Of a stretch of DNA of 64,000 bases, positions 1 through 64,000 are shown piece by piece; the stretch's first letter is position 1; the number at the start of each line of letters is the position of its first letter. The DNA is taken from contig NZ_CP045295.1 in assembly GCF_009363095.1 (NCBI RefSeq), forward strand, positions 3,894,001 through 3,958,000, written 5' to 3'. The DNA comes from Paenibacillus cellulositrophicus. GTDB taxonomy: Bacteria > Bacillota > Bacilli > Paenibacillales > Paenibacillaceae. The notes under the pieces were generated by a model. That model saw nothing but the letters and a program-made list of their open reading frames with translations. It searched no databases and was not told where the DNA came from. Position numbers and translations under genes: made by a program.

Positions 1-1121
1 AGAGACGTTTTGAGACGATGTCCAAAAACCCGCTGTTTCAAGGGATGGAATTCTCCGACGATCCGAAAAAACTGATGGAATGGATTCCGCTCATTATGAA
101 GGACCGGACCTCGGATGAACCGATCGCGGCCACCAAAATGGACTCGGGAACGGACGTCAACTTTGGCGCTTTAACGCGTATGCTGTTTGAGCACTTGAAG
201 AGCAAAAACGTTGGTATTCATTACAAACACAGTGTGGACGATATTAAACGCACCAGCGATGGCGCGTGGGAATTGAAAATACGCAATTTGAGCAGCGGCA
301 GCGTCGAACGCCATACGGCGAAGTTCGTCTTTATCGGCGGTGGCGGCGGAAGCCTTCCGCTCCTTCAGAAATCCGGCATTCCGGAAGGGAAGCATATCGG
401 CGGATTCCCGATAAGCGGACTCTTTATGGTGTGCAACAATCCGGAAGTGGTAGCGCAGCACCATGCCAAGGTGTACGGCAAGGCCAAAGTAGGTGCGCCG
501 CCGATGTCGGTTCCGCATTTGGACACCCGTTTTATCGACAATCAGAAGTCGCTGCTCTTTGGGCCGTTTGCGGGCTTTTCGCCAAAGTTCCTGAAGACCG
601 GTTCCATGTTCGATTTGCTGGGTTCGGTCAAGCCGAACAATGTGCTCACGATGCTGGCTGCAGGCGCCAAAAACCTGTCGCTGACCAAGTACCTGATCCA
701 GCAGGTGATGCTGTCGAAGGAAAAACGTATGGAAGAGCTGCGTGAGTTCATCCCGAACGCCAAGAGCGAGGATTGGGATATGCTGGTGGCCGGCCAGCGC
801 GTGCAGGTCATCAAAGATACGGAAGCTGGCGGCAAAGGCACGCTTCAGTTCGGTACGGAAGTCGTGACCGCCTCGGACGGAACCATTGCTGCCCTGCTGG
901 GGGCTTCTCCGGGGGCCTCCACCGCCGTTTCCGTCATGCTCGAGGTCATCGAAAAATGCTTCCCTCAGCATGCGAAGGCGTGGGAGCCGAAGCTTCGGGA
1001 AATGATTCCGTCTTATGGTGCGCCTTTGATGAAAAATCCGGGGTTGATCCGCGAAATTCATACGTCGACGGCACGCACGCTCGGTCTCAACCGTGGATTG
1101 CATTCGGCCAACGTGATGTAA
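1..1121 (+). CDS. mqo: Malate:quinone oxidoreductase, C-terminal part (5' end outside window)
   Basis: FAD-dependent peripheral membrane enzyme that oxidises malate to oxaloacetate and passes electrons to menaquinone (TCA cycle and respiratory chain). The frame is open from base 3 with no stop, and the residues before the first ATG (18) read on naturally, so this is a gene cut by the window edge rather than a start at 18. About 373 codons are present; full-length Mqo is near 500, so the N-terminal FAD-binding portion is missing. Family signatures seen are [47 protein letters not shown] and [12 protein letters not shown]. It is followed by a hairpin at 1204-1250 and a terminator shared with the convergent gene. 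Confidence 0.95.
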
Positions 1122-1203
1122 ATATAGCGATATATGATAAGAAAAACGTCTATCGACGTACCTTCAAAGAAGACAGACCGCGTTTAACTGAAGTTTTTCT
1201 TGC

Positions 1204-1250
1204 GATTATAGAATGGTTCAGCTTCGCTGAAATTTATAAATTCTATAATC
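1204..1250. terminator. Two-tier hairpin downstream of mqo
   Basis: An 11-bp inverted repeat (GATTATAGAAT at 1204-1214, ATTCTATAATC at 1240-1250) encloses a second perfect stem, TTCAGC-TTC-GCTGAA, at 1217-1231. It lies about 80 bases after the mqo stop. There is no T-tract directly after it, so it may be a processing or mRNA-stabilising structure rather than a classical terminator. Confidence 0.5.
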
Positions 1251-1258
1251 TTAAATAA

Positions 1259-1296
1259 AACGGCCTTCACCCTGAGTTTCAAGGGATGAGGGCCGT
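1259..1296 (-). terminator. Rho-independent terminator of the small membrane protein gene
   Basis: AACGGCC and GGCCGTT arms flank an inner CCCT/AGGG pair. Read on the minus strand the stem is followed by TTTTATTT, so it ends the gene at 1320-1700. It could also stop readthrough from mqo. Confidence 0.75.
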
Positions 1297-1319
1297 TCTG
1301 CATTTGCAGAGGACGCCGG

Positions 1320-1700
1320 TCAAGGAACGTAAGCACCGACGACTTCAAACTTTGGCTCGCCTGCGATCGTCATATACTTCACTTCAACGACGCAGCCTTT
1401 CTGAAAGGAGGGAATATTCACGATCGGGATAAACGTTTTGACGATGGTATGATGAGATTCGCCATCCGGCTTGGTGACGGTTAAATCAAGCAGCACCTCC
1501 GGTTGATTATCGAGCTGCGCGTTCGTTTGCTGAATGGAATGGATGACGGCTTGCGCGGATGTGCCGTTTGTGAGGATGGTTTTTCGCTGCGATAGCCCTT
1601 TACGTTGACGGGTTACTGTCTTGATGGCAAATGTGATCGTCAGTGAGGCGGTAAGTAACGAAAAGATAATGATGATCATAACAATTGTCGTCAATGGCAT
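1320..1700 (-). CDS. Small membrane-anchored protein of unknown function
   Basis: I do not recognise the family. The protein is about 126 aa. A single hydrophobic segment near residues 4-27 (TTIVMIIIIFSLLTASL) is followed by a basic stretch (TRQRKGLSQRK), which suggests an N-terminal anchor with a soluble C-terminal domain rich in short beta-strand-like segments (LLDLTVTKPDG, CVVEVKYMTIAGEPKFEVV). An ATG five codons upstream (1715) is also possible but has no ribosome binding site; ATG 1700 has GGAAG nine bases upstream. It stands alone on the minus strand and ends in the hairpin at 1259-1296. A domain of this shape could be an OB-like or DUF3592-like exported fold, but that is only inference. 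Confidence 0.6.
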   Translation of the reverse strand: MPLTTIVMIIIIFSLLTASLTITFAIKTVTRQRKGLSQRKTILTNGTSAQAVIHSIQQTNAQLDNQPEVLLDLTVTKPDGESHHTIVKTFIPIVNIPSFQKGCVVEVKYMTIAGEPKFEVVGAYVP

Positions 1701-1856
1701 GCACCTCGCTTCCATTTTTAATATAATTCAGGTAAATGGCCCCAAGTATTATATATTAAGCTTAATGCAGCGCAGGGGGATCCGTCTACGATTTACAAAT
1801 AAATTATCTACATAGATGGAACTAAGTTTGATCATTCGGGCAGGGGAGAGGAAACC

Positions 1857-2936
1857 ATGATTCAGTTGAAAGATATAGGGAAATTCGAGGAGCTTCCAGA
1901 AATCGCAATGCATATCTATCAAGGGAATATTCCGGCTTTGCGGAATGCTATCGCGGAGGGTTGGGATATTGAGGAGGGTATCGTACTGGGCCGGTATACC
2001 GCGTTAACTCCGCTTGACCTTGCCGTGATCGCGGAACGGCTGGATGTAGTTAAGCTGCTTGTAGAGCACGGCGTCAACCTCAATAACGCACAGAGTCCGG
2101 CCTTTTTACGGGCTGTCCGTTACGGAAAAGAGGAGATGGTACGCTACATCGCCGCACATGGTGCCAGAATGGACATGCTTAATCGAGTGGGCTCCGGCGC
2201 GTATTCGCAGGCTTACTATGGCAACAAAAGCAACATCCCGCTCATTCAGGAGCTGGGCCTCGATATCAAGCTGCACGGCGGGGCTGTACTTCGCCAGGCG
2301 GTGTCCGATCATGACTATAAGACCCTCAATTATTTGCTCGATCAGGGAGTGGATATTAACTACAACCAGCCGGATCAAGTCTATCCTTACGAAGCAACGC
2401 CGTTAACTGTGGCCGCGCGCATGGGAAATTTAGATATGGTCAAGTATTTGGTCGAGCGGGGCGCCGATGTGACGTTAGCGGAAAAGGACGGCGAACGGCC
2501 GTATACGATCGCGGTCAGCCAAAAGAATGCAGTCCTGGCCGATTATTTAAAATCGCTGGAACCGCCGGAATTTCATGACGTGGCGAATAAGAAGCATGAG
2601 CTGAGAGCGTATAAATTACCGGAGGAGCTGGTCGATCGGTTAACCGGTGACCGTCTGCGCCTTGAGTTGGCCCCCAATGAGTACGATATCCGGCATATCG
2701 ATTTCTTCACATTGACCGACACGATCCCGATCAAGGTCGGGCGGCAGAAGCTGCTGCGCCTATCGGCAGACATAGACAACTACTCGGATCTTCAGCTCAT
2801 GTGGAATCCGAAGAAAAAAGGATGGATCGGCTGCTATGACGTCGAGCATGACCACTATTCGGACCTGTGCCGTTTGGGAGAGTTCTTTGAGCAGCCCGGT
2901 ACGTATCTTATTCGTTTTCTGGATGGAGAGCTGTAG
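1857..2936 (+). CDS. Ankyrin-repeat protein with distinct C-terminal domain
   Basis: The first ~235 residues are made of ankyrin repeats (TALTPLDLAVIAERLDVVKL, ATPLTVAARMGNLDMVKYLV, DGERPYTIAVSQKNAVLADYL), a protein-binding scaffold. The remaining ~120 residues form a separate domain (DIRHIDFFTLTDTIPIKVG, YSDLQLMWNPKKKGWIGCYD) that resembles small beta-rich domains appended to stress or immunity-type proteins, which I cannot name with certainty. There is no signal peptide, so it is cytoplasmic. The start has GGGGAGAGGAAACC before the ATG. The next gene on the same strand, 309 bp downstream, carries a TerD-like domain and may be functionally linked. Confidence 0.8.
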   Translation: MIQLKDIGKFEELPEIAMHIYQGNIPALRNAIAEGWDIEEGIVLGRYTALTPLDLAVIAERLDVVKLLVEHGVNLNNAQSPAFLRAVRYGKEEMVRYIAAHGARMDMLNRVGSGAYSQAYYGNKSNIPLIQELGLDIKLHGGAVLRQAVSDHDYKTLNYLLDQGVDINYNQPDQVYPYEATPLTVAARMGNLDMVKYLVERGADVTLAEKDGERPYTIAVSQKNAVLADYLKSLEPPEFHDVANKKHELRAYKLPEELVDRLTGDRLRLELAPNEYDIRHIDFFTLTDTIPIKVGRQKLLRLSADIDNYSDLQLMWNPKKKGWIGCYDVEHDHYSDLCRLGEFFEQPGTYLIRFLDGEL

Positions 2937-3245
2937 AAACAGGACTGGTGCCTGAGGATGATCCGGACGAATCTGGATGATTTTTCATTCATCGTAATAC
3001 TTTCGCCCTGTTGGCGCGCTGCGGAGTATGGGAAGATGGGGACATCAAAGGCTCGGGTTCAGCAAAACCCGAAGCCCTTGACCTTCAGGCTATGGCGGTC
3101 CTTCCTTCTAACTTCATTTGGCGAACATAGGGCCGCCGCTTCCCTGAAGGATTTCGATTCAGAGAGGAGGCGTCCAGGCTATCATGCTCCTTCCTTCTAT
3201 AACCCTTATTAAAAATTAGGGGCATGGGTTTCCTGGACTCTTTAA
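2937..3245 (+). other. 309-bp intergenic leader with two stem-loops, no convincing gene
   Basis: The gap contains a 10-bp hairpin with one bulge (arms at 3050-3059 and 3066-3076) and a wide nested pair (CCTTCAGG 3082-3089 with CCTGAAGG 3143-3150; GGCGG 3094-3098 with CCGCC 3133-3137). An 84-codon open frame at 2958-3212 has no ribosome binding site and an atypical composition, so I do not call it. The structures could act as a 5' leader for the gene at 3246. Confidence 0.45.
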
Positions 3246-5348
3246 ATGAATATCAATACCATCTACTTACGAAGAGCCAATCATCTGATTGTGGAACAAG
3301 GGCAGGGAGGCGAAACGCTCCCGAAAGCCTACTTGGCATCCGCCCTGAAAAATATCGAAGTGCTGGGATATACGTTTTCATATGCGCTGCTGCGCGCGGT
3401 AAAAGACTTATCTAAAGTGCAGTTTGAAGCATTATACCAACAGCTGGTTGCGGATTTACAGGTTATGGTCGGGGCTCATGTGGAGTTCAAACCGATGTAC
3501 CCGGATTTTCCGATGCAGGTCATGGAGCATAGCGATGCCGAGCTGTATCTGAATGCGATTTATCATTACCTGACGTTGGATGTACCGGCGTATGAGCATG
3601 CGGACCGGCTGCCCCTGGAGGATGAAGGTAACCTGAAAGTGATTGGTTTGGGGAGCCGTGCGGAGTTCATGAGCCTGATCTCCCGGTTGATTCAAGCCAA
3701 AGGCTCCATCTCCGATCGTGACAAACAGGATATTGATGACGTCATTGCATTTTCCGGCGCGGATGATATGGAAATGCTTCTTCCAGACGACATCCCGTTC
3801 AAGGAAAATGCGGCATTCGTCGCTGCGTCCTTAATGAAGTATGACAAAGCCAATCTGGAGCAGATCGGACGGTACTTCCGGACAGCGACCGATGTCCTTC
3901 GGCTGGCAGCCGCATGGTCGGACGGCGACGTCAGTCTCGCCGAGGCGACGCGCTTCCGCAAATTCAAACGGCGCGAGCGACGGCTGCTGCTGGGACTGCT
4001 CGAGAAGTGCCAATCCATCACGGAAGATATGCTGCGGTACAAGGAGCGCTGGATTCGGCTGGGCGAAATTCTGCATCCTTCCGAATATAAGCATCGCTTT
4101 CGGCGGTGCGAGGAAGCCTTTGACGTCGTGCGCAACGACAAGCCATTCACGTCCTTTAACGGAAGCGTGGAGCTGGCCTTCCAGTTCCGGAACGTATGGA
4201 CGCTGATCGATCTCTTAATGCAGCGCCCGGGCGAACTGGCGAGAAGGCTCGATCATCTGCTCCGGTCCACCGAGCATACGGAGTATGTCGTGCTGGCTTT
4301 TGGTGAGGTGGTTAAGGAAGTATCGACGCCGGTGCTGCTGCAGGTGAAGAACCATTTTGCCCGCCGCCGTGAACGGCAGCAATTGCGCGTCTTTTTTCCA
4401 AAAGGGAATGTCGCCAAAGCGTTTGCCCTTCGGAACAACCTGCCGGAGATTGACGAGGAGGCATGCCGGGACATCGTGCAGCTATGCGAGCAGGCGCTGA
4501 TCGTGCGCTTCTCTGCCCTGCCGCCGCTCGGGAAGGTGTATGTCGACAAGCGGCTCCAAAGCTACCTCGTACCGTTCTCCGGGCGCTCTGCCAGCAAAGC
4601 GCTGCATACGATCGTGCGTGGCAGCCGGGTGCCGATGGCGGAAGGAGATACGATCCGTTTCTTCAGCTGGTGGAAAGAGGGCCTGGTGGACGGCAAGCCG
4701 ACGGGCCGCGTGGACATCGACCTGTCCGCCGTAATGTATGACCGTGACTGGCAGTATGTGGAGCATATTTCGTATACGAACTTACGGTCGTCCAAGTACC
4801 GGGCCGTGCACAGCGGAGATATCGTAACGGCCCCTCAAGGCGCGTGCGAGTTTATCGACCTGCACATTCCTTCCATCGTCGATTATGGCGGACGGTATAT
4901 TGTGGCGACGCTGCATTCGTTCACAAGCCAGCCGTATTGCGATTTGCCGGAGTGCTTTACGGGTTGGATGATGCGGAAGAAACCCGGGTCCGGCGAAATT
5001 TTTGAGCCTGGTACGGTTGCGAACAAAATCGATGTCACCGCCGATACGCAGATTGCCATCCCCGTAATCTTGGATCTGGTAGAACGCACGGTGATCTGGA
5101 CGGACCTGTCTTTAACCCGGCATCCGTACTATTACAACAACGTCGAGGGGAACCAAAAAGGGATGATCCTGATGGGCAAAGCGATGACGACTTTGCGGAA
5201 ACCAGATTTGTATGATCTGTTCACGCTCCATGCCAAGGCCCGCGGGGAGCTGACCGAAACTCCGGGGGAGGCCGATGCGGTGTTCTCTGTGGAGCAAGGG
5301 GTAACTCCCTATGATATCGAGGAAATTATGGCGGAATATATGGTGTAG
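3246..5348 (+). CDS. Large cytoplasmic protein with TerD-like C-terminal domain (MXAN_6230/SCO0854-like)
   Basis: The protein is 700 aa and has no signal peptide or membrane segments. Residues ~1-420 are mostly helical, without motifs I can name. Residues ~435-650 look like the TerD/TerE fold of tellurium and stress-resistance proteins: VDIDLSAVMYDRDWQYVEHI, YTNLRSSKYRAVHSGDIVTA and EFIDLHIPSIVD parallel the TerD core in which a strand pair is followed by HSGD. From memory this matches the MXAN_6230/SCO0854 family of TerD-linked proteins, though the RING-like cysteines of some members are not evident. A TAA codon abuts the ATG at 3246, so no upstream in-frame start exists; the ribosome binding site is poor. 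It is preceded by an ankyrin gene and a structured leader and ends in the terminator at 5389. Confidence 0.65.
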   Translation: MNINTIYLRRANHLIVEQGQGGETLPKAYLASALKNIEVLGYTFSYALLRAVKDLSKVQFEALYQQLVADLQVMVGAHVEFKPMYPDFPMQVMEHSDAELYLNAIYHYLTLDVPAYEHADRLPLEDEGNLKVIGLGSRAEFMSLISRLIQAKGSISDRDKQDIDDVIAFSGADDMEMLLPDDIPFKENAAFVAASLMKYDKANLEQIGRYFRTATDVLRLAAAWSDGDVSLAEATRFRKFKRRERRLLLGLLEKCQSITEDMLRYKERWIRLGEILHPSEYKHRFRRCEEAFDVVRNDKPFTSFNGSVELAFQFRNVWTLIDLLMQRPGELARRLDHLLRSTEHTEYVVLAFGEVVKEVSTPVLLQVKNHFARRRERQQLRVFFPKGNVAKAFALRNNLPEIDEEACRDIVQLCEQALIVRFSALPPLGKVYVDKRLQSYLVPFSGRSASKALHTIVRGSRVPMAEGDTIRFFSWWKEGLVDGKPTGRVDIDLSAVMYDRDWQYVEHISYTNLRSSKYRAVHSGDIVTAPQGACEFIDLHIPSIVDYGGRYIVATLHSFTSQPYCDLPECFTGWMMRKKPGSGEIFEPGTVANKIDVTADTQIAIPVILDLVERTVIWTDLSLTRHPYYYNNVEGNQKGMILMGKAMTTLRKPDLYDLFTLHAKARGELTETPGEADAVFSVEQGVTPYDIEEIMAEYMV

Positions 5349-5388
5349 ATTCGGATATACCGAAAAACGTAAAGATATTAACCGATAA

Positions 5389-5419
5389 CCGACTCATGGC
5401 GATCATGCGTCGGTTTTTT
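5389..5419 (+). terminator. Rho-independent terminator
   Basis: CCGAC-T-CATG pairs with CATG-C-GTCGG and is followed by six T, 40 bases after the TerD-like gene. Confidence 0.85.
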
Positions 5420-5558
5420 GCGTTCCTGATTTTTTTAATAAAATTCGCAACTATGACAAACCCTGTCACCAATATGGGCTAAGATGGACGTATGAAAGGC
5501 CGAAAGGAAGCAGAGGCTGGTCGTAAGAAACTTTAACCATCAAAAGGAGGAAGATGTG

Positions 5559-6059
5559 ATGTATGTGACGGTACAGGATTTTATTAAGGAATGGAACAAG
5601 GAAGCCGAATTGACGCAGGGGGTTCTGGATGCGCTGACGGATGAATCGCTGGGGCAGCAGGTCTATCCGGAAGGACGGACTTTGGGCAGGATCGCCTGGC
5701 ATTTTGTCTCGAACATCCCCGACTATTTGAACGAATTCGGCATCAAGATGGATAAGGTCGCAAATCCGGGTGAAGTCCCTTCCGCTAAAGAGATTGCGGA
5801 TACCTTCCGGACGGTCAGCTCGGCAGCCGCCAAGGCACTGGAAGAGCAGTGGACGGACGAATCTCTTAGCAAGGAACAGAATGCTTTTGGACGAATGGAA
5901 TCCAATGCCTCCATCCTGATGGGGCTGATCAAGCATATTGCGCATCATCGGGGGCAAGCGACGGTTCTGATGCGTCAAGCGGGACTGGGCATACCGGCCG
6001 TCTACGGGCCATCGAAGGAAGGATGGGTGAAGCTGGGGGTACAGCAGCCGCCGCTGTAG
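5559..6059 (+). CDS. DinB-superfamily protein
   Basis: A 166-aa four-helix-bundle DinB/YfiT-type protein, presumably a metal-dependent thiol-transferase-like enzyme of stress metabolism; the substrate is unknown. Three histidines typical of the family's metal site are visible: one in the helix-2 stretch RIAWHFVSNIPDYL and two in KHIAHHRGQATVLMRQAGL. The full family length is present. AAGGAGG at 5544-5550 is eight bases from ATG 5559; a GTG one codon earlier is less well placed. It is a monocistronic gene between a terminator and the structured region at 6103-6230. Confidence 0.85.
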   Translation: MYVTVQDFIKEWNKEAELTQGVLDALTDESLGQQVYPEGRTLGRIAWHFVSNIPDYLNEFGIKMDKVANPGEVPSAKEIADTFRTVSSAAAKALEEQWTDESLSKEQNAFGRMESNASILMGLIKHIAHHRGQATVLMRQAGLGIPAVYGPSKEGWVKLGVQQPPL

Positions 6060-6102
6060 AATCATTGGGCTTCATTTTAGCCGTGTGAATGACAAAATTG
6101 TA

Positions 6103-6230
6103 TTGACGGACCTACGGTAGGTATGTAGAGTGAAATCCAACATACCTTCGGTAGGTTTTTTGTATGGGATGAGAGTCCTTAGCGGCAAAACCTGGCCGAA
6201 ACGAGCGTCTAACATCATAGACGCTTTTTT
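6103..6230 (+). promoter_or_regulatory. Promoter-operator-terminator unit without an ORF (possible small RNA)
   Basis: TTGACG (6103-6108) and TAGAGT (6126-6131) are spaced 17 bp. The spacer holds the perfect palindrome ACCTACGGTAGGT (6110-6122). A near-inverted copy of this element (ACATACCTTCGGTAGG, 6140-6155) runs into TTTTTT. About 50 bases later is a perfect terminator (AGCGTCT / AGACGCT plus six T, 6204-6230). No plausible reading frame lies between promoter and terminator, so the unit would make an RNA of roughly 90 nt or is the relic of a TetR-type controlled gene. Confidence 0.45.
6204..6230 (+). terminator. Strong rho-independent terminator
   Basis: Perfect 7-bp stem AGCGTCT/AGACGCT with an 8-base loop and a six-T tail; not directly behind any protein gene. 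Confidence 0.85.
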
Positions 6231-6329
6231 CATAAATGCTATGCAACTCCTTGAGGCTGCCGCGGCCTGGAGAACCGCCTGCGGAAAATGCTATAATCAC
6301 ACCAAGAGTATATCGCAGGGGGAATGAGG

Positions 6330-7358
6330 ATGAGCGAGGATCTGTTGGAACAGCTGGAGACATGGCATGAAGAGGATGAATACGAACGCATCGTAGAGGC
6401 CGTAACGGAAATTCCTGCGGAGGAGCGGAATTATGAGCTGGTCGGCCATTTAGGCCGGGCGCTGAACAATCTGGAGCGTTACGAGGAGGCGGTGCAGCAG
6501 TTTCTGACCGTTGCCGAGGAAGGGGCGGAAGATCCGCTCTGGCATTACCGGATTGGACTGGCCTATTATTACCTGGAGCAGTACGATGACGCCGAGCGGG
6601 AGTTTACTCGTGCCGATGAGCTGGAGCCGGGGGATGAGGATACCCTGGAGTTTCTGGAATGGATCCGTGCCAAGAAGGACGGGGAATTCGAGGAAGAGTC
6701 GGATGATCATTTGGATTCAGACGATTCGGCAGAAGACAACAGCGGCTCGGATGAAGCCGGGGAAACCGATGAAACGGACAGTGCCGCGGCGGCCGTGTCT
6801 TCGGTGGATGCCATCCCATCGGACGAAGCCAATTTAGATGTGCAGTATGACTCGCCAAATGAGGGTTTCGATATCAACAACTTCTGGAACGACGCTGATC
6901 CCGATGCGGAATCGTATGTTTCGGCTCCGCCGACGGATGATCTGATCGATTCCGTGCAGGAGGAACTGGTGTTCAAGCTGCCGGTGTTTTATGTGCAGAT
7001 GATGAGAATACATAACGGGGGCATTCCCCGCAGCAGGTACTTTCCGCTGGGTGAAGCCGCAGTTGGAGCGCCAAGCGGGGTCCGGATTAACGGCATGTTC
7101 GGCATCGGCCGGGTCAAAGCCAAGTCGCTCTGCGGGGCCTCCGGCAGCCGGTCTATCATCGGGAACGGTGGTTATCCGGAGTTCGGCGTCGTCATTTGCG
7201 ACTGCCCGCAGGAGTCCGGCGTGATCATGCTGGATTACCGCGGCTCCGGCAACGATGGAGAGCCTGAGGTTGTGCATGTGGATCAGGCAAACGGGCGTAA
7301 GATCACCCGGCTCGCGCCCGATTTTGAAACCTTTGTCCGCGGACTAGTTAACGCCTAG
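6330..7358 (+). CDS. TPR protein with C-terminal SMI1/KNR4 (SUKH) domain
   Basis: The protein is 342 aa and cytoplasmic. Residues ~1-110 carry tetratricopeptide-like helices (GHLGRALNNLERYEEAVQQF, YRIGLAYYYLEQYDDAEREF). Residues ~115-165 are a very acidic, Ser/Asp/Glu-rich linker. The C-terminal ~150 residues match the SUKH fold (VFYVQMMRIHNGGIPRSRYF, IGRVKAKSLCG, GVIMLDYRGSG). SUKH proteins often act as immunity or partner-binding modules, but no toxin gene is adjacent. AGGGGGA is six bases from ATG 6330; an ATG two codons upstream is less likely. A terminator lies at 7433-7472 between it and the convergent tatC. Confidence 0.85.
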   Translation: MSEDLLEQLETWHEEDEYERIVEAVTEIPAEERNYELVGHLGRALNNLERYEEAVQQFLTVAEEGAEDPLWHYRIGLAYYYLEQYDDAEREFTRADELEPGDEDTLEFLEWIRAKKDGEFEEESDDHLDSDDSAEDNSGSDEAGETDETDSAAAAVSSVDAIPSDEANLDVQYDSPNEGFDINNFWNDADPDAESYVSAPPTDDLIDSVQEELVFKLPVFYVQMMRIHNGGIPRSRYFPLGEAAVGAPSGVRINGMFGIGRVKAKSLCGASGSRSIIGNGGYPEFGVVICDCPQESGVIMLDYRGSGNDGEPEVVHVDQANGRKITRLAPDFETFVRGLVNA

Positions 7359-7432
7359 GGCCCGTGACAACAAATTCGCCATGAACGCGTGAGCGGGGAT
7401 GGAATCCCAGCAATATCGCGCCAAAAAATCAA

Positions 7433-7472
7433 GAGGAAGCTGTTCCCTCGCAGGGAGCCAGCTTCCTTTTTT
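7433..7472. terminator. Terminator between the SUKH gene and tatC
   Basis: GGAAGCTG (7435-7442) pairs with CAGCTTCC (7459-7466) followed by six T. On the minus strand the same stem is followed within a few bases by TTTTTT, so it can serve both convergent genes. Confidence 0.85.
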
Positions 7473-7504
7473 ATGTCATAGGGGGCAGTTCCATTTCCGT
7501 ACTT

Positions 7505-8275
7505 TTAGGTTGCCGAATAGGAGCCATCCGTGACGGCATGCTCCAATGCTTCTTTCGCACGCTGTTTCTTGCGATGCACCCAACCGGTCAGCCAAGCGCT
7601 GATTTCGTACAAGGCGATGAGCGGAACAGCCACCATGAGATGGGAGACAAGGTCAGGCGGCGAGATCAGTGCAGCCACGGCAACCAGAACGACGTACGCG
7701 TAACGCCTCATTCCTTTTAGAATCGACGGGTTTAAGATCCCGATCCGGGCCAGAAACATAACGATCACGGGCAGTTCGAAGGCAATGGCGAGCGGGATCA
7801 TGATATTGAACATAAACCCGAAGTACTGGGATACCCCATAGGTCTCCACAAGGCCGATCTGACGGTTGATGCCGGCTGTAAAGCGCAGGCTCATCGGAAA
7901 GACGACGAAATACGCAAAGGCCACGCCCACCAGAAAGCATGATGCGGAGAACGGAATGTAGCGGACCGCCGCCTTTTGCTCGCCAGGCTTGAGTCCCTGG
8001 CTGACAAACCGCCAAATCTGGTACATGCCAAAGGGTATGGTCGGCAGCAGCGACAGTATCACGGCAATGCTCATATAAATCCGCAGTCCGTCCCATGGCG
8101 AGAAGACGTTCCATGCGACGTGGAGTGGGGAATGCGTCCGCAGCAGCGTCAGGATATGAGGGGCTGCAAACAAGCCGGCTGCCATACTGACGATGAATAC
8201 GGCGGCGATCCAAAGGATCCGTTTTCTAAGCTCGGCGATATGCCCAAGCAGGGTCATCGTATTTTTCGCTTCCAT
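7505..8275 (-). CDS. tatC: Sec-independent protein translocase TatC
   Basis: Polytopic membrane receptor for twin-arginine signal peptides. The 256 aa fit the family, with six predicted membrane segments. Signature residues are present: HIAELRKRI at the N-terminus (signal-peptide site), GLKPGEQK in the first cytoplasmic loop, FELPV in segment 4 and SPPD before segment 5. It is transcribed behind the GlnR/TnrA-like gene (32-bp gap), presumably as one operon, and is divergent from a Tat-signal amine oxidase and tatA, which marks it as the dedicated translocon subunit of this cluster. Confidence 0.95.
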   Translation of the reverse strand: MEAKNTMTLLGHIAELRKRILWIAAVFIVSMAAGLFAAPHILTLLRTHSPLHVAWNVFSPWDGLRIYMSIAVILSLLPTIPFGMYQIWRFVSQGLKPGEQKAAVRYIPFSASCFLVGVAFAYFVVFPMSLRFTAGINRQIGLVETYGVSQYFGFMFNIMIPLAIAFELPVIVMFLARIGILNPSILKGMRRYAYVVLVAVAALISPPDLVSHLMVAVPLIALYEISAWLTGWVHRKKQRAKEALEHAVTDGSYSAT

Positions 8276-8307
8276 AGGCGAAGATCACTCCTCCCAAGTC
8301 ATGTCCG

Positions 8308-8559
8308 TTACCGGAAGGCCGGCGTGCAGCGCGGCGTTTTCGATTTTTTCATTTCCTTCAGCTCCAGCGTATTAAATCCCTCCTGCATTTTTTGATAGAT
8401 GTCCTGAATGGCCTTTACGTCTTCAAAAGAATATCGGCGGTTACCTCCTTTCGTCCGCTCCGGGAAGATCAGCTTTCGTTCCTCGTAATACCGGATTTGG
8501 CGTTCCGACAAGCCGGTCAGCTCGCAGACGATCCCAATGCTCATCACCTTGCTCTCCAT
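8308..8559 (-). CDS. Short GlnR/TnrA-like MerR-family regulator
   Basis: An 83-aa DNA-binding protein whose winged-helix part closely resembles Bacillus TnrA/GlnR (SIGIVCELTGLSERQIRYYE, then KLIFPERTKGGNRRYSFEDV). TnrA is about 110 aa and GlnR about 135; here the chain ends at LKEMKKSKTPRCTPAFR, so the C-terminal region that in TnrA/GlnR senses feedback-inhibited glutamine synthetase is absent or replaced. The start is ATG 8559 with AGGAGGT upstream; a longer frame to 8658 lacks a ribosome site. It is followed by tatC, and a consensus TnrA/GlnR box lies in the divergent region (8745-8761). It probably controls the amine oxidase operon and perhaps itself. Confidence 0.85.
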   Translation of the reverse strand: MESKVMSIGIVCELTGLSERQIRYYEERKLIFPERTKGGNRRYSFEDVKAIQDIYQKMQEGFNTLELKEMKKSKTPRCTPAFR

Positions 8560-8744
8560 GCTATTTACCTCCTGTGCAAGTATAGTTAACCCCGGACCAT
8601 TGCAGAAACGGCCAGGATTGAAACCTAGAAGAAGATAAAACAAAGAGAAGAAACACACAAACAGATGTTTATGGAAGGAATTATGACATGATTTTAAGGA
8701 AAACCCATTAAAAATGCAATCGGTTTTTAAAAATAAAAAATCCC

Positions 8745-8761
8745 TGTAAGAAATCCTTACA
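8745..8761. promoter_or_regulatory. TnrA/GlnR-type operator box
   Basis: TGTAAGAAATCCTTACA fits the TGTNA-N7-TNACA consensus at every fixed position. A plausible promoter follows (TTCACC 8766-8771, TAAGAT 8791-8796; spacer 19), putting the start near 8803 and the box centre near -50, which is the position from which TnrA is known to activate. The promoter assignment is inference. Confidence 0.75.
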
Positions 8762-8838
8762 CAAATTCACCGAAAACTAAATTTCTTTGCTAAGATCGCC
8801 TCAAGAGGTTCCATTCCACTAGCGAAGGAGTGAACGAG

Positions 8839-10443
8839 GTGACAATCAAGGAGCAACCGAAAGAGATGACCCGCAGACAATTTCTGTCGACCGTCGGCAA
8901 AGTAGGGGGATCCGTTGCCGTCTTCAGCCTGATGGGAACGATGGGACTGCTGTCGCCGGAGACGATGAAGGCCGCCGAATATGAGCCGCCGGGCCCGAAT
9001 GATCTGCACTTAAGCGGACGGGGCGGCAAAAAAATCATCATTCTCGGCGCCGGGATCGCCGGCATGACGGCAGCGTACGAACTGGGATTGGCCGGGTACG
9101 ACTGCACGATTCTCGAGGCAAAAAGCCGGGCTGGCGGCCGATGCTGGACTATTCGCGGCGGCACGTCAGAGGCGGAAATCGGTTCGGGTACCCAAACGTC
9201 CCGCTTCGATAAGGGCTTGTATTTCAATGCCGGCCCAATGCGCATTCCGCAGTTCCATGTCACCCTGGAGTACTGCCGGAAATTCGGCGTTGCGATCGAA
9301 CCGTTCAACAACGTGAACGAAAGCGGCTATTACTACAACGAAAACGTCGGTGCTTTATCCGGTCAAAAGGTGCCGAAGCGGGCGGCCAAAGCAGACGTAC
9401 GCGGCTACGTCGCGGAAATGCTCGCCAAGGCGGTCGACCAGAACGCGCTCGATCTTCCGCTCACGGCTGAAGAGAAGATGAAGCTCGTCGATTACTTAAA
9501 GGTGGAGGGGGACCTGAACCCCGATTTGTTCTACAAAGGCTCGCAGCGCGGCGGATACAAGGATGAGCCGGGGAGCCGGCTTGATGCCGGGGTTCTCCGC
9601 GATCCGTTCGATCTAAAGTCGATCATCAACTCCGGCTTCGGCAAGTATTTCAGCAATGAGTACGAATACGACCAGCAGATGATGATGTTCCACCCGATCG
9701 GCGGGATGGACGCCATTGCGAAGGCGTTCGAGAAGCGGATTGGCAATCGGATCAAATTCCGGGCCGAGGTCAAGGAGATCCGCCAGTCCTCGTCGGGCGT
9801 GAGAATCGTGTACACCGACATGGCATCCGGCCGGGAGCAGGAGGTCAAAGGGGATTACTGCATCTGCACCATTCCGTTATCCGTGCTGAAGAAGATCCCC
9901 GCTGATTTTTCCCCCGAAATGTCCAAGGCGATTCAGAGCATCAATTACGCCTCTGCCGGAAAGATCGGCCTGCAGTTCAAGCGGCGCTTCTGGGAAGAGG
10001 ATGAGCACCTGTACGGAGGCAGCAGCTTGACGAATATGGACATTACGCAGATATATTACCCGCCGACCGATTATTTCGGGAAAAAGGGAGTCCTCCTCGG
10101 CTACTATGCCTACGGCGGGGTTGCCGACAAGCTCGGAGCGATGTCGTACGCGGAGCGGGAGAAGCTGGCGCTGGCACAAGGGGCCAAAATCCATCCGCAG
10201 TATCCAAAAGAGTTCGAATCCTCCTATTCGATCAACTGGAAAACGATCAAGTATCAAGAGGGCGGCTGGGTTTCATACTCAGCAAACGACCGCAAAACGT
10301 ACTATCCGACACTGTGCAAGCCTGACAACCGGATTTACCTGGCGGGTGAGCATATCAGCTACATTACTGCTTGGCAGGCCGGAGCGATCGAGTCCGCCCG
10401 TGAGGTGGTCACCGATATCCATCAGCGTGTCATGAAATCATAG
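8839..10443 (+). CDS. Tat-exported flavin monoamine / L-amino-acid oxidase
   Basis: FAD enzyme that oxidises an amine or amino acid to the imine with release of H2O2; the imine then hydrolyses to a keto acid or aldehyde plus ammonia. Visible features are a twin-arginine motif (MTRRQFLSTVG), a hydrophobic stretch and an AA cleavage site near residue 46, then the dinucleotide fold IIILGAGIAGMTAAYELG with the GG doublet EAKSRAGGRCWT, and the C-terminal FAD motif IYLAGEHISYITAWQAGAIE. Length (534 aa) fits L-amino-acid oxidases. GTG 8839 is eight bases from AAGGAG; a GTG at 8830 overlaps that site. It is first gene of an operon with an exported RidA and tatA, and a TnrA/GlnR box lies just upstream. 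The substrate cannot be read from sequence. Confidence 0.92.
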   Translation: MTIKEQPKEMTRRQFLSTVGKVGGSVAVFSLMGTMGLLSPETMKAAEYEPPGPNDLHLSGRGGKKIIILGAGIAGMTAAYELGLAGYDCTILEAKSRAGGRCWTIRGGTSEAEIGSGTQTSRFDKGLYFNAGPMRIPQFHVTLEYCRKFGVAIEPFNNVNESGYYYNENVGALSGQKVPKRAAKADVRGYVAEMLAKAVDQNALDLPLTAEEKMKLVDYLKVEGDLNPDLFYKGSQRGGYKDEPGSRLDAGVLRDPFDLKSIINSGFGKYFSNEYEYDQQMMMFHPIGGMDAIAKAFEKRIGNRIKFRAEVKEIRQSSSGVRIVYTDMASGREQEVKGDYCICTIPLSVLKKIPADFSPEMSKAIQSINYASAGKIGLQFKRRFWEEDEHLYGGSSLTNMDITQIYYPPTDYFGKKGVLLGYYAYGGVADKLGAMSYAEREKLALAQGAKIHPQYPKEFESSYSINWKTIKYQEGGWVSYSANDRKTYYPTLCKPDNRIYLAGEHISYITAWQAGAIESAREVVTDIHQRVMKS

Positions 10444-10471
10444 ATTCATATCTAGAAGGGGCTGGTCTTTT

Positions 10472-11032
10472 ATGATGAAAAAAATGAAAACAGCGCTGCT
10501 GATGACAGTTCTGCTTGGCACCGTCAGCGTCACGGCATATGCCGACAGCGCCGCCCATACCCCGGCGAAACCGGCCAAGCCGATCAAGACGGCGCCGGCG
10601 CCGGTATTTTACGGCAGCCCGTCGTCGTCCATATCCAGCGGCGTAGTCGTTCCCGAAGGCGCATCGTACTTGTTCACGAGCGGCACCGTCCCGCCGGTGC
10701 TGAACAAGGACGGCAAGACGGTCTATGAACGCTATGGGGATACGAAAACGCAGGGTATCGGCATTTTGAAGGAAATCGAAAAGCAGCTGAAGGAGCAGGG
10801 CCTTGGTCTGAAGGATGTCGTTTACCTGCGGATATACATCGCTCCTGACGCGCAGAAGGGCGGCACGTTTGATTATACGGGTTGGTTCGATGCCTATGCG
10901 CAGTTCTTTAATACTGAAGCCAATCCGGTAAAGCCGGCCCGTTCAACGGTAGGCGTGGCGAGCCTGGTGAGTTCCGACTGGCTGATCGAGATCGAAGCGG
11001 TGGCCGTGAAGCCGGATTCGAAGAAGAAGTGA
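10472..11032 (+). CDS. Exported RidA (YjgF/UK114) family protein
   Basis: RidA enzymes hydrolyse reactive enamine/imine intermediates. The core is complete: YLFTSGTVPP, the catalytic-type arginine R157 in PARSTVGVASL and the acidic residue in LIEIEAVAV. Unlike ordinary cytosolic RidA (~125 aa), this 186-aa form has an N-terminal signal peptide (KKMKTALLMTVLLGTVSVTAYA, cleavage expected after Ala24) and a Pro/Lys/Ala-rich spacer. There is no twin arginine, so it probably leaves through Sec. It sits 28 bp behind the imine-producing oxidase and 66 bp before tatA, implying that both enzymes work outside the membrane on successive steps. Confidence 0.92.
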   Translation: MMKKMKTALLMTVLLGTVSVTAYADSAAHTPAKPAKPIKTAPAPVFYGSPSSSISSGVVVPEGASYLFTSGTVPPVLNKDGKTVYERYGDTKTQGIGILKEIEKQLKEQGLGLKDVVYLRIYIAPDAQKGGTFDYTGWFDAYAQFFNTEANPVKPARSTVGVASLVSSDWLIEIEAVAVKPDSKKK

Positions 11033-11098
11033 GGCAGGAGCACGGATTTCGCTAAGGCGGAATGTTCTCCATGACAAATGAGAAGGAGCTGATTGGCT

Positions 11099-11308
11099 AT
11101 GTTTCAAAACGTAGGATTTGCCGGGTTGATGATGATTCTGGTCGTCGTGCTGATTTTGTTCGGGCCCTCCAAGCTGCCGGAGCTGGGCCGTGCGGTGGGA
11201 CGCACGCTCTCCGAATTCAAGTCGTCCGCCAGGGATTTGGTCGGTGAGGATAAAGAAGAAGACAAAGAGCGTGAGCGAGAGTCCGGTATCATTAAAATCA
11301 AAGGATAA
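11099..11308 (+). CDS. tatA: Twin-arginine translocase subunit TatA
   Basis: Pore-forming Tat subunit, 69 aa: short N-terminal membrane helix (FAGLMMILVVVLILFGPSKL), the FGPSKLPELGRA hinge and amphipathic helix, then a charged tail (DKEEDKERERES). ATG 11099 is ten bases from AGAAGGAG; a TTG two codons earlier is too close. It is the last gene of the oxidase-RidA operon, ending at a 14-bp stem terminator. With divergent tatC it makes a minimal TatAC pair of the kind Bacillus uses for single substrates. Confidence 0.95.
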   Translation: MFQNVGFAGLMMILVVVLILFGPSKLPELGRAVGRTLSEFKSSARDLVGEDKEEDKERERESGIIKIKG

Positions 11309-11353
11309 AGGGTAGGACCAACGTATCCGCCGATCAACGGCCACCCTGTTAGC

Positions 11354-11389
11354 CAGCCCCGTCATTCAACGCGAATGACGGGGCTGTTT
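11354..11389 (+). terminator. Terminator of the amine oxidase-ridA-tatA operon
   Basis: Perfect 14-bp stem (CAGCCCCGTCATTC and its complement) with a five-base loop, followed by TTT. Confidence 0.85.
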
Positions 11390-11601
11390 GCGCCCAGCCG
11401 GCCGAAGCGCATCATGGCCTCCACCGCTGTGTTCTTTTATAATGGAAGAACCAGGCATAGTTTGGCCGCTGAAGTTCTGGGCCGCATAATAAATTTGATA
11501 CGGCACAGGATATGAAGCAGTGGAACCGGCCTTGGCCATAAGACAATCAGGCTGTCATCATGCGAAGAATGATTTTACTAGGATTGAAAAAGGAGACCTT
11601 T

Positions 11602-13080
11602 ATGACGGATACACAAGGAAAGCTGGAGGCGGGATGGCATTTAGACAACAGCTACGCCGGGCTGCCGGATCTGTTTTATACCCGGCAGGATCCGGTGCCG
11701 GTGCGTTCGCCGCAGATCGTGGCATTCAATGAGCCGCTGGCGGCGTCGCTCGGTTTAAACGCTCATGCGCTCATGAGCGATGAAGGAGCTGCGGAACTGG
11801 CGGGAAACCGCATTCCGGAAGGGGCGCAGCCACTCGCTCAGGCATACGCCGGGCATCAATTCGGCCATCTTACGATGCTGGGCGACGGGCGGGCGGTGCT
11901 GCTGGGCGAGCAGGTCACACCAGAGGGCAAGCGAGTGGATATTCAGCTCAAAGGAGCGGGCCGCACGCCATATTCCCGTGGTGGCGACGGACGGGCGGCC
12001 CTGGGGCCGATGCTGCGTGAATACATCATCAGCGAGGCCATGCATGGCCTTGGCATTCCGACGACCCGCAGCCTGGCGGTGACGTCCACCGGCCAGGCGA
12101 TTACCCGCGAGGAAGAGCTGCCGGGCGCGATTTTGACCCGCGTGGCGGCCAGCCATATCCGCGTCGGCACGTTTCAGTTCGCGCGGGGAGCAGGCACGTC
12201 GGATGACCTGCGGGCTTTGGCCGATTACACCCTGCAGAGGCATTATCCCGATGCTGACCTTTCTTCCGGCGAAAATCGCTACCTTAGATTGCTGCAGGAA
12301 GTGATCAAGCGCCAGGCCGCTCTGATCGCGAAGTGGCAGCTGGTTGGATTCGTCCACGGCGTCATGAATACGGACAACATGACCCTCAGCGGGGAAACGA
12401 TCGACTACGGTCCGTGCGCCTTTATGGATACCTACGATCCGGCCACCGTGTTCAGCTCCATCGACTCACAGGGCCGATATGCCTACGGCAACCAGCCGTA
12501 CATCGGCTCCTGGAATCTCGCCCGATTGGCGGAAGCCTTGCTGCCGCTGCTGCATGAGGACGAGGAGCAGGCCGTTAAAATGGCGGAGACCGCGGTCGGG
12601 ACTTTTGCCGGTCTGTTTAATGAATACTGGCTTGCAGGGATGCGAGCGAAGCTCGGGATCTTCCATGAAGAACCGGAGGACGAGGCTCTCATCGAAGAAC
12701 TTTTGGAGCTCATGAAGACGCATCGCGCCGACTACACCAATACGTTTCTTGCCTTAACGTTTGACCGACTGGAGGGAACTCCGCTGCATGGCATCGAAGA
12801 GTTCGATGCCTGGCATACGCGCTGGCAGGCAAGGCTTGACCGGCAGCCCGAAACCAAAGAGGCTGCGCATCAATTGATGCGGGACAGCAATCCGGCGGTC
12901 ATTCCGCGGAACCACCGGGTGGAGGAAGCGCTGGAGGCGGCGGAGCAGGACGGCGATTACGAAGTGATGCACCAGCTGCTGCAGGTTCTGGCCGACCCTT
13001 ACGCGCATACGCCGGAACAGGCCGAGTATGCCATCGTACCGGAGACGACGTACGGGTATCGGACCTATTGCGGAACCTGA
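11602..13080 (+). CDS. selO: Protein adenylyltransferase SelO (YdiU/UPF0061)
   Basis: Pseudokinase-fold enzyme that transfers AMP from ATP to Ser/Thr/Tyr residues of proteins, tied to redox stress in other species. Family blocks present: [50 protein letters not shown] and [20 protein letters not shown] with the metal-binding DYGP. The 492 aa are full length. The chain ends YCGT, placing a cysteine third from the end, the position that holds selenocysteine in animal SelO. The start is ATG 11602 behind AAAAAGGAGACCTTT; the frame extends to 11560 without a ribosome site. It is monocistronic. Confidence 0.95.
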
Positions 13081-13094
13081 TATAAGATCAAGAG

Positions 13095-13123
13095 AAAGGA
13101 CCAGCGGAGCTGGCCCTTTTTTT
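13095..13123 (+). terminator. Terminator of selO
   Basis: AAGG-A-CCAGC pairs with GCTGG-C-CCTT around a GGA loop, followed by a run of T. Confidence 0.8.
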
Positions 13124-13138
13124 GTAGGAACACACGTC

Positions 13139-14230
13139 TTAGCCCAATACTTCCTCTTCCTTTAATGTGGCCATCGGCTGGAGAAAGCGGTGATCAAAAG
13201 CTCGCAGCGTGCCCCCCTCCCGTATCTTGTTCACCCAATCCGGATTGGCCAGTGCGCTGGTTCCGACGGCGATCAGATCGGCTGCTCCTGCTATAAGCAT
13301 TTGTTCGGCCCTTTCAGGATCACCCAGTTTTCCGTTGGCGATCACGGGAAGGCCGCTGTATCGTTTGGCGAGCTCCGCAAGGGTCGGCCCCCCATCCGAG
13401 AAGGCGGGCATCCATGCCTTATACTCGGTCGTATGAAGGTAACTGGCGGAAGCTGCGGCCAACTCCCCGAAGATGATTTTTGCATCTTCTTCTCCATGAG
13501 CCCATTTGTGGTCAAAATCGTTCACCTTCCCTTGCGAAATGCGAACGCCGACCAAATAATCCGGGCCAACGGCGGAGCGGATGGCTCTAAGGACTTCTAC
13601 TGCGAAGCGGATACGCCGGCTTGTCGCGCCGCCATAATCGTCCGTGCGCTGGTTTGTATAATCCGTAATAAACTGATCGAGCAGATAGCCGTTGGCGGCA
13701 TGAATCTCCACACCGTCAAATCCGGCGTACTTAGCGCGGAGAGCGGCCTGCTTGAAGCCTTCGATCGTTCTTCGAATCTCTGCCAGCGTCATAGCCTTTG
13801 GAACAGCGAACTCACCGCTGCCCCCGTGATCCTCCAGCATCGTTCCAACAGGCTGCACCGCAGACGGTGCGATCGGAGTGAAAGCATGATGCTGGACTAA
13901 CGCGCCTGCATGCATCAACTGGGCAATGATTTTCCCACCTTCCCGGTGCACGGCCTCAATGATCGGTATCCACGAATCGGCTTGTGCTATGCTGGCGATA
14001 CCGGGCTGATGATGATAACTCCGGCTGAATTCCTCATCCGGGTACAATCCCTCCGTGATGATCAAGCCGAATCCCCCTTTTGCAAAACGGGAATAATAAC
14101 GTGCCATACGATCGTTAGCCACTCCGTTCGGCTCCGCACTGGTGCGTGTCATCGGCGCCAGAACTGCCCGATTCGGAAGCGGTAGGGTACCTAGCCTATA
14201 ACCGGTAAAAAGTTTCGGATATTGCTTCAT
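13139..14230 (-). CDS. Old Yellow Enzyme family NADH:flavin oxidoreductase
   Basis: FMN-dependent ene-reductase of the OYE class, 363 aa, cytosolic. Motifs: NRAVLAPMTRTSAEPNGVAN, IIAQLMHAGAL, GVEIHAANGYLLDQFITDY (the His/Asn pair that binds the substrate oxygen) and DDYGGATSRRIRFAVEV. It likely reduces activated alkenes, quinones or nitro compounds in detoxification; the true substrate is unknown. A LysR regulator is divergently encoded 158 bp away and is the likely controller. Confidence 0.92.
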   Translation of the reverse strand: MKQYPKLFTGYRLGTLPLPNRAVLAPMTRTSAEPNGVANDRMARYYSRFAKGGFGLIITEGLYPDEEFSRSYHHQPGIASIAQADSWIPIIEAVHREGGKIIAQLMHAGALVQHHAFTPIAPSAVQPVGTMLEDHGGSGEFAVPKAMTLAEIRRTIEGFKQAALRAKYAGFDGVEIHAANGYLLDQFITDYTNQRTDDYGGATSRRIRFAVEVLRAIRSAVGPDYLVGVRISQGKVNDFDHKWAHGEEDAKIIFGELAAASASYLHTTEYKAWMPAFSDGGPTLAELAKRYSGLPVIANGKLGDPERAEQMLIAGAADLIAVGTSALANPDWVNKIREGGTLRAFDHRFLQPMATLKEEEVLG

Positions 14231-14388
14231 ATTTAAAAACCTCCCTTAATTTTTTTGATAGTGGGCCTTCTTTTACACCTGGTTGTTGACCTGAGATGAT
14301 TGTATCCTGCCTGTTCAATACCGTAAAATGATTGCTATAGATGAGCTCATTAAAAAAATTGATGGGATTGAACCGGAGGTTTTGGGGG

Positions 14389-15288
14389 ATGGAGCTAACC
14401 GACTTGAAAGTGTTTATGGCTATTGTGAAGGAAGGCAGCATTACCCGCGCAGCTGAGAAGCTGGGCTATGTACAGTCCAACCTCACTACAAGGGTGCGAA
14501 AGCTGGAATCGGAGTTGGGGGCGCAGCTGTTTCTTAGGACACCGAAGGGGGTCGTCCTCACCGAGAAAGGACTTGTTTTGTATCAATATGCCTCGGACAT
14601 TCTCATGCTGGCCGAGGAGGCAGCCAAGGCTGTCAAGGAACCTGACTATCCTTGCGGTTCATTGTCGATCGGCGTGGTGGAGACGATAGCTTCAACCGCC
14701 CCATTTATTCAGGCGCTGTCCGAATTTCAGACCCAATACCCTGAGGTGAGCCTGTCTTTGGTGACTGCAACTTCGAAGGAAAATTACGAGAAAGTTCTGG
14801 ATCGGCGCTTGGATGGCGCCTTCTTGACCGGAGAGTTTGAACTGTCCTCACTGCAGGTCGCCTTTGAAATACAGGAAGAAGTGGTGCTCCTAACGCCTGC
14901 AGGTCAAGGAACAGAAGCATTTGCTAAGACGGGGAATCCTGCATGGGTCGTGTTTCCGAAGGGCTGCCCACTGCGTGCTGCGAACGAAGATTGGCTCCAT
15001 AGCCAAGAGGAACAATTTATGAATATGATCGAGGTCAGCACTTTGGAGACCATGCTAAATTGCGTTCGTGCGGGAATAGGCAGTGCGTTTCTGACCCGGA
15101 TGGCGGTTACTTCGACTGCGGATGAAGATGGTGTTCGCATGTATCCGGTCCCCGAACAATACCAATTTGTGACCACGCGATTGGTGTCTCGGAAGGAGCA
15201 GTTCCAGAGCCAAGCGTTCCTTGCTTTCGCCGCATGTGTACAAAGGGCAGGACAGCGGTTTAACTTGGCAGGCTATACAAATGTTTAA
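14389..15288 (+). CDS. LysR-family transcriptional regulator
   Basis: 299 aa. The N-terminal winged helix-turn-helix (LKVFMAIVKEGSITRAAEKL, VQSNLTTRVRKLE) is followed by a periplasmic-binding-like effector domain. ATG 14389 follows GGAGG by nine bases; an upstream ATG at 14341 has no ribosome site. It is divergent from the Old Yellow Enzyme gene, the usual LysR arrangement, so the intergenic region 14231-14388 probably contains the shared operator. The effector is not recognisable. Confidence 0.92.
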   Translation: MELTDLKVFMAIVKEGSITRAAEKLGYVQSNLTTRVRKLESELGAQLFLRTPKGVVLTEKGLVLYQYASDILMLAEEAAKAVKEPDYPCGSLSIGVVETIASTAPFIQALSEFQTQYPEVSLSLVTATSKENYEKVLDRRLDGAFLTGEFELSSLQVAFEIQEEVVLLTPAGQGTEAFAKTGNPAWVVFPKGCPLRAANEDWLHSQEEQFMNMIEVSTLETMLNCVRAGIGSAFLTRMAVTSTADEDGVRMYPVPEQYQFVTTRLVSRKEQFQSQAFLAFAACVQRAGQRFNLAGYTNV

Positions 15289-15316
15289 GCGTAAAAGATA
15301 CCTTCTGGATTGATTC

Positions 15317-15323
15317 CATACTA
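15317..15323 (+). promoter_or_regulatory. Candidate forespore sigma-G -10 element upstream of the SASP gene
   Basis: CATACTA is an exact match to the sigma-G/sigma-F -10 consensus, about 105 bases before the SASP start. The -35 region (AAGATA, spacer 16) is weak. Confidence 0.4.
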
Positions 15324-15425
15324 AAGCCTTCATACAGGAAGGCAGGATCAGGCAGCGCATAGGGAGGATGGACCTGGCTGTCTCCGGGCATGTTAAGGGA
15401 AAACAAGTGGGGAGATGAAGCTAGG

Positions 15426-15713
15426 ATGTCCAGAAGAAACCGAAAATACGCGGTGCCAGGGGTTGCCAGGGACATGCAGACGTTTAAAGCAGAAGTCATG
15501 CGGCGCGAAGGGTATGACGTGGACCCGAACCGGCCGGATGACGTGAAGTACGAAGTGGCCAAAGACCTCGGCGTGCCGCTCAGTCCGGACGGCAATGGCG
15601 AGCTTACGACGGAATCGGTCGGCCATGTCGGGGGAAAAATCGGCGGCTCGATGGTCCGCGAGATGATCAGGCTTGCCCAGCAGCAGCTGGCGGAGAAGGA
15701 CGGGCAGAAGTAG
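15426..15713 (+). CDS. Alpha/beta-type small acid-soluble spore protein
   Basis: DNA-binding protein that protects the spore chromosome. The two conserved blocks are seen: KYEVAKDLGVPL and GELTTESVGHVGGKIGGSMV, with REMIRLAQQQL at the end. The N-terminus (MSRRNRKYAVPGVARDMQTF) is longer and more basic than in the classic 60-70 aa proteins, giving 95 aa. The first block is also the usual GPR protease region. ATG 15426 follows GGGGAG by eleven bases. A CATACTA sigma-G-like -10 lies upstream and the bidirectional terminator at 15797 downstream. Confidence 0.9.
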   Translation: MSRRNRKYAVPGVARDMQTFKAEVMRREGYDVDPNRPDDVKYEVAKDLGVPLSPDGNGELTTESVGHVGGKIGGSMVREMIRLAQQQLAEKDGQK

Positions 15714-15796
15714 CGGCAATATGCTGTGGCATGGCGGCTTCTCTTTGTGAGCAAGGATTACGTTGGAGTCTCCGAGGCTTATACTCTTTAATATGT

Positions 15797-15834
15797 AATA
15801 AAGGCACCCCAATGTCCTAGCGGGTGCCTTTATT
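15797..15834. terminator. Bidirectional terminator
   Basis: Perfect 13-bp inverted repeat AATAAAGGCACCC / GGGTGCCTTTATT; serves the SASP gene and the convergent kinase gene. Confidence 0.85.
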
Positions 15835-15893
15835 CTATCTCGCTATCGTTACAGTCGGTCGCTTACCGGTCCCTTGTTCAATGGCTGTACTGC

Positions 15894-17285
15894 TCACCCC
15901 AGCTGCACATCAAACGTCGTTTTCTCGTTCGGCACGCTCTTCACGGATATTTTCCCCTTATGCTGCTCGACGATCGATTTGGCGATCGCCAGGCCAAGGC
16001 CATATCCGCCGTGCTTGCGGGAGCGGGAGGCGTCGACGCGGTAGAACCGGTCGAAGATGTTGTCTAAATGCTCTGGGGCGATGCCCCCGCCCGTATTCGT
16101 TACCCGCAGCAGCAGATGGTTATGCTGCTTCTTCAGGCTCAGATGGATCGAGCCCCGTGGATTGGTATATTTGACGGCGTTGTCAAGCAGGATCATGACG
16201 ACCTGCTTGATCTGCTCACTGCTGCCGGTCACAGTCAGACGCGGCTCGATATCGTAAATGAGGGACAGCTCCTTTTCGAAAATGACCGCTTCCATCGTAA
16301 GAATGACGCTTTCGACGGCTTCGCTGAGATCAAACGGCACGAAGATCATATGACCCCGCGCATCGTCCATCTGAGTCAGATACAGGAGATCGTTCGTGAG
16401 CGTCTTCATGCGCTCGGTCTCCGATTTAATATGCTGAAGCCATTTCGACTGCGACCGAATCGTTTCGTCGCTGTTGGCCAGCAGCACATCTGCGTTCGTG
16501 TTGATGACCGCAAGCGGCGTCTTCAGCTCATGCGAGGCGTCCGCGATAAACTGCTTCTGCTTGTCGAAGGCTTCGCGGACCGGTTCGATGGACCGGTTGG
16601 CGAAATATCGGCTCGTCAGATAGATGACCGCCAGCATGACCAGCGCCACGATGGAAAAGGTGTAGATCAGGTTGGTGATGATTTTCAGCTGTGCCGTCAC
16701 GTCCAGGAATACGATGGAATAGCCGCTGGGAGTCTGCTGCACGCTGTAAGCCCAGCGCGTTCCCTCCAGCGAAAACTGGGCGTTGCGGACGGGCTTGGAA
16801 GCCGCCTCTTCCTTGGCCGTCTCATAGAACGTATTCTCCATATCAAACCTCGTGTTCTTGGACAGGAGATTCCAATCCCGGTCGGTCTTCAGCTCGAAGG
16901 ATACCGACAGCTCCGGCGGGGGGATCTGCCCTTCCCGGGGGCGGCGTAGATCGGTATCTCCCGTGGCAGGCAGCTCTCCGCCGATGCTTGCGGAACCCTG
17001 GATCTGTGCGGCGCTGCCGCCCGTGCCGGACAGGCTGCCCGTTTTACTGCCGCTTCCGGTCTGCGCCAGCGAAGCCCCGCCCTGCCCGGAGCCTTTCCCC
17101 GGGCTTTGCTTTCCGGGCCCGCCGTCCTTGTGGTAAAACTCCGAGACACGCTCCAGTTCCATACCGATATCGCGACGCACGTTTTGATAGGTAATGATGT
17201 AAATCGTGGAAAAGGCGACCAGCATGATGATGGTGATGATGACCATGTTCATCAGCAGGAACCGGTTGCGCAGCTTCTTGAACAT
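15894..17285 (-). CDS. Sensor histidine kinase of OmpR-type two-component system
   Basis: 463 aa: membrane helix ~12-34, an extracytoplasmic region, second helix ~205-228, then HisKA (SHELKTPLAVINTNADVLL, phospho-acceptor His) and HATPase_c (LDNAVKYTNPRGSIHL, YGLGLAIAKSIVE). The extracellular part begins with a 60-residue Gly/Ser/Gln-rich low-complexity stretch (residues ~52-112), unusual for a sensor and similar in composition to the tails of the lipoprotein encoded by the divergent operon. The ATG overlaps the response-regulator stop by one base, so they are co-translated. Its likely targets include the VTC operon. Confidence 0.92.
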   Translation of the reverse strand: MFKKLRNRFLLMNMVIITIIMLVAFSTIYIITYQNVRRDIGMELERVSEFYHKDGGPGKQSPGKGSGQGGASLAQTGSGSKTGSLSGTGGSAAQIQGSASIGGELPATGDTDLRRPREGQIPPPELSVSFELKTDRDWNLLSKNTRFDMENTFYETAKEEAASKPVRNAQFSLEGTRWAYSVQQTPSGYSIVFLDVTAQLKIITNLIYTFSIVALVMLAVIYLTSRYFANRSIEPVREAFDKQKQFIADASHELKTPLAVINTNADVLLANSDETIRSQSKWLQHIKSETERMKTLTNDLLYLTQMDDARGHMIFVPFDLSEAVESVILTMEAVIFEKELSLIYDIEPRLTVTGSSEQIKQVVMILLDNAVKYTNPRGSIHLSLKKQHNHLLLRVTNTGGGIAPEHLDNIFDRFYRVDASRSRKHGGYGLGLAIAKSIVEQHKGKISVKSVPNEKTTFDVQLG

Positions 17286-17962
17286 TAAGAAGTCGCCTCC
17301 AATACATAGCCGACGCCCCGGATCGTGCTGATCCGCACCGAGGCGTTCAGGAACGCCAGCTTTTTCCGCAGAAACGAAATATACACTTCCACGTTATTGT
17401 GCTCCGCATCGGAGTCAAAACCCCACAGCTTCTCAATCATCTGCTCCTTGGACGTCACCGCCGACTTTCGCAGCATCAGCAGTTCGAGCAGCTCGCACTC
17501 CTTCAAAATCAGCTTCAGCTCCTTGCCGTTGCAGCTCAGCTTGAGCGTGGACGTGTTCAGCTCGATATCGCCGAATTTCAGGCCATCCTCGGGGACAACC
17601 TCGCCTTTGCGGCGCAGCGCAGCCCGGATCCGGGCAAGCAGCTCGCCCGTCGAGAACGGCTTGGCGACATAATCGTCGGCCCCGCAGTCCAGCCCCGTAA
17701 TCGTGTCCGAAATTTCGCCCTTGGCAGTGAGCATGATGACCGGCGTTGCGATGCCTTCGGCCCGGATCGTCTTCAGCAGCGTAATCCCGTCCATCCCCGG
17801 CAGCATGATATCGAGCAGCAGCAGATCATAGATTCCGCTGAGGGCGTTATCCAGTCCCGTCTGGCCGTCGTGGACGGCATCGACGGAGTAATGGTTTTTC
17901 TTCAAAATCTGGGTCAGTGCCTCGGCCAGGTTAACCTCGTCTTCCACTATTAATATCCGCAT
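17285..17962 (-). CDS. OmpR/PhoB-family response regulator
   Basis: 225 aa: receiver domain with phosphorylation site LLLDIMLPGMDG and the conserved Lys in YVAKPF, then a winged-helix DNA-binding domain (NNVEVYISFLRKKL, TIRGVGYVLE). ATG 17962 is nine bases from AAGGAG; an ATG at 17980 would place the ribosome site inside the gene. Repeats of ACCTTTAA in the divergent region (18023-18041, 18180-18187) have the 11-bp spacing expected for this class. Confidence 0.93.
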   Translation of the reverse strand: MRILIVEDEVNLAEALTQILKKNHYSVDAVHDGQTGLDNALSGIYDLLLLDIMLPGMDGITLLKTIRAEGIATPVIMLTAKGEISDTITGLDCGADDYVAKPFSTGELLARIRAALRRKGEVVPEDGLKFGDIELNTSTLKLSCNGKELKLILKECELLELLMLRKSAVTSKEQMIEKLWGFDSDAEHNNVEVYISFLRKKLAFLNASVRISTIRGVGYVLEATS

Positions 17963-18022
17963 GATCGTAATCTCCTTCATACTTCGGGTGAAGCGTTATT
18001 GTCTCTCTATGATAAGAAGCGA

Positions 18023-18041
18023 ACCTTTAATCAACCTTTAA
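18023..18041. promoter_or_regulatory. Candidate response-regulator box (direct repeat)
   Basis: ACCTTTAA occurs at 18023-18030 and 18034-18041, an 11-bp period typical of OmpR-family half-sites, about 60 bases upstream of the response-regulator start. Confidence 0.5.
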
Positions 18042-18179
18042 AGCCTTGAACGGCAGCCTTTCGGGCTGCGGCGAGACAGACCTGAACCTCAGCTCCTTCG
18101 CTTGTCCCTTATTGTACAATGGTGCACTTGTTTTGTAATCGGCATGTAAACGGTATGTTATCGCAATGTTTAAGATTCG

Positions 18180-18187
18180 TTAAAGGT
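18180..18187. promoter_or_regulatory. Third copy of the putative response-regulator half-site
   Basis: TTAAAGGT, the exact complement of ACCTTTAA, followed by TAAG, about 70 bases before the VTC gene. Confidence 0.35.
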
Positions 18188-18255
18188 TAAGCCATTAAGC
18201 TACAAACATGAAGGGCGATGAGCCTGGGTGAATCTGCATAAACGAAAGGAGCGGC

Positions 18256-19011
18256 ATGACGATGGCTATTGAAGTGTTTAACCGGTATGAGAACAAGTAT
18301 CTGATGGACACCAAGGCTTTTTACAACATTTACAACGACCTGATGGCATATATGGAACCGGATGAAAACAACAAGGATAACAAGTTCTACACCATCAGCA
18401 ACCTGTACTATGACACGGAGCATCATACGCTCATCCGTACAAGTTTGGCCAAGCCCAAATACCGGGAAAAGCTGCGGATCCGGTCGTACGGCGTGCCGGA
18501 GAGCGATGCCAAAGTATATCTGGAGCTGAAGAAGAAGGTGTTCGGCCTGGTGAACAAAAGAAGAACTTCGCTCAAGCTTCATGAGGCATACGAATTCGTC
18601 CGTACAGGGGTGCCGCCGGAGTTCCGGAAGGGCATGAACCGCCAGGTGGTCAGCGAAATCGAGTATTTTCTGAGCCGGTACGAGCTGAAACCGATGGTGT
18701 ATCTGGCATACGACCGCATCGCCTTGTTCTGCAAGGGAAACAGGGATCTGCGGATTACCTTCGACACCAACATCCGCTCGCGGCGTTACGATCTTGCGTT
18801 AGAGGCCGGGGATTATGGGGATCAGCTGATGGAGCGGGGACAGTGGCTGATGGAGGTCAAGGCCGAGAAGACCGTTCCGGTCTGGCTGTCCAAAATGCTC
18901 TCCGAGCATCAGATGTACCGTACAAGCTTCTCCAAATACGGGAACGAGTATAAGAAATCGATACGCCATGCTAATGCACCAGTTGTGGAAAGGGAGAGAG
19001 TTGTTTTATGA
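18256..19011 (+). CDS. VTC-domain polyphosphate polymerase-like protein
   Basis: Soluble 251-aa VTC domain, a triphosphate-tunnel fold that in yeast Vtc4 makes polyphosphate from ATP. Tunnel motifs seen: FNRYENKYLMD, KYREKLRIRSYG, KVYLELKKK, RITFDTNIRSRRYD and MEVKAEKTVPVWLSKML. Bacterial homologues lack membrane anchors of their own and are paired with DUF4956 membrane proteins, as here (ATGA overlap with the next gene). AAAGGAG precedes the ATG. Polyphosphate synthesis is inferred from the fold; tunnel proteins can also be hydrolases or cyclases. Confidence 0.88.
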   Translation: MTMAIEVFNRYENKYLMDTKAFYNIYNDLMAYMEPDENNKDNKFYTISNLYYDTEHHTLIRTSLAKPKYREKLRIRSYGVPESDAKVYLELKKKVFGLVNKRRTSLKLHEAYEFVRTGVPPEFRKGMNRQVVSEIEYFLSRYELKPMVYLAYDRIALFCKGNRDLRITFDTNIRSRRYDLALEAGDYGDQLMERGQWLMEVKAEKTVPVWLSKMLSEHQMYRTSFSKYGNEYKKSIRHANAPVVERERVVL

Positions 19012-19688
19012 TCGATTCTATTTTGAATTCGTCCGCTGCGGACACGACCTTATCGTTATCTCATGCGCTTCTGACGCTGGCCATCGCCATCGTGCTGGGT
19101 GCCATTATCAGCTTTACTTACATGAAAACACAGCCTGCCTATTCGCCGAGCTTCACCTTAACGATGATGGTGCTGCCGGCGATTGTGGCCATCATTATTA
19201 TGCTGATCGGCAGCAACATCGCCCGGGCATTCAGCCTGGCCGGCGCCTTCTCGATCATCCGGTTCCGGAGTGCGCCAGGAGATTCGAAGGACATCTCCTA
19301 TGTTCTGTTCTCAATGGCAGCCGGGTTGTCCGCAGGCGTTGGCGCTTTTGGCTATGCGGTTCTGTTTACAGTGATCCTCTGCGCGCTGATGTACGTCTTG
19401 AAGTTGATCAAATTTGGTACCCGCAAAGACGCGATCAAAACGCTCAAGGTGACCATCCCGGAAAACCTTGGTTATGAGGAGGCATTTGAGGAGATTTTCC
19501 GTAAGCACAACGTTGAATATGAACTGAAAAAGGTCAAAACTACCGAGCTCGGCAGCCTCTATGAGGTGGTCTACACGGTGAAAATGGGGCCGCAGACGAA
19601 CCAGAAGGAATTTCTGGACGCGATCCGGACTCGCAACGGCAATCTGGACATTACGCTGACGATGAACCCTGCGGTGCAGGAATATTAA
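19008..19688 (+). CDS. DUF4956 membrane protein
   Basis: 226 aa with four hydrophobic helices in the first ~130 residues (ALLTLAIAIVLGAIISFTYM, MMVLPAIVAIIIMLIGSNI, LFTVILCALMYVLKLI) containing the conserved FSLAGAFSIIRFRSAPGDSK loop, and a soluble C-terminal ferredoxin-like domain. The function is not established; the strict coupling with VTC proteins suggests it anchors the polymerase or provides a membrane conduit. It overlaps the VTC gene by four bases and precedes the lipoprotein by 19. Confidence 0.9.
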   Translation: MIDSILNSSAADTTLSLSHALLTLAIAIVLGAIISFTYMKTQPAYSPSFTLTMMVLPAIVAIIIMLIGSNIARAFSLAGAFSIIRFRSAPGDSKDISYVLFSMAAGLSAGVGAFGYAVLFTVILCALMYVLKLIKFGTRKDAIKTLKVTIPENLGYEEAFEEIFRKHNVEYELKKVKTTELGSLYEVVYTVKMGPQTNQKEFLDAIRTRNGNLDITLTMNPAVQEY

Positions 19689-19707
19689 ACGAAACGAGGT
19701 TGATCCG

Positions 19708-22260
19708 ATGAAACATTCCTATAAAACGAAATTTGCCGCGATTTTGATCCTGTCGGCCATGCTTGCCTCCGGATGCACGACCAATGCGGCGAGTAATACG
19801 ACGACAGCGGCGGACGGCACGGCGACCGAGGCGACGGAAACGACGACGGTCAATGTGAGCGAAGCGAACGCGAAGCTGGCCAGCCTGAAAATCAAGGATC
19901 TGGTGGAGTATGACGCCGACGATACCACGGTAGATTGGTCAGCCGGCGACTCCACGGTCATCAAGCTGAACGGGACGGACGTGACCGTGATGGGCGCAGG
20001 CGCAAAGTCCAGCGGAGGCGATGTAACCATATCCTCGGCCGGAACGTATGTGATCAGCGGCAAGCTGCAAGGCGGCAGTATTGTGGTCGATGCAGGTGAA
20101 GACGACGTCGTGCGTTTGGTGCTGAACGGAGCGCAAATCGCGAGCTCGGACAGCCCGGCGATCCAGGTTAAGCAAGCCAGCAAAACGGTGCTGACGCTGC
20201 CGGAAGGTACGCAGAATACGCTGTCGGACGGCACGAAGTATGCAGATACGTCCGATGAAGCGCCGACGGCGGCCCTGTTCAGCCAGGACGATCTGACGAT
20301 TAACGGCACCGGCCAGCTGACCGTGCAGGGGAATTACAAGGACGGCATCACCAGCAAGGACGATCTGAAAATCGTCAGCGGCACGCTGAGCGTCAACGCA
20401 GCCGACGACGGCATCATCGGCCGCGACCTGGCCGCTGTCAAAGCGGGCACGATCAACGTCAACGCCGGCGGGGACGGCTTCAAGACGACCTATGACGGGG
20501 ACAAGGACAAAGGGTACCTGCTTATTGAGGGCGGCACGTTCCATGTTGAATCCGGAAGCGACGGCTTTCAGGCGGCGGCTTCTCTGCTGATCACCGGCGG
20601 TACCTATGATGTGGTAACCGGCGGCGGCAGCGCGAACGCCGAGCCGCATCAGGAAGAAATGCCGATGCAGCGCCCTGGTTTCGGCGGCCAGTCAGGAGCG
20701 GTCGGACAGGGAGGTGAGTCCGGGGCCCAAGGCACAGACAGCGGCGCGGCTGCGGATTCGGTGAACGGCACCTCGGCATCGGCTTCGGCATCGGATAAGG
20801 ATTCCGCATCCCAAGTGAAAGATGACACCGCTGCGAGTACGAACAGCAGCAGTGGAACAGACGCGGATGCGGCGCAGACGGAGGATGAGGAAAGCGAGTC
20901 CACGAGCTCGAAAGGGCTCAAGTCAGAGGCAGGCATCGCTGTTTCGGACGGCACGTTCACAATCGACTCGGCGGACGATACGGTGCACAGCAATGGCAGC
21001 ATCCTCGTTTCCGGCGGTCAGCTGGATCTCGTGACCGGCGATGACGGCATTCACGGCGACGTATCGATCGTCATTTCCGGTGGGAAAGTGAACATCAAGA
21101 ACAGCTACGAAGGCATTGAGGCCGCGGATATCAGCATCGCCGGCGGCGAAGTGAACGTCGTCGCGAGCGATGACGGCGTGAATGCTTCTGACGGCAGCGG
21201 CAGCTCGGAAGGGCCGGGCGGCATGTTCGGCGGACAACCGCCGGCAGGCATGCCGGGACAGGCGCCGGATCAAGCGGCCGGCAGCCAAGGACAGACGGGC
21301 GATCAGGCGCAGTCCGGAACGTCTGCGCAAACGGGCAGCAGCTCGTCGTCCGGCACGGGCTCGGCGCAATCCGATGCACAGGCGAATGCGGGCAGCCAGG
21401 CGGCGCAAAGCGGGTCGGCTGACCAAAACGGCGCCCAGCAGCGTCCGGATGGCCAAGGGATGCCTGGCGGCCCTGGTGGAAGCACCGGCAACGCACAGCT
21501 GACGATCAGCGGCGGCTACCTGACGGTGAATGCGCAAGGCGACGGTTTGGATGCCAACGGCTCCATCACGATGACCGGAGGCACCGTGATCGTCAATGGT
21601 CCGACATCGGGCGGCAACGGCGCCCTTGATTATGACGGTACGTTCGAGCAGTCCGGCGGTCTGCTGGTTGCTGCGGGCAGCGCCGGTATGGCCCAAGCGC
21701 CATCCGAAAGCTCGTCGCAGCGCTCGGTGCTCATGACGTTCCCGAGCACGGTGAAGGCGGGCACGCTGGTGACGCTGGCCGACAGCGCAAGCACACCGGT
21801 CCTGAGCTTTACACCGGCTAAAGATATCCAGACCATCGTCATTTCCACGCCGGATCTGAAGTCCGGAGAGACCTACGCCTTCTACACGGGCGGCACCTCG
21901 ACAGGCACGTTGAAGGACGGTTTGTACACGGGCGGCAAGCTGACTGGCGGTACGAAGGTCGTCAGCTTCAAGCTCGGTGACACGGTCACGTATGTGAACG
22001 AGTCCGGCGTAACCACTGGCGGCGGTGGATTTGGCGGCGGCTTCGGCGGAGGCCGGGGTCCGGGAGGCAGAGGAGGAGCGAACGGTAGCGGATCAGGCGC
22101 GAGCGGTCAAAGCGGCGCATCCGGTACCAGCGGCAACGGCAGCACGCCCGGCAGCTCCAGCGACAGCACGTCCGGCAGCGGAACAAGCAGTACCGGACAG
22201 TCCGGAACGTCGGGCTCCGGCAGCTCGGATACTGCTGATACAGGCACATCCTCGATCTAA
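19708..22260 (+). CDS. Cthe_2159-like carbohydrate-binding beta-helix lipoprotein
   Basis: 850-aa surface lipoprotein: signal peptide with lipobox LASGC. The body has repeated beta-helix turns of the form G-G-x-hydrophobic-x-V-x-S-x-D-D-G (ISSAGTYVISGKLQGGSIVV, LLITGGTYDVVTGGGS, VSGGQLDLVTGDDGIHG), the pattern of the Cthe_2159 family that binds acidic polysaccharides with calcium. Three long Gly/Ser/Gln/Ala-rich insertions (residues ~310-405, ~495-600, ~770-850) split or terminate the helix and are likely flexible wall-spanning linkers. It is last gene of the VTC-DUF4956 operon; in other Firmicutes this trio is often accompanied by CotH, which is absent here. Confidence 0.85.
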   Translation: MKHSYKTKFAAILILSAMLASGCTTNAASNTTTAADGTATEATETTTVNVSEANAKLASLKIKDLVEYDADDTTVDWSAGDSTVIKLNGTDVTVMGAGAKSSGGDVTISSAGTYVISGKLQGGSIVVDAGEDDVVRLVLNGAQIASSDSPAIQVKQASKTVLTLPEGTQNTLSDGTKYADTSDEAPTAALFSQDDLTINGTGQLTVQGNYKDGITSKDDLKIVSGTLSVNAADDGIIGRDLAAVKAGTINVNAGGDGFKTTYDGDKDKGYLLIEGGTFHVESGSDGFQAAASLLITGGTYDVVTGGGSANAEPHQEEMPMQRPGFGGQSGAVGQGGESGAQGTDSGAAADSVNGTSASASASDKDSASQVKDDTAASTNSSSGTDADAAQTEDEESESTSSKGLKSEAGIAVSDGTFTIDSADDTVHSNGSILVSGGQLDLVTGDDGIHGDVSIVISGGKVNIKNSYEGIEAADISIAGGEVNVVASDDGVNASDGSGSSEGPGGMFGGQPPAGMPGQAPDQAAGSQGQTGDQAQSGTSAQTGSSSSSGTGSAQSDAQANAGSQAAQSGSADQNGAQQRPDGQGMPGGPGGSTGNAQLTISGGYLTVNAQGDGLDANGSITMTGGTVIVNGPTSGGNGALDYDGTFEQSGGLLVAAGSAGMAQAPSESSSQRSVLMTFPSTVKAGTLVTLADSASTPVLSFTPAKDIQTIVISTPDLKSGETYAFYTGGTSTGTLKDGLYTGGKLTGGTKVVSFKLGDTVTYVNESGVTTGGGGFGGGFGGGRGPGGRGGANGSGSGASGQSGASGTSGNGSTPGSSSDSTSGSGTSSTGQSGTSGSGSSDTADTGTSSI

Positions 22261-22308
22261 TGACCGGCACGAAGTAACGAGAATATGCGGTGATATGCAC
22301 GGGCAACG

Positions 22309-22340
22309 AAGAGCCCCCATTTTTAATGGGGGTTCTTTTT
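22309..22340 (+). terminator. Terminator of the VTC operon
   Basis: AAGAGCCCCCAT pairs with ATGGGGGTTCTT (one G-T pair) and is followed by T5. Confidence 0.9.
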
Positions 22341-22462
22341 GCCGTGGTGTGGCTGGATGCTGCCGAAGGGAGGTTGCTTTTTCCCCGAATGTTCGCTTTA
22401 CTATATACGAAAAAAGTACAGAATATTATATATTATAGATTGATTTACGGAGGTCCTTGGGA

Positions 22463-23128
22463 ATGGCGAAAACGATCGTGGAGAAGTTAAACCTGCAAAA
22501 ATATAATAAGACGGCGGTACTGCATCAACCGGAAGGGGAGGATCTGCTGGCCGGTCTGGAGTCGTATGATACCGAGCTGAAGGACGGCGGTTACGATCTG
22601 ATTTTCGCCTTTGTGCTCGATATGGAGTCTCTGCAAGGGCTTGTGCGGAAGGTGATTGACGGCAATCATCTGAACGAAGGGGGATATTTGTACGCAGCGT
22701 ATCCGAAAAAGGGAAACAAGGTGTATTCCACCTATATTCACAGGGACGAGCTTCTGGAAGGGTTAGGCGCGGATGAGAATGGATTTATTGGGACAAGCAG
22801 CATCAAATTTGCTCGCATGGTCGGATTGAACGACGTGTTTACGGTCGTCGGCCTCAAAGCGGAGAAGCCAAGCCAAAAGCAGCCGTCCTCCAAACCGAGC
22901 CAATCCGTTGGCGATTATGAAGCCTTGATTCCGGAGGTGGAGAAGGATCTTCAGGATGCCCCGGAGGTGCTTGCCTTCTACCAGTCCCTCACGCCGGGAT
23001 ACCGCCGGGATTGGGCCCGGTACATTTACAGCGCGGTACAAGAGGAGACCCGGGAGAAGCGGCGCGAGGATATGAAAACAGCGCTGGCGGCGGGCTATAA
23101 AACGATGGACTTGTATCGGAGAAGATAG
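22463..23128 (+). CDS. Two-domain protein: DUF3052-like N-terminus and YdeI/OmdA C-terminus
   Basis: 221 aa, cytosolic. Residues ~1-135 (TAVLHQPEGEDLLAGLES, LRKVIDGNHLNEGGYLYAAY pattern) resemble DUF3052-type domains. The last ~55 residues (FYQSLTPGYRRDWARYIYSA, EETREKRREDMKTALAAG) match the YdeI/OmpD-associated helical domain linked in E. coli to antimicrobial-peptide resistance. ACGGAGG is nine bases from ATG 22463. It is followed after 13 bp by a YjbR-type gene, so the two are co-transcribed. Confidence 0.75.
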   Translation: MAKTIVEKLNLQKYNKTAVLHQPEGEDLLAGLESYDTELKDGGYDLIFAFVLDMESLQGLVRKVIDGNHLNEGGYLYAAYPKKGNKVYSTYIHRDELLEGLGADENGFIGTSSIKFARMVGLNDVFTVVGLKAEKPSQKQPSSKPSQSVGDYEALIPEVEKDLQDAPEVLAFYQSLTPGYRRDWARYIYSAVQEETREKRREDMKTALAAGYKTMDLYRRR

Positions 23129-23141
23129 GAGGCGGGTTGCC

Positions 23142-23507
23142 ATGAAGACGAAGCAGGGTTTGGACATGCTGGAGCGGGTGAGGGGCATCTGCCGTCCGCT
23201 GCCGGAGGTGGAGGAGATTGTTGACGGCTTTGGCCACAACGTCATGAAAGTCAGAGGCAAAACGTTTGTCATGATGGGGGAGAACGAGGGCGTTCCGGGC
23301 CTTTCGTTCAAATCGACCAAGGAAGAGCAGTTCCTGCTGCTGCAGCAGGGAAGCTACGTTAAAACGCCTTATATCGGACACCACGGCTGGGTTTCCGTGG
23401 ATAAATCATCCGTCCCGAACTGGGACGAGCTGGCCGTACTGATCAAGGAGGCGTATCTGCTGGCGGCGCCCAAACGGTTGGTGAAGCAGGTCATCGAAGG
23501 CGCATAA
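23142..23507 (+). CDS. MmcQ/YjbR-family DNA-binding-fold protein
   Basis: 121 aa; YjbR fold, cytosolic, molecular role unknown. Recognised by LPEVEEIVDGFGHNVMKVRG, KTFVMMGEN and the C-terminal HHGWVSVD...LIKEAYLLAAPKRLV pattern. It lies 13 bp after the YdeI-like gene with AGGAGG upstream. Confidence 0.85.
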   Translation: MKTKQGLDMLERVRGICRPLPEVEEIVDGFGHNVMKVRGKTFVMMGENEGVPGLSFKSTKEEQFLLLQQGSYVKTPYIGHHGWVSVDKSSVPNWDELAVLIKEAYLLAAPKRLVKQVIEGA

Positions 23508-23641
23508 TTTTGGAGTTTAGCACAGAACTAGAAACATATTCCTTTCTCCGGACGTCTATAATCTAGGCGGCCCCTGGCAGATCGATTGAGCTAGGTTCGT
23601 CTGAGATGAGATAAAATTTCTGAGGGTAAGGAGAAGTTTCG

Positions 23642-25417
23642 ATGTCGACAAAAATCAAGTTAACGAGTTTGCTGCTGTCTGCGGCTTTGGTATGCGGGGC
23701 GGTACCGGCTTTTGCCGCGGAGAAGGCGGCTCCCAAGCCTCTAAGCCAAACCTTCGACAAGATGGTCATCATTCCTTATGATTATCACGGAAAAGCTTTT
23801 ATTAACGGGGAGAAGACTGACCTTTACGGTGATTATGACATCGTCCAGCGCAGCGGAAGGGTTCTGGTGCCGATCCGCCTGATGGGAACGCTGGCCTCGC
23901 AGTTCCGCTCCCAGGGTGAGTGGCAAACCATTTGGGAAGCGAAAAATCCGGATGACGTTACTTTTGTGAACTATGGGCTGAAGAAAACGATCAAGTTCAA
24001 AGTGAACAGCACCACAATGCTGGTGAATAACGAGTCCAAAAAAATGGACGTGGCTCCGCAGAAAATCGGTGGCCGGGTCGTTCTGCCCCTTAGAAGCGCA
24101 GCGGAGGCGCTGGGCAAAAATATCCAGTGGCTGGACGGTCTAATCGTGATGGGAGACGAAGTCGTTGACGAGAAGAGTGCCGAAACACTGGCTGTAAAAA
24201 ACCGCATTTTAACCCAACTAAAGGACACCCGGAAGCCGGTGACGGATGAAAAGGTACTGACGCCGATCACTAAATACGGAGACGCGCTGTACTATTATAA
24301 GCAGATCTATCAAAGCAGCGGCACTTTAGAACGGTTATATCGGAAGGCTGACGGCAAAAAGGAAGTTCAGGTTAACATTCCGGGGGAGCCGGCACTGCAC
24401 AGTGCTAAGGTCATCGGGCACGATCTGTATTTCGTATCGACGGTGAGCAACCAAGGGGTTCTGTATGCTTTGGACCTGACCAACAATAAAGTTCGGAAAG
24501 TGAGCTCGCTCGCAGATTGGAAGCCGTCGGACGGCTGGCTGCAGAATGTCTCGATGATTGACAATGAGCTGTACGTGAACCTTCATAGCGGCGATCTTAC
24601 GATGGGATCGGAGACATTGTATCGAGTCCTCAATGGTGCCCTGAAAGAGGTAACAGGTGCCAAAAGCTTGATCGGGCCTGTCAAGTCGGGTGATTTCCTG
24701 TATCAAGCCGACTTTAACATTATGGGCAAAACGGTCGATAACTTAAGCCGGGTTAATCTCAAGACTGGGGAGAATAAGGCGATCGGCCAGGACGACTTCG
24801 TCTATGCCATCAACCGGAAGCAGCATGACGGGGGCGGGACCAGCTATAGCGTTAATGATGCCATTTACGTCAAAGGGGGCTTTGTGTACGTGCTTGGATA
24901 CAAAGACAGCGATCCGAAGGATGAGGGCTCGGTGTACAAAGTCAACCCGTCTGACCAGACGCAGGTGAAGCTTACTCCTGCCGCCGGTCCGTTCTGGATG
25001 GTGGATAACCAGATTTATTATGTAGACGGTGCGACCGGTTATTTGGCCAAGACCGATGTGAACGGAGCAGAGCCAAAAACCGTGATCTCCAGAAAGGTGC
25101 TGAATGCCCAGCTGTTGAACGGCAGCTTGTACTACACCTCGAACGATGCCGGCAGTTCCTACGATCCGGGCGTGCTGTACCAATATAACTTTGCGACCGG
25201 CAAGGAAACCAAGCGCAGCGACAAGCCGTTGAGCTCGTACTACATCGGAAAAGACGCCATTTATTACCTGGCGAATGGCTATGATCCAGGTATATACAAG
25301 ATTGATGCGAAGGGGAATACCCGCCTGGTATCCGACCGGATTCAAACGGCAAAGCTTACGGATGAAGGTTTGGTGTACACCTTGACCTACAAGGAAGGGG
25401 TTTATTCGGTAAAATAA
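23642..25417 (+). CDS. Secreted protein with copper-amine-oxidase-like N-terminal domain and DUF5050-like propeller
   Basis: 591 aa. Signal peptide (KLTSLLLSAALVCGAVPAFA, cleavage before AEKAAP). Residues ~45-170 are a CAO-N-like 'stalk' domain (NGEKTDLYGD, GRVLVPIRLMGTL, KKMDVAPQKIGGRVVLPLRS), common in Paenibacillus surface proteins and not the enzyme itself. Residues ~205-591 repeat units of the type 'DLYFVS..NQGVLYALDLTN', 'IYYVDGATGYLAKTDVNG', a DUF5050-style beta-propeller. The role is probably extracellular binding or sensing. It is monocistronic with a terminator at 25431. Confidence 0.85.
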   Translation: MSTKIKLTSLLLSAALVCGAVPAFAAEKAAPKPLSQTFDKMVIIPYDYHGKAFINGEKTDLYGDYDIVQRSGRVLVPIRLMGTLASQFRSQGEWQTIWEAKNPDDVTFVNYGLKKTIKFKVNSTTMLVNNESKKMDVAPQKIGGRVVLPLRSAAEALGKNIQWLDGLIVMGDEVVDEKSAETLAVKNRILTQLKDTRKPVTDEKVLTPITKYGDALYYYKQIYQSSGTLERLYRKADGKKEVQVNIPGEPALHSAKVIGHDLYFVSTVSNQGVLYALDLTNNKVRKVSSLADWKPSDGWLQNVSMIDNELYVNLHSGDLTMGSETLYRVLNGALKEVTGAKSLIGPVKSGDFLYQADFNIMGKTVDNLSRVNLKTGENKAIGQDDFVYAINRKQHDGGGTSYSVNDAIYVKGGFVYVLGYKDSDPKDEGSVYKVNPSDQTQVKLTPAAGPFWMVDNQIYYVDGATGYLAKTDVNGAEPKTVISRKVLNAQLLNGSLYYTSNDAGSSYDPGVLYQYNFATGKETKRSDKPLSSYYIGKDAIYYLANGYDPGIYKIDAKGNTRLVSDRIQTAKLTDEGLVYTLTYKEGVYSVK

Positions 25418-25430
25418 ACCGATTCCGTTG

Positions 25431-25465
25431 GTCTGCCCGGGTAAACGGGCAGGCCATTTTATTTT
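25431..25465 (+). terminator. Terminator of the CAO-N/DUF5050 gene
   Basis: CTGCCCG (25433-25439) pairs with CGGGCAG (25446-25452), followed by ATTTTATTTT. Confidence 0.75.
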
Positions 25466-25486
25466 CCTGCAAAAGGAGTGACGACC

Positions 25487-25912
25487 ATGTATGAGCTGAA
25501 AACGAAAGAAACCGATGACAGCGTCCTCGCGTTCATCGAACAGGTGGAGCATCCCGGGAAGAAGCAGGATGCGTACTGGCTGCTGGACATTTTTACGGAA
25601 ACGACAGGGTATCCGGCGAAAATGTGGGGGCCGAGCATCATCGGCTTCGGTTCGTACCATTACAAGTATGCGTCAGGGCATGAAGGGGACGCGCCGCTCG
25701 TGGGCTTTTCACCCCGCAAAGCCAAGATCAGCCTCTATTTCGCGCCTGGAGAAGAACAGCGTGAAGCCCTCCTGAAGGACTTTGGCAAGCATACGTCAGG
25801 CAAAGGCTGCGTCTATATCAACAAGGTTGCGGATATTGATGCAGACGTGCTGAAGGCTCTGATCCGGCAGTCGGTAAAGCATTTACAAGAAACCTATCCG
25901 GCTGGGGAGTGA
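25487..25912 (+). CDS. DUF1801 domain protein
   Basis: 141 aa, cytosolic. The hallmark block is KQDAYWLLDIFTETTG...KMWGPSIIGFGSYHYKYASG, followed by FSPRKAKISLYFAPG and the C-terminal KLIRQSV-like helix. The function of the family is not established. AAAGGAG is eight bases from ATG 25487; a GTG at 25478 overlaps that site. Confidence 0.88.
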   Translation: MYELKTKETDDSVLAFIEQVEHPGKKQDAYWLLDIFTETTGYPAKMWGPSIIGFGSYHYKYASGHEGDAPLVGFSPRKAKISLYFAPGEEQREALLKDFGKHTSGKGCVYINKVADIDADVLKALIRQSVKHLQETYPAGE

Positions 25913-26068
25913 CGGCAGGCTGCCGGGGTCACAGAGCCGTGTCGATAGGCGGTAAAACTCGTGCAGAAGGTGGCGAAAATTAGCGAATTTTGCTAAAATA
26001 CTTCTTTCGTTTTGGCGGGACGCTCCTTTATACTTGCTCTATGAGTTTTGCTGCGCTGACAACAAGGA

Positions 26069-28114
26069 GTGAGCCCCATCGTCCTGCTACATGAATCATA
26101 CAATTTATGGATCGTAATGCTCTCGTTCATCATCGCCGTATTTGCGTCCTATTCGGCTCTCAACTTAGCGGCCAAAATATCAAGGTCGCGGGGCAGGACG
26201 CAGAAATGGTGGCTGGTAGCCGGCTCCTGTGTCATGGGCAGCGGGGTATGGTCCATGCATTTCGTCGGTATGCTTGCCTTTCATTTGAACGTGCCTGTGA
26301 ATTACGATATTCCGATTACGCTGTTATCAATGCTGTGCAGCATTGTGGCGTCATTTATTGCATTCCAAATGCTGCTGTCCAAAGGCGTGAACTGGGGTAA
26401 GTTTGCCTTGAGCGGGTTCTGCATGGGCAGCGGCATCGTGGCGATGCACTATACCGGGATGGCCGCGATGCGTCTTCCGGCCGAGATTACCTATGACCGG
26501 TCTTATTGGCTGCTCTCGGCAGCCATTGCGCTTGCGGCTTCTTACGTGGCGCTGCTGCTGTTCCTCCGCTTTCGCGATCATACCGAGGTCAGCTGGTGGA
26601 AGTGGGCTTCGGCTCTGGTCATGGGACTGGCCATTTGCGGCATGCATTTTACCGGCATGAAGGCGGCCGATTTCTGGTGCGGGAACCCGAATGCGGTGGT
26701 CTCTACCGATACCGGAGAGATGAACCTTTTGCTGCTGGCTGGTGTGACGATTACGACGTTTTTTATCCTGATGGTTTCGTGGGGAGCGATGTTTTTCGAC
26801 CGTCACGTGTTGGAGAAAATGGCCTACAGCGACCCGTTAACCGGGCTGCCTAACCGGCATGACCTGAACCGGCTGCTTGGCGAGGGAGTCGATACCTCGA
26901 AGGAGACCGCCGTTTTGTTTATCGACCTGGATCGCTTTAAAACGATCAACGATACGCTGGGCCATGACATCGGCGATATGCTGGTTCAGGAGGTTGGAAG
27001 TCGTCTGAGCGGGTATCTGCAGCAAGGCCAAAAGGTGTTTCGCCTAGGCGGGGATGAATTTCTCGTGGTTGCGGAAAACTGCGGCCAGGCCTTGGCGGAG
27101 GAGCTTGCGTCCGGCATTTTGGAGGTCGTCACCCGACCGTTTGTCCTGCAGGGCAATGAGCTGTACATTACGGCCAGCATTGGCATTAGTCTGGCGCCCA
27201 AGCATGGAACGGACCGGGCGTCGCTGTTGAAAACATCAGATACGGCTATGTACAATGCCAAGAATGCCGGCAAGAACCGGTACTGCGTATATGATGACGA
27301 CATGGATAAAAGGCTGCTGCGCCGGCTGGAGCTGGAAAAGGATATGCGCGGAGCGTCGGAACGCCAGGAATTCTATGTCGTGTATCAGCCGAAGTGGGAT
27401 GCCCAGACGGATACTCCCGTCGGACTCGAGGCGCTCATGCGCTGGCCGCACCCCAAATTCGGCGTCGTCTCGCCGGACGAATTTATCCCGATCGCGGAAG
27501 AAACCGGACTGATCATCCCGATGACCCGGTGGATCCTGGAAGAGGCCTGCCGCCAAAACAAGGTGTGGCTCGACAAAGGCATGCCTTCGATGATCGTGTC
27601 GGTCAATGTGTCTGTGCGCTTGTTCGAAAGCCAGCATCTTCTGTACATGGTGGAACATGCACTTCGGACGACCGGGCTTCCGGCCCGGTACCTCGAGCTG
27701 GAGATCACCGAATCGACGATGCTGTACGATGTGCCCGATATGATCCGGCAGCTGAATGAGCTGCGCGAGATCGGGGTACGGATATCGATGGACGATTTCG
27801 GATCGGGGTATTCCTCGCTCGGATCCCTGGATCAAATTCCGATCGACACGATCAAGATCGATCAACTGTTTGTCCGGGAAAGCGATTCACCCTCCAAACG
27901 GGCGATCGTGGGCGCCATCATCGATATGGCGCTCAAGCTTCATCTGGAGCTGGTGGCTGAGGGCGTGGAAACGAGGGAGCAGATCGATTTTCTCCGCGCA
28001 TCCGGATGCAACGTGATGCAGGGATATTTCTACGGCAAACCGATGAATATTGAACAGATGGACGAGTGGCTGCTGCAGAATGCGGGCAGGCCGAGCGGAG
28101 AAACATTGGTTTGA
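26069..28114 (+). CDS. MHYT sensor - GGDEF - EAL cyclic-di-GMP enzyme
   Basis: 681 aa. The N-terminal ~230 residues form seven membrane helices with three MHYT motifs (MHFVGM, MHYTGM, MHFTGM) proposed to bind metal and sense O2, CO or NO. A GGDEF domain follows with an intact RLGGDEF, then an EAL domain with LEALMRW, NVSVR, ITEST and DDFGSGYSSL. Both catalytic sites look complete, so it could make and degrade c-di-GMP. The start is unclear: AAGGAG (26064-26069) overlaps the only nearby GTG, and the codon at proper spacing is ATC 26078. It is monocistronic. Confidence 0.93.
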   Translation: MSPIVLLHESYNLWIVMLSFIIAVFASYSALNLAAKISRSRGRTQKWWLVAGSCVMGSGVWSMHFVGMLAFHLNVPVNYDIPITLLSMLCSIVASFIAFQMLLSKGVNWGKFALSGFCMGSGIVAMHYTGMAAMRLPAEITYDRSYWLLSAAIALAASYVALLLFLRFRDHTEVSWWKWASALVMGLAICGMHFTGMKAADFWCGNPNAVVSTDTGEMNLLLLAGVTITTFFILMVSWGAMFFDRHVLEKMAYSDPLTGLPNRHDLNRLLGEGVDTSKETAVLFIDLDRFKTINDTLGHDIGDMLVQEVGSRLSGYLQQGQKVFRLGGDEFLVVAENCGQALAEELASGILEVVTRPFVLQGNELYITASIGISLAPKHGTDRASLLKTSDTAMYNAKNAGKNRYCVYDDDMDKRLLRRLELEKDMRGASERQEFYVVYQPKWDAQTDTPVGLEALMRWPHPKFGVVSPDEFIPIAEETGLIIPMTRWILEEACRQNKVWLDKGMPSMIVSVNVSVRLFESQHLLYMVEHALRTTGLPARYLELEITESTMLYDVPDMIRQLNELREIGVRISMDDFGSGYSSLGSLDQIPIDTIKIDQLFVRESDSPSKRAIVGAIIDMALKLHLELVAEGVETREQIDFLRASGCNVMQGYFYGKPMNIEQMDEWLLQNAGRPSGETLV

Positions 28115-28121
28115 ATAAAAT

Positions 28122-28155
28122 AAAAAGGATGCCAGCTGCAGCCGGCATCCTTTTT
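28122..28155. terminator. Bidirectional terminator
   Basis: Perfect 12-bp stem AAAAAGGATGCC / GGCATCCTTTTT. Confidence 0.9.
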
Positions 28156-28207
28156 ATACGGGCTATTATATTTTTGGTGACCTGGAAGATTTTAAAATTT
28201 CAATAAC

Positions 28208-28450
28208 TTAATCATCTTCGGGATGGTTATAGGTGAAATTCTCAACGTGGTTGATAGAATCGTTCCGCTGGTTTTGAACCAAGGATTTTAGCTCCCGGAC
28301 CTCCCGGCGCAGATGCCGCAGCTCGGTACGCATATTGGATCTATCCACGGCCAGCCGGACCAGTAAAAAGAAAATTGCCGCAATAACTCCCCACATTACC
28401 AGGACGGCTACCACGCCGCCCATACCTATCATGCTAGCACCACTCATCAT
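28208..28450 (-). CDS. Small single-pass membrane protein with coiled-coil tail
   Basis: 80 aa; I do not recognise a named family. A Gly/Met-rich N-terminus leads into one membrane helix (~11-33, GGVVAVLVMWGVIAAIFFLL), then a heptad-like charged helix (RTELRHLRREVRELKSLVQ) and a polar tail. It resembles small anchors that dimerise through the helix. GGGAG lies upstream of two adjacent ATG codons. It is convergent with the MHYT gene. Confidence 0.7.
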   Translation of the reverse strand: MMSGASMIGMGGVVAVLVMWGVIAAIFFLLVRLAVDRSNMRTELRHLRREVRELKSLVQNQRNDSINHVENFTYNHPEDD

Positions 28451-28534
28451 AGCATTTCATCTCCCTTCTCCATCGCTATCGGTTATCTGCTATATAAGCA
28501 GGGTGGAGTTCACACAGCTTATAAAGGAAGCTCG

Positions 28535-28678
28535 TTGACATCTATTTATAACAACGCCTTGGAAGCAGAAAAGTTAGAGAAGCACGGAGAAGCTCGCCGG
28601 CTATGGGCTTGGATTAACATGCTTGTCGATCAGATAGCACGAAAAACCCACTCGCAGACAGTCGCGACTGGGCCCTGA
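28535..28678 (+). CDS. Possible 47-aa small protein (PerC/ANR-like composition)
   Basis: TTG start six bases after AAAGGA and 48 codons to TGA. The product includes ALEAEKLEKHGEARRLWAW and then INMLVDQIARK, an amphipathic, charged helix that faintly recalls the LE-x-x-G-x-RR-x-x-RW pattern of PerC-type small regulators. It lies alone in the 316-bp gap between the small membrane protein and the ArsR-type gene. The rest of the gap (28451-28534, 28679-28765) shows no other gene. Confidence 0.35.
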   Translation: MTSIYNNALEAEKLEKHGEARRLWAWINMLVDQIARKTHSQTVATGP

Positions 28679-28765
28679 AAATGCTTTATGTTTAATTTCT
28701 GGCAATACCAGGCGGGGTATGCTTTCGTGATACCTGTACGCCGCTTCGCTGCCTGCTGAAACTCC

Positions 28766-29536
28766 TTACATATCCGCCAGCGTAGACCCCGTTTCCAGGA
28801 ACGTTTTCATTCCCGAAAGGACGAACGGCAGGCCGTTCTCCAGCACGCCCGCGGTAGGGAGCGCCTGTTCGAAATCGTCATGGACGGCTGTAACGAGCGT
28901 GACGCCGGGTAATTCATCATGCTGTGCGATTTCCCACGTGACGCGGGAAGGCGCATCGTTCTCCGTGCCGGGCAGATTCACAAACTGCCAGCTCACGGCC
29001 AGCTTATGCGGGCGATCCAGTTCAAGGATGACCCCCTTGACCTTCTTTTCCCCCTCCGGGCCCAGCAGTTCAAAGGAAGAGCCGATTTCCCAGGAGGATT
29101 GAATGGCACAATTGAACCAAAACTTTGACGTTTTGGCCGGGTCGGTAATCGCCTGCCACACCTGCTCGGGACTCGATTTAATGGCGATCCGGTTGACATG
29201 CTTCGGTTTGGTTTCCATTTGCGTCTCACGCTCCAATTCGAATTGAAGTGATGTTAATCCTGCCGCCCAAGGTTCGGCGTATTTGCTGACCCATCGTTCG
29301 TATATTTGGCGGATGGGCACGGCGTTAAGGTAGTGCAGCTTCTCCCGGCCGACCTTCCTAGTCGTAATGAGTCCGGCTTCCTCCAGCAGGTTCAAATGCT
29401 TCATCACGCCAAACCGGGACATGTCGAGCGGGGCGCACAAGTCGTTCAGCGTCCGCCCGTCATGCGCCTGCAGCAGGTCCAGAAGGGTGCGGCGCGTGGG
29501 GTCGGCGAGGGCTTTAAATATTAGATTGTCCTCCAA
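28766..29536 (-). CDS. ArsR-type regulator fused to AHSA1/SRPBCC ligand-binding domain
   Basis: About 256 aa. Residues 1-95 are an ArsR winged helix (FKALADPTRRTLLDLLQAHD, MSRFGVMKHLNLLEEAGLI). Residues ~110-256 are an AHSA1-like START-fold cavity (SSPEQVWQAITDPAKTSKFW, GSSFELLG, VTLVTAVHDDF) that could bind a hydrophobic inducer. No metal-binding cysteine pair is seen. The frame extends to 29653, but the best ribosome site (AAAGGAGGTG) places the start at TTG 29536. Two 16-bp palindromes in the divergent promoter and a third before 30397 are the likely operators. Confidence 0.88.
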   Translation of the reverse strand: MEDNLIFKALADPTRRTLLDLLQAHDGRTLNDLCAPLDMSRFGVMKHLNLLEEAGLITTRKVGREKLHYLNAVPIRQIYERWVSKYAEPWAAGLTSLQFELERETQMETKPKHVNRIAIKSSPEQVWQAITDPAKTSKFWFNCAIQSSWEIGSSFELLGPEGEKKVKGVILELDRPHKLAVSWQFVNLPGTENDAPSRVTWEIAQHDELPGVTLVTAVHDDFEQALPTAGVLENGLPFVLSGMKTFLETGSTLADM

Positions 29537-29584
29537 TCGTAACACCTCCTTTACCTCATGCATTGAAAAAGCGGAGCAATGCCC

Positions 29585-29614
29585 TTGACATGTTACCATA
29601 TAGTAACGTATTAT
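29585..29614 (+). promoter_or_regulatory. Promoter of the FMN reductase gene
   Basis: TTGACA (29585-29590), 18-bp spacer, TATTAT (29609-29614). The spacer is almost filled by the palindrome at 29592-29607, so repressor binding would block polymerase. Confidence 0.65.
29592..29607. promoter_or_regulatory. Operator 1 of the ArsR-AHSA1 regulator (predicted)
   Basis: GTTACCATATAGTAAC, a 16-bp dyad with GTTAC/GTAAC arms. Confidence 0.65.
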
Positions 29615-29627
29615 AATCTCATCAAGA

Positions 29628-29643
29628 GTGACAATATAGTCAC
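29628..29643. promoter_or_regulatory. Operator 2 of the ArsR-AHSA1 regulator (predicted)
   Basis: GTGACAATATAGTCAC, same architecture as operator 1 and 36 bp downstream of it (between three and four helical turns). Confidence 0.6.
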
Positions 29644-29729
29644 ATATTATCATACCCCAAATCGTTTGTCAGCCGGCAGGTGTTTAAGTGCTGATGCAGC
29701 GCCGGGGAATCCAGAGGAGGATGTAGGAG

Positions 29730-30281
29730 ATGAAAATGACTTTGATTGCCGGAAGCAACGATGCGGGATCCGTAAGCACCAGGCTCCTTCGTTATTTGGA
29801 AAGCCAACTGGTCAGCAGCGGAATTACGGTTTCGTTCGTGGATATGAGGGAGCTTCAGTTGCCGCTGTATTCGCCGGAAGCAGGGCAAAATCCGGGGGCT
29901 GTGCGTCTGCAAAATGAGATCATTCATGCAGATGCGCTGATTTTGGCTACACCGGAATACCACGGATCTATCTCGGGTGCGCTGAAGAATGCCTTGGATT
30001 ACTTGACGCCGGGACATGTGGAAGGCAAGCCGGTTCTTTCCGTAAGCTCGGCAGGCGGGCCGCTCGGCATCAGCTCGCTGACGCATCTGCAGACGATCGT
30101 CCGCAACCTGCATGGCGTCAATTGCCCGGAATGGATTTCCGTAGGGTACGGTTCGAACGAATTTGGCCCGGATGGCGCGCCTTTGGATGCAGGGGTGAGA
30201 GAACGGGTCACCACAGTTCTTGGACCATTTATAAAGATGACCCGGCTGCTTTCCGCTGAGACGGCAGGGGTGACCGGATAG
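29730..30281 (+). CDS. NADPH-dependent FMN reductase family protein
   Basis: 183-aa flavodoxin-fold reductase, cytosolic. The phosphate-binding loop LIAGSNDAGSVSTRLLRYL and the flavin motif ILATPEYHGSISGALKNALD are intact, followed by GKPVLSVSSAGGPLG. It likely reduces FMN, quinones or azo compounds. It is divergent from the ArsR-AHSA1 regulator and placed behind its two palindromes, so it is probably repressed until an organic ligand appears. Confidence 0.9.
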   Translation: MKMTLIAGSNDAGSVSTRLLRYLESQLVSSGITVSFVDMRELQLPLYSPEAGQNPGAVRLQNEIIHADALILATPEYHGSISGALKNALDYLTPGHVEGKPVLSVSSAGGPLGISSLTHLQTIVRNLHGVNCPEWISVGYGSNEFGPDGAPLDAGVRERVTTVLGPFIKMTRLLSAETAGVTG

Positions 30282-30305
30282 ACAGCATATTTTTTTGCAC
30301 AATAT

Positions 30306-30321
30306 GTGACCAAATGGTAAC
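30306..30321. promoter_or_regulatory. Operator 3 of the ArsR-AHSA1 regulator (predicted)
   Basis: GTGACCAAATGGTAAC, same GTKAC-N6-GTMAC pattern as the two sites at 29592 and 29628, in the gap before the first SnoaL-like gene. Confidence 0.55.
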
Positions 30322-30396
30322 TCTATGATTTGCAACCATTAGACGAGTGCGCCGGAGTATTTTGAATATGACCAACAAAAAAGGAGACGGATCGTT

Positions 30397-30747
30397 ATGA
30401 GTACAACGCGGCAGCAGCAGGTGAAAGCGGCAGTAAAATGGATCGAAGAGGCATGGAAGGCAGGGACGCTGAGCCAAACGGGGCAAGCATTTATCGGTCA
30501 GCTGGAAGAGGCATTTATGGACCGGCAATACGATGTGGATGATGTGATGGTCCAGGAAGAGAAGGTCATCGCAAGGGTGGTCATCACGGGCAAGCACACC
30601 GGGATATTCGCAGGAATTCCTGCGACGGGAAAAACGGTACGGATCACGCAGTTCCACGAATTCACGGTGAACGATGGGCGGATCGTTCATCGTTTTGGAT
30701 GGTATGACACCGGTACGCTGCTCCCCCAGCTGCATGCTGGTGCCTGA
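30397..30747 (+). CDS. SnoaL-like / ester-cyclase family protein, short
   Basis: 116 aa of the NTF2-like fold. It aligns with the next gene over the C-terminal two thirds (VIARVVITGKHTGIFAGIPA vs VLVRMTVRGTHQGVFFGTAP; DGRIVHRFGWYD vs DGKIAEHRGWID). Relative to that paralogue it lacks about 20 residues after the first helix, and no equivalent of its DYRELSYQS stretch is seen, so the active cavity may be altered. AAAAGGAG precedes the ATG. It lies behind operator 3 and probably belongs to the ArsR-AHSA1 regulon. Confidence 0.8.
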   Translation: MSTTRQQQVKAAVKWIEEAWKAGTLSQTGQAFIGQLEEAFMDRQYDVDDVMVQEEKVIARVVITGKHTGIFAGIPATGKTVRITQFHEFTVNDGRIVHRFGWYDTGTLLPQLHAGA

Positions 30748-30794
30748 CATGACCTGTATGATACGGCAAATATAAATTAGAGGAGATGGATCCT

Positions 30795-31196
30795 ATGACA
30801 ACGATGGAGCAAAAAAATACCGAGGTGGTTGAGGCTTTTATTCAGGCGTTCTGGAACAGCAACGATCTGAGTGCAGCGGATACGTTTACGACTGAAGATT
30901 ACCGGGAGCTCAGCTATCAATCGAAAGAAGGGTTGAAGCAGTTTGCCGCCAAAATCCTGAAGGCCTTCCCGGATAAGAAGTATACGGTAGAGGAAATCAT
31001 CGCCGAGGACGACAAGGTTCTCGTTCGGATGACGGTCCGGGGCACCCATCAGGGCGTGTTCTTCGGCACCGCACCGACCGGACGCACGATGAATGTGACG
31101 CTGTACCGCCAGTACCGCCTTAGGGACGGCAAAATCGCGGAACATCGCGGCTGGATCGATATGGTGACGATGTGGAGCCAAATTCAAGCAGGATGA
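30795..31196 (+). CDS. SnoaL-like / ester-cyclase family protein
   Basis: 133-aa NTF2-like protein: helix 1 EVVEAFIQAFWNSNDLSAAD, the segment TTEDYRELSYQSKEGLKQF, then strands VRGTHQGVFFGTAPTGRTMN and RLRDGKIAEHRGWIDMVTMW. Members cyclise or hydrolyse small polyketide-like or unrelated compounds; the substrate is unknown. ATG 30795 is nine bases after AGGAG; an ATG at 30786 is too close. It is 47 bp behind its shorter paralogue, so the two arose by tandem duplication. Confidence 0.85.
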   Translation: MTTMEQKNTEVVEAFIQAFWNSNDLSAADTFTTEDYRELSYQSKEGLKQFAAKILKAFPDKKYTVEEIIAEDDKVLVRMTVRGTHQGVFFGTAPTGRTMNVTLYRQYRLRDGKIAEHRGWIDMVTMWSQIQAG

Positions 31197-31253
31197 ACCT
31201 AAACCGCTGGATTTGAGCGTTAGACACTGGTCTTTTCCTATGGCCAGAAAGCC

Positions 31254-31284
31254 TTGACCTAGAGCGCGCTCTAGGTCCTATACT
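31254..31284 (+). promoter_or_regulatory. MerR-type promoter/operator of the SDR gene
   Basis: TTGACC and TATACT are separated by 19 bp, the over-long spacer typical of MerR-activated promoters. Across it lies a perfect 22-bp palindrome with half-site GACCTAGAGCG (31256-31277). The likely regulator is the MerR protein at 32130. Confidence 0.8.
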
Positions 31285-31320
31285 GGGAACCATCTTACCC
31301 ATAAAGAAAGGATGGTACCC

Positions 31321-32067
31321 ATGATCACGAACGCGGTGCAAGGAAAAGTAGTTATTTTAACAGGAGCCTCCAGCGGTATCGGAGAAGCAACGGCCAGGGT
31401 CCTCGCTCGAAGCGGAGCCCAAATGGTGCTCGCAGCAAGGCGCGGAGAACGGCTCAAGCAGCTACAGTCGGCGATTGAGCAGGAAGGAGGTACGGCGGTC
31501 TACCAAGTGACGGATGTGAGCGTGCAGGCGCAGATGGAGGAGCTGGCCCGGCTCGCCCTTGACACATACGGACAAATCGACGTGCTGGTGAATAATGCAG
31601 GGATCATGCCGCTGTCATATCTGCACGAGAAGAGGATCGAAGAGTGGGACCGGATGATCGATGTAAACGTGAAGGGTGTGCTCTATGGGATCGGGGCCGT
31701 GCTGCCGTATATGCGGGAGCGCCGGCAGGGGCACGTCATCAACGTCTCGTCGGTGACCGGGCACATCGTCCGCAAAACGTGGGCGGTTTACTCAGGCACC
31801 AAATTCGCCGTTCGGGCAATAACCGAAGCACTGCGTCAAGAAGAAGCGCACAATAACATCCGCACGACGATTATTTGTCCGGGAGGCGTCGACACGGAGC
31901 TGGTGCACACGATTACGAACGAAGAAGTGAAGCGGGACATCGAAGCTTCTATGGACATCGCCTTAACCCCGGAGGCCATCGCTAACGCTATTGCCTACGC
32001 CATATCCCAGCCGCCGCAAACGGCCGTCAATGAAATCATTGTAAGGCCCACCAGGCAGGAATTATAA
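31321..32067 (+). CDS. Short-chain dehydrogenase/reductase
   Basis: 248 aa, classical SDR, cytosolic, NAD(P)-dependent. It has TGASSGIGEATARVLA (cofactor loop), NNAG, the catalytic Ser in INVSSVTG and the YxxxK in YSGTKFAV. The substrate is not evident; the R-R/ARRG after strand 2 favours NADPH. ATG 31321 is better spaced from AAAGGA than the ATG at 31312. It is driven by a MerR-type promoter and followed by the MerR gene, suggesting induction by an electrophile or aldehyde. Confidence 0.93.
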   Translation: MITNAVQGKVVILTGASSGIGEATARVLARSGAQMVLAARRGERLKQLQSAIEQEGGTAVYQVTDVSVQAQMEELARLALDTYGQIDVLVNNAGIMPLSYLHEKRIEEWDRMIDVNVKGVLYGIGAVLPYMRERRQGHVINVSSVTGHIVRKTWAVYSGTKFAVRAITEALRQEEAHNNIRTTIICPGGVDTELVHTITNEEVKRDIEASMDIALTPEAIANAIAYAISQPPQTAVNEIIVRPTRQEL

Positions 32068-32081
32068 TACGAATAACCATG

Positions 32082-32107
32082 GCTCACCTGTCGTCAGGTG
32101 GGCTTTC
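32082..32107 (+). terminator. Weak hairpin between the SDR and merR genes
   Basis: GC-T-CACCTG pairs with CAGGTG-G-GC around TCGT, followed by CTTTCC. It may partly attenuate readthrough into the regulator gene. Confidence 0.4.
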
Positions 32108-32129
32108 CGCTTAGGAGGGATTTGAAGGC

Positions 32130-32504
32130 ATGAGTTACTCGATCGGGGAAGTGTCGGCCCAAACGGGTTTGTCGATCCATACGCTGCGGTATTATGAAAA
32201 AGAAGGCATCATGCCGGGCGTTCAGCGCAACGAAAGCGGCATCCGCCTGTACGAAGCGAAGGATATCGAAGCGTTGGAGTTCATCTGCTGCCTGCGGGAA
32301 ACGGGGATGGGCATCGCTGACATTAAACAATTCGTCAACCACGCGACCACCATTCAGGAACGGCTGGAGCGGCTTCGGGAACAACGTCAGAACGTCCTGG
32401 AGCAAATGGCCCGGTTTAAGAAATACGAGGCTATGCTGAATCGCAAAATCGGCCTTTATGAAGACATGGCCCAAGGAGACTCCGATGAAAAACACCATGA
32501 ATAA
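32130..32504 (+). CDS. MerR-family regulator (AdhR/YyaN type)
   Basis: 124 aa: HTH SIGEVSAQTGLSIHTLRYYE, wing IRLYEAKDIEALEFICCLRE, dimerisation coiled coil (TIQERLERLREQRQNVLEQM) and no metal-binding cysteines in the tail, as in aldehyde-sensing AdhR proteins. It probably acts on the 19-bp-spacer promoter at 31254. Its 3' end overlaps the following GNAT gene by 20 bases. Confidence 0.9.
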   Translation: MSYSIGEVSAQTGLSIHTLRYYEKEGIMPGVQRNESGIRLYEAKDIEALEFICCLRETGMGIADIKQFVNHATTIQERLERLREQRQNVLEQMARFKKYEAMLNRKIGLYEDMAQGDSDEKHHE

Positions 32505-32976
32505 CGTCCGGCTCGCCTTATATCACCGGGATCACGAGGCTGGACTTGAAGCTTTTACGCTGCCGGAGGAGCAGCATGAATTCACCGCACTGCCGTTTGA
32601 AGTCATACAGAACGCACTGGAGCGGGAGGAGCGGCATCCGATCGTCATTTTGGGGGATGAAGAGCCGGTCGGCTTTTTCATTCTGGATGCAGGGGAAGAC
32701 CGAGGGCAGTACTCGGACAACCCCAATGCCCTGCTGCTGCGGGCTTTCTCCATCGATCACAGGCACCAGGGACAAGGGTACGCGACGCAGTCTCTGCTCG
32801 GCCTGAAGGCGTTTGTCAAACAGCATTTCCCGGCGGCCGATGAAGTGGTCCTTGCCGTTAATATGAGAAACACTGCCGCGCGTCATGTCTATCTCAAAGC
32901 GGGTTTCCGTGATGAGGGACGCACCCGGATCGGGCCGGCGGGTCCGCAGCACATTCTGGTACTCGGGATATCATAG
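32485..32976 (+). CDS. GNAT-family N-acetyltransferase
   Basis: 163 aa. Acetyl-CoA pyrophosphate loop DHRHQGQGYATQSL, strand LLLRAFSID and C-terminal NMRNTAARHVYLKAGF are those of RimI/YjcF-type GNAT enzymes. Acceptor unknown. ATG 32485 lies inside the merR 3' end with AAGGAG seven bases before it, so translation is coupled. Terminator at 33012. Confidence 0.9.
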   Translation: MKNTMNNVRLALYHRDHEAGLEAFTLPEEQHEFTALPFEVIQNALEREERHPIVILGDEEPVGFFILDAGEDRGQYSDNPNALLLRAFSIDHRHQGQGYATQSLLGLKAFVKQHFPAADEVVLAVNMRNTAARHVYLKAGFRDEGRTRIGPAGPQHILVLGIS

Positions 32977-33011
32977 CGAGAGTATAGAGAAAAAAGGAAG
33001 AAAGTACTTTG

Positions 33012-33049
33012 CGGCGCAGGTTGATCCATTGGCTTGCGCCGTATTTTTC
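33012..33049 (+). terminator. Terminator after the GNAT gene
   Basis: CGGCGCA / TGCGCCG stem with TATTTTT tail. Confidence 0.75.
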
Positions 33050-33201
33050 TTGCGCGGCTGCAGCTGCTGGCTCTGGATTCCCTCCTCCATAAAATGACCT
33101 TTTCCTGGCGTCGCCTTCACCAAACTACCGGCAGACAAGACTAAAATTGCATACCACCCGATTATATGCTATGACTGAACTACAATCTTAAAGGAATATA
33201 G

Positions 33202-34908
33202 GTGTGGGATCAGATGAGAATAAAAGCCCTGTTTATAGCTCCATATGCAGCCATGGAAAACTTGATCGAGACGTGCCGTGCGGAAGAGAAGGATCTGGAC
33301 ATTCAGATCCGGGTCGGAAATCTTCAAGAAGGGGTTGCCATCGCCAAGCAGGCGGAGGCCGAAGGGGTCGACGTCATCATCAGCCGCGGCGGAACGGCCA
33401 AGCTGATCGGGGAGGCCGTCGATATTCCCGTCGTCGACGTGCATGTATCCGGCTATGACATGCTGCGGGTCTTGACGCTGGCGAACGATTTTCCACGGAA
33501 AAAGGCGATTGTCGGCTTTCCCGCCATCACCCTCGGCGCCAAGGCCATCATCGATTTGCTGGAAATTCCGATCGATATCTTCACGATTCATGACGAGGAC
33601 GAGACGGATAGCCTGCTCAGAAAGCTCAAGGAGGAAGGCTACCAGCTGATTATGGGGGATGTGGTGACCTTCGAAACGGCGTCCCGGCTGGGGCTTGTGG
33701 GTATTCTGATCCAGTCCGGGCGCGAAGCGATTTTCGATGCCTTTCAGGAGGCGAAGACCGTCTCCCGCTGGATGATGAAGAACCGGCTGGAAATCGAAAG
33801 GCTCAAAGCTGTGCTGCAGGTCACGGCAGGGGATGTGATGGTTCTGTCGGAGAACGGGCAGGTCGTGTACGAGCAGTGGAAGCATTTCGATTCCCGTCCC
33901 GTTCCGCATGTCGGCTTGGATCATCACGCTTTCCGGGAGACGGCGGCGGTCCGGGAGACCAGTCATGCGAGCGATGCGGAAGGCAGGCCGCTGAAGATCG
34001 TCAAAACCCGGGTCACGGTGGAAAATGGGGCTTATTTGGTGTGCGAATTTTCGCGCGTCCATATGAATTCGCCGGCCGAAGCGGTTTTGCAGGTGAAGAC
34101 GGGCACGCCGCCGCTGATCATTCATCAGAGCGAAGCGATGGACGCTTGTTTGTCGATGATCGACCGGTGCCTTTCTGCATCCCGGTTCGTCCTGATCGGG
34201 CAGAGGGGGGCCGGCAAGGAGTTGATCGCGCGTTATATTCATGATCGCAAGTTCAGCGGGGAAGGCCTGCTCGCCTCCGTCCAGGCTGCCGATATGCTGG
34301 CCCTGGAGCCCGACGAAGTCGACGCAGAGATCAAGACGCTGCATATCCACGCGCTCGATATGATGGATAGCAGCCTCAGGGCCGAGCTGTGGCGGAGAAT
34401 GGACGCTTTTCAGGGAAGGGGAATCACCCTCATCTTCTCGATGGTTGAAGAGCAGCATTTATGGGGAGCCTATGAGGACGGAATCGTCCGGATCCATGTT
34501 CCTGCGCTGGCGGAACGAAAAGAGGATATCCGGGAGCTGGTCACCTCGTTTTTGCTGTATTTTAACCAAATGCAGGGCACCTCGGCCATTAAAATGACGG
34601 ACAAAGGGCTGGCCCTGTTAATGGACTACAGCTGGCCGGGGAACGTATCGGAACTGCGGGCGCTGCTTCAGGAGGCGGTGCTTTTGGAGAAAGGGTACGT
34701 CATCGAGCACGCCTTGGTCGAACAGCTGCTGCAGCGAAAAGGCGAGGCTGCCGGAACGATCGGCGGAGAACTGCTGAACGGCACGCTGGAACAGATTGAG
34801 AAGGCGATCATTGAGAAGGTGCTGGAGCAGGAGGGCTTTAACCAGACCAAAGCGGCGAAGCGCCTGAACATCAACCGGTCGACATTATGGAGAAAGCTTA
34901 AGGACTGA
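33202..34908 (+). CDS. PrpR_N-domain Fis-type regulator without sigma-54 activation motif
   Basis: 568 aa. Residues ~10-185 are a PrpR-type sensory domain (GVDVIISRGGTAKLIGEAVD, DIPVVDVHVSGYDMLR). Residues ~200-290 are PAS-like. Residues ~300-480 are a reduced AAA+ domain with a Walker-A-like IGQRGAGKELIARYIHD and the WPGNVSELR helix, but with no GAFTGA loop and no ELFG block. The C-terminus is a Fis HTH (FNQTKAAKRLNINRSTLWRK). Without GAFTGA it should not drive sigma-54 promoters and probably acts with sigma-A. GTG 33202 follows AAAGGA by six bases; ATG 33214 is the alternative. It is upstream of the kdgT operon, which it presumably controls. Confidence 0.85.
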   Translation: MWDQMRIKALFIAPYAAMENLIETCRAEEKDLDIQIRVGNLQEGVAIAKQAEAEGVDVIISRGGTAKLIGEAVDIPVVDVHVSGYDMLRVLTLANDFPRKKAIVGFPAITLGAKAIIDLLEIPIDIFTIHDEDETDSLLRKLKEEGYQLIMGDVVTFETASRLGLVGILIQSGREAIFDAFQEAKTVSRWMMKNRLEIERLKAVLQVTAGDVMVLSENGQVVYEQWKHFDSRPVPHVGLDHHAFRETAAVRETSHASDAEGRPLKIVKTRVTVENGAYLVCEFSRVHMNSPAEAVLQVKTGTPPLIIHQSEAMDACLSMIDRCLSASRFVLIGQRGAGKELIARYIHDRKFSGEGLLASVQAADMLALEPDEVDAEIKTLHIHALDMMDSSLRAELWRRMDAFQGRGITLIFSMVEEQHLWGAYEDGIVRIHVPALAERKEDIRELVTSFLLYFNQMQGTSAIKMTDKGLALLMDYSWPGNVSELRALLQEAVLLEKGYVIEHALVEQLLQRKGEAAGTIGGELLNGTLEQIEKAIIEKVLEQEGFNQTKAAKRLNINRSTLWRKLKD

Positions 34909-34926
34909 TATTGTATTCTTCATTGT

Positions 34927-34944
34927 TGTTTAAATATGCAACAC
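34927..34944 (+). promoter_or_regulatory. Operator-like repeat, copy 1 (kdgT promoter region)
   Basis: TGTTTAAATATGCAACAC; matches copy 2 (35052-35069) at 16 of 18 positions. Its TGCAACAC end is repeated inverted at 34977-34984. Confidence 0.55.
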
Positions 34945-34993
34945 TTTTGGTTAAATGAATTTTATTTAGCTAAAAAGTGTTGCATTATTTTTT
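34936..34993 (+). terminator. Long inverted repeat with T-rich tail after the PrpR-like gene
   Basis: ATGCAACACTTTT (34936-34948) pairs perfectly with its complement at 34973-34985; an inner TAAAT/ATTTA pair extends the stem, and TTATTTTTT follows. It can terminate the regulator gene and also presents two TGCAACAC sites in inverted orientation. Confidence 0.65.
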
Positions 34994-35007
34994 GTAAACG
35001 TTTATCA
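34992..35007 (+). promoter_or_regulatory. cre-like (CcpA) site 1
   Basis: TTGTAAACGTTTATCA carries the perfect TGTAAACG core of catabolite-responsive elements; the 3' half is off by one base. Confidence 0.4.
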
Positions 35008-35027
35008 TAATCGATGTAATCGTTTTA

Positions 35028-35043
35028 TGTAATCGCTTTTACA
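35028..35043 (+). promoter_or_regulatory. cre-like (CcpA) site 2
   Basis: TGTAATCGCTTTTACA matches TGWAANCGNTNWCA at 13 of 14 positions. Its TGTAATCG half is repeated at 35015-35022. Confidence 0.45.
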
Positions 35044-35051
35044 AAACGAAC

Positions 35052-35069
35052 TGTTTAAATTTACAACAC
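35052..35069 (+). promoter_or_regulatory. Operator-like repeat, copy 2 (kdgT promoter region)
   Basis: TGTTTAAATTTACAACAC, directly before the kdgT ribosome site. Confidence 0.5.
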
Positions 35070-35085
35070 AGGAGATGACACAGCC

Positions 35086-36048
35086 ATGAAAATAAAGGCA
35101 GCCATTGACAAAGTCCCCGGCGGGATGATGTTGATTCCATTGCTGATCGGCGCCCTGATTCGGACGTTCTTTCCGCAAATATTCGATATGCCGGAATTCA
35201 AGAGCTCGTTTACAGGCGGTCTATTGACAGGTACATCCGCGCTGCTTGCCGCCTTTTATATTTGCTTAGGATCGACGATTCGGTTTCAGGCAACCGGTTA
35301 CATTTTGAAGAAGGGCGTCAGCCTTTGGGTAGGTAAAATCGGTACGACCTTCCTGATCGCCCTGCTGATCAAAGCGATTTTCCCGGATCAGAACAATCTG
35401 TTCCTGGGGCTGTCGGCTCTGGCCATCATCGCGGCATTCTCCGACACCAACGGCGGCCTGTACATGGCGCTAATGGGACAGCTCGGCAAGAAAAAGGAAG
35501 ACGTCGCCGCGTATTCGATCATGTCGCTTGAATCCGGCCCGTTCTTTACGATGCTCATTCTCGGTGTCGCCGGCCTGGCCAGCTTCCCGATTATGGCGTT
35601 TGTCTTTGCCCTTCTGCCGCTTCTGCTCGGCATGATCCTCGGGAACCTCGACGAGAAGATGCGCGAGTTTCTGAGCAAGGGACAGGATGTCATCATCCCG
35701 CTTTTCTCGCTTGCGATCGGCGCCGGTATTAACCTGACCAACGTGGTCAAAGCCGGATTCTCCGGTGTCATTCTCGGGATTGGTGTTGTCGTGATCACAG
35801 GCGTCGTCCTGTTCCTGATCGACCGTCTGACTGGCGGCGACGGCGTGGCCGGGATTGCGGCATCGTCTACAGCGGGTAACGCTTCGGCAGTTCCGATGGC
35901 GGTTGCCGCGGTGTACTCCGGCTACAGCAGCATTGCTGCGGATGCAACGCTCCAGGTAACGGCATGCGTCATTGTGACGGCGATTCTGACCCCGCTTCTG
36001 ACGACCTGGTTCGCAAGAAGGGCGCAGCGGCGGAGTTCACAGGCGTAA
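35086..36048 (+). CDS. 2-keto-3-deoxygluconate permease family transporter (KdgT)
   Basis: 320-aa polytopic membrane protein, about ten hydrophobic helices, of the KdgT family (MKIKAAIDKVPGGMMLIPLL, IIAAFSDTNGGLYMALMG, IPLFSLAIGAGINL, TAGNASAVPMAVA). The family imports sugar acids with protons. Because the next two genes are a DUF1537 kinase and PdxA2, the cargo here is more likely a four-carbon acid such as threonate than ketodeoxygluconate. AGGAG precedes the ATG. It is first gene of a three-gene operon behind paired operator-like repeats and cre-like boxes. Confidence 0.9.
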   Translation: MKIKAAIDKVPGGMMLIPLLIGALIRTFFPQIFDMPEFKSSFTGGLLTGTSALLAAFYICLGSTIRFQATGYILKKGVSLWVGKIGTTFLIALLIKAIFPDQNNLFLGLSALAIIAAFSDTNGGLYMALMGQLGKKKEDVAAYSIMSLESGPFFTMLILGVAGLASFPIMAFVFALLPLLLGMILGNLDEKMREFLSKGQDVIIPLFSLAIGAGINLTNVVKAGFSGVILGIGVVVITGVVLFLIDRLTGGDGVAGIAASSTAGNASAVPMAVAAVYSGYSSIAADATLQVTACVIVTAILTPLLTTWFARRAQRRSSQA

Positions 36049-36087
36049 GTGGCATGGACAAGGAATCAAGTAAGGGAGTCGTTCAAC

Positions 36088-37386
36088 ATGCAGCATATGT
36101 ACATTATCGCAGATGATTTGACGGGAGCTAACGATGCCGGCGTGCAGCTGTCCAAGATCGGGATCACGTCAACCGTGTATTTCGATTCCCAAGCTGCTCC
36201 GGCCAAGCCGAACGGGGATGTTGCCATTATCGATACGGACACCCGGGCGGCAGGTGAACAGGAAGCATACGACAACGTTTCTAAAGCAAGCACTTTGTTT
36301 TATCAGCAAGGGTATCATCAAGTATATAAAAAAATGGACTCGACCTTACGGGGGAACGTGGCTGCCGAGCTGGCAGCCGTCGTTTCCGTTCATCAGCCGG
36401 AAGTGGTCGTGATTGCCCCGGCGTATCCGAAGATGAACCGTCAAACCCTTGACGGTTATCAGCATGTCCACGGGCAGCGCGTCTCGGAGACCGAATTCGG
36501 TCGCGATCCCAAAACGCCGGTCAAGGACAGCTTCATCGCGAATCTGTTCCGGCCGTATGCGGGTCAGCAGAGCATCGTCGTGATAGATCTTGCGCAGCTG
36601 CACGGGCCGGCGGAACGGCTGATGCAGACGATCGAGGAACATACCGCACTGGGGCGGACCTGGTTTATATGCGACGCGGCGACGGATGAAGATCTGCAAG
36701 AGATTGCCGAGGTTTTTGCCCGGGCGGGTAAAAAGACGGTATGGGCCGGTTCGGCCGGCCTGATCGAGCACCTGCCGGAGGCGCTTCAGCTGGAGCGGAC
36801 CGCTTACCGTCTGGAGGACCGGCTCCGGGTCGCCAAGACGCTGACCGTGTCCGCCAGCTTGTCGCAGGTGACCAAGCAGCAGCTGGAGAATGTGCGGTCG
36901 ATGCCGGACACCTGCTTCGTGGAGCTGGACCCGGTGGAGCTGATCAAGCGCACGTACGCTCTGCCGGACGTCATGGCTTCCTTGGCCAAGGAAGCGGACA
37001 AGAAGCATTTTGTATTGTTTGTCGATTCGTCGGTCAACAATAGAGAAGCGACGAAGCGGCTGGAGGCCGAGCTCTCCATCGGAAAAACCGAAATCGGCGA
37101 GACGATTTCCAGAGAGCTCGGGGCGATCGCCCGGGAGGTCTTGGGCGTATACGAGGACATTAACGGCCTGGTTCTGACCGGCGGCGATACCGCCAAGGCG
37201 GTATGCAATCAGCTGAATATGAACCAGATGCAGCTCTGCACCGAAGTGGAGGCCGGGCTTCCGCTCGGGAAGCTGCGCGGCGGACCGGATACAAGAGAGT
37301 ACTGGGCCGTAACGAAGGCCGGAGGATTCGGTAACGAGCGTTCTTTGATGAATGCGTTGATCTATATGAGTGGAGAGGATGAATGA
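36088..37386 (+). CDS. DUF1537 four-carbon acid sugar kinase (D-threonate kinase type)
   Basis: 432-aa ATP-dependent kinase that phosphorylates the 4-hydroxyl of threonate or erythronate-type acids. N-terminal substrate domain: YIIADDLTGANDAGVQLSK, IDTDTRA, YKKMDSTLRGN. C-terminal nucleotide domain: LVLTGGDTAKAVC, PLGKLRGG and VTKAGGFGN. ATG 36088 follows GGGAG by nine bases; the frame opens at 36049 without a ribosome site. Its stop overlaps the region of the pdxA2 start, so the two are translationally coupled. Confidence 0.9.
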   Translation: MQHMYIIADDLTGANDAGVQLSKIGITSTVYFDSQAAPAKPNGDVAIIDTDTRAAGEQEAYDNVSKASTLFYQQGYHQVYKKMDSTLRGNVAAELAAVVSVHQPEVVVIAPAYPKMNRQTLDGYQHVHGQRVSETEFGRDPKTPVKDSFIANLFRPYAGQQSIVVIDLAQLHGPAERLMQTIEEHTALGRTWFICDAATDEDLQEIAEVFARAGKKTVWAGSAGLIEHLPEALQLERTAYRLEDRLRVAKTLTVSASLSQVTKQQLENVRSMPDTCFVELDPVELIKRTYALPDVMASLAKEADKKHFVLFVDSSVNNREATKRLEAELSIGKTEIGETISRELGAIAREVLGVYEDINGLVLTGGDTAKAVCNQLNMNQMQLCTEVEAGLPLGKLRGGPDTREYWAVTKAGGFGNERSLMNALIYMSGEDE

Positions 37387-37388
37387 AA

Positions 37389-38396
37389 ATGAGCGAAACC
37401 AAAGCTGTCATTGGCATTACGATGGGGGACGGAGCCGGAGTTGGCCCTGAAATTATTCTGAAGAGCCTGCAGAACCAGGAGATTTACGACCTGTGCCATC
37501 CGCTGGTGATCGGGGATGCGAAAATTATGAATCGGGCCAAGGCTTATGTGAACAGCAGCCTGAACGTTGAAGCGGTGACTGAGGACCAGCTCAGCAGTCT
37601 GAACTATGAGCACGGCACCGTCTACTGCCTTGATCTGAATCTGCTTAGCCAGGACCTTCCGCTTGGACAGGTGTCGGCTGAAGCCGGCCACGCGGCGTTC
37701 GAATATTTAGCCAAAGCGATCGATTTGGCGAAGAAGCAGCAGATCGACGCGATCTGCACCGCTCCGCTGAACAAGGAAGCCCTGCATAAAGGCGGCCACA
37801 AATACCCGGGACATACGGAAATTTTGGCCGATCTGACGGGAACAAGCGAATTTTCCATGATGCTTTCCGCGCCGAACCTCAAAGTCATTCACGTCACGAC
37901 TCACGTCGGCTTGATTGATGCGGTGAAAATGATCAATCCGGAGCGCGTATACCGCGTTATCCAATTGGCGCATGAGACGCTGACGAAGTCCGGCATCGCG
38001 CAGCCGCGTATCGCCGTCTGCGGCATCAACCCGCATGCGGGCGAGAACGGCCTGTTCGGCTATGGCGAGGAAGAGGAGAAGGTCGTGCCCGCCGTGCAGC
38101 GCGCCCAGGACGAGGGCATCAACGTGGTCGGACCTCTGCCTGCGGACACGCTGTTCTTCCGCACCGTCCGCGGCGACTTCGATATCGTCGTTGCCATGTA
38201 TCATGACCAAGGCCACGGACCGGTCAAGGTGCTCGGCCTCGACGCAGGCGTGAACATCACCGTCGGCCTGCCGATTATCCGCACAAGCGTAGACCACGGC
38301 ACCGCCTTTGACATTGCGGGCAAAGGGATCGTGGAAGAGAAGAGCATGATGGAAGCGATCCGCCAGGCGGTTGAGCTGGCACCGAAGAAACCATAA
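37389..38396 (+). CDS. pdxA2: 4-phospho-D-threonate 3-dehydrogenase (PdxA2)
   Basis: About 335 aa; NAD- and metal-dependent oxidative decarboxylase giving dihydroxyacetone phosphate from 4-phosphothreonate, next to its kinase. PdxA-fold motifs: ITMGDGAGVGPEI, CTAPLNKEAL with GHTE, metal histidines in THVGL and MYHDQGHGPVKVL, and GINPHAGENGLFGYGEEEE. Operon context, not pyridoxine genes, assigns it to PdxA2 rather than vitamin B6 synthesis. ATG 37389 is ten bases from GGAGAGG; ATG 37383, which overlaps the kinase stop as ATGA, is the alternative. Confidence 0.9.
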   Translation: MSETKAVIGITMGDGAGVGPEIILKSLQNQEIYDLCHPLVIGDAKIMNRAKAYVNSSLNVEAVTEDQLSSLNYEHGTVYCLDLNLLSQDLPLGQVSAEAGHAAFEYLAKAIDLAKKQQIDAICTAPLNKEALHKGGHKYPGHTEILADLTGTSEFSMMLSAPNLKVIHVTTHVGLIDAVKMINPERVYRVIQLAHETLTKSGIAQPRIAVCGINPHAGENGLFGYGEEEEKVVPAVQRAQDEGINVVGPLPADTLFFRTVRGDFDIVVAMYHDQGHGPVKVLGLDAGVNITVGLPIIRTSVDHGTAFDIAGKGIVEEKSMMEAIRQAVELAPKKP

Positions 38397-38413
38397 ATCG
38401 CGATATTAGAAGT

Positions 38414-38445
38414 AGATGGCTCCTTGGATGGGGGCCATCTTTTTT
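38414..38445 (+). terminator. Terminator of the kdgT-DUF1537-pdxA2 operon
   Basis: AGATGGC-T-CC pairs with GG-G-GCCATCT, followed by T6. Confidence 0.85.
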
Positions 38446-38686
38446 ATTTCCCCTCCTTTATCGTTCAGAAAATATTCGGAAACAACTCAGCGGCTTTTCA
38501 TTCAAATGCTATACTGTTGTAATGGGAACCCCCGGGACTTATGCCTTAACCATGATAGGGGCGGCTGGTTTTCCGCATACTAAATCGAAATGTTAGAGGG
38601 CCATATTGGGCCGAAATAACAGGCAGCATTTACGGCAAAACGCCGATCCTATGGATATATCTCTTTTGGGCAAAGGAGGGATGCTC

Positions 38687-39676
38687 ATGCTCAAACGAAT
38701 CTGGCCCTTCGGGCTGATTGTTCTTGTTCTCATTTTTGCGTATATTCTGGTCCGGTTCTTCCTCGCGTCCATGACCATTGGTGATTTGGTCGGACAGATC
38801 CGGCTTCAGCGGGCCGACGATCCGTCCGTTAAGCATGTCGTCCTGATCGCCCAGGAGCTCGACAACCCGTTCTGGCGGGAAATGGAGCAGGGGGCGGAGG
38901 AAGCGGCGGACAAGCTGGGGATGCGGATTGATTATACCGGCCCGATCCGCATCAATCCCGCCGAGCAGATGAGGCTGCTGGAAAGGGCGATCGCATCCGG
39001 ACCCGACGGCATTCTCGTGCAGGGAATCGTGGATCCGGACTACGATGCGCTGATCCAAAGAGCCACAGGGCAAGGGATCCCGGTGATCACTGTGGATGCA
39101 GACGAACCAGGCAGCTCCCGCCTGGCTTATGTGGGAACCGACAACCTGGGAGCGGGAAAACGAATGGGCGAATTGGTGCTGAAGGAAGCGGCCGGCAAAG
39201 GGAAGATCGGCGTCATGATCGGAAGCGAACGGGCCGAAAATATGCAGCTGCGCCTTGCAGGATTTCGCTCGGTGATTTCAACGGCCCCGGGCTACGCTAT
39301 TGTGGACGTCCGCGCGTCCAACATCTCGCGGATCGGGGCGGCCAAGCAGGCCGAAGCGATGCTGAAGCAGCATCCTGACATCCAGACGATCGTCGGCTTC
39401 AGTTCTCTTGACGCAGCCGGAATCGTCGAGGGCATCCAAGCTGCGGGCAGGACGGGAATCCGCGTATACGGCTTTGACGACCTGGCCATGACCCGGCAGG
39501 GGATCGAGCAGGGCGAAATCGCGGCGTCCATTGTGCAGTCGCCGAAAGAAATGGGGGCCCGGTCGATCGGCCTCTTGAACGAGCACTTTCACGGCAAGTC
39601 CTTTGCGGCCGAGCATTTTATCCCGACGAGCGCTTTGGACAAGGCGGCGCTGAAGCTGGAGGTGGCAGGCCCATGA
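38687..39676 (+). CDS. Membrane-anchored periplasmic-binding-type sugar sensor
   Basis: 330 aa: one N-terminal membrane helix (~6-28, WPFGLIVLVLIFAYILV) and then a Peripla_BP_4 sugar-binding domain (VVLIAQELDNPFWREMEQGA, DGILVQGIVDPDYDALI, IPVITVDADEPGS, RVYGFDDLAMT). There is no lipobox and no ABC permease gene nearby; instead it overlaps a YesM-type kinase by ATGA. This matches XylFII-like proteins that pass sugar occupancy to a LytS/YesM kinase. ATG 38687 is seven bases from AAAGGAGG; upstream starts are less well placed. Confidence 0.85.
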   Translation: MLKRIWPFGLIVLVLIFAYILVRFFLASMTIGDLVGQIRLQRADDPSVKHVVLIAQELDNPFWREMEQGAEEAADKLGMRIDYTGPIRINPAEQMRLLERAIASGPDGILVQGIVDPDYDALIQRATGQGIPVITVDADEPGSSRLAYVGTDNLGAGKRMGELVLKEAAGKGKIGVMIGSERAENMQLRLAGFRSVISTAPGYAIVDVRASNISRIGAAKQAEAMLKQHPDIQTIVGFSSLDAAGIVEGIQAAGRTGIRVYGFDDLAMTRQGIEQGEIAASIVQSPKEMGARSIGLLNEHFHGKSFAAEHFIPTSALDKAALKLEVAGP

Positions 39677-41157
39677 ACATGCGCCGGATGTTGCTCATTG
39701 TGATCCCCGCCTTGTTTGTCCTGACAAACGCGGTATCGTTTTTTATTTTTCAAAGCGGGCGAACCGTTCAGCAGAGCTATAATATGATGCTGGACCGGGT
39801 ATTACTATACAAACAAATCGATGCGGAGACCCGCAGCAATTTAAGCGCCGTCAATGTGTATCTGACGGACCGGAGCGAGCGGAGCCGGCAAATCTACCAG
39901 GAGCATCAGAGTCAGCTCCGAAAACTGCAGGCGGAACTGAACGCCCAGGACGCCATTCCGACCACGGAGCTGAGCGTACGGAGCTACCGCAACCTGCTGG
40001 AGACGTTTCTTGCGCAGGAATCCGGCATCCTGCAGGCGTTAAGCGGCAAGACTCCGCTGGCGTACGCCAACTCCTATGCGGCGGCGGAGAAGACGGCCGG
40101 TTTCATCCAGGAAGAGGCGTACCGGCTGATCGACCAGGAGCTGAGCTATTATCAGCCCCTCTACCGGAGCATTCTGGCGCAGACCGACCGGATGAACCAA
40201 TGGGGCGTCGCCTTGTTTATATTCAGCACGCTGATCAGCGTCCTGCTGGCTTACTGGATTTCCCTCCGCATTACCAGACCGATTCGGCAGCTGGCCCGGA
40301 CAGCCCGGCAAATTTCAGACGGCAACCTGCAGGTGAAACCGCCGGTGATGAAGAGCCGCGACGAGTTTCGGATTCTGTCCGAGGCTTTCGTGCAGATGCA
40401 GGACAATTTGAAATCACTGATCCGCAAGGAAAAAGAAGGGCTGGAAAAGGACCGGCTCGTCAAGGAGCTGGAGCTTGAGGTGCTGCAAAACCAGATCAAT
40501 CCTCACTTCCTGTTCAATTCCCTGAACGTGCTGTCCAAGCTGGCGCTGATCGAAGGGGCCGAGAAGACGAGCGATCTCACGGTCACGATGTCCAATCTGC
40601 TGCGTTACAATTTGCGCCAGTTGGACCGGCCGGTGCCGCTCCGCGATGAGGTGGAGCACGCGAAGGAGTATTTTACGATTCAGCAGGCCCGCTTTCGCGA
40701 CCGCATCCGGTTCGTCACGGATATCGACGAGAAGGCTCTGGATGTACTCGTGCCGGTGCTCACGCTGCAGCCGCTGCTGGAGAACGTATTCGTGCACGGC
40801 ATCGAAGGCATGGAAGAGGGGGCCGAAGTTCGGCTTGCAGTCTCTGCCCTGCCGGGCGGGACACAGATTGCCATTTCCGATAACGGGATCGGGATGAGCG
40901 AGGAAGTCCGGCGGTCGCTGCTGGATACTGACGCACCGCGGCTGGGGGATCAGGGAGGCGGTGAAGCCCGGCACCCCGCAGGGCACTCGACGGGCCTCGG
41001 AACCCGCAACGTGTTTAAGCGCCTGGAGCTGTTTTATGACAGGAAGGATTTGATTGACATTGTCAGCGAGCCCGGGAAGGGGACGACGGTCTTTTTGAAC
41101 ATCCCTGCCGAAACACGAAAGGAGGACGGCCATGTATCGTCTGCTGATCGCCGATGA
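39673..41157 (+). CDS. YesM/LytS-type sensor histidine kinase
   Basis: 494 aa: membrane helix ~6-28, ~160-residue extracytoplasmic helical domain, second helix ~178-200, HAMP (LRITRPIRQLARTARQISDG), His_kinase domain with QNQINPHFLFNSLNVLSKLA (phospho-acceptor His) and HATPase (LQPLLENVFVHGIEG, GLGTRNVFKRLELFYD). It probably receives its signal from the adjacent binding protein. It overlaps both neighbours, so the three genes form one translational unit. Confidence 0.93.
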   Translation: MNMRRMLLIVIPALFVLTNAVSFFIFQSGRTVQQSYNMMLDRVLLYKQIDAETRSNLSAVNVYLTDRSERSRQIYQEHQSQLRKLQAELNAQDAIPTTELSVRSYRNLLETFLAQESGILQALSGKTPLAYANSYAAAEKTAGFIQEEAYRLIDQELSYYQPLYRSILAQTDRMNQWGVALFIFSTLISVLLAYWISLRITRPIRQLARTARQISDGNLQVKPPVMKSRDEFRILSEAFVQMQDNLKSLIRKEKEGLEKDRLVKELELEVLQNQINPHFLFNSLNVLSKLALIEGAEKTSDLTVTMSNLLRYNLRQLDRPVPLRDEVEHAKEYFTIQQARFRDRIRFVTDIDEKALDVLVPVLTLQPLLENVFVHGIEGMEEGAEVRLAVSALPGGTQIAISDNGIGMSEEVRRSLLDTDAPRLGDQGGGEARHPAGHSTGLGTRNVFKRLELFYDRKDLIDIVSEPGKGTTVFLNIPAETRKEDGHVSSADRR

Positions 41158-42481
41158 TGAAGCGCTGGAGCGGGAAGGTATCGAATGGATTGTGAACCGG
41201 ATGATGCCGGATACGTTTGAAACGATCCATGCGGAGAACGGTCGGATGGCCATACAGAAGGCGGAAGAGCACCGCCCGCACATCGTCATGATGGACGTGA
41301 GAATGCCGGGTATTCAGGGGCTGGAGGCATTAAAAGAGATTAAAGCCCAAAATCCGCAGGCCAAAATGGTACTTATCACCGCTTATGAAAATTTTGAATA
41401 TGCCAAGCAGGCGATAACCCTCGGCGTGCACGAGTATTTGGTCAAGCCGGCCAAAAGGGAGCAGATCGTTGCCGTGCTAAGCCGGCTGGTGCAGGAGCTG
41501 GAGGAGGAGCAGCATAAGCGCGATGAGGAGCTCGCGGTGCGCGAGCAGTTCTTTCAGCTGCTGCCGTTGGCCGAGACGGAAATCGCGCTGCATCTGATGT
41601 CGGGTCATGTCAATGAGACGGAGACAGGCCATCTTGCCGATATTTTGCAGCTCCCGGTCGACAAAGGCTGTTCTTTGGTGCTGGGACTGTCCGAAGTGGG
41701 GGACGCCAAGAAAAAGGTGTACGACGCCGTAAAAACGGCGGCGCACGCAGCCCCTAAAGACGGCTACGGCACGGTCGTCAGCTCGCTCATTCACAGCCAT
41801 ATGGCCCTGTTCCTGCTGGGAACGAGGCAGACTGGCGACTCGGCGTTAGCTGAAGGCGCCCGCGAGCTCGGCACACGGTTGGCTGATGTGCTGAGGGAAC
41901 AGTGCGGGATGGCTGTCCCGGTCGGCATCGGAACCGTCCAGAATCGGGCGGAGGGAATCAAGCGGTCTTATTACGAGGCTGTTTTCGCCTCCAGGTATGA
42001 TCAGGAAGGGGGCGGCATCTGCCGCTTTGAAGACCTGGTGCAGACTTCGGGCGCCGGCGGAACGCATGCAGAGAAGCTGATCAACGGATCCGGCGATGCC
42101 GGAGAGAGCGCCTATGTTGAATTGGCGATCCGCCAAATCCGTGAAGAACGTGAGCAGCGGACCACTAATATGCTGGACCGGGCGGTGCTGTATATCCGGG
42201 GCCGATTTCAGGAGGAGCTGTCGCTCGAGGATGTGGCGGAGCATGTCCACTTGAATCCTTACTATTTCAGCAAGGTATTCAAACAGCAGACCGGGGAAAC
42301 CTTTATCGACTATGTGACCCGGCTGCGGATCGACAAAGCCAAGGAGCTGATGAAAGACGGCCGGTACAGCATGAAGGAGGTCTGTTACCAGGTGGGGTAT
42401 AAGGATCCGAACTATTTCAGCCGGGTATTCAAAAAAGTGACGGGCCTCACGCCGTCCGACTACAGAGTGCAGCACCAATGA
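41132..42481 (+). CDS. YesN-type response regulator with AraC DNA-binding domain
   Basis: 449 aa: receiver (LLIADDEALEREGIEWIVN, phosphorylation Asp in VMMDVRMPGIQG, Lys in YLVKPA), a ~230-residue middle domain without a clear name, and a C-terminal pair of AraC helix-turn-helices (SLEDVAEHVHLNPYYFSKVF, MKEVCYQVGYKDPNYFSRVF). The 26-base overlap with the kinase couples synthesis. Likely target: the sugar porter gene 285 bp downstream. Confidence 0.93.
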   Translation: MYRLLIADDEALEREGIEWIVNRMMPDTFETIHAENGRMAIQKAEEHRPHIVMMDVRMPGIQGLEALKEIKAQNPQAKMVLITAYENFEYAKQAITLGVHEYLVKPAKREQIVAVLSRLVQELEEEQHKRDEELAVREQFFQLLPLAETEIALHLMSGHVNETETGHLADILQLPVDKGCSLVLGLSEVGDAKKKVYDAVKTAAHAAPKDGYGTVVSSLIHSHMALFLLGTRQTGDSALAEGARELGTRLADVLREQCGMAVPVGIGTVQNRAEGIKRSYYEAVFASRYDQEGGGICRFEDLVQTSGAGGTHAEKLINGSGDAGESAYVELAIRQIREEREQRTTNMLDRAVLYIRGRFQEELSLEDVAEHVHLNPYYFSKVFKQQTGETFIDYVTRLRIDKAKELMKDGRYSMKEVCYQVGYKDPNYFSRVFKKVTGLTPSDYRVQHQ

Positions 42482-42488
42482 GAGACAA

Positions 42489-42519
42489 AAGTCCATGCCG
42501 AATGCGGGCATGGACTTAT
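42489..42519 (+). terminator. Terminator after the response regulator
   Basis: Perfect 11-bp stem AAGTCCATGCC / GGCATGGACTT followed by ATTT. Confidence 0.75.
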
Positions 42520-42717
42520 TTGTGATGTGAGCCGAATTTGTGCTAGTCCAGGCCTGCCAGGCGAATGACGGAGCGATTTTATGCTGATCTACCGCAAATA
42601 AGTGAAGGGAATCGAAAGCGGATGCAAAGGTCCCCCATGTTACAATGGATGTAGGCTTTTAGTGATGATTTCTTGGATTTCATCGATCCAAATAGATTGA
42701 ATTAAAGGAGTTCTGTA

Positions 42718-42792
42718 TTGACTTTAGTTCATTCTATCCAAATTAATGACATGGAAGGGATAATATATGAGCTCTATTACATTGGAACATAG
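42718..42792 (+). CDS. Possible leader peptide overlapping the sugar porter start
   Basis: TTG start eight bases after AAAGGAG, 24 codons, ending at TAG inside the porter gene in another frame. The porter ATG (42767) lies within it, with its own AAGGGA site inside the leader frame. Translation of the leader could therefore open or block the porter ribosome site. The peptide has no recognisable codon bias for a metabolite. Confidence 0.35.
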   Translation: MTLVHSIQINDMEGIIYELYYIGT

Positions 42793-44161
42793 CAGCGAGC
42801 AGGATAACCAGAAGATCAGCATGAAGTTCGTGACGCTGGTGTCCATCGTAGCTGCTTTAGGCGGTTTGCTGTTTGGTTTTGATACAGCCGTTGTATCGGG
42901 CGCCATCGGTTTCATGGAAAAGCGCTTTAACCTGAACGATTTCCAGACGGGCTGGGCGGTTTCCAGCTTGATCATCGGCTGTATCCCCGGAGCCCTGTTC
43001 TCCGGCATGCTGAGCGACAAGTTCGGCCGGAAAAAAGTCATCATTGCGGCAGCGCTTCTTTTTATCATCGGATCCATTGGCTCGGCCATACCGAATACGT
43101 TCAGCGGGTTTATCATCGCCCGGATGATCGGCGGCGTTGGCATCGGCATTACCTCCACCTTGTGTCCGCTGTATAATGCGGAGATCGCCCCGGCCAAATA
43201 CCGCGGCCGCCTCGTCGCATTAAACCAACTGGCAACGGTTACAGGCATTTCGCTCGTATACTTCATCAATCTGTGGATCGCCGGCATGGGTGACGACGCT
43301 TGGGACGTGTCGAGTGCCTGGCGCTGGATGTTTGGCTTCGGCGTCATTCCAGGCGCACTGTTCCTTGTGCTGCTGTTCTTCGTGCCGGAAAGCCCAAGAT
43401 GGCTGATCAAGCAAGGCCGGGCAGCCGCAGCGCTGCCGGTCCTGCTCAAAATTCACGGCGAAGAGCTGGCGAAGCAGGAAGTGCGGGATATCAAGGAGTC
43501 GTTTAGCCAGGAAAAAGGATCGTTCCGCCAGCTGTTCAGCCCGGGACTGCGCATGGCGCTGATCGTCGGTGTCGGACTGGCGATTCTGCAGCAGGTGACC
43601 GGCATCAATGCGGTCATGTATTATGCACCGGAGATCTTTAAAGAGACCGGTGCCGGCACGAACGCGGCGCTTATCCAAACGATCTTTGTCGGCGTGATCA
43701 ACCTTCTGTTTACGATCCTGGCCGTTTGGCTGATCGATAAAGTGGGACGGAAAGCGCTGATGATGGTCGGATCAGCTGCCATGCTGATCTGTCTGGCCGT
43801 CATTGGAACGGCGTTCCAGACCGGACATACCTCCGGCCCGCTGGTCCTGATTTTTATTCTGATTTACGTAGCCGCCTTTGCAATCTCGCTCGGACCGGTG
43901 GTGTGGGTTCTCATTTCGGAGATCTTCCCGAACCGGGTCCGCGGTATCGCGACGGCCATTGCGTCGATGGCTTTGTGGATCGCCGATTACGTCGTATCCC
44001 AAGCCTTCCCGCCGATGCTGTCTTCGGCAGGTCCGGCGGCCACCTTCTGGATCTTCGGCGTCATGTCGCTGATTTGCCTCGTGTTTACTTGGCGCGCGGT
44101 ACCGGAAACCAAAGGAAAGTCCCTGGAGGAAATGGAAGCCATGTGGGCGCAAGGAAAATAA
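42767..44161 (+). CDS. Sugar porter (SP) family MFS transporter
   Basis: 464 aa, twelve membrane helices, sugar:H+ symporter of the XylE/AraE/IolT group. Signatures: GGLLFGFDTAVVSGAIGF, SDKFGRKKV, RMIGGVGIGI, YRGRLVALNQL, PESPRWL, ILQQVTGINAVMYYAPEIFK and VPETKGKSLEEME. The sugar is not determinable; the upstream three-component sensor suggests a pentose, galactose-like hexose or polyol. AAGGGA is eight bases from the ATG. Confidence 0.93.
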   Translation: MSSITLEHSSEQDNQKISMKFVTLVSIVAALGGLLFGFDTAVVSGAIGFMEKRFNLNDFQTGWAVSSLIIGCIPGALFSGMLSDKFGRKKVIIAAALLFIIGSIGSAIPNTFSGFIIARMIGGVGIGITSTLCPLYNAEIAPAKYRGRLVALNQLATVTGISLVYFINLWIAGMGDDAWDVSSAWRWMFGFGVIPGALFLVLLFFVPESPRWLIKQGRAAAALPVLLKIHGEELAKQEVRDIKESFSQEKGSFRQLFSPGLRMALIVGVGLAILQQVTGINAVMYYAPEIFKETGAGTNAALIQTIFVGVINLLFTILAVWLIDKVGRKALMMVGSAAMLICLAVIGTAFQTGHTSGPLVLIFILIYVAAFAISLGPVVWVLISEIFPNRVRGIATAIASMALWIADYVVSQAFPPMLSSAGPAATFWIFGVMSLICLVFTWRAVPETKGKSLEEMEAMWAQGK

Positions 44162-44168
44162 TACGCAT

Positions 44169-44218
44169 AAAAAAAGGGAGTTCCCCGGGTCGATGAACCT
44201 GGGAAACTCCCCTTTTTT
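44169..44218. terminator. Bidirectional terminator
   Basis: Long stem of AAAAAAGGG-G-AGTT with its complement, C/G-rich inner part (CCCGGGT region) and T6 tail; between convergent genes. Confidence 0.85.
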
Positions 44219-44277
44219 GTGTTGGATACAATCGGTATGGACTACCGACATCCACCGGTTTCAGTCGATGATCCGGG

Positions 44278-45315
44278 TTACAGAATCCGGCGCGCCGTGA
44301 CGAACCGTTTTTTCCACTGACCGTCAAAGGCTTCGACGTGAACGCCAAGCTCTTTGGAGTACGTGTGCAGAATTTGATTATTGCCCATATAGATGCCAAC
44401 ATGGCCGATATCCAGCCCGCGGGCGCTGAAGAACAGCAGGTCCCCTTTGCGCAGATCGCTTAAGGACACTTCCTTGCCGGCCTTCGCCTGGTCGTAGGAC
44501 ACACGGGGCAGCTCGACCGAGAGTACATCCTCGTAAACCCGCTTGACAAAGGAAGAGCAGTCGAATGTCTTCGTTTGGTCTGGAGAAGCCCCGAATTCGT
44601 AAGGGGTCCCGAGGAACTTCTTACCGTAAGCGATCAGCTCGTCCGCCTGCATGTCGGCAAGCGAGGCGCTGGCATAATCGGTATATTTCGGCTTGGCCGA
44701 TATGTATCCCGTTTGGTGGTTTTCCGTCTCCACTTCCAGCCAGAGGGCGTTCACCTCGCGGATGACATGCACCTTCTGTCCGGTGGCAAGCATGCCGAGT
44801 GACGTCGCATCGCTCGCTGAATCCGGCTTGCTCCGCAGGTTCACACCCCAGCGGATAGAAGTCTCAAGCGAAACCTTGGAAGTAATCCGCACCGTGTGCG
44901 CATCCGGCTGCCAAGCGACCTCGCTGCCCAGGGCTTCGCTCACAAAGCGCAGCGGCACGAGGGAATAACCGCCGGAGATTTGGCCGGGCACTGTCACTTC
45001 GAGGGCTTGTCCGTTTAGGTTCGCGGTATGCTCGCCGATCCGGTAGGTGAGCGTGGTGCCTCCCTTGGTGGCCTTCAGCGTCTTCGTGGCATTATCCCAG
45101 GCCAGCTTGGCCCCTTGGCGCTCAAACAGGCCGCGCATCGGCACGAGTACCGTGCCGCCGACATTCAGCGGCTGCACTTCGGTCCGCAGCTGCCGGCCGT
45201 CCAGATAGACGGCGATCGGCTTGGAGGACGCCGGATCGACATCCGCATAGACCGACGTGCCCGCGATCATGGCAGCGGCCAGGCCGGCAAGAACCGCCCC
45301 TTTTTTTCTCATCAT
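44278..45315 (-). CDS. NlpC/P60 cell-wall hydrolase with CAO-N and SH3 domains
   Basis: 345 aa. Signal peptide (GAVLAGLAAAMIAGTSVYA). Residues ~30-145 are a copper-amine-oxidase-like N domain (VYLDGRQLRTEVQPLNVGG, VLVPMRGLFERQGAKLAWD). Residues ~150-210 are bacterial SH3 (VNLRSKPDSASDATSLGMLA). Residues ~225-345 are an NlpC/P60 peptidase with catalytic Cys in TFDCSSFVKRVY, His in DIGHVGIYMGN and polar third residue in ILHTYS. It is a probable D,L-endopeptidase of peptidoglycan stem peptides. AAGGTGATGAGAAC precedes ATG 45315; the frame runs on to 45369 without a ribosome site. Confidence 0.92.
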   Translation of the reverse strand: MMRKKGAVLAGLAAAMIAGTSVYADVDPASSKPIAVYLDGRQLRTEVQPLNVGGTVLVPMRGLFERQGAKLAWDNATKTLKATKGGTTLTYRIGEHTANLNGQALEVTVPGQISGGYSLVPLRFVSEALGSEVAWQPDAHTVRITSKVSLETSIRWGVNLRSKPDSASDATSLGMLATGQKVHVIREVNALWLEVETENHQTGYISAKPKYTDYASASLADMQADELIAYGKKFLGTPYEFGASPDQTKTFDCSSFVKRVYEDVLSVELPRVSYDQAKAGKEVSLSDLRKGDLLFFSARGLDIGHVGIYMGNNQILHTYSKELGVHVEAFDGQWKKRFVTARRIL

Positions 45316-45373
45316 GTTCTCATCACCTTGCTTCAACTGGATTAACGGTTCGTGGATGATGAACCGCATAGGA

Positions 45374-45414
45374 ACAGGGACTCCCGACGGGTATCTTTAC
45401 CAAGAAGTCCCTGT
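45374..45414. repeat. Inverted repeat upstream of the NlpC/P60 gene
   Basis: ACAGGGACT (45374-45382) and AGTCCCTGT (45406-45414) form a perfect 9-bp stem with a 23-base loop and no T-tract. It could be a regulator site or leader structure. Confidence 0.4.
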
Positions 45415-45479
45415 ATAGTTGGACGAGAGGGAGGGCGATTGGTTTTGTTCTTCAGCATTGGTAAATATATGAAACGGAA

Positions 45480-46190
45480 TCATTCGTTCGGAGCGAGCTG
45501 GTCCTCTGCCGCCTCGCTGGCGGGTGGCAACGTCATGCCCTTTTTCCAGATGAGGATATGATCCTCCGGGGTGCCCAAATAAACCGCTTGGATCCCAGCT
45601 CCGGTGCCGTCAGGGTCATGATTCGCTTTTTGCTCGTCGAGATTGATCCAGTAATACGTATTCGCCAGGCCGATATCGGCAAAAGCCTTCGATTTGATGA
45701 CAGGGCGAAGGGGAGTCATATAAAAATTTCCGTTCTCATCGAGATGATAGCTGACTTGCTTCACGTTATAGCCATCGGTCATTTTGACGTGATACGCAAT
45801 GGTTCCGTTTTTCATCAGGCCAACGTCGGTAACCTCGATGACTTTGGTGGGTACACTCCGGATATTCCAACCGGTTAATAACAGGTAGCCTCCGAACAGC
45901 AGCCCGCACACGACGGTAGCAATGGCTAGTCCTTTGATAAAAGCGACAGCCTTGGAGCGGTTCCAGTATGCGGCGATCCGGCGTAGACTGCTGGCCTGGG
46001 TTTGTTGTTCACGGGTGGCCTCCGGACCGAGCATCAGATTATCCTTCATTTTTTCTAATACAGACCGGCAATCCGGGCAAAGCTCAATATGGCCTTCGAC
46101 CAGCTCTCGGGTATCCGGACTGCACACATCGTCGTGATACAACGGCAGCAAGTCTTGAATGACTTGGCATGATATAAAAGGTTTGTTCAT
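45480..46190 (-). CDS. Anti-sigma factor with zinc-finger (zf-HC2) domain
   Basis: 236 aa. The N-terminal zinc-binding anti-sigma domain has C8, the H-x3-C motif (GHIELCPDC), then a membrane helix (~84-106, FIKGLAIATVVCGLLFGGYL) and an extracytoplasmic ~130-residue domain (YHVKMTDGYNVKQVSYHLDE). It should hold the ECF sigma encoded immediately upstream at the membrane until a surface signal releases it. The ATG overlaps the sigma stop (ATGA). Confidence 0.9.
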   Translation of the reverse strand: MNKPFISCQVIQDLLPLYHDDVCSPDTRELVEGHIELCPDCRSVLEKMKDNLMLGPEATREQQTQASSLRRIAAYWNRSKAVAFIKGLAIATVVCGLLFGGYLLLTGWNIRSVPTKVIEVTDVGLMKNGTIAYHVKMTDGYNVKQVSYHLDENGNFYMTPLRPVIKSKAFADIGLANTYYWINLDEQKANHDPDGTGAGIQAVYLGTPEDHILIWKKGMTLPPASEAAEDQLAPNE

Positions 46191-46684
46191 TGTTCCTCCT
46201 CCTGATAGCGATCCTGAATTTTCTGTTTAGCCCGGTGAAAAGTCACTCGTGCCCAGCTCTCCGTCTTTCCGAATATGCTGCATATGTCCGCAAAGGGTAA
46301 TTCGCCAAATACTCTTAGCGTAAATACTTCTTTATAGGGCTCCCCGAGTTCGTGCAAAATGCGGTGAATCCGCAGCGCTTCCGAATCCAGGATAACCTTG
46401 TGTTCCACATTCAGCTGGCTTACGGGATCTGTCTCCGGTTCAGCACGCGGATACCGTTTTTGCCCTTCCCAGTACGAGAAATATGTATTCTTCGCGATTT
46501 GGCATAGCCATACGCTGATCTTGCATGTCCCCTGAAAGGTGTCGATCCGTTTGAGCGCTTTATAGAACGTCTCTTGGGTGATCTCTTCGGCAATATGTTC
46601 ATCCCGACTGAGCGAGAGTACAAACCGGTATACCTCTTGAAAATATTGATCGTAGATTTGTTGAAGATCCTCCAGGCGATTCAC
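46187..46684 (-). CDS. ECF-type RNA polymerase sigma factor
   Basis: 165 aa: region 2 (YDQYFQEVYRFVLSLSRDEH, AEEITQETFYKALKRIDTF) and region 4 (LGEPYKEVFTLRVFGELPFA, DICSIFGKTESWARVTFHRA). AAGGAGGTGA precedes the ATG. A possible autoregulated promoter of ECF type is seen on the minus strand: TGTAAC (46727-46722), 16 bases, then GGTC. It is co-translated with its anti-sigma factor. Target genes cannot be inferred. Confidence 0.93.
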   Translation of the reverse strand: MNRLEDLQQIYDQYFQEVYRFVLSLSRDEHIAEEITQETFYKALKRIDTFQGTCKISVWLCQIAKNTYFSYWEGQKRYPRAEPETDPVSQLNVEHKVILDSEALRIHRILHELGEPYKEVFTLRVFGELPFADICSIFGKTESWARVTFHRAKQKIQDRYQEEEQ

Positions 46685-46867
46685 CTCCTTGTCAGTTATA
46701 AGACCCCGATCAACAGGATTCGTTACACGTTATACCAAAAAACGAAGGCGCCTTTGCCCAGTACATTCCTGCAACAGTAACCGTCTCCAATTCTCTGGAA
46801 TTCGTAGACGATTCACAGCTTTTGTCGTAGAATGATTTTTATTACACAAGAAGTGAGGTTCGGAGAG

Positions 46868-47818
46868 ATGAATGCTGTTGCAAAAGTAAGCAAGGTTGTC
46901 GGTGGCACGTTTTCGGTTTGGGTCATTCTGTTTGCTTGTCTGGGCTTTTTTTTACCTGATGTCTTTATCCCGTTAAAGGGCTACATTTCGATCTTTTTGG
47001 GAATCGTCATGTTCGGCATGGGGCTGACCTTATCCTCCGCCGACTTTCGCGAAGTTTTCCGCAGGCCGCTCGAAGTGCTAATCGGCGTGGTCGGCCATTT
47101 CATCATTATGCCGCTGCTGGCTTATGTTTTGGCGCTGGTGCTAAACCTGCCGCCGGATATCGCCGTAGGCGTTATCCTCGTCGGATGCTGCCCGAGCGGT
47201 ACCTCGTCCAATGTGATGACGCTGCTCGCGAAAGGGGATGTTGCGCTGGGGGTATCCATCGCCTCCGTGTCTACCATTATCGCACCGCTGGCTACACCCG
47301 CGCTGATCAGCTTGCTGGCCGGTCGCTGGATGCCGGTCGATGCCGGTGCGCTCATCAAGGACATTCTGATGGTGGTCATTCTGCCGATCGTGCTCGGGGT
47401 TATCGTTAAGTCCTTGTTTAAAAAGCAGGCGGAAGCCAGCGCTCAGGCACTCCCGCTCGTCTCCACCCTGGCCATTGTGCTGATTGTGGCGATCGTCGTG
47501 GCCGGCAGCCGCACCAAAATCATCGAAAGCGGTTTGCTGATTTTTGCGGTCGTCATTCTTCACAACCTGCTCGGGTATGCCCTTGGCTATTTGTTTGCCA
47601 AGCTCTTCCGTATGAACCTGAGCAAACGCAAAGCGGTCTTGTTTGAGACCGGTATGCAGAATTCGGGCCTGGGGGCGACGCTCGCTGCGGCTCATTTCAA
47701 CCCGGTCGCCGCCGTGCCGAGCGCGATATTCAGCGTGTGGCACAACATTTCCGGCTCGCTCCTTGCCACCTGGTTCGCCCGGCGCTATGAGCAGGCGGAG
47801 ATGGGTAAGAATCGGTAA
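46868..47818 (+). CDS. Bile acid:sodium symporter (BASS) family transporter
   Basis: 316 aa, about nine to ten membrane helices. Family markers: GIVMFGMGLTLSSADFREVF, VGVILVGCCPSGTSSNVMTL and FETGMQNSGLGATLAAAHF, the Na+-site motifs of YocS/BASS proteins. Bacterial members import small organic acids such as pantoate or keto acids rather than bile salts. The start is ATG 46868; a longer frame to 46832 lacks a ribosome site. It is monocistronic with a strong terminator. Confidence 0.92.
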   Translation: MNAVAKVSKVVGGTFSVWVILFACLGFFLPDVFIPLKGYISIFLGIVMFGMGLTLSSADFREVFRRPLEVLIGVVGHFIIMPLLAYVLALVLNLPPDIAVGVILVGCCPSGTSSNVMTLLAKGDVALGVSIASVSTIIAPLATPALISLLAGRWMPVDAGALIKDILMVVILPIVLGVIVKSLFKKQAEASAQALPLVSTLAIVLIVAIVVAGSRTKIIESGLLIFAVVILHNLLGYALGYLFAKLFRMNLSKRKAVLFETGMQNSGLGATLAAAHFNPVAAVPSAIFSVWHNISGSLLATWFARRYEQAEMGKNR

Positions 47819-47836
47819 AACAATATTAGAACTTGC

Positions 47837-47868
47837 AGGAGGCTTGTCCATGTGACAAGCCTCTTTTT
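47837..47868 (+). terminator. Terminator of the BASS gene
   Basis: Perfect 10-bp stem GAGGCTTGTC / GACAAGCCTC, loop CATGT, T5. Confidence 0.9.
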
Positions 47869-47990
47869 CCTTAGCAATCGGACAGGCGCCGCACCGGGAA
47901 GGACATACGCCATCGGCGGGCCGTGCTAGAGAAGCGTATGTTATAGCAGTAGAGACCTCTCGTAGATTGTAGATTGAAAGAAGGGATACG

Positions 47991-48314
47991 ATGCGATCAA
48001 AGATGCGGTCACAGCAAAGGAAGATTCAGGAGCAGCTTGCGGCGTTTGCTTGGCTCCAGGCATGGGGGACCAACGTTGCGGCCATTGGCCAGACGAAAGT
48101 GCTCTCATCCCGCAAAAAGCAGCAGCAGGAAGGAGAGAAGCTGCAGATTATCGGTAATGCGATGCAGGCGATTGCCAATGCCGCACAGGCAGAACTAACC
48201 GCCAGATTGAGAAGCTCTGCATCGAGCAAGGAAGTGAACGACATGATGGTCGCCGGCAACCTGCTGCAGTCCCTGGGGAACTCGCTGGAGGTGATTGCAG
48301 GGGATGGGTCCTAA
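47991..48314 (+). CDS. Small helical protein with internal repeats, unknown function
   Basis: 107 aa, no signal peptide. I do not know the family with certainty. Three related helices recur (FAWLQAWGTNVAAIGQTKVL, EKLQIIGNAMQAIANAAQAE, GNLLQSLGNSLEVIAGDGS), each with the pattern hydrophobic-Q-x-x-G-N-x-hydrophobic-x-x-I, so the protein is a tandem repeat of an amphipathic helix. AAGGGA precedes the ATG. Confidence 0.65.
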   Translation: MRSKMRSQQRKIQEQLAAFAWLQAWGTNVAAIGQTKVLSSRKKQQQEGEKLQIIGNAMQAIANAAQAELTARLRSSASSKEVNDMMVAGNLLQSLGNSLEVIAGDGS

Positions 48315-48425
48315 CCGACGGGGCAAGGATAAGGATAACAAGCGGGGGAGCCACTTCCGAGAACGTTCGGGATCAGGTATGCACAGCAGGCGAACATATC
48401 CCCGCGTTCCGGCATAACTGGAGGG

Positions 48426-49175
48426 ATGATATTGCTGTTATCGAGCGCCTTGAGCACGTTCCGACGCGCCATTCGGTCACTGCCGGCAGACGGGCGGCTC
48501 ACCCGGGAGGACCTTCTGATTCCGGAACTGCGTCTATCGGCAGACGGCCTTGTAGAGACATTTTACGCTCCGCATAATGAATATGTTCATTCATCCGCGA
48601 GCCTATTTATCGTGGGCTTGACCCCGGGCTTTACACAGATGAGAATCGCTTATGAAGCGGCGCGTCATGCCATGGATCAAGGATTGGGCGATGAGGCGGT
48701 GTGCCGGAAGGCGAAGGAGGCGGCCAGCTTTGCCGGCAGTCTGCGCGCGAACCTGATCTCCATGCTGGACGAGCTGGGGATGCCGGAGTGTTTGGGGATC
48801 CGCACGAGTGAGGCTTTATTTGGCACGGAGCGGGAGCTGCTGCATACCAGTTCGGTGCTCCGCTATCCCGTCTTCGTCAACCGGGCCAATTACAACGGCA
48901 GCCGCCCGAGTCTGCTGGGGACTCCAAGTCTAAGGGACACGGCGCTGGCCAGCATCACCGAAGAGCTGAGCGTTTTTCCAGATCGCCCCTTCATCATTCC
49001 GCTTGGAATAGCCGTGGAAGGCATCCTCCGGCTTCTGGCCGAGCAGGGAGTGCTGGACGCCGGGCAGTGCCTATGGGGCTTCCCCCACCCTTCGGGGGCA
49101 AACGGCCATCGGCACAAACAGTTTGCCGCACGGAAAGCGGAGATGAAAAAGAGCCTGCGCCGTTACTTCTCTTGA
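48426..49175 (+). CDS. Uracil-DNA-glycosylase-fold protein, divergent
   Basis: 249 aa, cytosolic. Two marks of the UDG superfamily are visible: motif A-like LFIVGLTPGFTQMRIAYEAA and a C-terminal HPS motif in GFPHPSGANGHRHKQF. Between them lies an unusual segment (LFGTERELLHTSSVLRYPVF). The usual catalytic Asp/Asn after the first motif is not obvious (GLTPGFTQ), so it may not be an active glycosylase. GGAGGG directly abuts ATG 48426; TTG 48432 has a better spacing. Confidence 0.6.
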   Translation: MILLLSSALSTFRRAIRSLPADGRLTREDLLIPELRLSADGLVETFYAPHNEYVHSSASLFIVGLTPGFTQMRIAYEAARHAMDQGLGDEAVCRKAKEAASFAGSLRANLISMLDELGMPECLGIRTSEALFGTERELLHTSSVLRYPVFVNRANYNGSRPSLLGTPSLRDTALASITEELSVFPDRPFIIPLGIAVEGILRLLAEQGVLDAGQCLWGFPHPSGANGHRHKQFAARKAEMKKSLRRYFS

Positions 49176-49262
49176 TTGTTTGGCGGGCCTTCCCGTGTTA
49201 TCGTTAGGATGGGCTTAAGGAATCCAAAAGTTTCTAGACCATCTTGATGGAGGTGTCTTTTT

Positions 49263-50279
49263 ATGAAAGCGCTATTTATTGGAGGAACGGGAACGATCAG
49301 TACCGCCATTACGAAGCAGCTGCTGGCGCAGGGCTGCGAGCTGTACCTGCTGAACCGTGGACACCGGAATGATGCCCTGCCGGAAGGGGCTCATATTATC
49401 CAGGCCGATATTCACGACGAGGAGCATGTGGCCGGCCTGATCGCCGATCTCCAGTTTGACGTCGTGGCTGATTTTATCGCCTTCGTGCCGGAGCATTTGG
49501 AGCGGGATTACCGCCTGTTCAAGGACCATACGAAGCAGTTTATGTTCATCAGCTCGGCTTCGGCATACCAGTCGCCTTTATCCGATTACCTCATCACCGA
49601 AGGAACTCCGCTATCCAATCCATACTGGGAGTATTCCCGGAACAAGATCGCCTGCGAGGATTACCTGATGAAGCAGTACCGCGAGCAGGGCTTTCCGGTC
49701 ACCATCGTAAGGCCAAGCCATACGTACGACGAGCGCTCGATACCGCTTGGCGTACACGGAAGCAAGGGCAGCTGGCAGGTGGCGAAACGGATGCTGGAGA
49801 ACAAGCCCGTCATTATTCACGGAGACGGTACGTCGCTGTGGACGATGACACATAACCGGGATTTTGCCAAAGGCTTTATCGGCCTGATGGGCAACATCCA
49901 TGCAATCGGCGAGTCCGTGCACATTACATCGGATGAATCGGTCACCTGGAACCAGATTTACGAGATCATCGCCGACGCTCTGGGCGTGAAGCTGAATGCA
50001 GTTCATGTCGCATCCGAGTTCCTCGATGCCTGCAGCAAAGAGGACTTCAGGGGCAGCCTGCTGGGAGACAAAGCCAATACGGTTGTCTTTAACAATGCCA
50101 AATTGAAGCGTCTCGTTCCCGATTTTGTGGCGACCACACGGGTGGATCAGGGCATTAAGGAGACGGTGCAGTATATTCTGGCCCATCCGGAGCACCAGAC
50201 CGAAGATCCTGAGTTCGACAGCTGGTGCGATAAGGTGGTTCAAGCCCTGCAGGAAGCGGCTGAGCGGATTAAAGGGTAA
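49263..50279 (+). CDS. NAD-dependent epimerase/dehydratase family protein
   Basis: 338-aa extended SDR, cytosolic. The cofactor loop is LFIGGTGTISTAITKQLL, with FISSASAYQS and the catalytic-type YSRNK (YxxxK), then VTIVRPSHTYD. The sequence pattern resembles plant CSP41-like and bacterial 'SDR family' proteins with no named substrate. The 3' end has a 32-bp tandem duplication whose first copy carries the stop codon. Confidence 0.88.
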   Translation: MKALFIGGTGTISTAITKQLLAQGCELYLLNRGHRNDALPEGAHIIQADIHDEEHVAGLIADLQFDVVADFIAFVPEHLERDYRLFKDHTKQFMFISSASAYQSPLSDYLITEGTPLSNPYWEYSRNKIACEDYLMKQYREQGFPVTIVRPSHTYDERSIPLGVHGSKGSWQVAKRMLENKPVIIHGDGTSLWTMTHNRDFAKGFIGLMGNIHAIGESVHITSDESVTWNQIYEIIADALGVKLNAVHVASEFLDACSKEDFRGSLLGDKANTVVFNNAKLKRLVPDFVATTRVDQGIKETVQYILAHPEHQTEDPEFDSWCDKVVQALQEAAERIKG

Positions 50280-50312
50280 GGCAGGAAGCGGCTGAGCGGA
50301 TTAAAGGGTAAG
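50249..50312 (+). repeat. 32-bp perfect tandem duplication
   Basis: The 32 bases 50249-50280 recur exactly at 50281-50312, and nine bases of a third copy follow (50313-50321). The first copy is the end of the epimerase gene including TAA; the second is non-coding. Confidence 0.9.
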
Positions 50313-50353
50313 GCAGGAAGCAGCAGACTTGCCGAGAATATATACTTCGTTTA

Positions 50354-50384
50354 TAAAAAGGTGCCTGGAGACAGGTGCCTTTTT
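50354..50384. terminator. Bidirectional terminator
   Basis: AAAAAGG-TG-CCTG pairs with CAGG-TG-CCTTTTT, separating the epimerase and marR genes. Confidence 0.8.
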
Positions 50385-50444
50385 CGCTTGCATTGAAAGG
50401 ACCATGTCTTCATGATCCTGAGATCATACGGCCGTTTCACATCA

Positions 50445-50882
50445 TTATTTATCCGTATAAAATACCAGGGAGTGCAGCACGTCCATCGCATGAACGATCT
50501 CCTGCAGATCCTTCTCGGAAGCGTCCTGCAGCCGGGTGAGGAACCGCGCGCCGATGTGGCCGAAGGCTTCTTGCATGACACGCTCCCCTTCGCCGGACAG
50601 GCGGACATACTGTTTGCGCCGGTCACTGGGGTCATCGTATTTTTCACATAACTGCTTGTCGCACAGCTTCTTGATTTCCCGGCTCGTATTCGGCATGGAC
50701 ATCTGCTGGCAGTCACTGATTTGGCTCAAGGTTACCGGCTGGCTTACGGCGATGTATTCGAGCATGCTGTACTGTACCGGCGTAATACCCTCGGGTTTGA
50801 TGCCTTGAGTCATTTCGTGCTTGACCTGATGTACGGCTGCCGTAAAAGCAATCAACTGGTCAAAAAGCTTATTTTCATCCAT
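50445..50882 (-). CDS. MarR-family regulator
   Basis: 145 aa winged-helix regulator (TPVQYSMLEYIAVSQPVTLS, MSMPNTSREIKKLCDKQL, wing DPSDRRKQYVRLSGEGE). It is divergent from a quinone reductase gene and a perfect palindrome TTATCAAATGATAA sits over the start site of that gene, the arrangement of redox- or quinone-sensing MarR repressors such as MhqR or YodB. Two cysteines (CQQM, CDKQLC) could be redox-active. Confidence 0.92.
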   Translation of the reverse strand: MDENKLFDQLIAFTAAVHQVKHEMTQGIKPEGITPVQYSMLEYIAVSQPVTLSQISDCQQMSMPNTSREIKKLCDKQLCEKYDDPSDRRKQYVRLSGEGERVMQEAFGHIGARFLTRLQDASEKDLQEIVHAMDVLHSLVFYTDK

Positions 50883-50941
50883 GATGTCACCACCTCTTCC
50901 TCACGAACATATCAAAATTATTATCAATAAACAATTATCAT

Positions 50942-50971
50942 TTGACAACTAAATTGCCGGCGTGGTAGGAT
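50942..50971 (+). promoter_or_regulatory. Promoter of the quinone reductase gene
   Basis: TTGACA (50942-50947), 18-bp spacer, TAGGAT (50966-50971). Confidence 0.6.
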
Positions 50972-50975
50972 TTTG

Positions 50976-50989
50976 TTATCAAATGATAA
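50976..50989. promoter_or_regulatory. Predicted MarR operator
   Basis: Perfect 14-bp palindrome TTATCA-AA-TGATAA just after the -10 element. TTATCA also occurs twice upstream (50918-50940 region). Confidence 0.65.
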
Positions 50990-51006
50990 GTAAATGGGGT
51001 GGCACG

Positions 51007-51594
51007 ATGAAGGTACTGGTCATTTACACGCATCCGAATCATCAAAGCTTAAGTTACTCGTTTCTGCAGAAAGTATTGGAAGGCAGCCGTGAGAATCCGG
51101 CGGTTTCGCAAATTCGAACGCTCGACCTCTATGAAGAGGGCTTTAATCCGGTTCTGATCTTCAATGAGACCAAACGGAGACGGGATATGCACAAGGACCC
51201 AGCATTGGAGAAGTATCGGGAGATGCTGCTGTGGGCGGATAAAATCGTCCTGGTCTACCCGATTTGGTGGGGCCGGCCGCCGGCCATGCTGCTCGGATTC
51301 ATCGACCAGATGTTTGCTTCGGGCTTCGCTTACAGGGACAAGGGCGGGTTGCTGCCGGAAGGGCTGCTGAAGGGCAGATCGGTCGTATGCATCTCCTCCA
51401 TGAAGGGGCCGGCGCTATATCCCCTGTTGTGGCTGAATAACGCACACAAAGTGCTGATGCGGAAGGCGCTGTTCCGGTTCGTGGGCATCAAGCGGGTTAA
51501 ATTTTTTGAGTTCGGAAATATGGAAAGTCCCAAGGGCAAGCATGAGGCGAAGCTGGACCGGGTGTATCGGTATTTTAGAACCGTTGCGCGTTGA
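51007..51594 (+). CDS. NAD(P)H-dependent quinone oxidoreductase (flavodoxin-like)
   Basis: 195 aa, cytosolic FAD/FMN reductase of the NQO1/KefF type: LVIYTHPNHQSLSYSFLQKV, DKIVLVYPIWWGRPPAMLLG and GFAYRDKGGLLPEGLLKGR. It reduces quinones by two electrons and so protects thiols. ATG 51007 follows GGGGTGG; upstream extension to 50962 would cross the operator. It is probably repressed by the divergent MarR. Confidence 0.9.
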   Translation: MKVLVIYTHPNHQSLSYSFLQKVLEGSRENPAVSQIRTLDLYEEGFNPVLIFNETKRRRDMHKDPALEKYREMLLWADKIVLVYPIWWGRPPAMLLGFIDQMFASGFAYRDKGGLLPEGLLKGRSVVCISSMKGPALYPLLWLNNAHKVLMRKALFRFVGIKRVKFFEFGNMESPKGKHEAKLDRVYRYFRTVAR

Positions 51595-51750
51595 CCGGGG
51601 ATGAAGCAGGAAGGCGAATGGGGATTTTTGCGGGAAGGCTTGAAATGGACCCCAAAATAGTTCAATATAAAGATATACGTAATTAAGAAAAATTGGGCCG
51701 CTGCGGCGGTCGGTTACAGTATACCAATCTATTGAACTAGGGGGATTCCC

Positions 51751-52812
51751 ATGGAAATAGGCATCAGTACCTTTGTGGAAACGACACCGGACGTAGAGAC
51801 GGGTGAGGTCATCAGCCACGCGCAGCGTCTGCGCGAAGTAGTTGAGGAAATTGTGCTTGCCGATCAGGTGGGGCTGGACGTATTCGGAGTAGGCGAGCAT
51901 CACCGGAAGGACTATGCCGCGTCCTCGCCGGCGCTCGTGCTGGCGGCGGCTGCGCCGCAGACCCGGCGAATCCGGCTCAGCAGTGCGGTCACGGTGCTGT
52001 CATCGGCCGACCCGGTGCGGGTCTTTCAGGATTTTGCCACGGTCGACGGGATTTCGAACGGACGCGCTGAAATTATGGCGGGCCGGGGGTCCTTTATCGA
52101 ATCGTTCCCGCTGTTCGGATACGATCTGAACGATTACGACGAGTTGTTTGACGAGAAGCTGGAGCTGCTGCTCAAAATCCGGTCCTCGGAAAAGGTGACC
52201 TGGGAGGGCCGCCACCGCCCAGCGATTCACAACCTGGGCGTGTATCCGCGCCCGGTTCAGGATCCGTTGCCCGTCTGGATCGGCAGCGGAGGCAACCAGG
52301 AGTCGGTCATCCGTGCCGGCCTCCTGGGCCTGCCGCTGGTGCTGGCCATTATCGGAGGCAGACCGACGCAGTTTGCGCCGCTGGTGGAGCTGTACAAGCG
52401 GGCGGCTGCCCACGCGGGCCACGACGTGTCGAAGCTGGCGGTGGGCTCCCATTCGCACGGCTTTATCGCCGAGGAGACGGAGAAGGCCGCCGACCTGTTC
52501 TTCCCCTCCACCCAGTACAGCATGAATGTGCTGGGACGGGAGCGGGGCTGGGGCCATTATGACCGCAACAGCTTCGACAACGCCCGCAGCTTCGAAGGCG
52601 CCCTGTACGTCGGCGATCCGGAGACGGTCGCCCGGAAGATCATCCATCTCCGCAAAAACGTGGGCGTTACGCGCTTTATGCTGCACGTGCCGGTCGGCTC
52701 CATGCCGCACCATCTCGTGATGCGCGCCATTGAGCTGCTCGGAACCGAGGTGGCGCCGCTCGTTCGCGAGGAGATTGCGAAATGGGAAGCCGCGGGAGAG
52801 CCGAAGGAGTAA
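51751..52812 (+). CDS. LLM-class (luciferase-like) flavin-dependent oxidoreductase
   Basis: 353 aa TIM-barrel monooxygenase using reduced FMN from a partner reductase: DVFGVGEHHRKDYAASSPAL, RIRLSSAVTVLSSADPVRVF, NGRAEIMAGRGSFIESFPLF and PLPVWIGSGGNQESVI. Substrate not assignable. AGGGGG precedes the ATG. It is downstream of the quinone reductase but separated by 156 bp. Confidence 0.92.
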   Translation: MEIGISTFVETTPDVETGEVISHAQRLREVVEEIVLADQVGLDVFGVGEHHRKDYAASSPALVLAAAAPQTRRIRLSSAVTVLSSADPVRVFQDFATVDGISNGRAEIMAGRGSFIESFPLFGYDLNDYDELFDEKLELLLKIRSSEKVTWEGRHRPAIHNLGVYPRPVQDPLPVWIGSGGNQESVIRAGLLGLPLVLAIIGGRPTQFAPLVELYKRAAAHAGHDVSKLAVGSHSHGFIAEETEKAADLFFPSTQYSMNVLGRERGWGHYDRNSFDNARSFEGALYVGDPETVARKIIHLRKNVGVTRFMLHVPVGSMPHHLVMRAIELLGTEVAPLVREEIAKWEAAGEPKE

Positions 52813-52999
52813 GGCCTGCAGCCGGGGGCTCGCGGGTATGCGAGCAGCGGAAGGAATCACGTGGCTGGCGAACCGGGCACCAGGCAATTGTGCTCAGGCG
52901 TGATAGCAAGCCGCGGGCACGCAGGCGTCTAGAGTAAATGGCTTAACGTAGCGCTTCAGTGCCACCAGCTACTGCATGCCCACACATTACAATAATCAT

Positions 53000-53032
53000 A
53001 AAAAAGAGGGGGTTTTGTCCCCCTCTTTTTTT
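53000..53032. terminator. Bidirectional terminator
   Basis: AAAAAAGAGGGGG / CCCCCTCTTTTTTT with loop TTTTGT, between convergent genes. Confidence 0.9.
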
Positions 53033-53066
53033 ATGCTCAGGCTGAGGCTGCCAGCCACACGTCCCC

Positions 53067-56690
<3,624 letters not shown>

Positions 56691-56728
56691 CCGCGTCTAC
56701 CCCTTCCGTTATCATTCTTGAAAAGCAA

Positions 56729-57097
56729 TCAATCTTGATCTGCCTCAAGCCGATTTATCGCATCGGTCAGGTACTGGCCGAAGGCCCGTTTGGTGGGCTC
56801 GTCCAATTCATCCACTGTGGAAAGAGATTGCTTAAGGTATCGGAAGTTATCCGTCAGCGTACGCGTTTCCATGCCGTAAGTGTTCAGAATACCATTCAGC
56901 CAAACGGCATAATCGCTAAATACCCGTGAATCACCAAGTTCGAGTGCCGTTTCCAGATGACGCATGTGATGCGCATTATCATCTTTGCATTTCTGCACTC
57001 CTTTCTCGCCGTACCGGTTCATGAGTGAAGGGTCGGCTTCGTAAATCAGCTGCGTCACCCGATCGATCAATCGTTCGTAAGTGCCGGCTTGTTTCAT
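56729..57097 (-). CDS. Small helical protein, possible companion of the B12 sensor
   Basis: 122 aa, entirely helical in appearance, no signal peptide. The block RYGEKGVQKCKDDNAHHMRHLETALELGDSR continues into a YAVWLNGILNTYGMETRTL helix; from memory a similar pattern occurs next to or fused with B12-binding and other sensory domains in actinobacteria, but I cannot name the family. The start overlaps the ABM gene stop (ATGA), so they form an operon divergent from the B12-binding protein. Confidence 0.6.
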   Translation of the reverse strand: MKQAGTYERLIDRVTQLIYEADPSLMNRYGEKGVQKCKDDNAHHMRHLETALELGDSRVFSDYAVWLNGILNTYGMETRTLTDNFRYLKQSLSTVDELDEPTKRAFGQYLTDAINRLEADQD

Positions 57098-57399
57098 TGG
57101 GCGACCACCTTGTATTTGCTGACCTGTGGGATGATCGCTGCCAGCTCCTGATCCGGGTACTGCTTCTCCAGCTCATGGACCCGCTTGAAATCTTCCCCCC
57201 TGGCCCAGCGGAGGTAGTCCTCCTTGGTTTCCCAAGTGATTTGTACCGTCAGCTCATGAGGCTTGCGTTCATTCTGCAGCAGCATGAAAGAGTGAAAGCC
57301 TGGGGCCCGATCCACCAACTTGGATCTGTGGTTGTAAATATGGATAACTTCGTCGGCCTTATCGGCGGGGACAACGACAGTTGAGTGAACGATATACAT
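57094..57399 (-). CDS. Antibiotic biosynthesis monooxygenase (ABM) domain protein
   Basis: 101-aa dimeric alpha/beta-barrel of the ABM/HmoB/IsdG superfamily (VVVPADKADEVIHIYNHRS, APGFHSFMLLQNERKPHELT, TWETKEDYLRWARGEDFKRV). Members degrade haem or oxidise polyketides without cofactors. The Asn/Trp/His trio of haem-degrading IsdG is only partly visible, so the substrate is open. AAGGAGG is seven bases from the ATG. Confidence 0.85.
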   Translation of the reverse strand: MYIVHSTVVVPADKADEVIHIYNHRSKLVDRAPGFHSFMLLQNERKPHELTVQITWETKEDYLRWARGEDFKRVHELEKQYPDQELAAIIPQVSKYKVVAQ

Positions 57400-57647
57400 G
57401 CATGTTCCTCCTTGCCTCTCAGATGAGGGCTAATTATATTATAATAAAGATCATGGGTATAATCTCCCAAAGTTTTCAAGTCTTTCATTTTTTATTTGTG
57501 TTCATCGTAGAGGAACAGGCCCAAGGTCGTCAAATTCGACAAAACCTGTGTTGAATCTACATTTCCTTCTGTTCGTATGGATGATAGTATATAAGACTGA
57601 TATATAAATTGTTATCTATAACCGACGGAAAAGGAGGCTGCCGCTGC

Positions 57648-58307
57648 ATGAATATGGGCATGGAACAGCTCGCTGAACAATTGATTGGCGGAAAGACAGA
57701 AGAATGCTGGGACAGCCTTGTGGAGCAAGTTGAGTCCGGCAGGAACAGCCTGTATATCTACGAGCAGTGGCTGGCGCCGGCCATGCGATACGTCGGTTCG
57801 TTGTGGGAGCAAAATTTAATAACGGTGGCTGATGAGCATCTGGCCTCAGGCGTCTGCGAAATATTGATGACCCGGTATGCCGCACTAGTGAAGCCGGAAC
57901 AGCCCAATGGAAGAAGAGGCATGTTTCTGTGTGTAGAAGAAGAAGCGCATTATTTCGGTCTGAAAATGGTATCGGCCCTCTTCGAAGAGCGCGGGTTCGC
58001 CACCCGGTTTTACGGTCCGAATCTGCCCCTGAAGGACGCCCTTCTTGGTGCCATGCACTGGAAGCCCGATGTGATCGGCCTTTCGGTCTCTATCGTGTAT
58101 CATTTACCCAAGTTAAAGCAGTATGTTAACGCGCTCGGGAGCCTGCCTGGCAGTCCTGCGGTCATTATTGGGGGCCGCGTGATCGAACCGTACGGAATTG
58201 ATCAGGGCTTGGCCGATCAGGCAGTGTTTGTGCCAACGTTACTCGAATTAAACGATTGGATCGATTCCTATTTATTCGCTGATGCGACGCAGCAGATCGT
58301 GAGGTAA
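57648..58307 (+). CDS. Cobalamin-binding sensor protein, CarH/LitR-like without HTH
   Basis: 219 aa. N-terminal four-helix bundle with W53-x9-E63-H64 (LWEQNLITVADEHLASG), the Wx9EH motif that caps adenosylcobalamin in light-sensing CarH and LitR. C-terminal B12-binding fold with E99-A-H101-Y-F-G104 in place of DxHxxG, then DVIGLSVSI and VIIGGRVI. The MerR-type DNA-binding domain of CarH is missing, so any signal must go to a partner. The start is ATG 57648 behind AAGGAGG. A PAS-like protein follows after nine bases. Confidence 0.88.
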   Translation: MNMGMEQLAEQLIGGKTEECWDSLVEQVESGRNSLYIYEQWLAPAMRYVGSLWEQNLITVADEHLASGVCEILMTRYAALVKPEQPNGRRGMFLCVEEEAHYFGLKMVSALFEERGFATRFYGPNLPLKDALLGAMHWKPDVIGLSVSIVYHLPKLKQYVNALGSLPGSPAVIIGGRVIEPYGIDQGLADQAVFVPTLLELNDWIDSYLFADATQQIVR

Positions 58308-58316
58308 TGACCGTCC

Positions 58317-58898
58317 ATGGACATGACGCAAATACCGGTCCCTTATTTTTGCATTGACCGGGATTATCATATTTTAACCGCCTCCGGTCAGGCCGAAGCG
58401 ATATTCGCTGAAGCCGGCTCCTTGCTCGATCTGATCGACGAGGGCTCGGTGGGCAAAGCGACGGCCTACATTGCTCCTTCCCATGCTAATGTGAAGGTGG
58501 AGCTGATTATGAAGACCCGTTCCGCCCCGCTTGATTTGGTTGACGTCTATCAGTCCTGGGACGAAGTAGGGACAGGACATATCGTCTGCATCTGTCAGAG
58601 CCGGGAGTTCCAGATGGTGACGGAGCAGCTCCATAGGCTGCACGAGGACTTAAAGGAGCCCGAGCGGAAACATTCCGCGGTGAAGGCCCCTTCTGGCGGG
58701 GGAGCCGTGACGATGCGGATCCGCGAACTTTCCGCCGCGCTGACTACGATCCGAGAGCTGGTGGATCTGCTGTATCCCAGCCTGCTGGAGATGAACCAAA
58801 CCGTCTATGCGGACATTATCAAGCAGCAGATCGACCGGGCGCTGCAGGATGCGGCGGCAGGTTATCCGCAGGCCGGCAAGCGTTGGCCCGGCAGATGA
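58317..58898 (+). CDS. PAS-like protein partnered with the B12 sensor
   Basis: 193 aa, cytosolic. Residues ~1-105 resemble a short PAS domain (VPYFCIDRDYHILTASGQAE, SLLDLIDEGS, VELIMKTRSAPLDLVDVYQS). A charged linker follows (KEPERKHSAVKAP), then a C-terminal helical bundle (IRELSAALTTIRELVDLLYP). No kinase or output domain is seen. It lies nine bases after the B12 gene and is probably its effector or adaptor. Confidence 0.7.
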   Translation: MDMTQIPVPYFCIDRDYHILTASGQAEAIFAEAGSLLDLIDEGSVGKATAYIAPSHANVKVELIMKTRSAPLDLVDVYQSWDEVGTGHIVCICQSREFQMVTEQLHRLHEDLKEPERKHSAVKAPSGGGAVTMRIRELSAALTTIRELVDLLYPSLLEMNQTVYADIIKQQIDRALQDAAAGYPQAGKRWPGR

Positions 58899-58916
58899 AC
58901 TGGCAGAGGAGCTGAC

Positions 58917-58955
58917 GAGAAACCCCGTCTTTAGGAGACGCGGGTTTCTTTTTTT
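58917..58955 (+). terminator. Terminator of the B12-sensor operon
   Basis: AGAAACCC-C-GTCT pairs with AGAC-GC-GGGTTTCT, tail of eight T. Confidence 0.9.
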
Positions 58956-59120
58956 ATAACCGGAACATGATGACTTGATTAAAATGGGAACCATATTTTT
59001 TTGAGAATATGGGCATCAAGGCCTTTCTGGCGAGGGCTCCCTATAAATGGTCATATTCCCCTTTCGACTTCGGATGCAGGTGAATAGGATAAAGGAATGA
59101 AGTGGGAAGGAGGAATAGGC

Positions 59121-59477
59121 ATGATGCTGATCCAATCACCATCGGCTGATACGTGCAGATCGTATGTCGGTAAGCACGTTTGTGCGGTTCTTAAGGATGG
59201 TACGCAAGTGTATGGCACGATTAAGGGAGTTTCGGATCATGGACTGGAGCTCGGCGATGCTGCTCCCCGTGCGACCATTCTATCCACGAACCCCGGAAAA
59301 GCCAGCAAGCAGCTAAGCGAGCTGCAGCAAAAAGCCAAGACATCCAGCTATCCGGGATACGGTCCTTACGGCCGCGGCTATGGCTACGGCTACGGCTACG
59401 GTTACCCGCCAGGATACGGGGCTTTGGCCTGGACTTCCATTGCTTTATTATTCCTGATACCGTTCCTCTTCATCTAA
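59121..59477 (+). CDS. Small protein with Sm-like motif and Gly/Tyr-rich segment
   Basis: 118 aa. N-terminal ~65 residues have a short beta-barrel-like motif VGKHVCAVLKDGTQVYGTIK with GVSDHGLELGDAA. A Gly/Tyr-rich low-complexity run follows (GRGYGYGYGYGYPPGYG) and the chain ends in a hydrophobic segment (WTSIALLFLIPFLFI), possibly a tail anchor. The KDGTQ motif recurs in the gene at 60404. Composition resembles spore-coat or surface proteins; function unknown. AGGAGG precedes ATG 59121. Confidence 0.7.
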   Translation: MMLIQSPSADTCRSYVGKHVCAVLKDGTQVYGTIKGVSDHGLELGDAAPRATILSTNPGKASKQLSELQQKAKTSSYPGYGPYGRGYGYGYGYGYPPGYGALAWTSIALLFLIPFLFI

Positions 59478-59639
59478 ATAGAACAGACGATATATATACT
59501 GGCGCTTCGCTGGATGTGAACTGATCTCTGCAGACGATAGGGAATGCAGGGGTCTTTTTTTAAAAGGAGAACGGGAGACCTGTCCGTCCGCCATGGCGGG
59601 CCGAGGACCGGACGGAGTGCCTGATGGAGGCGAAAAACG

Positions 59640-60386
59640 TTGAAGTACTTTGATATGTTGGCTGCGCTGGGTGAAGGGGCTGCTCATCCAGGCGGCTTTG
59701 ACAGCACCTTGGCACTCCTTGAGCGCGATGCCATACCGGCCGGGGCGAATATTCTGGAGGTAGGCTGCGGAACCGGGAGAACGGCCTGTCACTTGGCGAA
59801 AATGGGCTACCGGGTAACCGCTGTAGATGTACATCACGGCATGATCGGAAAAGCCCGCCGGCGTTCCGAGGCCATGGAGGTGGAGGTCGACTTCCGGATT
59901 GCGGATGCCGCCTCACTTCCGTTTGAAGCCGGCGGGTTCGATGTCGTTTTTGTCGAATCGGTTACCTTATTTGTGGACATTCCGGCTGCCTTGAAGGAAT
60001 ATCACCGCGTGCTCAAGGACGGCGGATTGTTATATGACCGGGAAATGGTCCGGAAGCAGGACCATCCGGGGCTGAAGGAAGCGTCGCAGGAGCTATACGG
60101 CGCCCGGGACATTCCTTCCTTGGAAGAATGGGAGCAGCTATTGAAGCAGGCGGGTTTCCGCAGTCTGGACGCGCGGCTTCCTTCGGACCGTTTGGCTTCG
60201 CTGCAGGAGCAGGGAGTGAGCATATCCTTTGATCCATACCAAATGTTCGATATGGAGTGGCTGGACGATCCGGCAGCGCTGCAGCTGCTGCAAAGGAATC
60301 ATCAGTTCTATGAAGAGTTCGGCGATGTATTGTCTTATGCGGTATGGATCGGAGGCAAGGGATTGGCGGGCGGATCAGATAGCTGA
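59640..60386 (+). CDS. Class I SAM-dependent methyltransferase
   Basis: 248 aa, cytosolic. AdoMet loop ILEVGCGTGRTACHLAKMGY, acidic strand VTAVDVHHGMI, then DFRIADAASLPFEAGGFDVV and VLKDGGLLYDREMV. A UbiE/ArsM-like core with no clear substrate. TTG start nine bases after GGAGG. It lies between two genes that share the KDGTQ motif and is 17 bp before the second, so those two are probably co-transcribed. Confidence 0.9.
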   Translation: MKYFDMLAALGEGAAHPGGFDSTLALLERDAIPAGANILEVGCGTGRTACHLAKMGYRVTAVDVHHGMIGKARRRSEAMEVEVDFRIADAASLPFEAGGFDVVFVESVTLFVDIPAALKEYHRVLKDGGLLYDREMVRKQDHPGLKEASQELYGARDIPSLEEWEQLLKQAGFRSLDARLPSDRLASLQEQGVSISFDPYQMFDMEWLDDPAALQLLQRNHQFYEEFGDVLSYAVWIGGKGLAGGSDS

Positions 60387-60403
60387 AAAGCGAGGTGAGA
60401 TTC

Positions 60404-60772
60404 ATGAAGCAGGAGTATGTTGTCGATCCTAAACAAGCGGCCCAGTTGCTGGGGCAGCCGGTTTGGGTGGTACTCAAGGATGGTACGCAGTACGTAGGCT
60501 ACGTAACGGGTATTGAGAACGGGCAGGTTGTACTGTCCGCAGCCAGAGGATGGTCGAAGATGACAGGCCCGCCGACACGGGATAAAGAAGTGCAGGTATC
60601 CGGCATCTTCAGCGCCTTGTTTGGCGGGGGCCGTCAGGGAAATGCGCAGCGCCAGGCAGACGGTCAATCCGGAGGGCTCATGGGCATGTTCGGCCAGATT
60701 ATCCCGAATATTCGGGTGGGCATGAATATGCTGAAGATGATTATGCCGCTGATGGGGGCTTTTAAAATCTAA
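60404..60772 (+). CDS. Small protein with Sm-like motif, paralogue of 59121
   Basis: 122 aa. The motif LGQPVWVVLKDGTQYVGYVT plus GIENGQVVLSAARG matches the N-terminus of the protein at 59121, after which comes a Gly/Gln-rich linker (FGGGRQGNAQRQADGQSGG) and a Met/Ile-rich hydrophobic C-terminus (MLKMIMPLMGAFKI). GAGGTGA precedes ATG 60404; GTG 60395 overlaps it. Function unknown; both proteins share the order barrel, low-complexity linker, hydrophobic tail. Confidence 0.7.
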   Translation: MKQEYVVDPKQAAQLLGQPVWVVLKDGTQYVGYVTGIENGQVVLSAARGWSKMTGPPTRDKEVQVSGIFSALFGGGRQGNAQRQADGQSGGLMGMFGQIIPNIRVGMNMLKMIMPLMGAFKI

Positions 60773-60819
60773 CGGGGGGGCGAGCAGCATGCGATCCTCC
60801 TGGGAGCTCTGTGGAACAC

Positions 60820-60851
60820 AAGGCCATTCCGTGTGGGAATGGTCTTTTTTT
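60820..60851 (+). terminator. Terminator after the 60404 gene
   Basis: GGCCATTCC / GGAATGGTC stem with GTGTG loop, followed by T7. Confidence 0.85.
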
Positions 60852-60919
60852 GTAGTTTCGGCCAGCGGGAAGCCGATGTAAAATGAAGGAAAAAGACGGT
60901 TGGAAAGGATGTTTCGAGC

Positions 60920-61702
60920 ATGGACACCAGAGCGTGTGGGATCGAAGAAATACGAGAACTTCTGCAGGAGTACATAAAAGGGCTGTCTTCACCGTTTGAT
61001 ACCTTTCACGAGCAGTATATTCTGGCCTCGCAATTTTATATCATCCTGTCTGAAAACGCGTCGATAGGATATTACGCCATTCATGATCACAGTCTGCTGA
61101 CGCAGTTTTACCTGCGCCGGCCTCACCAGAGGCATGTGCAGATTCTACTGCGGCGGGTGCTGGAAGAGCATCAGGTGAGTGAGGTGTTCGTGTCGACGGG
61201 AGATGAGCTGCTGCTTAGCTTGGCACTGGACCATGACATGGCTATCGCCAAGCAGGCCTATTTCTTTCAGGACAGCGGGTTAGACCTGACGAGTGATCCA
61301 GGTTCGGACCCGGGCATGTTACGTCCCGCAGAGCTTGCCGATCTGGAGGACATCCAGCGGGTATGCGGAGACTTTCTGGGTTCTGTCGCATTACGCATTC
61401 AAAAGGGAGAGCTCTTTACCTGTTATCGGGGCCGTGAGCTGCTGGGAGTCGGCATTGTGGAGCGCTCGGTCTTAATCGACGGCACCGCCAGTATAGGCAT
61501 GTTTACGAACGAGTTGTACCGCCATCAGGGAATAGGGCGAAGCATTATTTTGTGGCTGAAAGCTTGGTGCCATGCACAGGGGATCCGGCCGCTCAGCGGC
61601 TGCTGGTATTACAACGAGGCGTCCAAGAGGACGCTGGAAAGCGCAGGGATGGTGACCCGCACCCGGCTGCTGAGGATGAAGGTTGAGGGGCAGGAGGGGT
61701 AA
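60920..61702 (+). CDS. GNAT-family N-acetyltransferase, two-domain
   Basis: 260 aa. Residues ~1-125 are a degenerate GNAT-like half (SQFYIILSENASIGYYAIHD). The catalytic GNAT domain is C-terminal: LRPAELADLEDIQRVCGDFL, GRELLGVGIVERSVLI, acetyl-CoA loop NELYRHQGIGRSIILWLKAW and YYNEASKRTLESAGM. Acceptor unknown. Single gene between two terminators. Confidence 0.88.
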   Translation: MDTRACGIEEIRELLQEYIKGLSSPFDTFHEQYILASQFYIILSENASIGYYAIHDHSLLTQFYLRRPHQRHVQILLRRVLEEHQVSEVFVSTGDELLLSLALDHDMAIAKQAYFFQDSGLDLTSDPGSDPGMLRPAELADLEDIQRVCGDFLGSVALRIQKGELFTCYRGRELLGVGIVERSVLIDGTASIGMFTNELYRHQGIGRSIILWLKAWCHAQGIRPLSGCWYYNEASKRTLESAGMVTRTRLLRMKVEGQEG

Positions 61703-61706
61703 ATGG

Positions 61707-61737
61707 AAAAACGGCCAAGGATGTTGGCCGTTTTTTT
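61707..61737. terminator. Bidirectional terminator
   Basis: AAAAACGGCCAA / TTGGCCGTTTTTTT with GGATG loop, between the GNAT gene and the convergent SLH gene. Confidence 0.9.
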
Positions 61738-61744
61738 GTGTGCG

Positions 61745-63628
61745 TTATTCGCCTTCGGAAGTGGGGTTTGGGTCTACATTTGATATGTTAACATAGAGGG
61801 CTTCCTCTTCGGACAGGTTGCCCGCCTCGTCTCTGAGACCCGAGAACACCAGGCGGAATTTTCCGTTTTCGTTAAAAGGCAGAACATTAAGCGCAGATTC
61901 GGTTAGATTTATAGTAAATTGCTTGGGATCTTCACTCAGTAATACTCCGAAATCTTCATCATGAAGTTCACGTACCTCATTATTAATGCCAAATTCGCCG
62001 CTTGGGGAATAGCTGATCCGGATATTGATAGGGAAATTTTCTACTTGATAAAAATCCTGGTCCAGCGTCACAATGAATTCACCGTCTTGGTATGTCGCGC
62101 CAGTAACCGTCGGGGCTGTGAAGTCAAAATGGATTGGCAAATCAACATGACCTAACTCTTGTTGAGTTTCTTCCTCTCTACTGTAACTCTTTAGGGTAAA
62201 CCGCAAATCAGCTTTTGTTGTTTCATTGGCCTCTTCGTTTGCCCGGATATGCAACCCATCTTCAGTAGGCTCAATAGAAATTACGGAAGATTCAGAGCTT
62301 ACTTCTAATGTGCCTACCCGATTGTCATCTTCAAAAACTTTGAAATTGTGTTGCGTTGAATTATAGATCATATCCAAAGACTTACCGTGCCACTTTACCT
62401 GAATCCAATCGTTAATATTTCTGTCTGCACTAGAAGGATTATCGGTGAGATCTTTAAGAACGGCACCTTCCTTACCTAAAAGGAAGGAGGATTCTTCTTC
62501 ATTCGTTAAGGTGATCCTAGGATTATCTTGAAGTACGATTTTATCAGACGGCGCCGACATACGCCCTTCGTTGTCTACGAAATATACTTTGTATTCTCCG
62601 GCTGTCAACGAAGATGTTTGCATTTCCGTCACCTGATTCGCGTAAAGAACTGAACTCTTAAACCGATCATCCAGTGATTCTAGATCCGTTTTGCTCGTTG
62701 GAGTTGCTGCATATGGCACCACATACACTTTGCCTACTTTGCTGCTGATCAATTGGATCGGATCACCAATATTTAGTGGAGACGAAGACACCAAGGTAAC
62801 CGCCGGAGCTGACGTTTCCGGCTGGCTAGGCGTGCTGCCGCCGTTATTCCCATTAGAGCCTCCACTGCTATTGCTGCTTCCGCCCGATGAAGATGGCACA
62901 GAGGTTGCCGGAGGTGTCGGAGTGGCTGGCTTGGCCGGTTCCGGCGGCGTAGTTGGAGCTGGATCCGGCTGCGAAGGCGGCGTTTGGCTGTCTATAATCT
63001 CCTTGGCGTCAAAAAAACGGCTCGCCACCAGCGCCACTTCTTCTCTTGCCGCACCGCCTTTTGGATCAAATTTGCCGTCGGTGCCTCCATTGAACAATCC
63101 GAACCCAACCGCTACGGCGACGGCATCCTTGGCATAGTCAGAAATGGAGCTCGCGTCGGAAAATTTTAAAATGGAGCCTTTCCCCTGTGCATCGATGCCC
63201 AGAGCGCGAACGAACAGGACCGCCATATCCTGGCGCGACAAATTGGAGCCGGTGCCAAAAGTTCCGTTTCCCTGCCCCTTGATCAGCCCCGCCTTGACGG
63301 CGGCCTCGACAGAAGCATAGGCATAGCTGTCAGAAGGTACGTCCGAGAAAGTCGGCGACTTTGGTGTACTGGAAACGTCCAGACCTAATGCCTTGGCAAG
63401 GATGATGGCAAAATCCTGTCTTTCAATTTTTCCGCTAGGGTCGAACTTGCCGTTGCCCTTTCCGTTAACGATGCCCTTTTCGACTAACTCGTTAATGGCA
63501 TCCTTGGCGTAGGATCCGGCGATATCCGAGAACGGGGTGGTGGCGGTTTCCGCACTAACGGCGGATACGGCGATGGCGCTGAGCAGCGCCGCGGACGAGA
63601 GGACTTTCATCAACGTATTTCTCAACAT
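61745..63628 (-). CDS. SLH-domain surface protein
   Basis: 627 aa. Signal peptide (KVLSSAALLSAIAVSAVSA). Three N-terminal S-layer-homology repeats (residues ~32-205; FSDIAGSYAKDAINELVEKG, VNGKGNGKFDPSGKIERQDF, FGTGSNLSRQDMAVLFVRAL) anchor it to pyruvylated wall polymer. A Pro/Ser/Thr/Gly/Asn-rich linker follows (~210-270), then ~350 residues of beta-rich tandem domains (YKVYFVDNEGRMSAPSDKIV; a final Ig-like segment with FSGLRDEAGNLSEEEALYV). The binding role is unknown. ATG 63628 follows GGGGG; the frame extends to 63661 with no better site. Confidence 0.92.
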   Translation of the reverse strand: MLRNTLMKVLSSAALLSAIAVSAVSAETATTPFSDIAGSYAKDAINELVEKGIVNGKGNGKFDPSGKIERQDFAIILAKALGLDVSSTPKSPTFSDVPSDSYAYASVEAAVKAGLIKGQGNGTFGTGSNLSRQDMAVLFVRALGIDAQGKGSILKFSDASSISDYAKDAVAVAVGFGLFNGGTDGKFDPKGGAAREEVALVASRFFDAKEIIDSQTPPSQPDPAPTTPPEPAKPATPTPPATSVPSSSGGSSNSSGGSNGNNGGSTPSQPETSAPAVTLVSSSPLNIGDPIQLISSKVGKVYVVPYAATPTSKTDLESLDDRFKSSVLYANQVTEMQTSSLTAGEYKVYFVDNEGRMSAPSDKIVLQDNPRITLTNEEESSFLLGKEGAVLKDLTDNPSSADRNINDWIQVKWHGKSLDMIYNSTQHNFKVFEDDNRVGTLEVSSESSVISIEPTEDGLHIRANEEANETTKADLRFTLKSYSREEETQQELGHVDLPIHFDFTAPTVTGATYQDGEFIVTLDQDFYQVENFPINIRISYSPSGEFGINNEVRELHDEDFGVLLSEDPKQFTINLTESALNVLPFNENGKFRLVFSGLRDEAGNLSEEEALYVNISNVDPNPTSEGE

Positions 63629-63893
63629 ATTTCCCCCAATTGAATATGAAATAATAACCAATAAGCCTAATCTGAATTGTAGTGATTATCAGGCGTATTT
63701 CAATCAAAATTTTCGCGGTTTGAAAACATGCCGGCAGGGCAATCCTTGAATGGTCAACGGATTCAATTGTGGATTGGAATCACAGGTAAAGAGTGGGCCA
63801 CCTTATAAAAGTTAGCAAATTACTTTTTATTTTTAATAATCGGAGTATAATGTTCAGTGTGAAAAATAGCACGAGCGAAAGGAGGGAGCGAGA

Positions 63894-64000
63894 TTGGCAG
63901 ATTCTTTTCCCAGCAATGACATGGAGATGATTGTGACCTGGGGGGACTGCGATGCGGCGGGAATCTCCTATTACGCCAAAGCTTTTGATTGGTTCACGAA
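63894..64000 (+). CDS. Hotdog-fold acyl-CoA thioesterase, N-terminal part (cut by window end)
   Basis: The first 35 codons fit 4-hydroxybenzoyl-CoA/YbgC-type thioesterases: MIVTWGDCDAAGISYYAKAF then DWF, in which the Asp of the GDCDxAG motif is catalytic. TTG 63894 follows AAAGGAGG by eight bases. TATAAT at 63846-63851 could be the -10 element. Confidence 0.8.
   Translation, partial: MADSFPSNDMEMIVTWGDCDAAGISYYAKAFDWFT

Follow-up and report, generated by a model that had tools for sequence, protein, structure and literature searches.

Why should a genome that holds several other genes for Tat translocases place one more tatC and one more tatA around a single flavin oxidase and a Rid protein, beside a small regulator of the TnrA type? 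The question is raised by an island of five genes in a window of 64 kb (the whole stretch of DNA that was analysed, from Paenibacillus cellulositrophicus). The answer that we consider probable, judging from sequence, is that the island encodes an extracytoplasmic L-amino acid oxidase module, regulated by nitrogen and provided with a TatAC pair of its own. The five genes sit where the first-pass annotation had placed them, and together with the accompanying signals they are as follows:

7505–8275, minus strand: tatC, 256 aa (PF00902, 3.4e-54; TIGR00945 above cut-off)
8308–8559, minus strand: MerR/TnrA-like regulator gene, 83 aa; the listed frame is open from 8658
8745–8761, plus strand: GlnR/TnrA operator TGTAAGAAATCCTTACA, an exact match to TGTNAN7TNACA
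8788–8796, plus strand: probable extended -10 element TGCTAAGAT, from aligned relatives
8830–10443, plus strand: flavin oxidase gene, likelier start GTG 8839 (PF01593, 1.2e-56)
10472–11032, plus strand: Rid gene (PF01042, 4e-14)
11093–11308, plus strand: tatA, frame from TTG 11093, likelier start ATG 11099 (PF02416, 1.5e-20)
11354–11386 (approximately), plus strand: hairpin 3' of tatA, possible terminator, from the fold of 11340–11400

These features form two divergent units, with the short MerR gene and tatC (the second gene of this merR-tatC unit) on the minus strand and the oxidase, Rid and tatA genes on the plus strand. For the oxidase, the spacing of the ribosome site makes GTG 8839 a likelier start than GTG 8830, while the regulator ATG at 8559 is preceded by AGGAGG and gives a protein of 83 aa, in line with the relatives. 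The strong terminator claimed at the end of the oxidase operon stands in part: a stable hairpin is found after tatA (14 pairs; -30.9 kcal/mol and z -5.85 for the fold of the region 11340–11400), but it has a weak U-tract and was not among the predictions of a terminator scan. The G + C contents of the island (54.0%) and the window (54.4%) are nearly equal, and a recent foreign insert was rejected on this composition.

The oxidase, annotated at first as a flavin amine oxidase, does belong to the flavin family (PF01593), but the ranking of solved structures makes it, more exactly, similar to L-amino acid oxidases (LAAOs): the closest is the LAAO of R. opacus (2jae, 1e-123), with snake and other LAAOs next, and an oxidase of amines rather than amino acids was rejected, as amine oxidases score far below the LAAO structures. 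Residues R138, Y426 and W480, invariant across 10 aligned rows, align with what we take to be Arg84, Tyr371 and Trp426 of the R. opacus enzyme (a manual count, the chain numbering being one lower). Arg84 and Tyr371 presumably bind the carboxylate and, with Trp426, make up substrate-binding residues; a search of open-licence PMC found no literature on Arg84 of this LAAO. L-amino acids would be the probable substrates of the island oxidase and O2 its probable acceptor. The TRRQFL motif reported for its N-terminus was confirmed, the twin-arginine RR is unchanged in 10 of 10 aligned sequences, and a Tat motif is present in all 39 oxidases that were scanned, namely the window's, that of the Metabacillus plasmid locus and those of 37 relatives. 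The nearest named locus among the best 80 of 588 places is that of Paenibacillus rhizosphaerae, with an oxidase 98% identical.

The Rid protein has two solved relatives that stand apart, PFL1385 (9bkc, 4.4e-23) and PSPTO3006 (1.5e-21), the next being at 1.1e-6. Its R157, which we take through the PARS/TARS motif to be the counterpart of RidA Arg-105, the arginine that marks deaminases, is kept in 38 of 38 proteins (36 relatives, L025 and the window). PFL_1385 and PSPTO_3006 are members of the Rid3 subfamily that act in vitro on imines from snake LAAO (PMC5619798, excerpt). They have the conserved deaminase-marking arginine in common with the island protein, and at the level of sequence the island Rid resembles Rid3 imine deaminases. 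A possible difference is the secretion signal on the island Rid. The signal proposed for Rid in the first-pass annotation is indeed predicted, and by eye it is of the Sec type: an AxA-type site was read in 37 of 38 N-termini, which look Sec-like, and a Tat motif was found in none of the 38, the window's Rid having no RR. With a Sec-like signal on Rid and a Tat motif on the oxidase, the partners seem to exit by separate routes. A lipobox-like cysteine lies within the signal of 25 of the 38 Rids, so that the protein may be anchored in the membrane as a lipoprotein in those relatives; the window's Rid is without one. In locus L062, an RR pair precedes the likelier start of Rid.

Within the family (Paenibacillaceae), the oxidase is present in 38 of 197 genomes, and the 37 loci besides the window carry tatA (37), the regulator (37), Rid (36) and an adjacent tatC (36), the exceptions being L059 without Rid and L062 without tatC. 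The co-occurrence in relatives on which the first reading depended is thus found, with the complete set of five genes in 35 of 37 loci, and because all five are retained to this extent their grouping is not due to chance. In L092–L095 tatC lies 3' of tatA rather than being divergent, and on the Metabacillus plasmid the order is oxidase-rid-tatA-tatC. A survey of named organisms covered 80 loci, the best among 588 confirmed places, with 43 in Bacilli and 37 outside Bacillota. Among these 43 Bacilli loci, oxidase and Rid are present in all, tatA in 42 (the one without, L113, is at a contig end) and tatC in 37 (the six without include L132, at a contig end); six loci, all from Bacillaceae, have no adjacent regulator (L139 has only 440 bases upstream), and 30 have all five genes. 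Tat genes were found within 4 kb of the oxidase in none of the 37 non-Bacillota loci of these best 80 of 588, six of which have less than 2 kb of sequence on one flank, and Rid is present in 22 and absent from 15. We infer that the pairing of oxidase and Rid is older and wider, and that the Tat genes joined it later, in Bacilli. The oxidase was absent from all 20 other genomes listed for the same genus, and so uneven a presence in the family still points to transfer or loss.

Some relatives adjoin cytochrome c genes, and for these it is suspected that the oxidase is a dehydrogenase that feeds the respiratory chain without H2O2. Annotated cytochrome c and RidA genes follow the oxidase in Comamonas (L027) and Microvirga (L028), as does a frame with a haem motif in 8 of 8 Duganella loci. 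The closest characterised relative, R. opacus LAAO, is however an oxidase that uses O2, and a scan of frames above 80 aa in the 43 named Bacilli loci (best 80 of 588) found two with a haem motif in the vicinity of the oxidase, each of them on the minus strand. Although cytochrome c maturation mutants of Gluconacetobacter make little IAA (PMC5053998, excerpt), we consider it unlikely that the island enzyme works as a dehydrogenase.

The operator TGTAAGAAATCCTTACA fits the GlnR/TnrA consensus TGTNAN7TNACA (PMC9948412, excerpt) and is the sole exact match within the 64 kb window, where 0.29 are expected; at least one match occurs in 21 of 100 shuffled windows, and taken by itself the lone match is weak evidence. 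Across related intergenic regions, exact operators occur in 63 of 71, 94 in all (shuffle mean 0.56, maximum 3), and in 56 of 71 an operator lies 75–100 bases 5' of the oxidase start (shuffle mean 0.055, maximum 1), the controls being dinucleotide shuffles that do not preserve relatedness among loci. As the letters of the half-sites are fixed by the pattern in aligned rows, the frequency and position of the box are the evidence. Exact operators are missing from 8 of the 71 regions; within the first set (39), six have none at 75–100 bases from the oxidase start, and five of these six show a box with one mismatch 87–94 bases before the start. In assembling the regions, L140 was dropped as empty (a misassigned regulator match), the 10 of the 43 named loci that duplicate an intergenic region from the first set were taken out, and about 350 bases upstream were taken as the intergenic region of regulator-free loci. 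The conserved footprint strengthens the link to nitrogen drawn in the first-pass annotation.

Aligned on the box, 56 rows have TG at +44/+45 (0.71 and 0.73), T47 (0.73) and A48 (0.79), and the -10 letters in the same region include T51 (0.91) and T52 (0.79); the window's -10 is one base closer. Transcription would thus start at about 8803 and the operator would be centred at about -50, which is presumably the position from which TnrA activates, and activation at low nitrogen is the likely direction of regulation. A further operator lies close to the start of the regulator gene in many loci, but not in the window. In the window's genome (7.4 Mb), a stricter form of the operator occurs at six places, against three for a reversed-pattern control, and one of the six is 5' of a glnR-like gene, with a glutamine-synthetase-like gene next. 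No literature joining the term amino acid oxidase with TnrA was found within open-licence PMC.

The description of the regulator as GlnR/TnrA-like holds for its DNA-binding domain but not for its sensing tail. Its top structure is B. subtilis TnrA (4r22, of 4r22/4r24; 3.3e-23), with GlnR weaker (3e-15), and both the kind of DNA-binding domain and the operator consensus are those of TnrA and GlnR from Bacilli (PMC9249791, PMC6191146 and PMC9948412, excerpts). The C-terminal tail through which TnrA and GlnR bind feedback-inhibited glutamine synthetase (PMC9249791, excerpt) is missing, however, as judged from sequence length and alignment, and the score against the NCBIfam TnrA model (109.6 bits) is below its cut-off of 140. 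An accidental truncation in the window's genome was rejected, as 37 relatives are equally short (73–96 aa, against 83 in the window). Without the tail, the regulator should not sense glutamine synthetase by the known route, and a nitrogen response must therefore use the host GlnR or another route. A GlnR of P. polymyxa deprived of its tail binds DNA more tightly and receives no boost from glutamine synthetase (PMC6191146, excerpt), and the island regulator may therefore bind constitutively. At a threshold of E 1e-14, regulator homologues are found in 38 of 38 genomes with the oxidase and in 3 of 159 others (Fisher 1.6e-37). In two of these three exceptions, L229 and L230 (the third is L231), the homologue has a longer C-terminus and its gene diverges from that of a glutamine synthetase, identified by Pfam for L229 and by eye for L230.

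Turning to the translocase, the genome encodes four tatC genes (three besides that of the island) and five tatA genes. By eye, one tatC/tatA pair adjoins a groEL-like gene (L010) and another adjoins pyrimidine-type genes (L012); the pair at L011 adjoins a GMC oxidoreductase and a Tat-signal gluconate-2-dehydrogenase subunit 3, and a solitary tatA (L013) adjoins a second GMC gene. In a careful tree of 78 of 110 TatCs, which retained 21 of 53 type-1 rows and left out the TatC of contig 39 in G190, the 21 type-1 island TatCs, the window's included, form a single clade (support 97/93), separate from the other included TatCs of the same genomes, and the type-2 island TatCs fall elsewhere. A common origin of all island TatCs was rejected (p-AU 7.6e-56), in a tree with long branches (e.g., L135) and by a test that was chosen after a quick tree had been inspected and whose TatC group was set by gene context. 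Two or more lineages have thus contributed TatCs to the islands, and TatC has been recruited or replaced here more than once. In the quick tree, the clade beside type 1 (support 81) comprises 13 TatCs, with a Tat frame of the gluconate-dehydrogenase type near six of them, the remaining loci having been viewed with flanks of 1.5 kb only. Across genomes, TatA and TatC are linked to one Tat substrate, as would be expected of a dedicated minimal TatAC. In B. subtilis, phoD-tatAdCd likewise encodes a TatA–TatC pair beside one Tat substrate and is co-regulated by nutrient state; it differs from the island in its phosphate control, its phosphodiesterase and its lack of a Rid partner.

It is probably the island TatAC that exports the island oxidase. 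An alternative is that the Tat genes are mere neighbours, the local TatAC being a spare copy while a general Tat system serves the oxidase. The genome carries three more TatCs, and no tatC lies near the oxidase in L062 (G162), where TatA, the regulator and Rid are present, or in L106, L108, L112, L126 and L127, which retain oxidase, Rid and tatA. In these six loci a different TatC must serve, which argues against a strict dependence on the island TatC. However, tatA is present in 37 of 37 family loci and, apart from L113, in the named Bacilli loci; the same core is accompanied by two distinct TatC lineages; and in a second cassette TatA and TatC are paired with a different Tat protein. That the Tat genes are mere neighbours is unlikely in our judgement.

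A nitrogen-controlled oxidase module with a TatAC pair of its own, though not necessarily an exclusive one, is the best explanation, in which the genes, the Tat motif, the Sec-like signal, the operator, the conservation and the TatC lineages are the part read from the DNA itself. Under nitrogen shortage, a protein of the TnrA/GlnR type would act on the operator at 8745–8761 and switch on the extended -10 promoter of oxidase-rid-tatA, with TatC supplied by the divergent merR-tatC unit. TatA and TatC would then form a minimal translocase that moves the folded, FAD-loaded oxidase, and Rid would cross unfolded through Sec. Outside the cytoplasm, the oxidase would convert L-amino acids to imino acids (and H2O2 where O2 is the acceptor), and the exported Rid would turn the imines into keto acids and ammonium, which could then be taken up.

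Two known systems come close. In Gluconacetobacter diazotrophicus, the lao-cccA-ridA cluster resembles the island in that a Tat-signal L-amino acid oxidase shares an operon with Rid, and the role shown for it is IAA synthesis, which lao insertions abolish (PMC5053998, excerpt). That cluster includes a cytochrome c gene and, in the excerpted text, no tatA, tatC or TnrA-type regulator is mentioned, whereas in the window the gap between oxidase and rid is 28 bases and holds no cytochrome c gene. In Chlamydomonas, LAO1 and LAO2/RidA are a periplasmic amino acid oxidase and a Rid, induced by nitrogen limitation, that yield ammonium from amino acids and are required for growth on Trp as the nitrogen source; unlike the island, they belong to a eukaryote with other regulation and, as far as the excerpt goes, no private Tat translocon (PMC10805672). 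The view that the five-gene combination is new therefore needs qualification: an exported oxidase with Rid is known from these two organisms and the kinds of component are all known, but no description of the combination was found in open-licence PMC. New here are the operator about 50 bp 5' of the inferred start, the tail-less regulator, the recurrence of at least two TatC lineages and a second cassette with an amidohydrolase.

A module used mainly for antagonism or signalling, in which H2O2 or keto acids (indole-pyruvate, leading to auxin) act on plants or competing microbes and ammonium is of lesser importance, would fit the IAA phenotype of the lao insertions and the H2O2 that LAAOs give off, but we hold it to be quite unlikely, as the products whose release Rid accelerates are keto acid and ammonium rather than H2O2, and the GlnR/TnrA operator couples expression to the nitrogen state.

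In many bacteria several TatC paralogues coexist, and how they share the work is poorly understood. The island offers a natural and recurrent case in which one TatC lineage accompanies one folded flavoenzyme and another lineage takes the same seat, and through it the question whether TatC paralogues specialise by substrate can be tested directly. A second suggestion is that Bacilli win ammonium from external amino acids by a nitrogen-controlled oxidation, the kind of route already described for an alga, and the naturally tail-less TnrA offers a way to study the function of the glutamine-synthetase tail.

A further possibility, which we put forward only tentatively, is that this mini-TnrA, by losing its tail, has become a local activator, blind to glutamine synthetase, which owns a portable cassette of regulator, TatA, TatC and operator and competes with the host GlnR. 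The nitrogen response would then arise from the contest between a constitutively bound regulator and the host GlnR at common operators, and the cargo of the cassette would be nitrogen-scavenging Tat enzymes, namely the oxidase and, in one genome (G103), an amidohydrolase. Beside its own oxidase island, G103 carries a second locus (L232) in which tatA faces a mini-TnrA gene and an exact operator lies between these two; tatC and an amidohydrolase with a Tat signal (PF07969, 2.7e-24) are also present. This one example suggests that the regulator and the translocon form a portable unit. The N-terminus of the amidohydrolase aligns with the signal region of the oxidase over 42 residues, at 50% identity.

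A second cassette was found in a relative that also carries the oxidase island (G103, contig C18; L232, 198-3097), in which tatA, a TnrA box, a tail-less TnrA-type regulator gene and tatC are grouped with a gene for a Tat-signal amidohydrolase, whose signal region is similar to that of the oxidase. The box is placed as follows:

L232, position 2826: predicted TnrA box of the second cassette

In the genome of the window itself, two GMC oxidoreductase genes adjoin tatA at other tat loci (L011, 5411-9256, and L013, 5399-8190). The gene in L011 also has tatC nearby, together with a gluconate-2-dehydrogenase subunit 3 with a Tat signal, and L013 contains a similar Tat-signal frame; the two loci apparently constitute a further substrate-linked Tat set.

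In the L059-L095 set, which also takes in L025 and the window, 25 of the 38 Rid signal peptides contain a lipobox-like cysteine, and thus Rid may be anchored to the membrane in many of these relatives, as judged from the N-termini. The Rid copy in the window lacks such a cysteine.

The Bacillus sp. FJAT-44742 island (L135, 8230-9507) has a pair of tandem tatA genes and a very divergent TatC. The annotation of a Metabacillus plasmid includes a metallo-beta-lactamase gene (L025, 2167-2970); the oxidase operon lies approximately 2 kb downstream of it. The oxidase in a P. rhizosphaerae assembly (98% identical; L133, 5878-7603) is broken into two overlapping frames, representing either a pseudogene or an assembly error; undamaged copies are present elsewhere.

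Within the window, a 700-aa open frame (3246-5348) had no Pfam match at E 0.001, and the Pfam search identified a SUKH/SMI1 domain fused to TPR repeats at 6324-7358, a type common among immunity proteins.

In two Paenibacillaceae (L229 and L230), a glutamine synthetase(-like) gene is divergent from a TnrA-like gene, whereas tnrA was reported to be absent from P. polymyxa WLY78 (PMC9948412).
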